DNA of 39,438 nt from Ignavibacteriota bacterium. GTDB lineage: Bacteria; Bacteroidota; Ignavibacteria; Kapaibacteriales; UBA2268. Under the pieces are notes generated by a model. That model searched no databases and was not told the DNA's origin. It worked only from the letters and a program-made list of their open reading frames with translations. This document shows positions 1 to 39,438 of this stretch, piece after piece. Each line of letters opens with the position of its first letter. The stretch's first letter is position 1. The stretch is from the NCBI GenBank assembly GCA_024636855.1, contig JAGXGG010000006.1:1-39438 (forward strand). Reading direction: 5' to 3'. The translations under genes and the position numbers were made by a program.

Positions 1-158
1 AAAGATACTAGAACGCCCCAAATAACAATTGCCATACCTAACTGTGCATCAAAACGATAATCAGTTATACCTTCTATTATAAAAACGACTATTATAAAAA
101 CCACTAGAAGAATTATCCAGTAAATAATAAGATTAAAGAATAGATTATTGTTTTTCAT
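1..158 (-). CDS. Small membrane protein, N-terminal part (runs off the left edge)
   Basis: The reading frame opens with ATG at 158 and stays open to the window edge (52 codons). A strong ribosome site GGAGAA lies 2 bases before the ATG. The peptide starts MKNNNLFFNLIIYW, then has a long hydrophobic helix (about residues 8-29), a short polar loop with GITDYRFD, and the start of a second helix containing W-G. Two close helices around a short loop resemble the small 2TM-domain proteins of Bacteroidota, but the rest of the gene is outside the window, so the family is a guess. No function can be given. Confidence 0.6.
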   Translation of the reverse strand, partial: MKNNNLFFNLIIYWIILLVVFIIVVFIIEGITDYRFDAQLGMAIVIWGVLVS

Positions 159-460
159 AATTCTCCATGATATAATTTCAAATAGCAAACTCAATCTAGA
201 AAAGCTCTTACAATATACTAATAGATTTAATGGTTATCTAAAAAAACTCTATTTTTAACTGTTTTTCTATCACATCACAGACATAATAAACTCTTTAATA
301 TCATCATCGAAATTAAAAGATAATATCTACTTATAATATTCTTTTTGCTCTACAGCAATATTATTTCTCGCCTGTCCAGCTGATAACAGGGAATCCTGAC
401 TTGTTCATGCCTTTGGCTTGACAGGTCAGGGAACATATTTCTCCTGGATTCTTCACTCCG
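159..460. other. Gene-free stretch between two minus-strand genes
   Basis: No convincing reading frame on either strand. The left part is plain AT-rich sequence that should hold the promoter of the small membrane protein. The right part (about 371-482) is a cluster of inverted and dispersed repeats listed separately: CCTGT/ACAGG arms at 371-375 and 386-390, a 10-base inverted pair at 395-430, and a repeat running into the 3' end of the adenylate cyclase gene. Confidence 0.6.
395..430. repeat. Dispersed inverted repeat, copy 1
   Basis: CCTGACTTGT at 395-404 pairs with ACAGGTCAGG at 421-430 (9 of 10 positions), with a loop carrying GCCTTTGGC. The same sequence, in the opposite orientation, is found at 2404-2427, so this is a repeated element rather than a local hairpin only. 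It sits just downstream of the adenylate cyclase gene and could also act as a transcript end, though no T-tract follows. Confidence 0.55.
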
Positions 461-482
461 CTACATTCCGCTCAGAGTGACA
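447..482 (-). repeat. Dispersed repeat of GTCAYNCTGARCG type, copy 1
   Basis: On the minus strand it reads TGTCACTCTGAGCGGAAT followed by GTAGCGGAGTGAAGAATC. A shorter relative is at 4727-4754 (GTCATGCTGAACGAAGCG then TAGCATC). Elements of this kind are scattered between genes in many genomes. This copy overlaps the last codons and stop of the adenylate cyclase gene. Confidence 0.6.
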
Positions 483-2323
483 TTGTTTCTACTCCCCATA
501 AAGAAAGTCTTCATTTTGCCTTTGCCTTTTATTTCTATTTCACCACGTTCTACATAGCTGAATTCTTCGTATTCAGTTACTGCTTCTTTGAAGCGTTCGG
601 AGACGTGCACTTCACCAGCTATACTAGAAGATTCCATACGTGAGGCAGTATTCACTGCATCAGACCACATGTCATAGATGAACTTGTTCTCACCTATTAC
701 TCCAGCTACTACAGGACCACAATCAAGCCCTATACGTACCTCTATTTTTGTGCCGTCTGCTGTGTGGTAATCTTTCATCATTGCTTTAACCTCTAATGCC
801 ATTTGGGCAGCTCTGTGGGTATTGTCTTTTTGTACTTCTGGGATGCCAGCAGCAGCCATATAGCTATCACCAATTGTCTTAATTTTCTCTAAGCCGTACT
901 TGTTTGCAATAGAGTCGTATTTGGTGAATATCTTGTTCAAAGCTTCTACTACTCGTCTTGGGTCTGCGTCTTGTGATAGTTCCGTGAAGTTGACTATGTC
1001 AATAAACACAATAGATGCCTGTGTGAAGTAGTCAGATATTGGGTGTTCTTTCTTTTTCAATCGCTTGGCTATAGATACTGGGAGTACATTGTATAATAGC
1101 TTATCTGAACGCTTGAGTAACCTGTATATCACGAACATCACTATTGTCATAAGAACTACAATAGCAATAGAGAAGTAGAGAATCACCTGCTCTCGTTTTT
1201 CCTGCTCAGCTATTCTTATCTTCTGTTTCTCTATTTCTTTTTGTTTTAGGTCATCTTCTCTTGCTTTTTCTAAGGCGGCTATTTTGTCACTGTTTTCTTG
1301 ATTAAATACTGAATCTTTGAGTTTGTGGTGTTCATCAGAAGCTTCCAATGCGTTCTTGTATTCCCCTTTTAGTTTATAAGCATCTGCAAGGTTTTTCAAG
1401 AACACACTTCTTCCATGCAACTCACCAATCTCTTCCAATATTTTAATTGCTTGAAGAGTATATTCAATAGATCTATTAAGGTTAATATCTTTATTTAAGC
1501 TTACATATTGATTCAATTCATCTGGATTGATGCTTACACTATCTTGTGATAGAGTTAAATATAATTCCCCCATATTCCCAAGATTAAAAGCAATTCCACT
1601 TTTATCTCCAAGTTCTTCACTTATCTTTAATGCTTTGTTATAATATTCTAAAGCTTTCGGGTAATCGGATTGATTATCATAAACAATCCCAATATTGACA
1701 AGATTAGTTGCAATTCCACTTTTATCTCTAAGCTCTTCAAATGTCTTTAATGCTTTGCTATAATATTCTAATGCTTTTGGATAGTTTGATTGGTCACTAT
1801 AAACATTCCCCATATTTCCAAGATTAATTGCTACTCCGTTTTTATTTCCAATTTCTTCATTTATCTTTAATGCTTTTTGAAAGTACTCTAAAGCTTTCGG
1901 ATAATCGGATTGAGCCTTATAAACAAGCCCCATATTTCCAAGAGTAACGGCAATTCCACTTTTATTCCCAAGTTCTTCATTAATCTTTAATGCCTTTCCA
2001 AAATACTCTAATGCTTTTGGGTAATCAGATTTTACTGCATTATTTACAGCGATTGGATTATACGCATTTGCCTCTCCCTTTTTCCAATTTATTTTTTTTG
2101 CTAGTTTTACTCCTTCTCGTCCATATTCTATTCCCTTATCAGGGTTAGTAGACCTAAATCCAAATGAAATACTTTTTAGCAATTTCACCTCATTCGTATC
2201 ACCTTTAGCTTTGGGTAGCTCCGCTAGGAGTGAGTCTAGTCTGGCTTGTCCTGTTAGCTTTTCAGCTTTTAGATTTGTACTAAATATAGTTAGTGCGAGT
2301 AGAATCAGTAATAGAGTTTTCAT
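461..2323 (-). CDS. TPR-repeat class III adenylate cyclase, membrane anchored
   Basis: The protein has 620 residues: a signal peptide (1-20), TPR repeats (about 50-330), a charged coiled coil (about 345-378), one membrane helix (380-400) and a class III cyclase domain (about 430-610). Metal-binding Asp442 (FIDIVNF) and Asp486 (KTIGDSYM), adenine-selecting Lys480 and Asp551, and transition-state Asn558 and Arg562 (VNTASRM) are all present, so it should be an active adenylate rather than guanylate cyclase. The TPR part would lie outside the inner membrane and sense a partner, with cAMP made in the cytoplasm. Four TPR units of exactly 40 residues (101-260) are nearly identical. The last residues (VTLSGM) and the stop lie inside a dispersed repeat, so the native C-terminus has probably been replaced. 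Family and catalysis are sure; the signal sensed is unknown. Confidence 0.93.
   Translation of the reverse strand: MKTLLLILLALTIFSTNLKAEKLTGQARLDSLLAELPKAKGDTNEVKLLKSISFGFRSTNPDKGIEYGREGVKLAKKINWKKGEANAYNPIAVNNAVKSDYPKALEYFGKALKINEELGNKSGIAVTLGNMGLVYKAQSDYPKALEYFQKALKINEEIGNKNGVAINLGNMGNVYSDQSNYPKALEYYSKALKTFEELRDKSGIATNLVNIGIVYDNQSDYPKALEYYNKALKISEELGDKSGIAFNLGNMGELYLTLSQDSVSINPDELNQYVSLNKDINLNRSIEYTLQAIKILEEIGELHGRSVFLKNLADAYKLKGEYKNALEASDEHHKLKDSVFNQENSDKIAALEKAREDDLKQKEIEKQKIRIAEQEKREQVILYFSIAIVVLMTIVMFVIYRLLKRSDKLLYNVLPVSIAKRLKKKEHPISDYFTQASIVFIDIVNFTELSQDADPRRVVEALNKIFTKYDSIANKYGLEKIKTIGDSYMAAAGIPEVQKDNTHRAAQMALEVKAMMKDYHTADGTKIEVRIGLDCGPVVAGVIGENKFIYDMWSDAVNTASRMESSSIAGEVHVSERFKEAVTEYEEFSYVERGEIEIKGKGKMKTFFMGSRNNVTLSGM
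1544..2023 (-). repeat. Four tandem 120-base repeats encoding 40-residue TPR units
   Basis: Residues 101-140, 141-180, 181-220 and 221-260 of the adenylate cyclase each begin YPKALEY and share KALK, EEL/EEI and NMG or NIG. The DNA is also similar from unit to unit, which suggests recent expansion and possible variation in repeat number between strains. Confidence 0.9.
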
Positions 2324-2403
2324 AAATCACCTGTTTGGAGAAAATGGTATCTTTGCAAATTAGTTAAAATAATTGGAATAGGGGAAAGAAAAAAACTATG
2401 ATG

Positions 2404-2454
2404 CCTGACTTGTGAAGCCAAAGGCATTAGCGGAGTACTTCGACTTCGCTCAGC
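2404..2454. repeat. Dispersed repeat, copy 2
   Basis: CCTGACTTGTGAAGCC then AAAGGCAT at 2404-2427 matches, in reverse, the element at 395-430. It is followed by TTCGACTTCGCTCAGC (2439-2454), another sequence of the scattered CTTCGCTCAG type. It lies between two minus-strand genes in a 183-base gap with no gene of its own. Confidence 0.55.
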
Positions 2455-2506
2455 AACCATCGAAGGCGGAATAACTGAAATACTATCTTTTACTACAATC
2501 TTGTTA

Positions 2507-3502
2507 TTATCTTTGTTCTGCTTTCTTTTCTATCCCATAAGCACAGAGTGGCAATATGAAAGGATAAAGATACCAAGCAAACCTACCATCTGTATATGCT
2601 GCTGTTAGTGAGTAGATAATCATCAGTACTACGAATACAGCACCCATACCAAATGCAAATGTATGTGATTTTTGGAAGTCAATATTTCTAAAAGTAAGTA
2701 AGAAAATTAACAAAGGAATTCCACCAGTTAAAGCTAAGCTGATATAAGTTCTCAAGCGAGTCAGATTATCTATTAATGATGATGTATTAACCGTCCACAT
2801 AAAGCTACTATCGGCGTTTATGGTATTAGCTCTAACTATTAGTGATGTTGCTAGAAATGCAATGAAAATGATAGTTGAATTGATAAAGCTTCTTTTGAAT
2901 CCGCTTTCTTTTATATTAAAGAAGAAGTAAAAGGGTAACAATAGTACCGCCTTTTCATTGACCATAGCAGCTAGTATCATTGTTATAATTAATGGGGTTA
3001 ACTGCTGCCTAAGAGTTAGGTAAACTCCTAGTATAATAAGGAATATCGCGGGTGCATCAAGCAAACCAACAACACCGTAGTAGAATATAGGGAATGAGAA
3101 TGCGTAAAGAAATGAAGTAATGAATATAGTTCTATCCTTGAAACCTATGAGTGCCAAGACTTTCATAAGGAAAAGTAGTCCGAGTATCTCAGTAGAGAGG
3201 CAGATTAAATTTAGAGATGTAAACGAATCAAAAGGCAATAGAGAAGCAATAAGTGGAATAAGAAATCGGAATGAATAAGGCTTAGTAACTTCACTTTCTA
3301 CATCTTTGCCATTGTAATAGTTTACATATTGAACGTAGGTGTATGAATCTAAGCTCATCTCTACGTCATAGCCAAGCTTTTCGCCTAGCTTTTTATCATC
3401 TGCACCGACGTAAGGACGGATAAACAAATCCTGTCTATTCCACCTAACTACAGACATGAGTACTACGACTAATGATAAAAATATAAAATGCTTATAATTC
3501 AT
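2507..3502 (-). CDS. Polytopic membrane protein, possible GT-C-type glycosyltransferase
   Basis: The 331-residue protein has an N-terminal helix, a polar segment (about 25-75) that would face the periplasm, then around eight more hydrophobic helices. A long first outer loop followed by many helices, plus motifs such as YGVVGLLDAPAIFL and VNEKAVLLLPFYFFFN, recall GT-C membrane glycosyltransferases and EpsG-like proteins. I cannot see the acidic metal site typical of that fold, so this is only a resemblance. It starts 17 bases after the stop of the receiver-histidine kinase gene and is probably co-transcribed with it. Confidence 0.75.
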   Translation of the reverse strand: MNYKHFIFLSLVVVLMSVVRWNRQDLFIRPYVGADDKKLGEKLGYDVEMSLDSYTYVQYVNYYNGKDVESEVTKPYSFRFLIPLIASLLPFDSFTSLNLICLSTEILGLLFLMKVLALIGFKDRTIFITSFLYAFSFPIFYYGVVGLLDAPAIFLIILGVYLTLRQQLTPLIITMILAAMVNEKAVLLLPFYFFFNIKESGFKRSFINSTIIFIAFLATSLIVRANTINADSSFMWTVNTSSLIDNLTRLRTYISLALTGGIPLLIFLLTFRNIDFQKSHTFAFGMGAVFVVLMIIYSLTAAYTDGRFAWYLYPFILPLCAYGIEKKAEQR

Positions 3503-3519
3503 CTTCGAAGATACGAAAA

Positions 3520-4623
3520 TTATTCTGTAGGGAATGATACGAAAAATGTAGTGCCTTTACCTAGCTCACTATCGAACCAGATTTGACCACCATTTTTCTC
3601 TACCATTTCTTTGGTTAGCAATAGGCCAAGTCCCGTTCCTTTCTCTTCGCTTGTTCCCAAAGTTGTATGTATTATGTTCTTTTTGAATAGCTTCTCTTTG
3701 TCCGAATCGCTCATACCTAAACCGTTATCTTTTACACTAATTACTATCATCTGATCTACAGATTCTGCAGCAATAATTATGTGACTATCTTTTGGTGAGA
3801 ATTTGATTGCATTAGATACTAGATTAGATATGACATTTTCCACGTGAGTGGCATCGGCAAATATCTTCGCATCAGTTCTTATATCACTATCCAATGAGAT
3901 AGATTTATTTGTTGCGTTGATTTTTAAAACACTAATAATAGAGTTAAATATATGTTCAGGAGTTACAAATTCTTTATTCAGATCGATACGATTCAGCTGT
4001 AACTGACCCCATTTTAGAAGGTCATCTACGAAATTATATTGGTTGACTATAGATTCATATAGAGACTCTACTATTTCCTTTTTTTCTGCTTCGTCCATAG
4101 TATCATATTCTTCTACCAATATTCCCATAAGTGATTTGACACCAGAGAGTGGACTTTTAATATCGTGAGCGACTAGAGAGATGAATTTATTCTTATCATC
4201 GAGTAATTTTTCTAATGATCTTTTTGATTTAGATAGTTCCAAATGATTGGAAACTCGCATAAGTAATTCGGAAGTGTTGAATGGTTTGGTAATATAATCA
4301 ACAGCACCCATCTCAAAGCCCATTTGTAAGTCTTCAGAGTTGTTTTTAGCCGTAACAAATATGATAGGTATATTACAAGTTGTAGGATCTTCCTTTAGAG
4401 CTCGGCATACATCAAACCCATTAGTCCCTGGCATAGCTATATCAAGTAAGATGATGTCAGGTATTTCCTCTTTGGCATTGCTAATAGCTGTTTCACCGTC
4501 CTGCGCTATTATCAGATTCGCATTCTTAGAAGCGAATGTATTGCCCAGTACTTGTAGGTTTTCGGGTATATCATCTACTATAAGTATAGTAGAATCATTA
4601 AAAATAGTTTCAGAGTTTCTCAT
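3520..4623 (-). CDS. Receiver domain-histidine kinase fusion
   Basis: A 367-residue cytoplasmic signalling protein with no membrane helix or signal peptide. A receiver domain comes first (about 10-128): acidic pair Asp17/Asp18, phospho-acceptor Asp61 (ILLDIAMPG), Thr91 and Lys113 (TKPF). A HisKA dimerisation domain follows with phosphorylated His153 (LVAHDIKSPLSG), then an HATPase domain with the N box (SNLVSNAIKF), G1 (DNGLGM) and G2 (GTGLGL) motifs. Kinases that begin with a receiver usually take phosphate or a signal from another kinase, so the partner must be elsewhere. The gene has its own promoter-like site just upstream and precedes a membrane protein gene. Confidence 0.93.
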   Translation of the reverse strand: MRNSETIFNDSTILIVDDIPENLQVLGNTFASKNANLIIAQDGETAISNAKEEIPDIILLDIAMPGTNGFDVCRALKEDPTTCNIPIIFVTAKNNSEDLQMGFEMGAVDYITKPFNTSELLMRVSNHLELSKSKRSLEKLLDDKNKFISLVAHDIKSPLSGVKSLMGILVEEYDTMDEAEKKEIVESLYESIVNQYNFVDDLLKWGQLQLNRIDLNKEFVTPEHIFNSIISVLKINATNKSISLDSDIRTDAKIFADATHVENVISNLVSNAIKFSPKDSHIIIAAESVDQMIVISVKDNGLGMSDSDKEKLFKKNIIHTTLGTSEEKGTGLGLLLTKEMVEKNGGQIWFDSELGKGTTFFVSFPTE

Positions 4624-4645
4624 ATAAGACCCTATTAATCAATAA

Positions 4646-4676
4646 CAAAGATAAAGAATTAATTTATTATAATAAA
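4646..4676 (-). promoter_or_regulatory. Bacteroidota-type promoter of the receiver-histidine kinase gene
   Basis: On the minus strand, TTTA (4676-4673), a 19-base spacer and TATCTTTG (4653-4646) match the Bacteroidota primary-sigma pattern TTTG-N19-TAnnTTTG with one difference. The ATG is 22 bases after the -7 box. Confidence 0.6.
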
Positions 4677-4726
4677 TTAATTTTGATTAATGACATGTTA
4701 ACAACAAGACCATCTTTTCTACCCAC

Positions 4727-4754
4727 GTCATGCTGAACGAAGCGTAGCATCTAC
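4727..4754 (+). repeat. Dispersed repeat of GTCAYNCTGARCG type, copy 2
   Basis: GTCATGCTGAACGAAGCG followed by TAGCATCTAC. It is a shorter relative of the element at 447-482 and lies between the kinase promoter and the pdxA terminator. Confidence 0.55.
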
Positions 4755-4780
4755 AAAAAACCCCACTTATAAGCAGGGTT
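4753..4780 (-). terminator. Terminator after pdxA
   Basis: On the minus strand AACCC (4780-4776) pairs with GGGTT (4763-4759), with CTTATAAG in the loop region that can extend the stem. A run of six T follows. It lies about 30 bases after the pdxA stop and would end the long upstream chain. Confidence 0.7.
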
Positions 4781-4810
4781 GTGAAATAATTTATTTTATA
4801 GAATTCTCTA

Positions 4811-5791
4811 CTACTTTCTTCTATTGTTTACCATTGCAATCCCAGCCTGTATTGCCTCTAGTGTGCTGGTCTCGTCAGCTGTGTTTGTTCCAGCTATTTG
4901 GTAAGCAGTTCCGTGATCGGGAGAAACTCGGACGATTGAAAGATTAGCGGTGAAGTTTACTCCACCTCCTTGAGCCAATAATTTGAGGGGGATTAGACCT
5001 TGATCATGGTACATAGCCAGTATGCCATCATATTCTTTGTACTGTCCGAATCCGAAGAAACCATCGGCAGGGAATGGGCCTTCTGCAACAGAGTGTTCGT
5101 GTCTTATGTTTAGCTTTTCCACTGTGTCATTTATATATGAGACTTCTTCTGTACCTATGTTACCTTGCTCACCAGCATGTGGGTTTAGTCCAAGTATTGC
5201 TATTCGTGGTTTCTCTATTCCAAAATCTTGACGCAATGAATTCTCAAGAGCTGCGTACTTGCTTTCTATTAGTCTAGGTCGGAGTAACTTATTTACTCGG
5301 CTAATTGGCTCGTGTACGGTTACTAGAGCCACTTTTATTTTTCCAGAGAATAGAATCATTAGTGGGTCAGCTCCAAACGATTCGCCTAGCATTTCTGTAT
5401 GTCCAGGAAAGTTAAAACCAGAAAGAGAGATTGCTTTTTTATTAATCGGAAGTGTGAGTAGAATATCTGCATTACTAGATTTAATAAATTCTACAGCATC
5501 GGTTATACTATCAGCTGCTATTTTGCCTGCCTCTGCAGTTATCTGTCCGAATTCAATCGATGCGTCTATACCCTTATTCCGAATTTCAACATTAAAACCA
5601 GAGAGCTTTATACCATTTTCAGTTTCTTCGAAATTGATATCTAATCCATCGAGATAGTCGATAATTAATCTATATGGACCAAAAAGAATAAAACTTAGGT
5701 CATTTGTGTCATTAGTTAACTTGCCTAGAGCCTTTGCAAAGCACTCAAGTCCTATTCCGTTTACATCACCTATGGATATAGCTATTTTCAT
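4811..5791 (-). CDS. pdxA: 4-hydroxythreonine-4-phosphate dehydrogenase PdxA
   Basis: Oxidises 4-phosphooxy-threonine in pyridoxal-phosphate synthesis; a cytoplasmic, metal-dependent NAD enzyme. The product from the chosen start has 326 residues, normal for PdxA. It begins MKIAISIGDVNGIGLE and has the metal-site histidines in FPGHTEM and MYHDQGLIPLK, plus VTVHEPISRV. The frame could extend 10 codons upstream, but ATG at 5791 has AAAGGA 9 bases before it and begins one base after the rodA stop, so it is preferred. It is the last gene of the chain running from 12575, followed by a terminator. Confidence 0.95.
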   Translation of the reverse strand: MKIAISIGDVNGIGLECFAKALGKLTNDTNDLSFILFGPYRLIIDYLDGLDINFEETENGIKLSGFNVEIRNKGIDASIEFGQITAEAGKIAADSITDAVEFIKSSNADILLTLPINKKAISLSGFNFPGHTEMLGESFGADPLMILFSGKIKVALVTVHEPISRVNKLLRPRLIESKYAALENSLRQDFGIEKPRIAILGLNPHAGEQGNIGTEEVSYINDTVEKLNIRHEHSVAEGPFPADGFFGFGQYKEYDGILAMYHDQGLIPLKLLAQGGGVNFTANLSIVRVSPDHGTAYQIAGTNTADETSTLEAIQAGIAMVNNRRK

Positions 5792-5792
5792 A

Positions 5793-7031
5793 TTAGAGCA
5801 TCCTTTGTGTACGATTTGCATTTAATAACATACCTGCCAAAGTCATATTGAAGAGTAACGAAGTACCTCCATAACTCATAAATGGCAGGGGTATCCCCAT
5901 AACTGGCATCATACCTATGACCATACCTATATTGATTAGTATATGATAGAGGAAGATGACACCTATCCCAAAGCAGAGTATTTTGAAAAAAGGATTATCA
6001 TTTTCTGTGGCTAGTTTTACTGCTCTTAATATGAGAACCCCAAAAAGGAATATAATACCTGCTCCACCAAGAAATCCAAATTCCTCAGTAGGTACAGAAT
6101 ATATAAAATCAGTCCATTGCTCAGGTATATAGCGGAGTTGAGTCAGAGTTCCTTGCTGAAAACCTTTACCAGTTATACCACCACTACCAACTGCGAGTTT
6201 CGATTGCATTACATTGTAGCCACTACCACGCGGATCACTTTCTGGGTCCAAGAAGCTATCTATTCTTGATTGTTGATGTGGTGCCAAACTCTTATAAACT
6301 ATTGGTCCGGCTAGTCCAACCGAAAATAATACGGCGACAGCTAGAATTTTGAGTGGTATTCTGCCTTTGAGCATTAACGCTACTACCGAAAAGACACTCG
6401 CTCCTATAAGATAGAAATATGAATCTCCTAACGAAGCTATTAATATAAAAGGGGCTACAACAATAACAAGTAATATAATAGAACTAAACCCTGTCCAAAA
6501 TAAGATTCCTAAAAATAGGGCTATAAGCACTGAAGCTGAACCAATATCTGGCTGTAACATAACCAATACTAGTAAAGGCAAGAGGAATAAAGTAGAACGA
6601 CCAAGTATGTTGATCTTGCTTATACTTTTTCCTTTCTGAGACAAATAGTTAGATAGACCCATCAAAAGACCTAACTTGGCAATTTCTGCGGGTTGCATAT
6701 TGAACCCACCTATCCTAATCCACCCCATAGTACCATTTATCCTGACCCCGACGAAAAGTACAGCTATAAGGAGAATAACTGATAAACCGTAGACCCAATA
6801 AGATAAAGTGCGGAGTTTTTTATGGGGAAAAAAGGCAACTGAAATTAATACTACTATACCGATTACTGCAGATAGTACTTGCTTGTCAAAAAAGCTACCT
6901 GCAAAAGAAACTGTGGCTGAGTAAATAGAGAGTAATCCCATTAGAGTAAGCATGATAACAGTAAAAAAAGTAGTCCAATCGAAATTCTCTACTTTAGTTT
7001 CTGATAGCTTATAGTCTAATGTATTATCCAA
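5793..7031 (-). CDS. rodA: Rod-shape peptidoglycan glycosyltransferase RodA
   Basis: An inner-membrane SEDS glycosyltransferase that polymerises lipid II into glycan strands for cell elongation, normally with a class B penicillin-binding protein. It has 412 residues with about ten helices and the family signatures GIPLPFMSYGGTSLL and QWTDFIYSVPTEEFG. The only start that keeps the first helix whole is TTG at 7031; the next Met is inside that helix. This TTG lies inside the end of purC (8-base overlap), so translation is likely coupled. No mrdA/PBP2 or mre gene is nearby in this window. Confidence 0.94.
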   Translation of the reverse strand: MDNTLDYKLSETKVENFDWTTFFTVIMLTLMGLLSIYSATVSFAGSFFDKQVLSAVIGIVVLISVAFFPHKKLRTLSYWVYGLSVILLIAVLFVGVRINGTMGWIRIGGFNMQPAEIAKLGLLMGLSNYLSQKGKSISKINILGRSTLFLLPLLVLVMLQPDIGSASVLIALFLGILFWTGFSSIILLVIVVAPFILIASLGDSYFYLIGASVFSVVALMLKGRIPLKILAVAVLFSVGLAGPIVYKSLAPHQQSRIDSFLDPESDPRGSGYNVMQSKLAVGSGGITGKGFQQGTLTQLRYIPEQWTDFIYSVPTEEFGFLGGAGIIFLFGVLILRAVKLATENDNPFFKILCFGIGVIFLYHILINIGMVIGMMPVMGIPLPFMSYGGTSLLFNMTLAGMLLNANRTQRML

Positions 7032-7920
7032 CGAATTGAGTTCCAGTTATCTTGAAAAATGCTTCCTTGTACTTGGCGTTTATTTTTTCAATTACATCGT
7101 TGGGCAACTTAGGGGCAGGAGGGGTTTTATCCCAATCCAAAGTTTCTAAGTAGTCTCTAAGTATTTGTTTGTCGTAGTTTTGTGGCTCTTCGCCTGGTTG
7201 ATACGTTTCTTCTAACCAAAGACGTGAAGAATCAGGTGTAAGAGCTTCATCTATAAGTATTATCTCACCAGTTTCTAACGCACCAAATTCGAATTTAGTA
7301 TCTGCTAATAATATACCTGATTTTCCTAATCTTTCTGCTCCGAAATTGTAAAGTTCTATTGAGATTGCTTTTAATAAATCCGTAGTTTTCTTACCTATAA
7401 TGTCGCAACACAGTTCGTAGCTGATATTCTCATCGTGTCCTTCGTCAGCTTTAGTAGATGGTGTGAAAATAGGCTCAGGTAATTTTTCAAATTTTCTTAG
7501 ACCTGCTGGTATATCTATACCACAGATTTTACCTGTTTCTTGGTAAGATTTCCATCCTGAACCAGCTACATAACCTCTTACTATGAATTCAACTGGAAGT
7601 GGTTTAGCTTTTCTTACAATCATACTACGCTTACTAAGAATCTCTTTGTGTGCTGATAGTGAATCTGGAAAATCAGAAAAATCACTTGCTATTAAGTGAT
7701 TATTGATAATGTGTTTTGTACTATTCAACCAATAAGTTGAGATTTGATTTAGTATTTTTCCTTTCTCTGGTATAGGTTCATTCATAATCACATCGAAGGC
7801 CGATATACGGTCAGTCGCAACGATTAGCAAAGATTCACCTAGGTCAAATACTTCACGTACTTTGCCCTTACGGACTAGGTTCAAATCATTAATATCTATG
7901 TTATATAAGGCCTTGCTCAT
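7024..7920 (-). CDS. purC: Phosphoribosylaminoimidazole-succinocarboxamide synthase
   Basis: SAICAR synthetase joins aspartate to CAIR using ATP in purine synthesis. The 298-residue product is the longer form of the enzyme and has the expected blocks: KGKVREVFDLGESLLIVATD near the N-terminus, DVIMNEPIPEKGKILNQ, GYVAGSGWKSY, and IDEALTPDSSRLW late in the chain. Its ATG shares a base with the stop of the upstream gene (TAATG), and its 3' end overlaps rodA by 8 bases. No other purine genes are here. Confidence 0.96.
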   Translation of the reverse strand: MSKALYNIDINDLNLVRKGKVREVFDLGESLLIVATDRISAFDVIMNEPIPEKGKILNQISTYWLNSTKHIINNHLIASDFSDFPDSLSAHKEILSKRSMIVRKAKPLPVEFIVRGYVAGSGWKSYQETGKICGIDIPAGLRKFEKLPEPIFTPSTKADEGHDENISYELCCDIIGKKTTDLLKAISIELYNFGAERLGKSGILLADTKFEFGALETGEIILIDEALTPDSSRLWLEETYQPGEEPQNYDKQILRDYLETLDWDKTPPAPKLPNDVIEKINAKYKEAFFKITGTQFVG

Positions 7921-10445
7921 TATATCATCACCGAGTAAATATAAAGTACATAATCTACAATTGATCTGTCTAATTGCATAATTAATAGTGGTATACCTAC
8001 GAATATTAATATTATCACAAGCTCTGTTAGATATACTTTTCCTTTTGGTTTATCGAATACAACAGCCGAGGATTTGAATAATCTGAATGCTGACCAGATT
8101 TTCACGAACACTAGTATTAAGAATATTAATAGATAACCGTTTTCCATTTGTTCGAATATTCTAATCATGAATGCTGATACTGGTAGTAATAGCAATGTTG
8201 GAATTAATGCCCAAGTAGCTAGAGTAAATGCATCTTTGAAGAATAATCTAACTGACAATACAAAAGCCGCTACTCTAAGTAATGAAGCAAGTAATAGTAT
8301 ATAAAGCACTATAATCAATGACATTACTATTATCAGCAACGCCGGAGACCATACCATAGCGAATAGATTTTCTTTGATTATTTCTATTGGTACTATGACA
8401 TTTAGGAAATATTCTAAAGTGTCATTGAACCGTAGATAATAAAACGTAGCAGCAATGAAAGAAGCCGTAGATACGGAGACTAGTAATGCCAATACACTAG
8501 TTTGTATTGCAGAGATTAGCCGTTGATCTCTGATATCAGCATAGAAATTATAAGGTCGTAATATAGAACGGAAAAAATATTCTCTAAATCGCTTGAATCG
8601 GTTGATCATCATCAAGAATATCAGACCAAATATAATGCCTGTTATTATGAATACGATTGTCTGGTCACCCGCTGGATCGCTACCAGCAGTTAATAGTGGT
8701 TCTTTCTCTTTATTGAATATTGATTTTACAGCTTTGAAGGCTGCTCTTTCGTTTCTATCTCTATCAACCAATCCTGATGTGTAAACATACTTATTTTCGC
8801 TATTGTTGATCATTATGGGCTGTTGTAGCAGATAGTCATTATATGTATCTATTGTGTAGCCAGCTAGATTTGCCGGTTTGAAAACAGAGTAAGAATTCAG
8901 CAAGTAATATGCTTGAAATTCTAAGGAAAGTTTATCTGCATATCCATTTTTATTATGTTTCTGAACAGTAGTTCCTAACTCACAAATAATTGGCAAACTG
9001 CCTGAGTTTTGTTGCAATTCTTTTAGTCGGACTAACTGCTTATTGAAATCGAATGTTTTATGTTTGAAGTTATATATTAAGAAATCAAATCCCTTTATAT
9101 TTGGGTAATCCGAGCCAGAATAAATAGTCTTGTGCACCAAATTATTAGTGTATTTATTCATAATAGCTAGTATATCTTCGGTATAGCTTTTAGTTTGATT
9201 TTGCCCTTCTGAGGAATAAGAATACAAGCCATAACTGAAGATAGAAGGTGAATTGTCTATAGTAGTTAGTATTCTGTCGGCTATGTTTTTGATTCTAACC
9301 TTTATTTCATCTGAGTTTAGAATAGAAGTAGGGGTATTATATACTGGTAGCTCATATAGCACTAATAGTCCATATTTATTACAAAGTTCTATTAGACTAG
9401 GGTGAGGCAATCCAAACTTCACTCTAATTGTATTTGCTCCCAATTTCTTGATTTCTCTTATGTCTTTCTCATATTGAATTTCTGAGAGAGATTGCCCTTG
9501 TCCTTTGATATCATCGGCATAGTTTACAGATTGGAGTTTGAATGGCTGTCCATTAAGTAAAAATCCATTTCCGTTATCAGAGCTGATTATAGTAACATCT
9601 TTGAATCCGATTGAAATTTCGCTCTGGTCTATTACGCTGCCACCTCTTATCACTTTTACTATTAAGCTATATAGATTTGGTTCGTCTGGTGACCAAAGGA
9701 GGGGATTATTTACTATTCCTTTTGATTCAAAATTATAGACTCTTGAATTACTGACGCTCATTGTAGAAGTACCAATCTCATATTGACCTTCTTTACTTTT
9801 CAAATATGTTTTTACTGTTATATTACCTTTAACAGAAGAAGCTTGACCTGTTGTTATTGCGCCTTTTATTTTGAGAGAAGCACTCGAATTACCGTCAGCT
9901 AGTTTATAAGATGAACTAATGCTACTTACCCAAGCCCCTGCAGTACTTATCAAGCTTATATTTCTTATTATTCCAGATGCTGCTTTAGTTACATGTATTG
10001 GTAATTGTTGTACTTGACGAGCATATCCTTCTGTCGAATTAACCTTTATCTTTAATTCATTGTCACCCACTTTAAGTGTGCTTTCTGGTAAATCGACCCA
10101 AAACTGTGTCATTCCACCAAAAAAATTACCTAAAAACTGATTGTTAACATAGAACTCTCCATTATCTGAAATACCATCTACTTCTAGATGAAATGTTCTT
10201 TTGGCTAAATCTGCTTTTGATAGCTTAATTGTCTTTTTATAGAGTAAAGTAGTATTCTCATAGCTTGTAGATGGCACGTGCTGTACCGACCATGTATCGC
10301 CTTCGTCGAATGACACTTTCCATTTGCCAGTTAAATCTAATACTTTTCTTTCCATTCCATAAGTTTCGGTAACTTGTGTAGTATCGAATTGAGCAAAAGC
10401 AGCAGAAAAACTAATCAGTAGTATTAATAATATTATTTTTTTCAT
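7920..10445 (-). CDS. GH2-like beta-galactosidase-fold protein fused to a Yip1-like membrane domain
   Basis: The 841-residue protein has a signal peptide (1-18), a GH2 sugar-binding jelly roll (about 35-165, DLTGKWKVSFDEGDTW), an immunoglobulin-like domain (about 170-285), a TIM-barrel-like domain (about 290-575), then five or six membrane helices (about 597-840). Residues 735-800 (FKDAFTLATWALIPTLLLLP) look like a Yip1-type domain. Glu489 (LPIICELGT) fits the GH2 nucleophile, but the acid/base Asn-Glu expected after SPSIFSYGL is replaced by YSYSSEG, so ordinary glycosidase activity is doubtful. The extracellular domain would be held at the inner membrane. It abuts the upstream oxidoreductase (TAAATG) and overlaps purC by one base. 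Domain calls are by eye: GH2 part likely, Yip1 part tentative. Confidence 0.8.
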   Translation of the reverse strand: MKKIILLILLISFSAAFAQFDTTQVTETYGMERKVLDLTGKWKVSFDEGDTWSVQHVPSTSYENTTLLYKKTIKLSKADLAKRTFHLEVDGISDNGEFYVNNQFLGNFFGGMTQFWVDLPESTLKVGDNELKIKVNSTEGYARQVQQLPIHVTKAASGIIRNISLISTAGAWVSSISSSYKLADGNSSASLKIKGAITTGQASSVKGNITVKTYLKSKEGQYEIGTSTMSVSNSRVYNFESKGIVNNPLLWSPDEPNLYSLIVKVIRGGSVIDQSEISIGFKDVTIISSDNGNGFLLNGQPFKLQSVNYADDIKGQGQSLSEIQYEKDIREIKKLGANTIRVKFGLPHPSLIELCNKYGLLVLYELPVYNTPTSILNSDEIKVRIKNIADRILTTIDNSPSIFSYGLYSYSSEGQNQTKSYTEDILAIMNKYTNNLVHKTIYSGSDYPNIKGFDFLIYNFKHKTFDFNKQLVRLKELQQNSGSLPIICELGTTVQKHNKNGYADKLSLEFQAYYLLNSYSVFKPANLAGYTIDTYNDYLLQQPIMINNSENKYVYTSGLVDRDRNERAAFKAVKSIFNKEKEPLLTAGSDPAGDQTIVFIITGIIFGLIFLMMINRFKRFREYFFRSILRPYNFYADIRDQRLISAIQTSVLALLVSVSTASFIAATFYYLRFNDTLEYFLNVIVPIEIIKENLFAMVWSPALLIIVMSLIIVLYILLLASLLRVAAFVLSVRLFFKDAFTLATWALIPTLLLLPVSAFMIRIFEQMENGYLLIFLILVFVKIWSAFRLFKSSAVVFDKPKGKVYLTELVIILIFVGIPLLIMQLDRSIVDYVLYIYSVMI

Positions 10446-12575
10446 TTATGATATTGTAATTGATTGCGACACTTTTAATGATTCTAAAATAGCAAAAGTA
10501 CACTTTGTAACAGCAAATAATTCTTCTTTTGGAATTAATGCTTTGCCAGATTTTATAGAGCCAACGAATAACTCCATTTCTTTTTTGATTCCTTTCTCCC
10601 CGTCCATCTTGATAGACTTAGCGTTCTTACCTTTGTGGACAGTTACAGTGTTGAAATTATCCATAACGTAAACAGAGTTCTCACAGAATACCTCGCAGTA
10701 CTCTTTGCCCAAACTACCGTCTCCATTAGAGAAATACTCTAGTACACCGACAGAACCATCTTGGAATTTGATAGTTGCAGCTACATTGTCTTCGTTGAGC
10801 TTAGCTTCCGAATTGCCTGAAAGTGATTCAGCATATACTCTGATAGGCATACTACCAGTAAGGTAAACCATAGTATCTATGAAATGGCAAGCCTCACCGA
10901 TTATACGTCCACCACCCTCACTTCTTTGTGACCAATGGTCTGCTGGTATATGTCCTGCATTCACTCTGTACTTAACTATCATAGGCTCTTTGTGACCAGC
11001 GAGCTCTGATTTGATAGTAGTGAATGACTTTGAAAATCTTCTATTGAAACCAACCATCAGCTGTTTATCTGACTTTGAACTGGCTTCTATTATTTTATCT
11101 AGCTCTTCTTGATTGAGAGCTAAAGGTTTCTCCACGTAAACGTGTTTGCTATTTTCTATTCCGTTGAGTACGAATTCACCATGAGTATTGTGCCAAGATG
11201 CTATGAACAGTGTATTAATATCTTTGTCTTTTATTAGCTCTATAGGGTTTGCACCTGCTTTGGCGAAACCGAAATTAGTCGCAACGGTTTTAGAACTAGC
11301 TGCGCTATTATTTGCTACTGAAACAAAGGATACACCTTGCTTAGTTAGTGGCGGTAAAAGGTAATTTTGAGCAAATTGACCAGCACCAACAAAGCCGATT
11401 TTCACTTCCGAATCTTTAGTAATCGCACCAGTAGAAACGAATGTCGTTTGCTTACCTTCTCGCTTCGGATAGTTTATTAGTATTCCCAGATAAGGTGCCG
11501 ATGATGAGCTAATCATATCATAAGCTTTGCTTGCTTCTTGCACATCGAAAGCGTGGGAAGTCATACTCTCTACATCTATTCTGCCTTTTTCTATTAGCTC
11601 TACGAAGGCCTGCATGTTCCTGTTCTCAGTCCATCGAACGAAGGCGTAAGGATAATCGTGCCCATCTTCTTCGTAAAAAGCGTCATATCTACCTGGGCCG
11701 TAACTCGAAGATATACGAAGATTAATTTCTTTTTTGTAGAATGGATGACGCTTCATATCCATACCTATAGCACCGACTATAACTACTTTGCCTTTCTTGC
11801 GAGTCATCTCCATAGCCATCTGAAGTGGTGCACTACTCGAAGTAGAAGCTGTTATAATAGTAGAATCAGCGCCTTCGCCATTGCTTCTAGCTATTACTTT
11901 CTGCACGTTTTCCGACGAGCTTTTCAAAACTGAATCGCATCCAAATTGCAATCCTAGCTCCATAGCTCTATCGTCTATATCCATTCCTATTACATTACAA
12001 CCAGCAGCTTTTAAGAACTGCACAGTTATTAATCCTAATAATCCCAATCCGACTACTACCACATTCTCACCCAAGCTAGGTTCAGCTTGGCGAAATCCTT
12101 GCATAGCAATTGCTCCTACGGTAGTATATGCGGCATCTTCGAAAGATACGCTATCAGCTATTTTAACTACTAGATTCTTGGGTACAGCGATTATCTCTGC
12201 ATGATTAGCAATGCCAGCTCCTGCTGCCGCTACTCTATCACCAGGTTTGAATTCATCACATTTCGATTCGATAACTACACCCGAAGCGGAATAACCAAGC
12301 AATTTGAATGAATTAAGCTTTGCACTTACTCTGCGCATAGTTTCTTTTAGACCATAGCTTTTCACAGCATCTAGGACTACTTTTACTTGATCGGGTTGCT
12401 TTTTAGCACGTGTGAGTAAACTCCCTTGACCATTGTCAACGGAAGTCTTTTCTGTTCCAGCGCTAATAAGTGAGCTATGAACTTCTACTAAAACCCCATT
12501 AGCAGGGCACTGTGGGGAGGGCATCTCTTCTGTCCTTACTTCCCCAGATTTTTGATATTGGACTACTTGAAGCAT
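10446..12575 (-). CDS. Two-domain oxidoreductase: MDR dehydrogenase fused to Gfo/Idh/MocA domain
   Basis: The 709-residue cytoplasmic protein begins with a medium-chain dehydrogenase-like half (1-370) with the nucleotide loop GLGLLG (176-181). The usual catalytic-zinc Cys is missing near residues 35-45 (SSLISAGTEKTS), so this half is probably zinc-free. The second half (390-709) is a Gfo/Idh/MocA domain with its own Rossmann loop GAGQFAQ (397-403) and the family EKP motif (482-484). This fusion is known beside polysaccharide and sugar-nucleotide genes, where it is thought to oxidise or reduce a sugar, but the substrate is not established. It is the first gene of the chain ending at pdxA, and a promoter-like box lies 27 bases upstream. 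Confidence 0.9.
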   Translation of the reverse strand: MLQVVQYQKSGEVRTEEMPSPQCPANGVLVEVHSSLISAGTEKTSVDNGQGSLLTRAKKQPDQVKVVLDAVKSYGLKETMRRVSAKLNSFKLLGYSASGVVIESKCDEFKPGDRVAAAGAGIANHAEIIAVPKNLVVKIADSVSFEDAAYTTVGAIAMQGFRQAEPSLGENVVVVGLGLLGLITVQFLKAAGCNVIGMDIDDRAMELGLQFGCDSVLKSSSENVQKVIARSNGEGADSTIITASTSSSAPLQMAMEMTRKKGKVVIVGAIGMDMKRHPFYKKEINLRISSSYGPGRYDAFYEEDGHDYPYAFVRWTENRNMQAFVELIEKGRIDVESMTSHAFDVQEASKAYDMISSSSAPYLGILINYPKREGKQTTFVSTGAITKDSEVKIGFVGAGQFAQNYLLPPLTKQGVSFVSVANNSAASSKTVATNFGFAKAGANPIELIKDKDINTLFIASWHNTHGEFVLNGIENSKHVYVEKPLALNQEELDKIIEASSKSDKQLMVGFNRRFSKSFTTIKSELAGHKEPMIVKYRVNAGHIPADHWSQRSEGGGRIIGEACHFIDTMVYLTGSMPIRVYAESLSGNSEAKLNEDNVAATIKFQDGSVGVLEYFSNGDGSLGKEYCEVFCENSVYVMDNFNTVTVHKGKNAKSIKMDGEKGIKKEMELFVGSIKSGKALIPKEELFAVTKCTFAILESLKVSQSITIS

Positions 12576-12601
12576 TGTTTTCTGTGTCGATTTACAAGAT
12601 A

Positions 12602-12609
12602 CAAAGATA
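12602..12609 (-). promoter_or_regulatory. Probable -7 box before the two-domain oxidoreductase
   Basis: TATCTTTG on the minus strand matches TAnnTTTG exactly and is the same sequence as in the kinase promoter at 4646-4653. I see no good -33 box at the expected distance, so this is a weaker call. It would drive the oxidoreductase-to-pdxA chain. Confidence 0.4.
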
Positions 12610-12713
12610 AGAATTATTATGGAAAATTAGTATTTGTAGCTAATATTAGAAAGCGTTAATTTCTGAATCAAAGATTTATTATTTTGATTAACTGACTAAT
12701 AACAGAAATAAAA

Positions 12714-13238
12714 TTGAAGAAAACTTTAATAATTACCGTATTATTTATCTTGAGTAATATAGCAGTATTATCACAATCAGAGAATACAATTCCTTCGGAA
12801 ATGCAATCGGAGGAAGCTGAAGTTAGAGACTCTAATGCAAGGTATACAGCTCTCGGTATCCTTAGATATGAAGTCTATTCAGATATTATCAATGGTAACG
12901 GATTATCAAAGCTTGGGGCAGGGTTCTATAATATAGATTATATACCTAACTTAGTCTATTATTTCTATGGTCTTGGAGCTGGTTATAATTTCGATTATGA
13001 AATGCCCGAATTAGATACCTATGTAGGGTTTAGTTATCACTTAACCTTAAGATTAAGAGGGCATATAGCTCATGATTTGAATAAATTTAATTTGTCTTAT
13101 ACACCTGAGATAGGATTAGGTCTGGATAATGGATTTGCAATGTTTGGTTATAGGATATGGGCTGTAAACCCCAACGAAATTAAAAATGAAATTCAGTTTC
13201 ATCTTAGCTTCAGAATTCCATTTGGTTGGTATTATTAG
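12714..13238 (+). CDS. Secreted, probably outer-membrane protein of unknown function
   Basis: The 174-residue product starts with a signal peptide (KKTLIITVLFILSNIAVLSQ). The rest has alternating aromatic and polar strands (YNIDYIPNLVYYFYGLGAGY, then LTLRLRGH) and ends in aromatic WYY, typical of a small beta-barrel. The start is TTG at 12714; the first ATG in frame would remove the signal peptide. It is one of the few plus-strand genes, divergent from the two-domain oxidoreductase and sharing a 138-base upstream region with it. A hairpin at 13244-13270 ends it. I do not recognise the family. Confidence 0.75.
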   Translation: MKKTLIITVLFILSNIAVLSQSENTIPSEMQSEEAEVRDSNARYTALGILRYEVYSDIINGNGLSKLGAGFYNIDYIPNLVYYFYGLGAGYNFDYEMPELDTYVGFSYHLTLRLRGHIAHDLNKFNLSYTPEIGLGLDNGFAMFGYRIWAVNPNEIKNEIQFHLSFRIPFGWYY

Positions 13239-13242
13239 AAAA

Positions 13243-13270
13243 AGAGCTAACCCACTCAGTGAATTAGCTC
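13243..13270. terminator. Bidirectional terminator between convergent genes
   Basis: GAGCTAA (13244-13250) pairs with TTAGCTC (13264-13270). Reading minus, TTTTTCTAATAA follows the stem, a good intrinsic terminator for the EthD-like gene. For the plus-strand gene the stem lies 6 bases after the stop codon. Confidence 0.7.
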
Positions 13271-13285
13271 AATATCTTTAGCTTA

Positions 13286-13597
13286 TTATTTTACTTCGCC
13301 GACCATAATAATAGGTGCGCCACCAGAAGAAATTCTGTGTGCATCGCCAGCAACTTCTTGCATTCCTGCAGAACTCATTACTTCATTCATCGCTTCGGGT
13401 GTATCAAAAGTCAATCTGAACATCTGATAGAATTCTGGTTCGCCACCAGGACCTGGTAAAAATTTTGTAACTGTATATGAGTTTGATTCAGGCTGGATAC
13501 CTGTCTTGTCATTAAGCATTTTCAGATGTAACTTATAATCTTCTTCAAATTTTGCTTGGTCAGTTGGGTGAGGGTATAACGCAGTAAGTGCTAACAT
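13286..13597 (-). CDS. EthD family protein
   Basis: A 103-residue dimeric ferredoxin-like fold protein. The pattern MLALTALYPHPTDQAKFEEDY with HLKML, then KFLPGPGGEPEFYQMFRLTFDTPEAMNEVMSS, matches the EthD family (first known from ether degradation, mostly of unknown role). ATG at 13597 has GGAG upstream. It stands alone, with a terminator after it and about 180 bases of spacer before it. The substrate cannot be inferred. Confidence 0.85.
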   Translation of the reverse strand: MLALTALYPHPTDQAKFEEDYKLHLKMLNDKTGIQPESNSYTVTKFLPGPGGEPEFYQMFRLTFDTPEAMNEVMSSAGMQEVAGDAHRISSGGAPIIMVGEVK

Positions 13598-13719
13598 AAT
13601 AACTCCATATTTATAGGTTTAATAATGAAAATCTTTTCTATTGTTTTAATTTAAGGAAACTTAGACGCTTATCCTATTTGACCTATTAAGTAGAATGTAT
13701 ATAACTAGATTAGATAAAA

Positions 13720-13752
13720 AAAAAGCTGATTCGTAATAAACGAATCAGCTTT
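13720..13752 (-). terminator. Strong intrinsic terminator
   Basis: On the minus strand AAAGCTGATTCGT (13752-13740) and ACGAATCAGCTTT (13734-13722) form a perfect 13-base stem with a 5-base loop. The stem's last T's continue into a T run. It lies about 30 bases after the stop of the repetitive helical protein gene. Confidence 0.85.
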
Positions 13753-13780
13753 CTTGTAATTTAAGTAGTTCTGTACTTGA

Positions 13781-14341
13781 CTATTTTTCGAATTCACTAA
13801 TAATATCTTTTGCACCTTTAACAGATTCTGAAAGAGATTCTTTTACTTGAGTCAATGTTTCATCGCCGAATTCTTGGGCTACTGTCAATATTGTTTTAAC
13901 AGCTGTAAATGTAGCTTTCGCTGAATCTCCACCAACAGTTGTAACACCAGCAACGACACCTTTTACGGCAGATACTGCTGTTTCTCCAATATCAACACCA
14001 AGCTCTTTTGCAGAATAGAGTGCCTCAGAAACGATTCCCTTAACAGCTTCATTTTGTTCTACACCCGATTCCATAGCACCTTCTATTGTTCCTTGAACAA
14101 CACCTTTAACAGCCTTTACTACAGACGACCCTATTTCTCCAATACCTATTAGAGAACCCTTTACTATAGCGCCAGGAACCTGAATACCTTCTTTGAGTAA
14201 GTCACCCGTTTCTTTAAGGGTATTAACGGTAATCTTTTTTACGGCGTTAATTGTAGTTGTTGAAATATCAGTTACGCCTTCCAAAGATGCTACTATAGCT
14301 CCTTTTGTACCATTTACTATTTTTGACAGAATTTTAAACAT
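13781..14341 (-). CDS. Repetitive amphipathic helical protein, unknown function
   Basis: About 186 residues, almost all predicted helix, with no signal peptide, no Cys and no enzyme motif. An imperfect unit of about 42 residues repeats at least three times, marked by GAIV and by AVKK, AVKGVVQG, AVKGVVAG and AVKTIL with Gly, Ala, Val and Thr spacing. Long Ala/Gly/Val helices of this sort can lie on membranes or form bundles, but I do not recognise the family. The frame opens at 14353, yet ATG at 14341 has GGAAGG just upstream and is a better start. A perfect terminator follows. It looks monocistronic. Confidence 0.7.
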   Translation of the reverse strand: MFKILSKIVNGTKGAIVASLEGVTDISTTTINAVKKITVNTLKETGDLLKEGIQVPGAIVKGSLIGIGEIGSSVVKAVKGVVQGTIEGAMESGVEQNEAVKGIVSEALYSAKELGVDIGETAVSAVKGVVAGVTTVGGDSAKATFTAVKTILTVAQEFGDETLTQVKESLSESVKGAKDIISEFEK

Positions 14342-14404
14342 ATTACCTTCCATTTTAGTGTGAGAATTTTCTATTACTATTTTATTAAATATCCCTTAAA
14401 TTAA

Positions 14405-14779
14405 GTGATACCTAAGTATTATGTTTTGAAAACGATTAGTACTGCTCAATATTTCATAATCTTGGATTATTATTTTCACTACAGTGGCCATAAAGAAGTA
14501 CGTTACCTTTATGCTAACATAGGTTTTAGTTTGTCATCCTTTGAACATATACCTTTAACTTGGCAATTTGAAGGTAGTGAATCTGCGGATATGTTATTCC
14601 AATGTTTTAAAAAAGGAGCAGTACGATCCACTGCTTTGTTAAATAGACAGACCAAAGAAAGCATAGTCAATATTAGGAAATATATGGCTTCTGAATGCGA
14701 GCGATATCGTAGTTCAAACAATAAAATAGAGATTCCAATGAGCGTAGCTTTAAGTGTAGGAATTAAAAAAACAGCTTGA
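14405..14779 (+). CDS. Hypothetical protein, possibly a 5'-truncated gene
   Basis: An open frame of 124 codons. A stop codon lies directly before GTG at 14405, so the start must be this GTG, TTG at 14426 or a later codon; no clear ribosome site is seen. The product (YYVLKTISTAQYFIILDYYF near the start, IPMSVALSVGIKKTA at the end) has no signal peptide and no motif I recognise. Its mixed, non-repetitive composition looks like real protein, while the 70-codon frame on the other strand does not. The missing good start makes a gene remnant possible. Confidence 0.45.
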   Translation: MIPKYYVLKTISTAQYFIILDYYFHYSGHKEVRYLYANIGFSLSSFEHIPLTWQFEGSESADMLFQCFKKGAVRSTALLNRQTKESIVNIRKYMASECERYRSSNNKIEIPMSVALSVGIKKTA

Positions 14780-14834
14780 TTTCTTTAATCAGAGTTCTAT
14801 TTTAATAACAGACCTTTTCGAACAAAATATTTGT

Positions 14835-15401
14835 CTAATCATCTGCTGGGGTTGTTTGGCCCTCATCGCCGTCCGTAATAGTAATACCAGCGAAACCCCA
14901 TCCTCTGCCACTAAGCCCTACTATAGTTATTGAAGTAATGTCAGCTCTTAGCAAAGTAATATTCTGATATGAATAGTTCCCAATGTCATTGCCAATAGCA
15001 CCGACTAGTAAACCAGAGACGAATACAACTCCATCATAGCCTGGGTCTTGACTAACTGTTTTGCAGATTACCTTCTTGTCATACGATGCTGTTTTGGAGT
15101 GAAGAGGGTAAGGCTCTTCGTTTACAAATACTACAACTGAATCATCATCATTAAGTCCCCACACTCGAAATGAAGGATTAGTCTGAGGTTCAGAGAAGTT
15201 CACAGTAATTGTTTTCTTACCACTTCCCATAACAAAATATGTAGGGTCTTGACCAGTACATCCATAACTGACAAACGAACCACCAGCGAAAGTATAGGTT
15301 AATACTTCTGGGGCTTTTGCATCAGAACGAATATATGTGTCTTTCCCATTGGCTATGCCGAAAGTGAAGAAGAAAAGTATTAGTGCTATTTTTTTTGTCA
15401 T
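14835..15401 (-). CDS. Secreted protein of unknown function
   Basis: A 188-residue product with a signal peptide (MTKKIALILFFFTFGIANG). The mature part is rich in beta strands and Gly, with two Cys (YGCTGQDP and VICKTVS) that could form a disulfide, and an acidic tail (DGDEGQTTPADD). The pattern TITVNFSEPQTNPSFRVWGL recalls jelly-roll or immunoglobulin-like surface domains, but no family is certain. Its ATG overlaps the stop of the upstream gene (ATGA) and has GGAGAAGG upstream, so the two are translated together. Confidence 0.75.
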   Translation of the reverse strand: MTKKIALILFFFTFGIANGKDTYIRSDAKAPEVLTYTFAGGSFVSYGCTGQDPTYFVMGSGKKTITVNFSEPQTNPSFRVWGLNDDDSVVVFVNEEPYPLHSKTASYDKKVICKTVSQDPGYDGVVFVSGLLVGAIGNDIGNYSYQNITLLRADITSITIVGLSGRGWGFAGITITDGDEGQTTPADD

Positions 15402-16057
15402 TCCTTCTCCCTAAATACACTTAGCTCTTTTACGATTTTACCTGTTATTGGATCTATATAAATCGCTTTACACTCTTTACACATCGTTATGGAGACTTCC
15501 CAAAAATAAGAAATCACCTTTTCACCATTAAATTTATTATCAAGCACTTCATTCCTATTATTAATTAATTCAGCATAAATACTATCACTAATTATACCAT
15601 AGTTTTCACCAATTTCAATCGCTTTTTGTTTAGATATAAATGTATTATTCAATAACTTCTTTAGACCAATCAAATCATCGTATTGAAAATGGTTTGTAGG
15701 AAGTTCTGTAACAAATCCCAAGCTATCAGCTTCTATAGAAAAATGACTGATAAAAGTGCTATCATCATAGACCTTATAGTTCAAGATATAAAGTTGTGGG
15801 ATGAAAGTGACTGAATCAAGGTAAGATGTTCCAGTATAATTATACTTAGCATGAACATGACTATTGGATATATTCCATTTTAGGTTCATATTAAAGATAT
15901 GTTCTCCAAAAAAATCAATTAAATATGCATCTGTGTTTTGCTTAGCAAATATCATTCTTTGTTTAATTTGTTCATTAGCTTTAATATTATCTAATTGGGC
16001 ATTGCAATCAATGGAGCAAAAATATAATAATATTAATAAAACTGATTTATTTTTCAT
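15398..16057 (-). CDS. Secreted protein with a C-terminal PepSY-like motif
   Basis: A 219-residue product with a signal peptide (MKNKSVLLILLYFCSIDCNA). The C-terminal part reads ISYFWEVSITMCKECKAIYI followed by DPITGKIV, close to the end of PepSY-type domains (a tyrosine-rich strand then DPxTGKI), and carries a CKEC pair. The remaining domains are not recognised. It overlaps the next secreted protein gene by 4 bases, so the two products probably act together in the periplasm or outside the cell. Confidence 0.7.
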   Translation of the reverse strand: MKNKSVLLILLYFCSIDCNAQLDNIKANEQIKQRMIFAKQNTDAYLIDFFGEHIFNMNLKWNISNSHVHAKYNYTGTSYLDSVTFIPQLYILNYKVYDDSTFISHFSIEADSLGFVTELPTNHFQYDDLIGLKKLLNNTFISKQKAIEIGENYGIISDSIYAELINNRNEVLDNKFNGEKVISYFWEVSITMCKECKAIYIDPITGKIVKELSVFREKE

Positions 16058-16154
16058 GGGTTATAATTTTTTATTTTTGACAAATAAGTGTGGATTAAAA
16101 CGCTTACATTAACTAAAATATATAAATAAGCACTTTCAAAAGTACTTATATTGC

Positions 16155-16181
16155 AAAAAAGTGCGAAATAAGATAATTTCG
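16155..16181 (-). terminator. Terminator after rlmF
   Basis: On the minus strand CGAAAT (16181-16176) pairs with ATTTCG (16169-16164), followed by CAC and six T. It lies a few bases after the rlmF stop. Confidence 0.65.
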
Positions 16182-16188
16182 AGCAAAT

Positions 16189-17172
16189 TTATTCCTTATT
16201 TAGCATTATTTCCACTCCCCATCTCGTTTCTCGCCATTCTGTTTGTTCATCTTTTGTGAGGAAAGTCCAAGCTATAACTTGGCTTGACTTATTCCCAGTT
16301 CCCATTGGGATAGTTCGTATACTTTTGGCACCACTGTCCTTTAGCTTATCAAATATTGATTTTACATTCGATTTTTTTGAGACTAAAGTCGAGAACCAGA
16401 AAAAATTTCTCAGATAATTTCTGCTCTCTTTGATCATATTAAGTATGAATTTATACTCGCCCCCTTCGCATATTAGCTCATCGCTAATACCAGCAAAGTT
16501 GAGTATAGGAGTTTCTACTTTCTTCCCAGTTAGGTTCTTGACTTTTCTGCGAGAGCCTTTCTCAGCCTCTTCGGCAGAAGCATGAAAAGGTGGATTGCAT
16601 ATAGACAAATCTATTTTTTCTTCTTTGTCAATCACTCCGTAGAAAACATCTTTCCTATCAGGTTGTAATCTTAGTTCAATCATACCTTTGAGTGATGGGT
16701 TAGCATCAACTATATTCTGAGCCGATTCTATAGATTTGGGGTCAATGTCAGATCCAATGAACTTCCAACCATATTCCGTAACCCCGATTATAGGGTATAT
16801 ACAATTAGCCCCTACACCAATATCAAAGCAAGTGATCTTATCACCAGTTGGTATATTGCCATAGTTATTTTCGCAGAGCAAGTCAGCTATGTGGTGGATA
16901 TAGTCAGCCCTACCAGGTATAGGAGGACATAGATTAGTATCGGGGAAATTCCAATTCTCTATTCCGTAGTAATGGTTGAGCAGTGCTCTATTCAGCAGTT
17001 TCACAGCCGATGGGTCTGCGAAATCAATAGAATCTTCACCATATTTATTGGGCTTAACGTGGTTCACTAATTCGGGATTAGATACTAATAGTGCACCCAA
17101 ATCATATCTCTCTCGGTTCTTATTCCGAGGGTGCAATCTTGTTTTTTCTTGTTTACTTTTTTCTTTGGGCAT
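16189..17172 (-). CDS. rlmF: 23S rRNA (adenine-1618-N6)-methyltransferase RlmF
   Basis: Methylates A1618 of 23S rRNA using S-adenosylmethionine. The 327-residue product matches RlmF through its Lys/Arg-rich N-terminus (LHPRNKNRERYDLGAL), ADYIHHIADLL, the SAM loop DIGVGANCIYPIIG and the base-binding NPPF motif (193-196, ICNPPFHAS), a motif typical of N6-adenine methyltransferases. It is followed by a terminator. The lipoprotein and helicase genes lie upstream with short gaps, so it may end a three-gene transcript. Confidence 0.94.
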   Translation of the reverse strand: MPKEKSKQEKTRLHPRNKNRERYDLGALLVSNPELVNHVKPNKYGEDSIDFADPSAVKLLNRALLNHYYGIENWNFPDTNLCPPIPGRADYIHHIADLLCENNYGNIPTGDKITCFDIGVGANCIYPIIGVTEYGWKFIGSDIDPKSIESAQNIVDANPSLKGMIELRLQPDRKDVFYGVIDKEEKIDLSICNPPFHASAEEAEKGSRRKVKNLTGKKVETPILNFAGISDELICEGGEYKFILNMIKESRNYLRNFFWFSTLVSKKSNVKSIFDKLKDSGAKSIRTIPMGTGNKSSQVIAWTFLTKDEQTEWRETRWGVEIMLNKE

Positions 17173-17197
17173 AGGTTGTTTTATTGATATTTAATGA

Positions 17198-17659
17198 TTA
17201 TTCAGGATAATTAAGATTTTCAATTTTATTCTTCGCTATATCGTATTCAATACTCCACCAACAAACAGAATCTAAAGCCGAAAGATAGTTTATGTGTTTC
17301 CATTTTTCTTTTCCAGCACATCGAACAAAAACTAACTCAACAAATATTTTTCGTTCACCATCATTAGAAATTCTTCCAAAATAACGTCTTTTAAACCAAC
17401 CTAGACTGTATTCTAATGGATGGTCTTCATTAAATATATTTCTCACTAATCCACTATCTGATTTTGTTAAGTCTTCAAGATGTCTCTTTAAATTGACTTC
17501 CATTTTATATAATTCATCTTTGGAAGGAATAAAGGATTGAAATTCATTTCTAGAATCATTTTCAAAAGTCTTACAAAACTTATCTGAAGGAATATGATTA
17601 GGTGGTCCAGATTCACATGACAATAATGTTAAAATTAGGAAAAATAGTATATATCTCAT
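17198..17659 (-). CDS. Putative lipoprotein of unknown function
   Basis: ATG at 17659 gives a 153-residue product beginning MRYILFFLILTLLSCES, a clear lipoprotein signal with LLSC as lipobox. An upstream TTG in the same frame would spoil the signal, so it is not used. The mature part is Lys/Asp/Glu-rich with several Trp (LGWFKRRYFG, CWWSIEYD) and no recognised domain. It lies between the helicase and rlmF genes with gaps of 29 and 25 bases, probably co-transcribed although the function need not be linked. Confidence 0.75.
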   Translation of the reverse strand: MRYILFFLILTLLSCESGPPNHIPSDKFCKTFENDSRNEFQSFIPSKDELYKMEVNLKRHLEDLTKSDSGLVRNIFNEDHPLEYSLGWFKRRYFGRISNDGERKIFVELVFVRCAGKEKWKHINYLSALDSVCWWSIEYDIAKNKIENLNYPE

Positions 17660-17688
17660 CTCTATTTCTATTTTGTTATTCAAAACCC

Positions 17689-19035
17689 CTACACCACACT
17701 AATCCTAACTTTCTTTTTCTTGAGTCTGGTGTTATTGGTTTTCTCTACTGCCTTTTGGGCTATGTTAGCGTGTACACTGACATAAGAGCAGTTCTCTTGG
17801 AGTTCTATAACACCTAGTTGGTCTTTTTCAATCTTTCCTTGCTTCATGAATAAGCCGGCGATGTCTCCTTTGGATATTTTCTCGCGTCTGCCACCGGTTA
17901 TATATAGAGTCACCCATTTTACTGGAGCTGGTTCATGAGACGGTTGTAGTTCTCCTACTATTACTTCTTCTGGTGCTATATCATCTATGTACTCTGGTAG
18001 ATTTTCGCCTGTCCAGTGCAGTATGTAAGCAACACCCTCGCTGTTCATACGAGCCGTACGTCCATTCCTATGAAGGAATTCGTTATACCTTAGTGGCAAG
18101 CGATAGTGAAGTATAAATGTAAGCTCTGGGATATCAAGACCACGAGCTGCCAAATCGGTTGCTAACAAGAGCTGAGTCGTTCCATTCCTGAATTTGATTA
18201 GTGCTTGCTCTCTATCTAACTGCTCCATATCACCGTGGAAACACTCATGGGGAATCTCATTATCATCTAAATACTCGCTCACACCATATAGCTCTTCTTT
18301 GAAACTACAGAATATAATTCCCGGTTGGGGGCCTATATAATCGAGAGTTTTCACCAATGATTTTAACTTATCTTTGTCTGGTGCTAGTATCGTTTTGATA
18401 GTTAACTGAGGAAGTCCCTCTTTAGCATAATTGATGAAAACGGGCTTTTGTAAGCCAACAAATTTTGGTATTTTATTATCTCTAGTCGCTGAGGTAAGTA
18501 TCCTCTGCTCTAAGTTCGGCAGCGATTCGATAATATCTAGCATATCATCTTCGTAGCCCATTTCCAGCGATTTATCAAACTCATCGAGTACAAGAACCTT
18601 GATGTGATCAAGTGAATATGTATCTTTGAAAAATCTATCGGCTATTCGTCCAGGTGTACCGATCAGGATAGCTGGTAGATGCTTCAAATCGAGTTTATCT
18701 TGCGAGCCAGCGCGTCCGCCATATACCGCATTGACTTTGAACCCCGAGCCCATGTCTCGAGCTACTTGTAGTAATTGCTGAGCCAACTCTCGCGAAGGTA
18801 CAACTATTAGAATCTGAATCTCGGTGCTATCTGGGTCTAGTGTCTCTATCAGAGGCAGTAGAAAAGCCAGAGTCTTACCAGTACCCGTAGGTGATAGTAA
18901 TACTACATCTGATTTTTTTCGGATATTTCTTCCGGCTTCTTCCTGCATAGGATTCAGCTCAGTTATTTCAAATTTATTTAGAATCAAACTTGTTAGTGAT
19001 TCGTCTTTATTTTCGTTCTGATTTGTATTTGACAT
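17689..19035 (-). CDS. DbpA-type ATP-dependent RNA helicase
   Basis: A 448-residue DEAD-box helicase, probably acting on 23S rRNA during ribosome assembly. It has motif I SPTGTGKT (48-55), TPGR (127-130), motif II DEFD (151-154) in place of DEAD, motif III SAT (182-184), and ARGLDIPEL with HRNGRTAR in the second domain. Residues 370-448 (VKWVTLYITGGRREKISKGD) form a DbpA-type RNA-binding domain, which binds hairpin 92 of 23S rRNA in E. coli DbpA. The DEFD variant is seen in other Bacteroidota helicases of this type. Neighbouring rlmF is also a 23S rRNA gene. Confidence 0.92.
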   Translation of the reverse strand: MSNTNQNENKDESLTSLILNKFEITELNPMQEEAGRNIRKKSDVVLLSPTGTGKTLAFLLPLIETLDPDSTEIQILIVVPSRELAQQLLQVARDMGSGFKVNAVYGGRAGSQDKLDLKHLPAILIGTPGRIADRFFKDTYSLDHIKVLVLDEFDKSLEMGYEDDMLDIIESLPNLEQRILTSATRDNKIPKFVGLQKPVFINYAKEGLPQLTIKTILAPDKDKLKSLVKTLDYIGPQPGIIFCSFKEELYGVSEYLDDNEIPHECFHGDMEQLDREQALIKFRNGTTQLLLATDLAARGLDIPELTFILHYRLPLRYNEFLHRNGRTARMNSEGVAYILHWTGENLPEYIDDIAPEEVIVGELQPSHEPAPVKWVTLYITGGRREKISKGDIAGLFMKQGKIEKDQLGVIELQENCSYVSVHANIAQKAVEKTNNTRLKKKKVRISVV

Positions 19036-19116
19036 GTATTGTTTTATTTAAGTTTTTTTGAGTAATCACAATTTACTAAATATGCTGCATTACTTATAGT
19101 TCTTGTTGTAAGTAGT

Positions 19117-19893
19117 TTACTTCAATTTTTTAAATAAAAGTTCAGATGCTAATTCAGAAGAAGCTGGGTTTTGTCCAGTGATCAAATTGCCATCTTCAAC
19201 CACATTTGCAGTCCAGTTAGCTTTTTTGGAGTAGATGCCTCCATTTTCAATCAGCATATCTTCTACCAAAAAAGGGACAACATCGGTCAACTTTGCTGCT
19301 TCTTCTTCTGTATTTGTGAAACCGGTTATCTTTTTGCCTTTTACCAAAGGCTCTCCTTGAGTATTTTTCACCTCTTTTAAAACGGCTGGGGCATGACATA
19401 CAAAAGCCATTGGCTTGTTCTGCTTATTGAATGCCTCAATCAATGCTATGGAAGTTTTATCTTCTGCAAGATCCCAAAGAGGACCGTGTCCGCCTGGATA
19501 AAACACAGCATCAAAATCTTTTGCTTTTACATCTTCTAGTTTTATCGTATTCTCTATGAGACGTTGTGCTTCCTTATCGTTCTTGTAACGTTTTGTAGCC
19601 TCTGTTTGGCTTCCATCAGCATTACTTCTAGGGTCTATCGGAGCTTTTCCTCCTTTGGGGGATGCAACGGTTATTATCACCCCTTTATCTAGTAAGTTGT
19701 AATATGGAGCAGCAAACTCTTCTAACCAAAAACCTGTTTTTTCACCAGTTTCACCCAGCTCACTATGAGATGTCACTACAAATAATACATTCTTTTGTGT
19801 TGTATTTTGCTTATCACTGTTTATTGCTTGTTGACTTAAGCTAGTTAGACATAAAGCGACTACTATTAGTACTATTAATCGTGTTAATTTCAT
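19117..19893 (-). CDS. Exported DJ-1/PfpI (Hsp31-like) protein
   Basis: The 258-residue protein belongs to the DJ-1/PfpI superfamily, which includes glyoxalase III (Hsp31/HchA) and related amidotransferase-like proteins. The nucleophile Cys166 with His167 (PMAFVCHAPAVL), an acidic residue near GFWLEEF (54-60) and the YPGGHGPLWDL loop are in place. The N-terminus (MKLTRLIVLIVVALCLTSL) is a signal peptide, so it should act outside the cytoplasm, which is unusual for this family. It follows the iron alcohol dehydrogenase gene by 16 bases and is the last gene of a four-gene cluster. Role in removing glyoxal or methylglyoxal is inferred. Confidence 0.88.
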   Translation of the reverse strand: MKLTRLIVLIVVALCLTSLSQQAINSDKQNTTQKNVLFVVTSHSELGETGEKTGFWLEEFAAPYYNLLDKGVIITVASPKGGKAPIDPRSNADGSQTEATKRYKNDKEAQRLIENTIKLEDVKAKDFDAVFYPGGHGPLWDLAEDKTSIALIEAFNKQNKPMAFVCHAPAVLKEVKNTQGEPLVKGKKITGFTNTEEEAAKLTDVVPFLVEDMLIENGGIYSKKANWTANVVEDGNLITGQNPASSELASELLFKKLK

Positions 19894-19909
19894 TGTTTTC
19901 TACTATTAA

Positions 19910-21070
19910 TTAATAAGACATTTTAACAATCTTTTCGACATCTTCAGGTGTTAGGTTTTGATGTTCTCCAAGACCTTCCATACCGCGTTTTTTAAATCTT
20001 TTTGAGATTTCTTCAGCTGTACCTTCATAATCGTCAGTGTACTGAGAAAGTTTCGTATCTATTCCCATCTCATTAAAGAATGCTTCTGTTCTTTTGATTG
20101 CAGCTCTTGCTTTGTCTTCCGTAGATCCATCTGTAATATTCCAAACACGCTCGGCATATTGAGCAAGCTTTTCCTTTTTCGTTTCGAGATTATACTCATA
20201 ATGGCTAGGTGCTATCACAGCAAGCGTTCGTGCATGGTCTATACCGTAAAGTGCGGTTAGCTCATGTCCCATGGCGTGTATTGCCCAATCAGTAGGAACT
20301 CCTTGTTTAATCAAACCATTCAGGGCCATTGTACAACTCCACATAAAATTGGAAGCTGCTGTATGATCTGTTGGGTCTGCCAATATTTTTGGAGCTACTT
20401 CTATTAGTGTTTGCAGAATACTCTCTGATATTCTATCCTGTAGAGCGGCTCCGATAGGATAGGTAATGTATTGTTCTAGTACGTGAGTAAAAGCATCAGT
20501 TATTCCGTTCACCAATTGTCTGTGAGGAATTGAGTGTGTTACTTGTGGGTCTAGCACCGAAAATGTTGGATATAAACCTGTGCCACCCATGACTAGTTTT
20601 TCCTTAGTATCTTTTCGCGTTATCACGGCACCTGAGTTCATTTCTGAACCTGTTGCTGGTAAGGTCAATACAGTTCCAAATGGCATCCCTTTAAGAATAG
20701 GGATTTTGTTGGTTAGTATTTCCCATGGCCCCTCACCTTCGTAAAGGGCAGCCGCAGAGAGGAATTTAGTACCATCAATCACAGAACCTCCACCTACAGC
20801 TAGTAAATATGTGATATTTTCTTCTTTGATTACTTTTAGTGCCTTCATTAGGACAGAATATTCTGGATTTGCAGGAATGCCTCCAAACTCCACAACTTCA
20901 TGGTTTTGTAGCGCTGTCTTTACCTGCTCATAAATTCCGTTCTTTTTAATACTTCCCCCCCCAAATAGCATCAATACCTTGGCATCCTTTGGTATCTCGT
21001 TCTCTATACTTTCTATTTGTCCTTTTCCAAATAATATCTTGGTCGGATTCTTAAATTCAAAATTATTCAT
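19910..21070 (-). CDS. Iron-type alcohol dehydrogenase, YqhD-like aldehyde reductase
   Basis: A 386-residue cytoplasmic enzyme of the iron-containing alcohol dehydrogenase family, closest in pattern to YqhD/butanol dehydrogenase, which use NADPH to reduce many aldehydes. Nucleotide-binding GGGS motifs are at 37-40 and 93-96 (AVGGGSVIDGTKFLSAA). Metal ligands match YqhD with a two-residue shift: Asp192, His196, His265 and His279. It lies 16 bases from the genes on both sides. Together with an alkenal-reductase-like gene and a DJ-1 gene it suggests aldehyde detoxification. Confidence 0.93.
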   Translation of the reverse strand: MNNFEFKNPTKILFGKGQIESIENEIPKDAKVLMLFGGGSIKKNGIYEQVKTALQNHEVVEFGGIPANPEYSVLMKALKVIKEENITYLLAVGGGSVIDGTKFLSAAALYEGEGPWEILTNKIPILKGMPFGTVLTLPATGSEMNSGAVITRKDTKEKLVMGGTGLYPTFSVLDPQVTHSIPHRQLVNGITDAFTHVLEQYITYPIGAALQDRISESILQTLIEVAPKILADPTDHTAASNFMWSCTMALNGLIKQGVPTDWAIHAMGHELTALYGIDHARTLAVIAPSHYEYNLETKKEKLAQYAERVWNITDGSTEDKARAAIKRTEAFFNEMGIDTKLSQYTDDYEGTAEEISKRFKKRGMEGLGEHQNLTPEDVEKIVKMSY

Positions 21071-21086
21071 ATCTACTCTTTTGTTT

Positions 21087-22088
21087 CTATAATTTTACTA
21101 ACATTTTACCTTTGTTCTTTCCTTCGAAAAGATCCAAAAAGGCTTGGGGTATATTTTCAAATCCTTCTCTGATAGTTTCAGTATAGGTTAACTTGTCTTC
21201 GTTCAACCATGCTGTTAATTGCTTAACACCTTCAGGATGTTTATCTACGTAATCGAAAATCACAAATCCTTGCATCAAAGAACTTTTCTTAATTAGAAAT
21301 GATTGCACACTAATGCTTTTGGGTAATTCGGTGTTATTATAAACAGAGATAGCACCACAGTTAATAGTTCTTGAGAACTTATTAATATTAAAAAGCACAG
21401 CTTCAGATATTTCACCACCAACATTATCAAAGTATATATCTACACCATCGGGGCATGCTTTAGCGATGGATTCACTCATATTTTCAGTGGTTTTATAATT
21501 GAAACCTTCATCAAAACCGAATTCAGATTTCAACATTTTTACCTTTTCATCGGTTCCAGCAATACCAACTACTCTAAGTCCAAGAATCTTCCCTATCTGA
21601 CCGACAACGCTGCCAACTGCTCCCGCTGCACCAGATACTAGTAGGGTTTCACCCTTTTTCGGTTTTCCTATTTCAGTTAGCCCAAAATAAGCCGTAAGAC
21701 CAGTCATACCTAGTATGCCCAGGTATGCTGAGAGTGGTGCTTTATTCGGATCTACTTTCATTAGACCATCAGCTTTTGCAACTTGGGTTTCTTTCCATAG
21801 TAATGTTCCTGAAACATAGTCCCCTTTACTTAGGTTACTGTCATTAGATTCCAAAACTTCAGCGATGATACCCGATTCAATTGGTTTACCAATCTCAAAG
21901 GGTTTAATGTAAGAAGGAGTATCTCTCATTCTCCCTCTTAAATATGGATCTACGGATACATATTTAGTGCTTAACAAAACCTCCCCCTTTTGTAATTCAG
22001 TAATTTCTGATGTACTGAATTCAAAATCGGTCAACTTGGGTTTTCCGGTTGGTCTATTGTTTAAATTGATTGTTTTTGTTGTTTTCAT
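21087..22088 (-). CDS. NADP-dependent MDR oxidoreductase (alkenal/2-alkenone reductase type)
   Basis: A 333-residue zinc-free medium-chain dehydrogenase of the leukotriene B4 12-hydroxydehydrogenase/CurA group, which reduces activated C=C bonds in enals and enones. It has the N-terminal NRPTGKP motif typical of the group, VSVDPYLRGRM, the NADP loop VSGAAGAVGSVVGQIGK and YFDNVGG. It lies 16 bases before the YqhD-like gene and 79 bases after the NAD(P)-binding protein gene. The product of its reaction, a saturated aldehyde, is a fit substrate for the YqhD-like enzyme. Confidence 0.92.
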   Translation of the reverse strand: MKTTKTINLNNRPTGKPKLTDFEFSTSEITELQKGEVLLSTKYVSVDPYLRGRMRDTPSYIKPFEIGKPIESGIIAEVLESNDSNLSKGDYVSGTLLWKETQVAKADGLMKVDPNKAPLSAYLGILGMTGLTAYFGLTEIGKPKKGETLLVSGAAGAVGSVVGQIGKILGLRVVGIAGTDEKVKMLKSEFGFDEGFNYKTTENMSESIAKACPDGVDIYFDNVGGEISEAVLFNINKFSRTINCGAISVYNNTELPKSISVQSFLIKKSSLMQGFVIFDYVDKHPEGVKQLTAWLNEDKLTYTETIREGFENIPQAFLDLFEGKNKGKMLVKL

Positions 22089-22167
22089 ATTTGTTATCTA
22101 TGTTTTGATTTTGTTTGATGTTCATTAAATATATTCTGCTTTAGTTATCTTTTTTCCATACTTTTAA

Positions 22168-22806
22168 TTACGAAGAACGAACAGCATTTTCAATTGGAAC
22201 ATCACCAGATAGAATTTCAAAAACCTGATTTTGCCTTACGTTGTCATCTAATACTTCAACTAGAGTTTTTGCAACATCTGTTCTAGTAATACTTCCACGT
22301 TGTTCTAATTTATTTTGCAGTTGAATTTTGCCTGTACCTTCTTTATCCGTTAGTGAACCAGGTCTTACGATACTATAACCCATGCCACTAGCTTTTAGAT
22401 GATCATCAGCATTTTGTTTTGCTTTTAAATAATCTTTGAGTTCATCACTCACGGAAGGATTGTCTGCTCCCATAGAGCTTAACATAACAAACTTTCTTGC
22501 TCCAGAATTTTTTGCGGCATCAGTCAGTCTTTTGGCCCCTTCCTGATCTACTCCTATCACATTTTTACCTTTTGATCCTGCAGCAAAGATTACTTTATCT
22601 ACATTTTTTACAGCATGGCTTAAATCCTTTTCCAGATCGGCTAATACGGCAGAAACATTCTCCTTTTCAAAATTGTCTTTTTGCTCTTGTTTTCTAACCA
22701 TAGCAATCGGTCGATAAATATCTGAGTCTTTCAATAAATCAACTATAATTCTTCCTGTGGTGCCATTGGCACCTGCTATTAATATGTTTTGTTTTTCGTT
22801 ATTCAT
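22168..22806 (-). CDS. NAD(P)-binding atypical SDR (NmrA/YwnB-like)
   Basis: A 212-residue Rossmann-fold protein. The loop GANGTTGR near the N-terminus binds NAD(P), and LSSMGADNP with YSIVRPGSL matches the atypical short-chain dehydrogenases such as YwnB, where the classical YxxxK is not kept. Enzymes of this group reduce flavins or quinones or act as redox sensors. ATG at 22806 has AAAGGAA 8 bases upstream. It is the first gene of the cluster and the upstream 404 bases hold its promoter region. Confidence 0.9.
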   Translation of the reverse strand: MNNEKQNILIAGANGTTGRIIVDLLKDSDIYRPIAMVRKQEQKDNFEKENVSAVLADLEKDLSHAVKNVDKVIFAAGSKGKNVIGVDQEGAKRLTDAAKNSGARKFVMLSSMGADNPSVSDELKDYLKAKQNADDHLKASGMGYSIVRPGSLTDKEGTGKIQLQNKLEQRGSITRTDVAKTLVEVLDDNVRQNQVFEILSGDVPIENAVRSS

Positions 22807-22928
22807 ATTCTATTCCTTTACTTCTTTTATTAAAAATTCATTAAATGCCGATGAGCTTAATCTGGGCGGCTTGTGTTCATAGTTAAAGAAATTTCTTTTA
22901 TTCTCTAAGGTATGTTTTAAAACGGTTA

Positions 22929-22959
22929 GTATATGGTCACATTTTTATGTGCCATATAC
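22929..22959. repeat. Inverted repeat upstream of the oxidoreductase cluster
   Basis: GTATATGG (22929-22936) pairs with CCATATAC (22952-22959). Inside it, after one bulged T, CACAT pairs with ATGTG around a four-T loop. The stem is 13 bases. It lies about 125 bases before the first gene of the cluster and may be a regulator site or a hairpin at the end of the barrel transcript. Confidence 0.5.
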
Positions 22960-23023
22960 TTTGATGTAAACCGTAAATAGTTCCCTTTTATTGCTGTTGG
23001 ATGTCTATTAAAATTATAGGGGC

Positions 23024-23039
23024 TAGGGTTAAAACCCTA
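23024..23039. repeat. TAGGGTT/AACCCTA palindrome, relative of 36971-37004
   Basis: TAGGGTT and AACCCTA separated by AA. On the minus strand the region reads TTTTAACCCTAGCCCC, similar to TTTAACCCCAGCCCCC at 36971-36986. Both look like copies of a small scattered intergenic element. Confidence 0.4.
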
Positions 23040-23210
23040 AAAATTCGGGAGGTTTATTTTTTGAATATTCTTTTAATTCAATGTGCTGAGAAGCAAAAAA
23101 AGTATGTGCACGACCATGCTCTCCTCAAAGTGGGCTTCATTTTCTTTCACTTATACTTTTAATTTTATTGAATTCTTCCAGCTTATTTTTATCAGTTAGG
23201 ACGAACAAAT

Positions 23211-23795
23211 TTAAAACGCATAAAATATACCGCCACCAACGCCGAATCCAAATGATCTTGGGTTCTGCGTCTCCTTAATATCGCGCTCATCACCATATCT
23301 GTAAACTGATACAGTATTATTCCCAAACCTACCATAATATCCGCCTTCTAGCATGAACGAGACATTTTTCCAAGCCATTAGTTCAATTCCGAAGCCAATT
23401 CCTACATTAATGTATCGTTCTATATCACTATCGTTTGGCGAAGAGTTATAATAATTACCGTCTTCATAGTAATCTATAAATGAACCTGCAAGTACGTATA
23501 GACGAGTATTTTCTGTCCTTTTCAGATTGTATTGCAAATCAGCACCTAAAGCAAGTTGGATTTCGTTCGCATTATAATTACTATTATCGTTGTCACTACC
23601 ATAAGCAAAAAGCTGAGTTTTTAAAGAAAAGCCATTTTCAAATTGGTACTGATAACTCAGGCCATAACCAGAAAAGAATGACCCATATCCGCCAATTCTA
23701 TTTTGTAGCCACTGCGAATCATTATCATTACTATTCTGTGCATTCGCAAATGAAAACGCAGCAAATAGGCAAAAGAAAACTAGTATTTTTTTCAT
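23211..23795 (-). CDS. Outer-membrane beta-barrel protein, copy 1
   Basis: A 194-residue product with a signal peptide (MKKILVFFCLFAAFSFANA) followed by alternating strands ending GFGVGGGIFYAF, with the terminal Phe typical of outer-membrane barrels. Motifs include GYGSFFSGYGLSYQYQFENG and ALGADLQYNLKRT. It is about 75-80% identical by eye to the next gene (23936-24544), and the two form a tandem duplication. AGGAA lies 8 bases before the ATG. It probably serves as a small surface barrel; no ligand can be inferred. Confidence 0.85.
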   Translation of the reverse strand: MKKILVFFCLFAAFSFANAQNSNDNDSQWLQNRIGGYGSFFSGYGLSYQYQFENGFSLKTQLFAYGSDNDNSNYNANEIQLALGADLQYNLKRTENTRLYVLAGSFIDYYEDGNYYNSSPNDSDIERYINVGIGFGIELMAWKNVSFMLEGGYYGRFGNNTVSVYRYGDERDIKETQNPRSFGFGVGGGIFYAF

Positions 23796-23935
23796 CTATC
23801 AATTCCTGTTATAATTATTTAATTAGTGTAAACTAAAAACGTAATAGCGTAATTAAAGTTGTTACTCGATTGTTTAAATAACTTTATGGCACTCTAAACA
23901 CTTCGCGGTACATTTACTTTACAATTTGTCGAGTT

Positions 23936-24544
23936 CTAAAAAGCATAAGATATACCGCCACCTACTCCAAAGCCGAATGATTTTGGTGTTTGGTTAACTT
24001 TAACTCTTTTAGTCTCTTCTCCACTATAATCGTATACTGTTACTGTATTATTTCCAAACCTACCATAGTACCCACCTTCTAGAACTATAGATACATTTTT
24101 CCAACCCAATATTTCTATACCGAAACCAATTCCAACATTAATAAAACGCTCAATATTATAATCTTTAGAATATACTGAAGAGCTATAATAAGAATTCCCA
24201 CGTTCGTAATAATCTATAAATGAACCTGCTAGGACGTAGAGTCGTGAATTATTGGTTCGTTTCAGGTTGTATTGCAAATCAGCACCAAGTGCTAGTTGGA
24301 TTTCATCCGAATTATAATTATTATTATCATCGTTACTACCATAAGCAAAAAGCTGCGTTCTGAGTGATATACCATTTTCAAATTGATATTGATAACTCAG
24401 TCCATAACCTGAAAAGAATGATCCGTAAAGACCTATTCTATTTTGTGGCCATTGCGAATTGGTGTCGTCTGCATTTGTATTTGCATTAACTTGAGCTAAA
24501 GATATAGTAGCAAATAAGCAAAGGAATACTAGTATTTTTTTCAT
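23936..24544 (-). CDS. Outer-membrane beta-barrel protein, copy 2
   Basis: A 202-residue paralogue of the 23211-23795 gene, with signal peptide MKKILVFLCLFATISLAQV and the same barrel pattern (LYGSFFSGYGLSYQYQFENG, ALGADLQYNLKRT, ending GVGGGISYAF). It differs mainly in a loop insertion (SVYSKD) and a longer late loop (EETKRVKV), as expected for surface-exposed loops diverging after duplication. The upstream 100 bases are also duplicated, so both copies should be expressed in the same way. Confidence 0.85.
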   Translation of the reverse strand: MKKILVFLCLFATISLAQVNANTNADDTNSQWPQNRIGLYGSFFSGYGLSYQYQFENGISLRTQLFAYGSNDDNNNYNSDEIQLALGADLQYNLKRTNNSRLYVLAGSFIDYYERGNSYYSSSVYSKDYNIERFINVGIGFGIEILGWKNVSIVLEGGYYGRFGNNTVTVYDYSGEETKRVKVNQTPKSFGFGVGGGISYAF

Positions 24545-24645
24545 CTTTCAATTCCTGTTATAATCAGTAAAAAAATAGTATGAACTAAAAACGTAATAGC
24601 TAATTTAAAGTTGCTACTCTTTTGTTTAAATAACTTTATGGCAAC

Positions 24646-25119
24646 TTAAACACTCCCCGGTTCATTCTTGCTCTTAGTCTGCAATGCATTTAGAAAATTT
24701 CGCAAGTACTGATCCATAAACGGCTGATAGGACTTATGACCCGGTCTTCGGAAAAATGAGCTCAGCTCATGTGGGCTTAGCTTTTTATCAGTAAGAGCGA
24801 ATAAATCCAAGATGTCATCAGACTTCAAATCGAGAGCAATTTTTAGCTTCCTTAAGATTATATTATTGTTCAATCGGTCTTCCGGCTCTGGCTGTGGGCC
24901 TTCTCTTTTTCCACGCTTTTCGATGATTAATCCATTGAGAAATGTCGCCATTTCCCTATCTGTCATCTCTACCAAATCGATGTCATCTTCTTTTCTGAAC
25001 CAATCGTTTAGCTCCGTTTCCACTACATCGGAATCAGCTAGTTTGAATAGCTCTATTATCTTTGTATCTGAATAATCAAATAGGTAACGTAGTCTTCGTA
25101 ATATGTCGTTGTTGGTCAT
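24646..25119 (-). CDS. YehS-family DUF1456 protein
   Basis: A 157-residue cytoplasmic protein made of two similar halves: NDILRRLRYLFDYSDTKIIE with FRKEDD, and NIILRKLKIALDLKSDDILD with FFRRPGHK. This is the DUF1456/YehS pattern, and the length agrees with E. coli YehS; its function is not established. The start region ATGACCAACAACGACATA is repeated in altered form upstream of the two preceding genes (26457-26478 and 28203-28221), and its 3' end is copied before the first barrel gene. Confidence 0.9.
   Translation of the reverse strand: MTNNDILRRLRYLFDYSDTKIIELFKLADSDVVETELNDWFRKEDDIDLVEMTDREMATFLNGLIIEKRGKREGPQPEPEDRLNNNIILRKLKIALDLKSDDILDLFALTDKKLSPHELSSFFRRPGHKSYQPFMDQYLRNFLNALQTKSKNEPGSV
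25098..25119 (-). repeat. yehS start-region repeat, copy A (intact gene start)
   Basis: The first seven codons of the DUF1456 gene plus one base. Copies B (26457-26478) and C (28203-28221) match its core ACYAACAACGAYA. The repeats bracket the ATPase and acetolactate synthase genes. Confidence 0.6.
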
Positions 25120-25143
25120 AGTTTTTCTAAATTTTAGCTTGAG

Positions 25144-26385
25144 TTAGTGTTGCTTTCCTTTGGTATCAAGTAACCAATTGAAAATATTTAAATGTTTTAC
25201 TCCACTCCTGTTCTGTGTAAAAGAATCTGTAGTAAGCAAATATTTAGGGTAATTGTCAGTGATTTTTTCTAAAGCCCCAAATTCTCGTTCTACAGTACTA
25301 TCATTTGTCATTTGCCACGCTACTTGGTAATATTCAATATCACCCATTGGAGTTTTGCATACAAAATCTACTTCGTTGTTCCGTGTAATTCCTATCCATA
25401 TTTTGTTTCCTCTACGTAATAGTTCAAGATACACAACATTTTCTAAAATATGTCCTCTGTCAGTAGTACGTTCTTTCCCTGCCAAAACATTCAACAATCC
25501 AGCATCCACCAAATAGTATTTTTCTTGTGTTGCTAATTGTTTTTTACCTTTTAAATCAAAACGATTTACTTTGTATAAAACAAAACTAGATGTCAGATAT
25601 TCCAAGTAATTCTCAACGGTCGTATGATGAATACTTTGTCCGTCTTGCTTCAGTGCTTTGGAAATATTGTTGGGTGAAAGTGAGTTACCAATATTAGAAG
25701 CTACAAACTTTACTACATTACTAAAAGCTCGTTTGTTGTTTATCTGATGTCGTTGCGTAATATCTTTTTCGATTATGGTAGTATAAATGGCTTCCAAATA
25801 TTCGTATATTTTATCAAAACCACCGTCTCGCAATTCAACACCTTTTGGTAATGATGTTTCGTTTATGTAATCAAAGAACAGGGCTTCGTAATTAAGGTAC
25901 TCATTACTTAAATCAATATTCCGAGCTATTAAATACTCTTTGAATGAAAAGGGCAGAATAGATATTTCAATATAGCGACCACTTAGCAAAGTTGCTAACT
26001 CACTACTAAGTAAAAAAGCATTTGAACCTGTTATGTAAACATCTGTATGTTCAGAAGCAAAAAGACCATCCACCAATTTTTCAAATGATTCAATGTTTTG
26101 TACCTCATCCAAGAAAATATAGTTTGGCTTTTCGGGGTGTAGTTTCTCTTTTATCTCGAAGTAAATATCACTCCAAGTTTTATTTAAATAATTTTCAGGT
26201 AACTCAAAATTGTAGAACTGAATTTGTTTTTTACCAATACCTAGCTTCTTTAATTGCTCTCTGTAAAGTTCCAGCAAAGTACTTTTACCAGATCTACGTA
26301 GCCCACTTATAACTTTTATAAGGTCTTTATCCTTATAAGCCAATAGTTTGCTAATGTATTCTTTGCGATTCGTAAACTTATTCAT
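25144..26385 (-). CDS. AAA+ ATPase with DUF4143 domain
   Basis: A 413-residue protein with Walker A ISGLRRSGKSTLLELY (27-40), Walker B YIFLDEVQNIESF and sensor ITGSNAFLLSSELATLLSGR. The second half (about 200-400) is a DUF4143-type domain with YLVDAGLLNVLAG and ENVVYLELLRRGNKIWIG, followed by a nuclease-like EVDFVCKT stretch. Such ATPases are common in mobile or variable genome regions and their role is unknown. It is bracketed by copies of the yehS start, and its promoter-like -7 box TATCTTTG is only 4 bases before the ATG, so the mRNA may be nearly leaderless. Confidence 0.92.
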   Translation of the reverse strand: MNKFTNRKEYISKLLAYKDKDLIKVISGLRRSGKSTLLELYREQLKKLGIGKKQIQFYNFELPENYLNKTWSDIYFEIKEKLHPEKPNYIFLDEVQNIESFEKLVDGLFASEHTDVYITGSNAFLLSSELATLLSGRYIEISILPFSFKEYLIARNIDLSNEYLNYEALFFDYINETSLPKGVELRDGGFDKIYEYLEAIYTTIIEKDITQRHQINNKRAFSNVVKFVASNIGNSLSPNNISKALKQDGQSIHHTTVENYLEYLTSSFVLYKVNRFDLKGKKQLATQEKYYLVDAGLLNVLAGKERTTDRGHILENVVYLELLRRGNKIWIGITRNNEVDFVCKTPMGDIEYYQVAWQMTNDSTVEREFGALEKITDNYPKYLLTTDSFTQNRSGVKHLNIFNWLLDTKGKQH

Positions 26386-26389
26386 AGAA

Positions 26390-26397
26390 CAAAGATA
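26390..26397 (-). promoter_or_regulatory. Probable -7 box of the DUF4143 ATPase gene
   Basis: TATCTTTG on the minus strand, an exact TAnnTTTG match, ends 4 bases before the ATG. A 16-base inverted repeat starts 6 bases upstream. No clear -33 box is visible. Confidence 0.4.
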
Positions 26398-26403
26398 AGG
26401 AAT

Positions 26404-26444
26404 AAATCATCGAAACTTGCAAAATTTACAAGTTTCGATGATTT
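26404..26444. repeat. Perfect 16-base inverted repeat
   Basis: AAATCATCGAAACTTG (26404-26419) and CAAGTTTCGATGATTT (26429-26444) around the loop CAAAATTTA. It lies between the acetolactate synthase stop and the ATPase start. It could be a terminator of the former (no T-run follows) or an operator of the latter. Confidence 0.75.
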
Positions 26445-26478
26445 AGATGTGGTTTTGCAATATATCGTTGTTAGTCAT
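26443..26478 (-). pseudogene. Remnant of a yehS 5' end (repeat copy B lies at 26457-26478)
   Basis: Eleven codons and a stop read MTNNDILQNHI. The first seven residues equal the start of the intact DUF1456 protein, and all three base differences in these codons (2, 5 and 7) are in third positions and silent. This shows descent from a coding copy of the gene, not chance. The fragment then diverges and ends in the right arm of the inverted repeat. Confidence 0.65.
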
Positions 26479-26509
26479 AGGGGTTTTCTCTTCTAATTAT
26501 AATTCATTT

Positions 26510-28150
26510 TCATAATATACACGTTTTTTCCTTTAACAGAACATTTAAAATGGAATGATTTAGCGAATAATCAACTGCTAAATCAATTACATGTACTCCA
26601 TCGCTATCCAAGCATATAGCTAATATTTGCTTCAATTCTTCATCGTTAGTCGGGCGATGACCTACAGCTCCGTAACTTTCCGCATACTTTACAAAATCAG
26701 GATTTTTATAATCCAGTCCGAAGCTTTCAAAACCCATGTCTTCCTGCTTCCATTTGATCATGCCGTAAGAGTTATCATTTAGGATGATGACAACAAGGTT
26801 TAAACCCAAACGAGTTGCAGTTTCTAGCTCCTGAGAATTCATCATGAAACCTCCGTCACCGCACACAGAAATCACTTTCCTTTCTGGGTATATCAATTTT
26901 GCTAACATAGCAGAAGGAAGTCCAGCACCCATAGTTGCCAAGGCATTATCCAGCAACAGTGAATTTCGAGTGTAGCTTTTGAAGTTTCTAGCAAACCAAA
27001 TTTTATAGACTCCATTATCCAACGTAACTATTCCATCGTCTGGTAATTCTTCCCTTACTATATCTACCAATCGTTGCGGTAGCATAGGGAAACGACTATC
27101 CTTTGCGTATTTAGAAAGATGTTCTTCAACATCTTGTTTTATTCTCTTGAAATAAGAAAAATCCCAGTTGCTTTTGTCCTTAATGTGATCGCCAATATTT
27201 GCGATGGAAGAACGGATATCACCAACTACATTCAATTGAGGAAAATACACTGCATCAACCTGAGCAGGGAAAAAATTGACGTGAATTACTTTAGTTCCAC
27301 CATCTTTCATAAAGAACGGAGGTTTTTCTATCACATCATGTCCAACATTTATGATTAAGTCTGCTTCATTAATTGCACAATGCAAAAAATCATAATCGGA
27401 TAGTGCGGCAGTTCCCAAATAAAGTGGATGCCTCTCATCTACAACTCCCTTTCCCATTTGTGTATTAAAAAATGGGATGCCTGTTTGATCCACAAACGCA
27501 GTTAGTGCTTTGCTCGTATTTTTTCTATTTGCACCAGCTCCAATTAACAATAGGGGGTGTTTTGCAGCTTCTATCATTTTTGCAGCTTCTTTAATTGCTC
27601 GCACATCTGCATCTGGTCTTCGGTGCCCAACCACTTCAAATAATTGATCGTCACATTCTTCGGCAGCTACATCTTCGGGAAGCTCCAAATGGACAGCTCC
27701 CGGCCTTTCTTCAATAGCTAAACGAAACGATTCTCGAACCAATGATGCAATAGTATTTCCGTTGACTATCTGCTTGGTGAACTTTGTAATCGGACGCATT
27801 AAATCCACAATATCTATTATCTGAAAGCGACCTTGCTTACTCTTTTTAATAGGCTTCTGCCCTGTAATCAACATCATAGGCATTGCACCTAATTGAGCGT
27901 AAGCGGCAGGTGTAACTAAGTTGGTGGCACCTGGCCCAAGAGTAGCTAGGCACACTCCGGGTTTGCCAGTTAACCGCCCATAGGTTGCAGCCATAAATCC
28001 AGCTCCTTGCTCATGGCGGGTTAATATCAACTTAATTTTCGAACCTCTTAATGATTCCAAGATATCAAGGTTTTCTTCGCCCGGTATCCCAAAGATGTAT
28101 TCTACACCTTCATTTTCTAGTGCTTTTATTAATAGATCCGTTGCTTTCAT
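26510..28150 (-). CDS. alsS: Acetolactate synthase, catabolic AlsS-like
   Basis: A 546-residue thiamine-diphosphate enzyme that condenses two pyruvates to acetolactate. It has YIFGIPGEENLDILESL, the catalytic Glu47 (LTRHEQGAG) and the TPP-binding GDGGFMMNSQELETATRLGL ending in NDNSYG. Sequence features are closer to the AlsS type, which works without a regulatory subunit, than to IlvB, and no ilvN, ilvC or alsD gene is nearby, so whether it serves acetoin or branched amino acid synthesis is open. ATG at 28150 has AAAGGAA upstream. It sits between two copies of the yehS start region. Confidence 0.88.
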   Translation of the reverse strand: MKATDLLIKALENEGVEYIFGIPGEENLDILESLRGSKIKLILTRHEQGAGFMAATYGRLTGKPGVCLATLGPGATNLVTPAAYAQLGAMPMMLITGQKPIKKSKQGRFQIIDIVDLMRPITKFTKQIVNGNTIASLVRESFRLAIEERPGAVHLELPEDVAAEECDDQLFEVVGHRRPDADVRAIKEAAKMIEAAKHPLLLIGAGANRKNTSKALTAFVDQTGIPFFNTQMGKGVVDERHPLYLGTAALSDYDFLHCAINEADLIINVGHDVIEKPPFFMKDGGTKVIHVNFFPAQVDAVYFPQLNVVGDIRSSIANIGDHIKDKSNWDFSYFKRIKQDVEEHLSKYAKDSRFPMLPQRLVDIVREELPDDGIVTLDNGVYKIWFARNFKSYTRNSLLLDNALATMGAGLPSAMLAKLIYPERKVISVCGDGGFMMNSQELETATRLGLNLVVIILNDNSYGMIKWKQEDMGFESFGLDYKNPDFVKYAESYGAVGHRPTNDEELKQILAICLDSDGVHVIDLAVDYSLNHSILNVLLKEKTCIL

Positions 28151-28202
28151 AATTTTCCTTTTATCTCTTTATTGGAAGTAGTAGTTAATCTGAATTCGTT
28201 TT

Positions 28203-28221
28203 TATTTGTCGTTGTTGGTTA
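28203..28221 (-). repeat. yehS start-region repeat, copy C (degenerate)
   Basis: On the minus strand TTAACCAACAACGACAAAT keeps the core ACCAACAACGACA of copy A, but the ATG has become TTA. It is preceded by AACCCCCT, like copy B (AACCCCT). It lies about 50 bases before the acetolactate synthase start. Confidence 0.45.
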
Positions 28222-28364
28222 AAGGGGGTTATTTTATTAAACTTGCATAAATTCAATACAAAATACGAAAATTCATTTTATCAGCAATAATTAGTAAAAC
28301 AGATATACGTAGAATATTATTTAAACTAATTTACTTTATAAACAATTATATTTATTTTTGCTTG

Positions 28365-28372
28365 TATATTTG
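28365..28372 (+). promoter_or_regulatory. Possible -7 box of the restriction-modification genes
   Basis: TATATTTG matches TAnnTTTG and lies 52 bases before the ATG of the DUF6471 gene, in a 274-base gap between divergent genes. A clear -33 box is not seen. Confidence 0.35.
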
Positions 28373-28424
28373 CATATATGAGATTTATCACCTATTTTCG
28401 CATTAACAATTTAATAGAAAGTTT

Positions 28425-28706
28425 ATGATATATTCAAACGAAAAAGTAAAGCGACTTCTAAAGTCAGAATTAGTAAAAAGAGGGATTTCAACCTCCGATT
28501 TAGTTTTTTTGTTGAATGAACAAGGATTAAATGAAACTCAATCCGGCATAACAAGTAAGATAAGTAGAGGGACTTTTAGTGCGTCTTTCTTTTTACAATG
28601 TCTATCAGTAATTGGATGTACGAAATTTGAATTAGAAGACTTTAAATCAAACTTAAGTCTTGTTGGTGAACCGAATGTTGAATATAAGGTTGAAAATAAT
28701 GAATAA
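28425..28706 (+). CDS. DUF6471 protein, probable small regulator of the methyltransferase
   Basis: A 93-residue protein reading NEKVKRLLKSELVKRGISTS then ITSKISRGTFSASFFLQCLS. This matches DUF6471 domain proteins, which resemble a helix-turn-helix fold and are often found next to cytosine methyltransferases. The last 8 bases overlap the methyltransferase start (ATGAATAA), giving translational coupling. A controller role is inferred from position and size. Confidence 0.8.
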   Translation: MIYSNEKVKRLLKSELVKRGISTSDLVFLLNEQGLNETQSGITSKISRGTFSASFFLQCLSVIGCTKFELEDFKSNLSLVGEPNVEYKVENNE

Positions 28707-30096
28707 AAAGTTGAAATTTATAGATTTGTTTGCGGGACTCGGTGGAATTCGTATCGGTTTTGAGCAGGCTTGTGAAGAAAGAGGAATTGAAACAGAATGT
28801 GTTCTAACCTCTGAAATTAAACCCTATGCCATTGAAACATTAAAGCATAATCATCATCACGAGAATTTTGTAGGTGATATTTTTCAATTAAAAAATGAAG
28901 ATATTCCAGACTTTGATTTTCTTTTTGGAGGATTCCCCTGTCAACCATTTAGTGCGGGTGGGAAAAGAAATGGTTTTGCTGATACAAGAGGAACTTTGTT
29001 TTTTGAGGTAGAGAGAATTTTGAGTTATAAAAAACCACAAGGATTTATCCTTGAAAATGTTGAAGGTCTAGTAAAACACGATTTAGAAAATAAAACTGAT
29101 AAAATTGGAAGAACATTAAAAACCATTTTATATAAATTAGAAGAAGAGCTCGACTACAATGTTTCTTGGGAAGTTTTAGATTCAGTAGATTTTGGAGTAC
29201 CACAATCAAGAAAAAGAATTTTTATTGTAGGAACAAAGAAAGGTAAAGTATCCTTAGAAAATTTCACCCCTACCTTTAAGGTATTAAAGGATGTTTTGGA
29301 GAAGGGAAAAGAAACAATGAATACGGATTTTACAAGGAAATTACTCACTAATTATTCCGTTACAGAATTATATGGTAAATCAATAAAGGATAAAAGGGGA
29401 GGAGAAAACAATATTCATAGTTGGGACATTGGTATAAAGGGTGAGTGTAGCAAAGAACAAATTAGATTATTAAATAAACTATTCAAAGTGCGTCGTCAAA
29501 AACATTGGGCAATTGAAATAGGTATTGATTGGATGGATGGAATGCCACTAACGTTAGAACAAATACAGACTTTTGCTCCTAAAAATGATTTATTTGAAAG
29601 TTATGACTTAAAGGGAATGTTAGATGATTTGGTAGATAAAGGCTATTTAAGATTTGAACATCCTAAAAAGTTAGTAAAGAAGTTATTAGAAAATGGAGAA
29701 ATAACTTCTCGTGTTTATGATGAAACAAAAGCTAAAGGATATAATATTGTAACAGGGAAATTGAGTTTTGAAATTAATAAGATTTTAAATCCAAATGATA
29801 TTGCACCAACTTTAGTAGCAACAGATATGAGTAAAATAGTTGTCCCTGATGGTAACGGACTTAGGAAACTAACAATTAGAGAAGGATTAAGATTATTTGG
29901 TTATCCGGATACTTACGAAATACCTGTTAAAACAAATTTTGCTTATGATCTATTAGGTAATACAGTCGCTGTGCCTGTTTTAAAAGCTATTTCAGAAAGG
30001 ATTTTAGACATAGTTAATGACCACCAAATAAGAAATAAATTGATAATAGAGAATTCTGATAATAATTTGGTATTAGATTGTGTAAGTAGTGCTTAA
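28699..30096 (+). CDS. DNA (cytosine-5)-methyltransferase of a type II system
   Basis: A 465-residue C5-cytosine methyltransferase. Motif I is FIDLFAGLGGIRIGFE, the catalytic Cys81 is in GGFPCQPFSAGG, motif VI is ILENVEGL, motif VIII is QSRKRIFIVGTK and motif X is LGNTVAVPVLKAI. The region between motifs VIII and IX (about 200-385) is the target-recognition part; I cannot name the site. ATG at 28699 is preferred to an upstream TTG because it begins the conserved domain and overlaps the DUF6471 stop. It ends in a 4-base overlap with the oppositely directed endonuclease gene. Confidence 0.95.
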   Translation: MNKKLKFIDLFAGLGGIRIGFEQACEERGIETECVLTSEIKPYAIETLKHNHHHENFVGDIFQLKNEDIPDFDFLFGGFPCQPFSAGGKRNGFADTRGTLFFEVERILSYKKPQGFILENVEGLVKHDLENKTDKIGRTLKTILYKLEEELDYNVSWEVLDSVDFGVPQSRKRIFIVGTKKGKVSLENFTPTFKVLKDVLEKGKETMNTDFTRKLLTNYSVTELYGKSIKDKRGGENNIHSWDIGIKGECSKEQIRLLNKLFKVRRQKHWAIEIGIDWMDGMPLTLEQIQTFAPKNDLFESYDLKGMLDDLVDKGYLRFEHPKKLVKKLLENGEITSRVYDETKAKGYNIVTGKLSFEINKILNPNDIAPTLVATDMSKIVVPDGNGLRKLTIREGLRLFGYPDTYEIPVKTNFAYDLLGNTVAVPVLKAISERILDIVNDHQIRNKLIIENSDNNLVLDCVSSA

Positions 30097-30806
30097 GTGT
30101 TCTTTTTAAGTTTGTTTAAATCTGAATCTAGATAATCTCTTATTTCAATTTTATCTTCTTCGCATAGGTCATGGTATGAGTTTAAGAAAGTCTTTTTAAT
30201 AGAGAATGAGATTGTTTTATTCAATAAGTCTTTGAATTCTTGAGCATTCTTGAATTTTGATTCTGATTCCCAAGATTTTGTTCTCACATTTCTTCTACGA
30301 TGTGCAATTAATCCATTCGGTGTCTTGCCAACAAACTTATAAAAATGATCCATTACACATTCCTCTACAAACAAATCCTTTCCTAATTTGTGATTATATT
30401 TTACTTCAATGTAAAAACATAACTCCCCTTCATATTTAGTGAATACCTTATCTCTCCAGCTGACTGTTGTTGATAAATCCTGATTAGCATTTGTTACTTT
30501 TATTCCAGTTTTATAAACTACTTTATTCCCAGCTTTAATATCAATAAATATTGGCTTTGAGAATTGTTCATCAATTATGTCTGGAATTTCATTTTTGTTA
30601 TTTGATTGATCTTTGAATTTTCCTTTTATAAGCAAACTGTTTTTTACTAGAAATTCAATTATAGGTTGCTCGACCTGTTTCCCAAACTCCTTATAATGCC
30701 AACCAACTGAATTGTTAATTTTAATGATAGAATTAAGATGATTTGTCAAATTAATCATTTCTTTCTGACGCTTTAAAAGATAATCTTTAGGTACTGTTTT
30801 TTTCAT
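30093..30806 (-). CDS. Type II restriction endonuclease, PD-(D/E)XK fold (probable)
   Basis: A 237-residue basic protein with no recognisable close family. PDIIDEQFSKPIFIDIKAGN (94-113) fits a PD-(D/E)XK active site, with Asp95 and the later D-x-K triad (FIDIKAG). Its place, convergent with a cytosine methyltransferase and sharing TTAA with its stop, is typical of a type II restriction partner. The recognition site is unknown. The sequence is very AT-rich like the whole module, which suggests horizontal transfer. It could instead be another DNA-acting nuclease, but the pairing makes restriction the best reading. Confidence 0.75.
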   Translation of the reverse strand: MKKTVPKDYLLKRQKEMINLTNHLNSIIKINNSVGWHYKEFGKQVEQPIIEFLVKNSLLIKGKFKDQSNNKNEIPDIIDEQFSKPIFIDIKAGNKVVYKTGIKVTNANQDLSTTVSWRDKVFTKYEGELCFYIEVKYNHKLGKDLFVEECVMDHFYKFVGKTPNGLIAHRRRNVRTKSWESESKFKNAQEFKDLLNKTISFSIKKTFLNSYHDLCEEDKIEIRDYLDSDLNKLKKNT

Positions 30807-30864
30807 GAAATATATTTTTTAAATATTTATAGAATAATTTTTTATGATATTAGAATATTTTACA

Positions 30865-32358
30865 CTACCTTCCCTCACCACCCTGACTCTTGGCCTCAGC
30901 TGACTTCGGCTTCACTTTAGATTTAGTAGTTGGCTTTGGTTCTTCTGTGGCAGATTCTTCAGCATTGGGGTCAACTATGTCTTTGCCTTTTAGATAATCT
31001 GGCAATTGCATACCTGCCATATTGAACATCTCTTGCAGTGGTGGTACGGATTTGTACAGCCCAGAGATGAAGTTGGAAGTAGAAGTTTTGCCGTCTGCTC
31101 CTCTGCCATTTTCCCAAACAGTTATCTTATCTATTTTGATATTCTTGATTGCATCTGCCTGAGTTCTTACTAATTCAGGTAGCTTGTCAGCTATTAGCAA
31201 TAGCACAGCATCTTTGGAATTGTTGCCAGCTGCTTTTACTATTCTATCTAGACCTTCGGCTTGTTTAGTTAGTATTTCAAACATACCTTTCGCTTCAGCT
31301 TCTTTTTTCATGAATATCGCATCGGCTTCCCCTTTAGCAATTCTTCTAATTTTTTCTGCTGCCGCTTCTGCGTCTATCTCTATTTTTCGTTTGTCTATTT
31401 GAGCAGGAACGATAATGTCTGCCCCTTGCTCAGCTTCTTTACGTTTTGCTCTTGCGTCTTCTGCTATTTTCTCTGCAGCGTATGATTCCTCTAGCGCTTT
31501 CGCAGCTTGTACTTTCTCAGATGCATCAGCTATTCTACTAGCTTCTGCTTCTCTAGCTCTTCTTTCTGCATCCGAATGTGCAACCTGTATTTTGGCTGTG
31601 TTTTCACCTTCTACTGCTTTGGCATTAGCAGCCGCAACCTGTACTCTCTGGTCTTGCAATGCTTGCGCTTGTCCGATTGCACCATCTCTATCTTTCTGTG
31701 CAACTGAGATAATGGCGTCGTTTATAGCTTTAGCAGCAGCTTCTTTACCCAATGCCTCGATGTACCCAGACACATCATGTATATCAGTGATGTTTACGTT
31801 TATTAGTTTTAACCCAACTTTCTTAAGCTCTTCTTCTACACTGTGCGTGATGTGCGATAGGAACTTGTCTCTATCGGTGTTGATTTCCTCGATGTCCATA
31901 GACGCTACTACCAAACGCAGTTGACCGAATATAATCTCTTGAGCTAGCTCTTGTATCATATCTTGGTCGAGACCCAATAGTCTCTCGGCTGCATTTTGCA
32001 TAACACTTGGCTCTGTAGAAACCCCAATCGTGAAACGCGAAGGCACATTCACACGAATGTTTTGCTTACTCAGCGCGTTTATCAGATTCACTTCTATAGA
32101 AATAGGAGTCAAATAAAGGAACGAATAATCTTGAATTATTGGCCATATAAAGGCAGCACCACCGTGGACACACTTAGCAGAAGTATCTCCACCTGTCTTA
32201 CCATATACTACTAGGATTCTATCTGAAGGACACCTCTTGTATCTTCTGAACATAGAGAACAGGAATACGACCAGAATTAGCACTACGGCTACAACTAAGA
32301 AAACACCTGATGGAGCATCTGGATTAGACGCTAATAACATGCTGTTTAAAGTATACAT
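30865..32358 (-). CDS. Flotillin-like protein
   Basis: A 497-residue protein with an N-terminal membrane helix (about 17-36), a PHB/SPFH domain (about 40-200, with YKRCPSDRILVVYGK and GGAAFIWPIIQDYSFLYLTP) and a long Ala/Glu/Lys coiled coil (about 220-380), ending in a charged low-complexity tail. This is the flotillin/YqiK architecture; these proteins assemble into membrane microdomains. It follows the NfeD-like gene by 16 bases, the usual partner arrangement. Confidence 0.92.
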   Translation of the reverse strand: MYTLNSMLLASNPDAPSGVFLVVAVVLILVVFLFSMFRRYKRCPSDRILVVYGKTGGDTSAKCVHGGAAFIWPIIQDYSFLYLTPISIEVNLINALSKQNIRVNVPSRFTIGVSTEPSVMQNAAERLLGLDQDMIQELAQEIIFGQLRLVVASMDIEEINTDRDKFLSHITHSVEEELKKVGLKLINVNITDIHDVSGYIEALGKEAAAKAINDAIISVAQKDRDGAIGQAQALQDQRVQVAAANAKAVEGENTAKIQVAHSDAERRAREAEASRIADASEKVQAAKALEESYAAEKIAEDARAKRKEAEQGADIIVPAQIDKRKIEIDAEAAAEKIRRIAKGEADAIFMKKEAEAKGMFEILTKQAEGLDRIVKAAGNNSKDAVLLLIADKLPELVRTQADAIKNIKIDKITVWENGRGADGKTSTSNFISGLYKSVPPLQEMFNMAGMQLPDYLKGKDIVDPNAEESATEEPKPTTKSKVKPKSAEAKSQGGEGR

Positions 32359-32374
32359 AATTTTATTTGGGGGA

Positions 32375-32956
32375 TTAATTGGATAATTTTTCTACTAATA
32401 AAAGCTCTGAGCTAACTACTTCAGTAACTTTGACAAGAGTCTGTGTTTTCAAATCTTCATCGGCATCGGTAATCGCTTCTAACTCACGCAAACTACCTTG
32501 TACCTTTATACTTATTTTTCCCATCTTGGAGCGATTAGCACCGATGGGTAAATATACTTCGCCTATTACACCTATCGCATTCGATATTTTCAATGTACCT
32601 GATTCGGACAATTTCCCCATCCAATAGAATAGTAACGATGTAAGCACCATCATTATTAATCCAGCTATAGTGGATACTACAATAGTAATTAAGTTAGATA
32701 GACCGTACTCAACACAAGTGATACCAGTCCAACCGAAGATAGTAAAGAATGCGATTACATTCTTGAAAGTGAAGAACTGGAATCCAACGCCTCCGTCATC
32801 TCCATCGGATATATCGGTATCGGAGTCCATCTCGAAATCTCCATCACCACCAACGAAGGTCAATATAAATATAACTACGAAGATGGCTGAGCCGATTAAT
32901 GCTATATACCAATAGGCCTGCTCGAGTGTGGTCATTCCGCTAAAAAATTCATTCAT
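32375..32956 (-). CDS. NfeD-like membrane protein, flotillin partner
   Basis: A 193-residue protein with an N-terminal helix (about 15-35), an acidic loop (GGDGDFEMDSDTD), two more helices (about 63-113) and a C-terminal beta-rich OB-like domain (about 125-193). This pattern agrees with the NfeD/YuaF/YqiJ proteins that sit beside flotillins and bind them. It is directly upstream of the flotillin gene and should be co-transcribed with it. Confidence 0.85.
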   Translation of the reverse strand: MNEFFSGMTTLEQAYWYIALIGSAIFVVIFILTFVGGDGDFEMDSDTDISDGDDGGVGFQFFTFKNVIAFFTIFGWTGITCVEYGLSNLITIVVSTIAGLIMMVLTSLLFYWMGKLSESGTLKISNAIGVIGEVYLPIGANRSKMGKISIKVQGSLRELEAITDADEDLKTQTLVKVTEVVSSELLLVEKLSN

Positions 32957-33063
32957 AATGTTTTATCAATTTTGTGATTATCGAATATAGAGAATTTTTT
33001 TGGATTATTGGTGAATAAATTTTTAATGATAAGTAACAGAGAAATTATTTCATCTATAGTATA

Positions 33064-33771
33064 TTATATTCTAACTAAAGTTTTAAAGTACTGAGGTATC
33101 TCTGTCTGGAAAGTCATATCATCTTTCGTATATGGGTGTCTGATAGTAAGTGAGCCGGAATGAAGAGCCAATCTTTGGGCACCTTTGCCCTTATTACCGT
33201 ATATTTTGTCACCAACAATAGGATGACCAAATTCAGAAAAATGTACACGGATTTGATGTTTTCTACCCGTAAGTAGATTTATTTCCAGCATACTATATCT
33301 AGTAGATTCGACTACTACTTTGTAGCGAGTTTTGGAAAATTTTGCTTTTTCAGAATCATCTTTAGACGATACCTTAAATTCCCTATCTTCCAAAAGCTCT
33401 GATGAAATTATTCCATCTTTTTCTTCAAGTTTACCGTGCACTACAGCATAATATGTTTTACTGAAATGCTGCCAATGTTCCTGCAAAAAATTCTTTGCAT
33501 TTTGGTTTTTAGCGAAGACTAGAATCCCTGAAGTATCTTTATCAAGACGGTGTACAATGAAAATACGATTTTTTGAACGTGCAATTCCTTTTCTAACATA
33601 ATCAGTCAGTAGAAAGTAAGCTGTTTTTTCTTTCTCTCTTTCTGTCCCCATAGTCAACAGACCAGCGATCTTATCTACAACTATAATATCATGATCCTCA
33701 TAGAGAATTGAAAGACCTTTTGGTTGGTGTTTCATTGATGGTTTTTTAAAACCTTGTTTTTTTTCTGTCAT
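33064..33771 (-). CDS. RluA-family pseudouridine synthase
   Basis: A 235-residue RNA pseudouridine synthase. The catalytic Asp77 is in the family motif HRLDKDTSG (74-82), with LLTGRKHQIRVHFSEFGHPI later. There is no N-terminal S4 domain, so it is of the short type, and the exact uridine target (rRNA or tRNA) cannot be read from sequence. It stands between the flotillin pair and the arsenic operon, with a palindrome (33813-33835) in the upstream region. Confidence 0.93.
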   Translation of the reverse strand: MTEKKQGFKKPSMKHQPKGLSILYEDHDIIVVDKIAGLLTMGTEREKEKTAYFLLTDYVRKGIARSKNRIFIVHRLDKDTSGILVFAKNQNAKNFLQEHWQHFSKTYYAVVHGKLEEKDGIISSELLEDREFKVSSKDDSEKAKFSKTRYKVVVESTRYSMLEINLLTGRKHQIRVHFSEFGHPIVGDKIYGNKGKGAQRLALHSGSLTIRHPYTKDDMTFQTEIPQYFKTLVRI

Positions 33772-33812
33772 GTTAATTCGACTGTTTAATTCGGGTAAGA
33801 TTGATTATCATA

Positions 33813-33835
33813 ATACGAATATACGACATTCGTAT
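33813..33835. repeat. Inverted repeat before the pseudouridine synthase gene
   Basis: ATACGAAT (33813-33820) and ATTCGTAT (33828-33835) around ATACGAC. The TACGAC core also occurs in the ArsR-operator candidate at 36895-36912. It may be a regulator site between the arsenic operon end and the next gene. Confidence 0.45.
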
Positions 33836-33880
33836 AAATGATTAACAAAGGCTGAGAATTACCTATCTATAATCTACCCT

Positions 33881-34501
33881 TTAAGCCCTTCCAAAACTGC
33901 AAAACACAAAGTTTTGAATTGAGCCGGAAGGTGTCTTGTGGTCAGTTGTAAAGCAGTCAACTTTTTTAAATAGCTTACCAAATAGGTCAGTCATTGTCTT
34001 TTCAGAATATTGCTTTATATCAATACCACTACATTTAGTTGGTCCTTGTTCGGAGAAAGTACCGATGACCAAAATGCCATTAGGAGTTATATTTTGATGA
34101 GCAGTTTCTAGATAAGTAGTGATGTCTTGTTCATCCGTCAGAAAGTGAAATGCCGCTCGGTCGTGCCAGAAGTCGTATTGCTCAGTAGGGGAGAAATCAG
34201 ACGCATCAGCAACTATCCATTTGACTACACTTGCTCGCACGCCTAGTCGCTGCTTTGCCCTTTCAACAGCTGCTGCCGAGATGTCGAGTACGGTAATGTC
34301 TTGATAGCCCAGCTCCAATAAATGGTCAATTAGAAAGCTATCACCACCCCCAACATCTATTATCTTCGCGGTTTTTGGTACATTGAATTTTGTAAAGAAG
34401 TCCAACGAGGTCGTAGGAGTCGGCTGATACCAACTAACTTCCGTTAGCTCTTTTGTCTGGTATATATTCTCCCAATGTTCTTTGCGGTTTAAGTTATTCA
34501 T
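33881..34501 (-). CDS. Class I SAM-dependent methyltransferase in the ars operon
   Basis: ATG at 34501 gives a 206-residue cytoplasmic protein. HWENIYQTKELTEVSWYQ opens the fold, KIIDVGGGDSFLIDHLLELG is the SAM loop and TVLDISAAAVERAKQR is motif II. It resembles small-molecule methyltransferases of the thiopurine/tellurite type and lacks the set of conserved Cys residues of ArsM, so it should not be called arsM without testing. It overlaps the preceding 32-residue peptide frame by 8 bases, so it is coupled to the operon. The substrate is unknown. Confidence 0.85.
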   Translation of the reverse strand: MNNLNRKEHWENIYQTKELTEVSWYQPTPTTSLDFFTKFNVPKTAKIIDVGGGDSFLIDHLLELGYQDITVLDISAAAVERAKQRLGVRASVVKWIVADASDFSPTEQYDFWHDRAAFHFLTDEQDITTYLETAHQNITPNGILVIGTFSEQGPTKCSGIDIKQYSEKTMTDLFGKLFKKVDCFTTDHKTPSGSIQNFVFCSFGRA

Positions 34502-34592
34502 TGTTATTCTCAGCAACTACATCCTTTACGAAGCTTGTCATTGTTATGCATTTGGAACAACCCGTCCCCAATATTTTAATCACTTTTGACAT
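34494..34592 (-). CDS. 32-residue thioredoxin-like CxxC peptide, probably truncated
   Basis: ATG at 34592 follows a strong AGAGGA site 7 bases upstream. The product MSKVIKILGTGCSKCITMTS and 12 more residues matches the beginning of the redox-active disulfide protein 2 family (IKILGTGCxKC), which is normally about 75-80 residues and often lies in arsenic operons. The stop comes soon after the first helix begins, so most of the fold is missing. It overlaps the methyltransferase start by 8 bases. It may be a broken gene kept only for coupled translation, or a short functional thiol peptide. Confidence 0.7.
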   Translation of the reverse strand: MSKVIKILGTGCSKCITMTSFVKDVVAENNNE

Positions 34593-34626
34593 TTTATTCC
34601 TCTCTTATTTATATTAATAAATTGGA

Positions 34627-35037
34627 TTAATTTAATCCTTCTACAAACTCTCTCACATACTCATCTATCTCGTCTCTGACTGAAGCGAAAATAGCAGCCA
34701 CTTCTTCCTCAGTACCTTTAGCAGATGCTGGATCTGGGAAGCTATGGTGAAGTGATTTGTGATTACCAGGTAATATTGGGCAACGTTCCTTTGCATTGTC
34801 ACATACAGTTATTACATAGTCGTATTCTACTTGTGGTAGATTTTCTATAGTGTCTGAAGTATGATTTGAAATATCAATTCCAATAGCAGCCATAGTTTTT
34901 ATAGCATTTGGGTTTACTCCGCGTGCCTCTATACCAGCTGAATATACGTTATGCCCTTTTCCCAAATGCTTGCGGAATAGTCCTTCAGCTATTTGGCTAC
35001 GGCACGAGTTACCAGTGCATAATATTAATATGTTCAT
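34627..35037 (-). CDS. arsC: Arsenate reductase ArsC (thioredoxin-type)
   Basis: Reduces arsenate to arsenite through a cascade of cysteines, regenerated by thioredoxin. ATG at 35037 gives 136 residues. It follows GGGGAGAAG and overlaps the acr3 stop (ATGA), so it is preferred over an extension 12 codons upstream. The low-molecular-weight phosphatase loop is CTGNSCRS (Cys7 to Arg13), and Cys79 and Cys86 ([10 protein letters not shown]) are the partner thiols; the acid FPDP is present. It supplies the substrate of the acr3 pump. Confidence 0.95.
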
Positions 35038-36080
35038 TTCTTCTCCCCACTGTAGTACTTCTTCTTTAACCAAAATGAGACTCTAACCAATAGTATTAAT
35101 GCAGGTACTTCCACTAGTGGGCCAACAACTCCAGCGAATGCTTGCCCTGAGTTCAATCCAAATACTGCGATTGCTACTGCGATAGCTAACTCAAAATTAT
35201 TCCCTGCTGCTGTGAATGAAATAGCTGCGTTCTTATCGTATTCTGTTCCCATATACTTGCTAATAAAAAATCCGATTAAGAACATCACAACAAAGTATAT
35301 CAATAGCGGAACTGCTATTATAAGTACGTCAGTCGGTATTTCAACTATCAGCTCTCCTTTGAGTGAGAACATAACAACTATTGTAAATAGCAATGCAACA
35401 AGCGTTAGAGGCGATATAGTGGGTATAAATTTGTTTTCATACCATTGCTTTCCTTTTAGCTTTACAAGCACTATACGGCTCAATATACCCAGTAAAAAGG
35501 GTATGCCTAAGTAGATTGCTACACTTTCTGCAATTAGCGATATAGGAATATCTATAATTGCACTTTCGAATCCGAAATAAGGTGGCAGTATTGTGATAAA
35601 AAACCAAGCATAGAAACTATAAGTAAAGACTTGGAAAATACTGTTGAGTGCCACTAATCCTGCACCATATTCGCTACTCCCCTCAGCCAAATCATTCCAC
35701 ACAAGAACCATTGCTATACAGCGGGCTAATCCTATGAGTATCAGTCCTACCATATACTCTGGGTAATCTCTAAGAAAAGTAATAGCCAGCAAGAACATCA
35801 GCACAGGACCTATCACCCAATTGAGTACTAGGGATATTGAAAGCACTTTGGTGTTCTTAAATATCTTCGGCAATAGTCGATAATTGACTTTTGCAAGAGG
35901 TGGATACATCATTATAATCAAACCGATTGCTATAGGAATATTAGTAGTTCCTTCGCTCATCGAATTGATTAATACCGGCATTGACGGAATGAAGTAGCCA
36001 AGAGCAACGCCCAACGCCATGGCAATAAATATCCATAACGTTAGGTAGTTGTCTAAAAAGCTTAAGCGTTTTTCAGTCAT
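35034..36080 (-). CDS. acr3: Arsenite efflux pump Acr3
   Basis: A 348-residue inner-membrane protein with ten helices, of the ACR3 (bile acid/Na symporter-like) family that exports arsenite by proton antiport. The conserved Cys in [17 protein letters not shown] is present, as is [20 protein letters not shown]. It begins 3 bases after arsI and overlaps arsC by 4, so the genes are translated together. Confidence 0.95.
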
Positions 36081-36083
36081 CTT

Positions 36084-36524
36084 TTACCCGAGTTTAATCG
36101 GTGCTTGTGGTGTACAACAAGCTGTAGCATCAGTCGAAGCGTATTTAGGATCATTGAACTCTACGTCACTATTGAAAGTATATATCTCCCATTGGTGACC
36201 GTCTGGGTCAGTTACCCAAAACTTGTCTTGATTGGCATAGCAACAATTAGTACCCATTTCTTCTAGTACATCTAGGTTACTGCTCTTCGCTTGCTCTAGT
36301 CGATTTACGACTATGTCTAACGAGTCAGCTACAAAACCTAAGTGACCGAAATTAGATTGAACTCTGTCTTTATTCTGAACAAAGCTGATTACCAAAGCTG
36401 GATTCTCTAGCTCGAATTTTACATAATCGTCTTTCACTTTTGTAGCTTTTTGATTGAAAAAAAGCTCATAAAATTCTTTCGTTCTAGCGGCATCTGCCAC
36501 ATATAAACTTACATGCATTTTCAT
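36084..36524 (-). CDS. arsI: ArsI-type C-As lyase / CadI-like glyoxalase-fold protein
   Basis: A 146-residue vicinal-oxygen-chelate protein. His4, His61 and Glu113 match the iron-binding residues of ArsI, and the vicinal Cys94-Cys95 (GTNCCYAN) matches the arsenic-binding pair of ArsI, which cleaves methyl or aryl groups off trivalent organoarsenicals using oxygen. A second pair Cys136-Cys137 near the C-terminus is also kept. ATG at 36524 has GAGGT upstream and lies 11 bases after the arsR stop. CadI-like proteins share the fold, so the name is likely but untested. Confidence 0.88.
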   Translation of the reverse strand: MKMHVSLYVADAARTKEFYELFFNQKATKVKDDYVKFELENPALVISFVQNKDRVQSNFGHLGFVADSLDIVVNRLEQAKSSNLDVLEEMGTNCCYANQDKFWVTDPDGHQWEIYTFNSDVEFNDPKYASTDATACCTPQAPIKLG

Positions 36525-36535
36525 AATACTACCTC

Positions 36536-36865
36536 TTAGCAGCAATTATTAATTGGATTAATATTCTTTAGTAGATCGTCAAAAAGTTGTTTCATTTCAT
36601 CGTATTGGTCAGTGTTTATGCAATAGCATACCTTCTTACCATCAATATCACCACGTATTAGCTCACTGTCTTTCAGCACTTGCAAATGCTGAAGTACGGT
36701 GGTACGTCCTAATGGTATGGCTTCAGTTATATCACCCGTTATGCATACTTTGGTTTCGGCCAAATACCGCAGTATAGCAATGCGTGCCGGATGAGACAGA
36801 GCCTTAGCATAAACAGCGGCCTGTTGCTGCTCGGCTGGAAATATTTCCGATTTATTTGATATCAT
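36536..36865 (-). CDS. arsR: ArsR-family repressor
   Basis: A 109-residue winged-helix regulator. The recognition helix is in GRTTVLQHLQVLKDSELIRG, and KALSHPARIAILRYLAE is the conserved N-terminal helix. The classic ELCVCDL metal motif is absent; candidate arsenic ligands are Cys41, the pair Cys80/Cys82 (KVCYCIN) and the terminal Cys108-Cys109. It is the first gene of the operon and a palindrome in its promoter is the likely operator. Confidence 0.94.
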   Translation of the reverse strand: MISNKSEIFPAEQQQAAVYAKALSHPARIAILRYLAETKVCITGDITEAIPLGRTTVLQHLQVLKDSELIRGDIDGKKVCYCINTDQYDEMKQLFDDLLKNINPINNCC

Positions 36866-36872
36866 GATAGTC

Positions 36873-36912
36873 CAAATATTTGTTTTTATCTATATGTCGT
36901 AAACATACGACA
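36873..36912 (-). promoter_or_regulatory. Promoter and ArsR operator candidate of the ars operon
   Basis: On the minus strand TTTA (36903-36900), a 19-base spacer and AATATTTG (36880-36873) match the promoter pattern with one mismatch in each box. A palindrome TGTCGTA-AACA-TACGACA spans 36895-36912 and covers the -33 box. A repressor bound there would block RNA polymerase, as expected for ArsR. Confidence 0.6.
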
Positions 36913-36970
36913 CGAAATTAAGAAATATATTTTAACTTGCAAGGGAAAATTAATTATTTGTACTTCATTC

Positions 36971-37004
36971 TTTAACCCCAGCCCCCTTAATTTTTAAGGG
37001 AGCT
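36971..37004. repeat. Scattered AACCCC / CCCTTAA hairpin element
   Basis: TTTAACCCCAGCCCCC (36971-36986) is followed by CCCTTAA and TTAAGGG (36984-36990, 36994-37000), a 7-base hairpin around TTT. The sequence resembles 23024-23039 and elements seen between genes in many bacteria. It lies in the 255-base gap between arsR and the TraB gene. Confidence 0.45.
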
Positions 37005-37120
37005 TAATGTATTAGCAATATTTTTCATCTTAAATCCTCATTCAATTGAAGTAAGAAATAATTAAAATACTTTTCTTATCTTTATCATTGTTAAAAATGT
37101 ACTAACCAAAAAAATACAAA

Positions 37121-38005
37121 ATGAAAAAATTAAGAATTATTTTTATACTTGCTATAACTTCGCTTGTATCAATATCTTGTTCTGTATTGAAAACTGAGAA
37201 TACGGAGGAAACATTTTTGTGGAAAGTAGATGATGGAAGTTCGCATATTTTCTTACTTGGCTCTATCCATGTAGCTAAACCTGATATGTATCCACTAGAT
37301 TACAGAATAGAGGAAGCTTATAGGAGTAGTGATATTGTAGCATTTGAGATTGATATGACCAAAGTGGACCCTATGTCAATAATGAAATTTATGACTTATA
37401 CAGATGGAACTAAATTAAGAGATAAAATTAGCTCAGAGAACTATGAAAAGGTTCGACAAAAGTTTTCATCTATGGGAATGACAGAAGCTGCGTTTGGGAC
37501 TATGAGACCTTGGGCAGCTGCGATTACATTACAATCTAATATACTTAATAATGCAGGTTATGACCAATCTTTGGGTATCGATCAGCACTTTTTATCTAAA
37601 GCAACTAATGAAGGAAAAAAAGTGAGAGAATTAGAAACTGCAGAGTACCAGATGGGATTACTTTCAGAATTTGATAATGTTGGTGATAGTTTTATCAATT
37701 ATACTTTAGAAAGTTCAGAAGGACCGGAAGCAGAAGTTGATAGAATGATACAAGCATGGAAGAGTGGTAATAAGGAAGAACTGATGAATATATTAGATAG
37801 CTCTAGATACGAATATCCAGAGTTCGAAGTGATGTTCGAAAAAATAATAGACCAACGAAATACCAATATGACAAAGAAAGTCGAAGAATGGCTAAAAGAA
37901 GATAAGACTATATTCATAGTAGTAGGTGCGGGTCATATAATCGGTGAGAAAGGTATTATCAATCAACTGAAAAAGAAAGACAAGTATAAGATTACTAATT
38001 TCTAG
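37121..38005 (+). CDS. TraB/GumN family lipoprotein
   Basis: A 294-residue protein with a lipoprotein signal ending SISC (Cys20). The TraB/GumN pattern is present: FLWKVDDGSSHIFLLGSIHV near the start (GSIH 47-50) and VVGAGHIIGEKGI near the end, which place the histidines of the proposed metal site. The family (TIKI-like) contains metal-dependent peptidases, but most bacterial members are untested. It is transcribed on the plus strand, divergent from the ars operon, and followed by a hairpin. Confidence 0.92.
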   Translation: MKKLRIIFILAITSLVSISCSVLKTENTEETFLWKVDDGSSHIFLLGSIHVAKPDMYPLDYRIEEAYRSSDIVAFEIDMTKVDPMSIMKFMTYTDGTKLRDKISSENYEKVRQKFSSMGMTEAAFGTMRPWAAAITLQSNILNNAGYDQSLGIDQHFLSKATNEGKKVRELETAEYQMGLLSEFDNVGDSFINYTLESSEGPEAEVDRMIQAWKSGNKEELMNILDSSRYEYPEFEVMFEKIIDQRNTNMTKKVEEWLKEDKTIFIVVGAGHIIGEKGIINQLKKKDKYKITNF

Positions 38006-38039
38006 TAAGAGAAGAGTAAACACTTAGATGAAATAAAGA

Positions 38040-38066
38040 GGAGAAGATTAAAGTTTAATCTTCTCC
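38040..38066 (+). terminator. Hairpin after the TraB/GumN gene
   Basis: GGAGAAGATTAAA (38040-38052) and TTTAATCTTCTCC (38054-38066) form a perfect stem of up to 13 bases. Only CCTTGTCATTT follows, so the T-tract is poor. It lies 35 bases after the stop and before the acetoacetyl-CoA synthetase gene. Confidence 0.6.
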
Positions 38067-38129
38067 CCTTGTCATTTAGCTCATTTTGTGCTATTTTTAT
38101 ATTAATCATAATATAGAAAAGACAATAAA

Positions 38130-39438
38130 ATGACTGATAATAAGCAACCCTACTGGCAACCAACAGAAGAACAGATTAAAAATACCAATATGTATAAGCT
38201 AATGACCGACGTCAATAGTAAGTACAATCTGGAATTAAATTCTTACGCGGACCTTCACCAATGGTCTATAGACAATAAAAAAGACTTTTGGGCAGAGGTT
38301 TGGAGTCTGGCTGAGATCAAACATTCCGAACCATATACTTCTGTATATATGGAAGATTTGAATCGCAAGAAAGTTCCTCGACCTATATGGTTCCCAGGAG
38401 CGAAACTCAACTTTGCTGAAAATCTACTAAAATATCGTGATAATACAACGGCTATAATAGCTCACAGAGAGGGCAAGCCAAACACACGAATTAGCCATAG
38501 CCAACTATATCGCCAAGTAGTGAAAATGGCTTATAGTATGCGTCAGCTTGGTGTTGTAAAAGGTGATAGAGTAGCAGGGTTCGTTACCAATGTACCTGAG
38601 ACTATTGTTTGTATGTTAGCGGCGACTTCTATAGGTGCTATATGGTCATCCAGTTCACCTGACTTCGGTTTCCAAGGGATAATGGATAGATTCGGACAGA
38701 TAAAGCCAAAGGTGCTTATTGCTGTTAACGGATATTCTTACAACGGAAAACCGTACGACACATCTGAAAAGCTTGCTCAAATAGTAGGAAGCATAGATTC
38801 GATAGAGAAAGTTATAATACTAGAAGAAATTGACGTACCAATGCTTGAGGGCGATAAATACACGACTTTCAGCACAATGGTAGACAACTCAGCAGAGCAA
38901 ATAGAGTTTGAGCAGCTACCATTTGACCATCCAGTTTATATTATGTATTCGTCTGGAACTACAGGCATACCAAAGTGTATAGTCCACGGAGCTGGTGGCA
39001 CTTTGATCCAGCATTTCAAAGAGCATTATCTCCATGGAGATCTGAGCAAGGGCGATGTACTCAGCTACTTTACTACTTGCGGGTGGATGATGTGGAACTG
39101 GCTCGTAGGTGGATTATCGGTAGGAGCTACGCTATATCTATTCGACGGTAGCCCAACTTACCCAGATACTAATATTATGTGGTACGAAGCATCAAGAGAG
39201 AAAATAAAAGCACTCGGAACAAGCCCGAAATTCTTAACTTATTGCCAGAAAGAGGGCGTACAACCCAATGAAAATTATGACCTTTCGGCACTCAAGACAA
39301 TCTATTCGACAGGTTCACCACTCGTAACAGAAAATTACCAATGGGTTTATAAAGAAGTGAAACCTGATGTACAGCTTGCCTCTATAAGTGGTGGTACGGA
39401 CATAGTCTCATGCTTTATGCTTGGTAACCCAATGCTCG
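38130..39438 (+). CDS. Acetoacetyl-CoA synthetase, N-terminal part (runs off the right edge)
   Basis: The frame opens at ATG 38130 and is open to the window end (436 codons of about 650). An N-terminal domain (WQPTEEQIKNTNMYKLMTDV, then WFPGAKLNFAENLLKY) is followed by the AMP-binding domain with P-loop YSSGTTGIPK and TTCGWMMWNWLVGGLSVGAT. The AELNFAE-like opening and TCGWMMWNW are typical of acetoacetate-CoA ligases rather than acetyl-CoA synthetases. It would activate acetoacetate for ketone-body use. The promoter is not clear. Confidence 0.93.
   Translation, partial: MTDNKQPYWQPTEEQIKNTNMYKLMTDVNSKYNLELNSYADLHQWSIDNKKDFWAEVWSLAEIKHSEPYTSVYMEDLNRKKVPRPIWFPGAKLNFAENLLKYRDNTTAIIAHREGKPNTRISHSQLYRQVVKMAYSMRQLGVVKGDRVAGFVTNVPETIVCMLAATSIGAIWSSSSPDFGFQGIMDRFGQIKPKVLIAVNGYSYNGKPYDTSEKLAQIVGSIDSIEKVIILEEIDVPMLEGDKYTTFSTMVDNSAEQIEFEQLPFDHPVYIMYSSGTTGIPKCIVHGAGGTLIQHFKEHYLHGDLSKGDVLSYFTTCGWMMWNWLVGGLSVGATLYLFDGSPTYPDTNIMWYEASREKIKALGTSPKFLTYCQKEGVQPNENYDLSALKTIYSTGSPLVTENYQWVYKEVKPDVQLASISGGTDIVSCFMLGNPML

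Follow-up and report, generated by a model that had tools for sequence, protein, structure and literature searches.

A candidate membrane-tethered pseudoglycosidase with a GH2 fold and a Yip1-like domain, retained among relatives of an Ignavibacteriota bacterium

Introduction

How should a protein be understood that has the body of a family 2 glycoside hydrolase (GH2), appears to lack its acid/base site and continues into a polytopic membrane domain? The question is raised by a gene of an Ignavibacteriota bacterium (GTDB order Kapaibacteriales; assembly GCA_024636855.1), found at positions 7920 to 10445 of a 39,438-nucleotide stretch of contig JAGXGG010000006.1, which was analysed as a whole and is called the window here. 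A first-pass annotation of this DNA had offered two readings of the protein, a sugar-binding sensor or an unusual enzyme, in either case facing the periplasm. Pseudoenzymes are well known in signalling.

Gene and domain architecture

The window gene begins with ATG, and its parts are collected in Table 1 together with its neighbours. All three GH2 matches of the protein exceed their Pfam cut-offs and follow one another as jelly roll, Ig-like domain and TIM barrel, which is the order of the same three domains in GH2 enzymes such as beta-glucuronidase, beta-galacturonidase and beta-galactosidase. The AlphaFold2 model has a mean pLDDT of 92.7 and a pTM of 0.88; residues 24-581 of the GH2 body superpose on the beta-galacturonidase 6ncw_C with Z 37.4 and an rmsd of 2.7 Å over 533 aligned residues, and GH2 profile alignments match along the entire body. 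Computation thus establishes a complete GH2 fold, and Pfam and the model together bear out the earlier description of jelly roll, Ig-like domain, TIM barrel and about six helices in a single chain. Since the domain matches are significant and relatives occur in 59 of 60 kin genomes, the union of a GH2 body with a Yip1-like domain is more than a chance event. A plain beta-galactosidase was rejected, as the best NCBIfam GH2 equivalog score was 136.7 against a cut-off of 900 and the catalytic pair is missing.

Table 1. Features of the fusion gene and its neighbours in the window; residue numbers refer to the fusion protein
Feature	Position	Strand	Basis or remark
GH2-like pseudoglycosidase fused to Yip1-like membrane domain, whole gene, 841 aa	7920..10445	(-)	ORF, Pfam, AlphaFold2
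Putative signal peptide, residues ~1-19	10389..10445	(-)	by eye from sequence
GH2 jelly-roll domain, residues ~30-169	9939..10358	(-)	Pfam PF02837 at 35-168, 37.4 bits
GH2 Ig-like domain, residues ~183-284	9594..9899	(-)	Pfam PF00703 at 183-282, 53.4 bits
GH2 TIM barrel, residues ~294-585	8691..9566	(-)	Pfam PF02836 at 294-575, 37.1 bits
Lost acid/base pair: Ser409-Tyr410 at the Asn-Glu position, end of fourth barrel strand	9216..9221	(-)	profile alignments
Glu489 at the nucleophile position, seventh strand	8979..8981	(-)	alignment
First membrane span (tether), residues 596-616	8598..8660	(-)	model helices
Arginine-rich collar, residues 617-645, predicted cytosolic side, conserved	8511..8597	(-)	family alignment
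Yip1-like five-span membrane domain, residues 646-827	7965..8510	(-)	Pfam, AlphaFold2 models
Two-part oxidoreductase (zinc-type dehydrogenase + GFO/IDH/MocA)	10446..12575	(-)	abuts fusion gene upstream
purC	7024..7920	(-)	PF01259 SAICAR synthetase, 248.7 bits; 1-base overlap with fusion gene
rodA-type SEDS gene	5793..7031	(-)	PF01098 FTSW_RODA_SPOVE, 299.5 bits; 8-base overlap with purC
pdxA	4811..5821	(-)	PF04166, 305.7 bits; 29-base overlap with rodA

Catalytic residues and pocket

Residues were counted in 101 family members, the window's included, after 7 of 109 loci had been dropped as repeats of contigs already included and a broken gene (L102) had been excluded; the controls were 10 ordinary GH2 proteins, presumed rather than proven to be active and aligned with their insertions dropped. 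All 10 controls carry the motif W[GS]xxNE and have its Asn-Glu in place, whereas only 2 of the 101 members do; members L057 and L065 retain Asn-Glu, but without the nucleophile. The acid/base site is lost in the window protein as the first-pass annotation had maintained, and its assignment of Glu489 to the nucleophile also stood, this residue aligning with a Glu in all 10 controls. Glu occupies that position in 23 of the 101 members, the window protein and the three relatives closest to it (L002-L004) being among them, and not one of the 101 has both acids in place. By this computation, the catalytic pair has been lost across the family. The rest of the pocket has gone the same way: His at columns 310 and 344 is found in 2 and 7 members, respectively, Trp405 in 36, Asn459 in 16 and Trp533 in 29, while each is present in 10/10 controls.

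These counts bear on the possibility that the protein is an active but unusual glycosidase or transglycosidase, at least in the window's genus, with Glu489 working together with a non-standard acid such as Glu413, water or the substrate. The retained Glu489 of the window and L002-L004 would suit such an enzyme, as would Glu413, which lies near the lost acid and is Glu in 41/101 members; the scarcity of the nucleophile and the disappearance of the pocket His, Trp and Asn weaken it, and the conserved acids of the barrel lend it little help. Five of these acids (D328, D454, D504, E509 and D537) are kept in at least 80% of members; apart from D504, each is shared with between 4 and 10 of the 10 controls, so most of them look structural. 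The enzyme option of the first-pass annotation has thus lost ground and is now considered improbable.

Other residues are particular to the family. G40, P120, P367, N498, G501, Y502, D504, A512 and R567, among others in the barrel and the GH2 body, are kept in at least 80% of members and in 0/10 controls, although for the loop 498-504 the control counts may partly reflect the alignment, because control insertions were dropped.

Membrane part and topology

The Pfam Yip1 family (PF04893) matches residues 627-816 of the window protein with 23.5 bits, below the gathering cut-off of 28.6; across the family, 64 of 96 members match it at E<=0.01, the best at 7.4e-10. Modelled alone, the C-terminal 258 residues reach a pLDDT of 93.5, and six spans can be assigned from the model helices (596-616, 646-673, 701-729, 748-766, 770-797 and 801-827), so that the polytopic Yip1-like part claimed earlier is upheld as one tether span plus five more in the models. 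Neither of the two results that the first-pass annotation had set against itself, one on the acids and one on the C-terminal part, was observed. The predicted layout places the N-terminus of the Yip1-like part in the cytosol, followed by five spans and an outer C-terminus. Two of the three predicted cytosolic loops have a net positive charge over the family, with the collar averaging 6.95 K+R against 3.17 D+E in the 101 members; the third, 796-802, is not positive (K+R 0.51, D+E 0.94).

It has been reported that YIPF proteins have five spans after a cytosolic N-terminus and that three sequence motifs are named for them (PMC6682643). As predicted, the membrane part of the family would resemble Yip1 proteins (PF04893; eukaryotic YIPF; Bacillus YknW) in having a cytosolic segment, then five spans and a C-terminus outside; unlike them, the family adds a GH2 body of some 570 residues in the periplasm, an extra tether span and an arginine-rich collar of its own. 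No solved structure resembling the membrane part was found at Foldseek E<=0.001 or at a VIA Z of at least 5 in a library that may hold no Yip1 structure, and the lack of a match does not amount to a new fold. When the window protein's membrane part was compared pairwise with two Yip1 proteins that stand alone in its genome, no link was found, a weak test since each was compared as a single sequence and through its Pfam-matched part only.

When the family alignment is divided into 40-residue blocks, mean conservation peaks at the collar, in block 601-640 (0.59), followed by block 321-360 of the barrel (0.57); apart from the collar, the membrane part is not clearly more conserved than the barrel. 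The prominence of the collar would fit a protein with a structural or assembly role, whose GH2 body serves as a protein-protein interaction module without sugar binding and whose Yip1-like domain organises membrane complexes. Some of the family-specific residues lie in the jelly-roll region (L38, G40, P120 and P169), which points the same way, and YknW, a Yip1-family protein of Bacillus, is said to modulate the assembly of an ABC transporter complex, acting as an assembly partner (PMC4887032). Against this, the family-specific N498, G501, Y502 and D504 cluster after the nucleophile strand, at the barrel mouth by GH2 topology, a location that suits ligand binding. An assembly factor of this kind is possible but, on balance, rather unlikely.

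Spread, descent and selection

Matches to the family were found in 59/60 kin genomes and in 43/43 genera, some of them being contig-end pieces or split frames (e.g., G026 and G037); G003, from the window's genus, gave no match in this search. The spread of the fusion, a matter on which the first-pass annotation had offered no count, leaves no room for a local oddity or an assembly artefact, which was accordingly rejected. A search over named genomes, built on a 10-row alignment and the single motif YNF[FY]AD[IV]R, gave 254 matching stretches, 240 of which code for a relative (the best 80 are listed); it cannot show absence elsewhere. The 35 fused members sampled form one clade against the 10 ordinary GH2 controls, with support of 100/100. 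Compared with its nearest relative, the window gene has a dN of 0.028 for the barrel and 0.029 for the membrane part, and omega values are rough because dS is near saturation. Judged from its family-specific conserved residues and low dN, the GH2 barrel is not decaying.

Gene neighbourhood

In the window, the oxidoreductase, the fusion gene, purC, rodA and pdxA form a tightly packed run, in which the SEDS gene is read, here as in the first-pass annotation, as RodA rather than FtsW. Counting the window, 6 distinct loci have the oxidoreductase upstream of the family gene, and in 4 distinct loci, all of the window's order, purC-rodA come after it. Elsewhere the surroundings differ. Outside that order, smc is directly downstream of the family gene in 49/49 readable kin loci, and among all 123 distinct loci there are 101 in which it is the co-oriented next gene; of these 101 smc-linked loci, 71 have lpxB and 62 have lpxK within seven genes, the names of neighbour genes being confirmed by Pfam on one example each. 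Some of these readings, the 49/49 count among them, covered loci of at least 9,000 bases, and in another no family gene was called in L067, L161 and L170; the smc counts come from the locus readings, protein clusters being unused, as loose linkage mixed the family with SMC. In 10 kin loci read from the window's order, smc was absent from beside the family gene; there it follows mreD in 9 of the 19 genomes examined. The earlier suggestion of envelope-linked neighbours is supported: rodA belongs to the run in the window, and in relatives lipid A genes often come after smc. The wide occurrence of the family and its place directly upstream of smc outside the window's order are observations that go beyond the first-pass annotation.

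The adjacency could reflect a functional link with SMC, the family protein then coupling the envelope to chromosome organisation. The frequency of smc as next gene speaks for such a link, and so does the window's order, where smc stands behind mreD and the family gene before purC-rodA; however, neighbours can persist for expression reasons alone, and the window's order has no direct link and yet keeps both genes. A coupling to SMC is thus doubtful. Neighbour genes are no proof of a common function, purC, pdxA and tpiA being also found near the family gene.

Proposed role and significance

The fold, the catalytic loss, the single clade, the retention, the low nonsynonymous change and the conserved co-oriented neighbours were all computed here. 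The leading idea, as far as sequences can suggest it, is the sugar-binding sensor. The signal peptide would send the GH2 body, without its catalytic pair, into the periplasm, and a single span would return the chain to the cytosol, where the arginine-rich collar would lie on the inner face of the membrane ahead of the five-span Yip1-like domain. The remodelled GH2 pocket may bind an envelope glycan or a lipid-linked sugar and, through the membrane part, the protein may act as a sensor or an assembly scaffold for an envelope-building machine, either that of cell-wall elongation or that of lipid A/LPS. We infer the sugar binding, the nature of the sugar and the downstream signalling or assembly partner, and give this membrane-tethered pseudoglycosidase an even chance of being correct. 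In a bolder version, the inactive GH2 body would sense a precursor of the wall or of lipid A in the periplasm, and its state would be relayed by the collar and Yip1-like domain to both the elongation machinery and, on the cytosolic side, chromosome organisation through SMC; such a trans-envelope coupler is quite unlikely, but if true it would be lineage-wide and possibly essential, and would link envelope growth to nucleoid folding.

Unlike GH2 enzymes, the family lacks the acid/base pair and most pocket residues, does not conserve the nucleophile, adds a membrane part and forms a clade apart from the 10 controls. A parallel in kind is offered by membrane-bound pseudoenzymes such as the iRhoms, described as inactive enzyme relatives kept as membrane regulators (PMC6451368); they differ in fold and lineage, and the likeness is one of analogy, with no homology claimed. 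A literature search, with most subscription journals outside its reach, did not find a GH2-derived pseudoenzyme that is both near-universal in a bacterial lineage and part of a polytopic fusion.

A gene so nearly universal, and so often adjacent to the chromosome-organising smc, probably has a genuine function that has so far escaped study, perhaps in envelope construction or sensing. Its retention in 59/60 genomes, its low nonsynonymous change and, outside the window's order, its fixed position next to smc and the lipid A genes suggest a core function, which annotation as "beta-galactosidase" would hide. The family could also offer a handle on the role of bacterial Yip1-type domains.

Domain Architecture and Structural Model

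As listed in the table below, the pseudoglycosidase gene encodes a single long chain, which opens with a signal peptide, identified by eye, and continues with a jelly roll, an Ig-like domain and a TIM barrel, the three GH2 domains, each above its Pfam cut-off. The AlphaFold2 model of the window protein, with 96 family members as the input alignment, has a mean pLDDT of 92.7 and a pTM of 0.88, and the C-terminal 258 residues, modelled separately, have a pLDDT of 93.5. Over residues 24–581 the model matches the solved structure of a GH2 beta-galacturonidase, 6ncw_C (Z 37.4, rmsd 2.7 Å, 533 residues aligned); a structure search found no similar solved structure for the membrane part.

Coordinates of the genes discussed, with the stretch on which each lies
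Feature	Stretch	Position	Strand	Length
Pseudoglycosidase (family gene)	window	7920-10445	minus	841 residues
Protein with TPR repeats and an adenylate/guanylate cyclase domain	window	461-2323		
mreB-mreC-mreD, then smc directly (Pfam)	locus L212, contig C77 of the window genome	5967-11839		

The helices of the model suggest six membrane spans, namely a tether span (596–616) and five more. Cytosolic loops are expected to carry an excess of K+R over D+E. Across 101 members, such an excess is found in the arginine-rich collar, loop 617–645 (6.95 versus 3.17), and in loop 730–747 (2.08 versus 0.52), while the short loop 796–802 (0.51 versus 0.94) does not fit the cytosolic pattern. The Pfam Yip1 match of the window protein is weak (23.5 bits, below the cut-off of 28.6); Yip1 matches at E ≤ 0.01 occur in 64 of 96 members, the best at 7.4e-10. 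Yip1-domain proteins are described, in passages of PMC6682643, as starting in the cytosol, crossing the membrane five times and ending outside, a layout with which the helices of the model are compatible.

Catalytic Residues and Pocket

Residues were counted in 101 members, the window protein included and one broken gene (locus L102) excluded, and compared with 10 controls, which are presumed active GH2 proteins of the same phylum without a membrane part. All 10 controls have W[GS]xxNE and the nucleophile Glu. The first-pass annotation had reported the acid/base pair as missing from the window protein, and its site is indeed occupied by Ser409-Tyr410. One alternative is an unusual enzyme. Asn-Glu is in place in two members (loci L057 and L065), a Glu stands at the acid/base Glu column in eight, and 23, including the window protein, keep the nucleophile Glu; no member of the 101 has Asn-Glu and the nucleophile Glu together. 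Five further positions, each filled in 10/10 controls, are rarely kept: His at column 310 in 2/101 members, His at column 344 in 7/101, Trp405 in 36/101, Asn459 in 16/101 and Trp533 in 29/101. At the seven pocket positions scored, at most four are kept in any member, and two or fewer in 94/101. Going by the alignment, pocket residues universal in the controls have mostly been lost from the family, which points, at the level of sequence, to a loss of glycosidase activity.

Conservation and Selection

The nearest relative is 92% identical to the window protein. Between these two, dN and omega are 0.028 and 0.015 for the barrel, 0.029 and 0.017 for the membrane part, and 0.068 and 0.033 for the faster-changing jelly roll and Ig part, the omega values being only rough because dS is near saturation. 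The family gene is not in decay.

A purely structural protein is a second alternative, and the distribution of conserved residues is relevant to it. Mean conservation peaks in block 601–640, the one containing the collar (0.59), with block 321–360 in the barrel next (0.57). W745 and R788, both in the membrane part, are almost unchanged across members; the remaining block means of this part, 0.34 to 0.44, are not clearly above the GH2 body. Ten residues are kept in at least 80% of members and in 0/10 controls (G40, P120, P169, P367, N498, G501, Y502, D504, A512 and R567), P169 being Ala in the window protein; the count for loop 498–504 may partly be an alignment effect, since insertions were dropped when the controls were added. 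This loop comes after the nucleophile strand, and GH2 topology places it at the barrel mouth.

Distribution and Origin

In a sample drawn from the window's kin, 59/60 genomes and 43/43 genera have a match, mostly full length with a few pieces; the lone exception, genome G003, belongs to the window's genus and is rated 100% complete. In a phylum-wide draw, 157/395 genomes match at E ≤ 1e-20, many only over the GH2 part. Among the genomes listed, all 34 of the window's order match, and in its class 62 match versus two without (G208 and G256), one of the 62, G215, at only 3.6e-23 and not shown as full length; a further 218 non-matching genomes lie beyond those listed, whose order seems to track kinship. 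Outside the class, long matches including the membrane part occur in genome families f24, f27, f42 and f54, and the labels of named relatives include Ignavibacteria, Kryptonia and Kapabacteria. The window genome has a single family copy and, beyond it, nothing that matches the GH2 barrel model. A tree built from 35 fused proteins and the 10 controls separates the two sets at a branch supported at 100/100, which fits a single origin.

Several records stand apart. In L102, from the one-contig genome G037, the gene is split across several frames, perhaps through breakage or sequencing errors. G027, filed in a genus other than the window's, has two near-full-length copies (locus L002 and contig C26), one 92% identical to the window's, and may be a mixed assembly. 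L171 is titled Armatimonadetes, a label that may be wrong, since the genes around its family member resemble those in L172, whose title is Chlorobiota.

Gene Neighbourhood

Outside the window's order, the family gene is followed immediately by a co-oriented smc in 49/49 loci (from L050–L101, leaving out L053, which is of the window's order, L090, which is too short, and L067, where no family gene was called). When named loci are included and each locus is counted once, smc adjoins in 101/123; the median distance to smc is 9 bases, and 80/108 loci, duplicates kept, have 20 bases or fewer. Within seven genes downstream, these 101 loci have lpxB (71), a HAD-type phosphatase (69), lpxK (62) and a PEMT/ICMT-type methyltransferase (61). 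Genes were recognised for all these counts by their similarity to examples, and Pfam was used to check one apiece for SMC, LpxB, LpxK, the phosphatase, the methyltransferase and TpiA. A link to SMC is a further alternative. Among the 22 distinct loci without adjoining smc, 14 are assigned to the window's order, L194 is tied to it by its isolate name, Kapabacteriales strain Clear-D13 (PMC7714850), and seven have no order placement (L171, L172, L173, L177, L181, L187 and L195).

In the window the order is oxidoreductase, family gene, purC (SAICAR synthetase by Pfam), rodA (FtsW/RodA/SpoVE family) and pdxA (PdxA); the oxidoreductase abuts the family gene, and the overlaps thereafter are 1, 8 and 29 bases. 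The oxidoreductase lies upstream in six distinct loci (window, L103, L104, L186, L189 and L201), with purC next in five, L201 ending there, and rodA after purC in four. The pseudoglycosidase thus lies close to rodA in part of the window's family. In the window genome itself, smc directly follows mreB-mreC-mreD on another contig. Among 19 genomes (the window's and 18 others of its order), nine have mreD as the first recognised gene upstream of smc, the intervening stretch measuring about 110 to 456 bases in three of these, so that smc lies beside elongation genes in about half of the order genomes examined. In genome G046, mreBCD lies about 4 kb upstream of smc. No recognised gene was found upstream in the other nine by similarity to one MreD, some contigs ending early. 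Such neighbourhoods are suggestive of shared function but no proof of it.

In L053, L102, L106, L107, L108 and L199, the family gene has a divergently oriented upstream neighbour encoding about 2,280 residues; L199 repeats the L107 contig, and the L199 copy of this neighbour matches SprA_N at 140.9 bits.

Novelty and Proposed Function

Searches on Yip1 with GH2, bacteria, and lpxB with smc, on GH2 pseudoenzymes and on these lineages, with most subscription journals outside their scope, found no paper on such a protein. Term searches of PMC9318685 found nothing on one, and in PMC11237479 found Yip1 named solely for another domain family; the paper on the Melioribacter genome (PMC3534657) does not use 'galactosidase', 'family 2' or 'smc' in its main text. 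The GH2 half and the Yip1-like half are each of a known kind, and it is their combination, with loss of the catalytic pair and lineage-wide retention, that appears undescribed in the literature searched.

YknW, a Yip1-family protein of Bacillus, is reported in passages of PMC4887032 to modulate the assembly of an ABC transporter complex. In the mechanism that we favour, the GH2 body would be held in the periplasm by the tether span, with the collar on the cytosolic face of the membrane and the Yip1-like domain embedded in it. The remodelled pocket may bind an envelope glycan or a lipid-linked sugar, and the membrane part may relay the bound state onward or keep a complex together.
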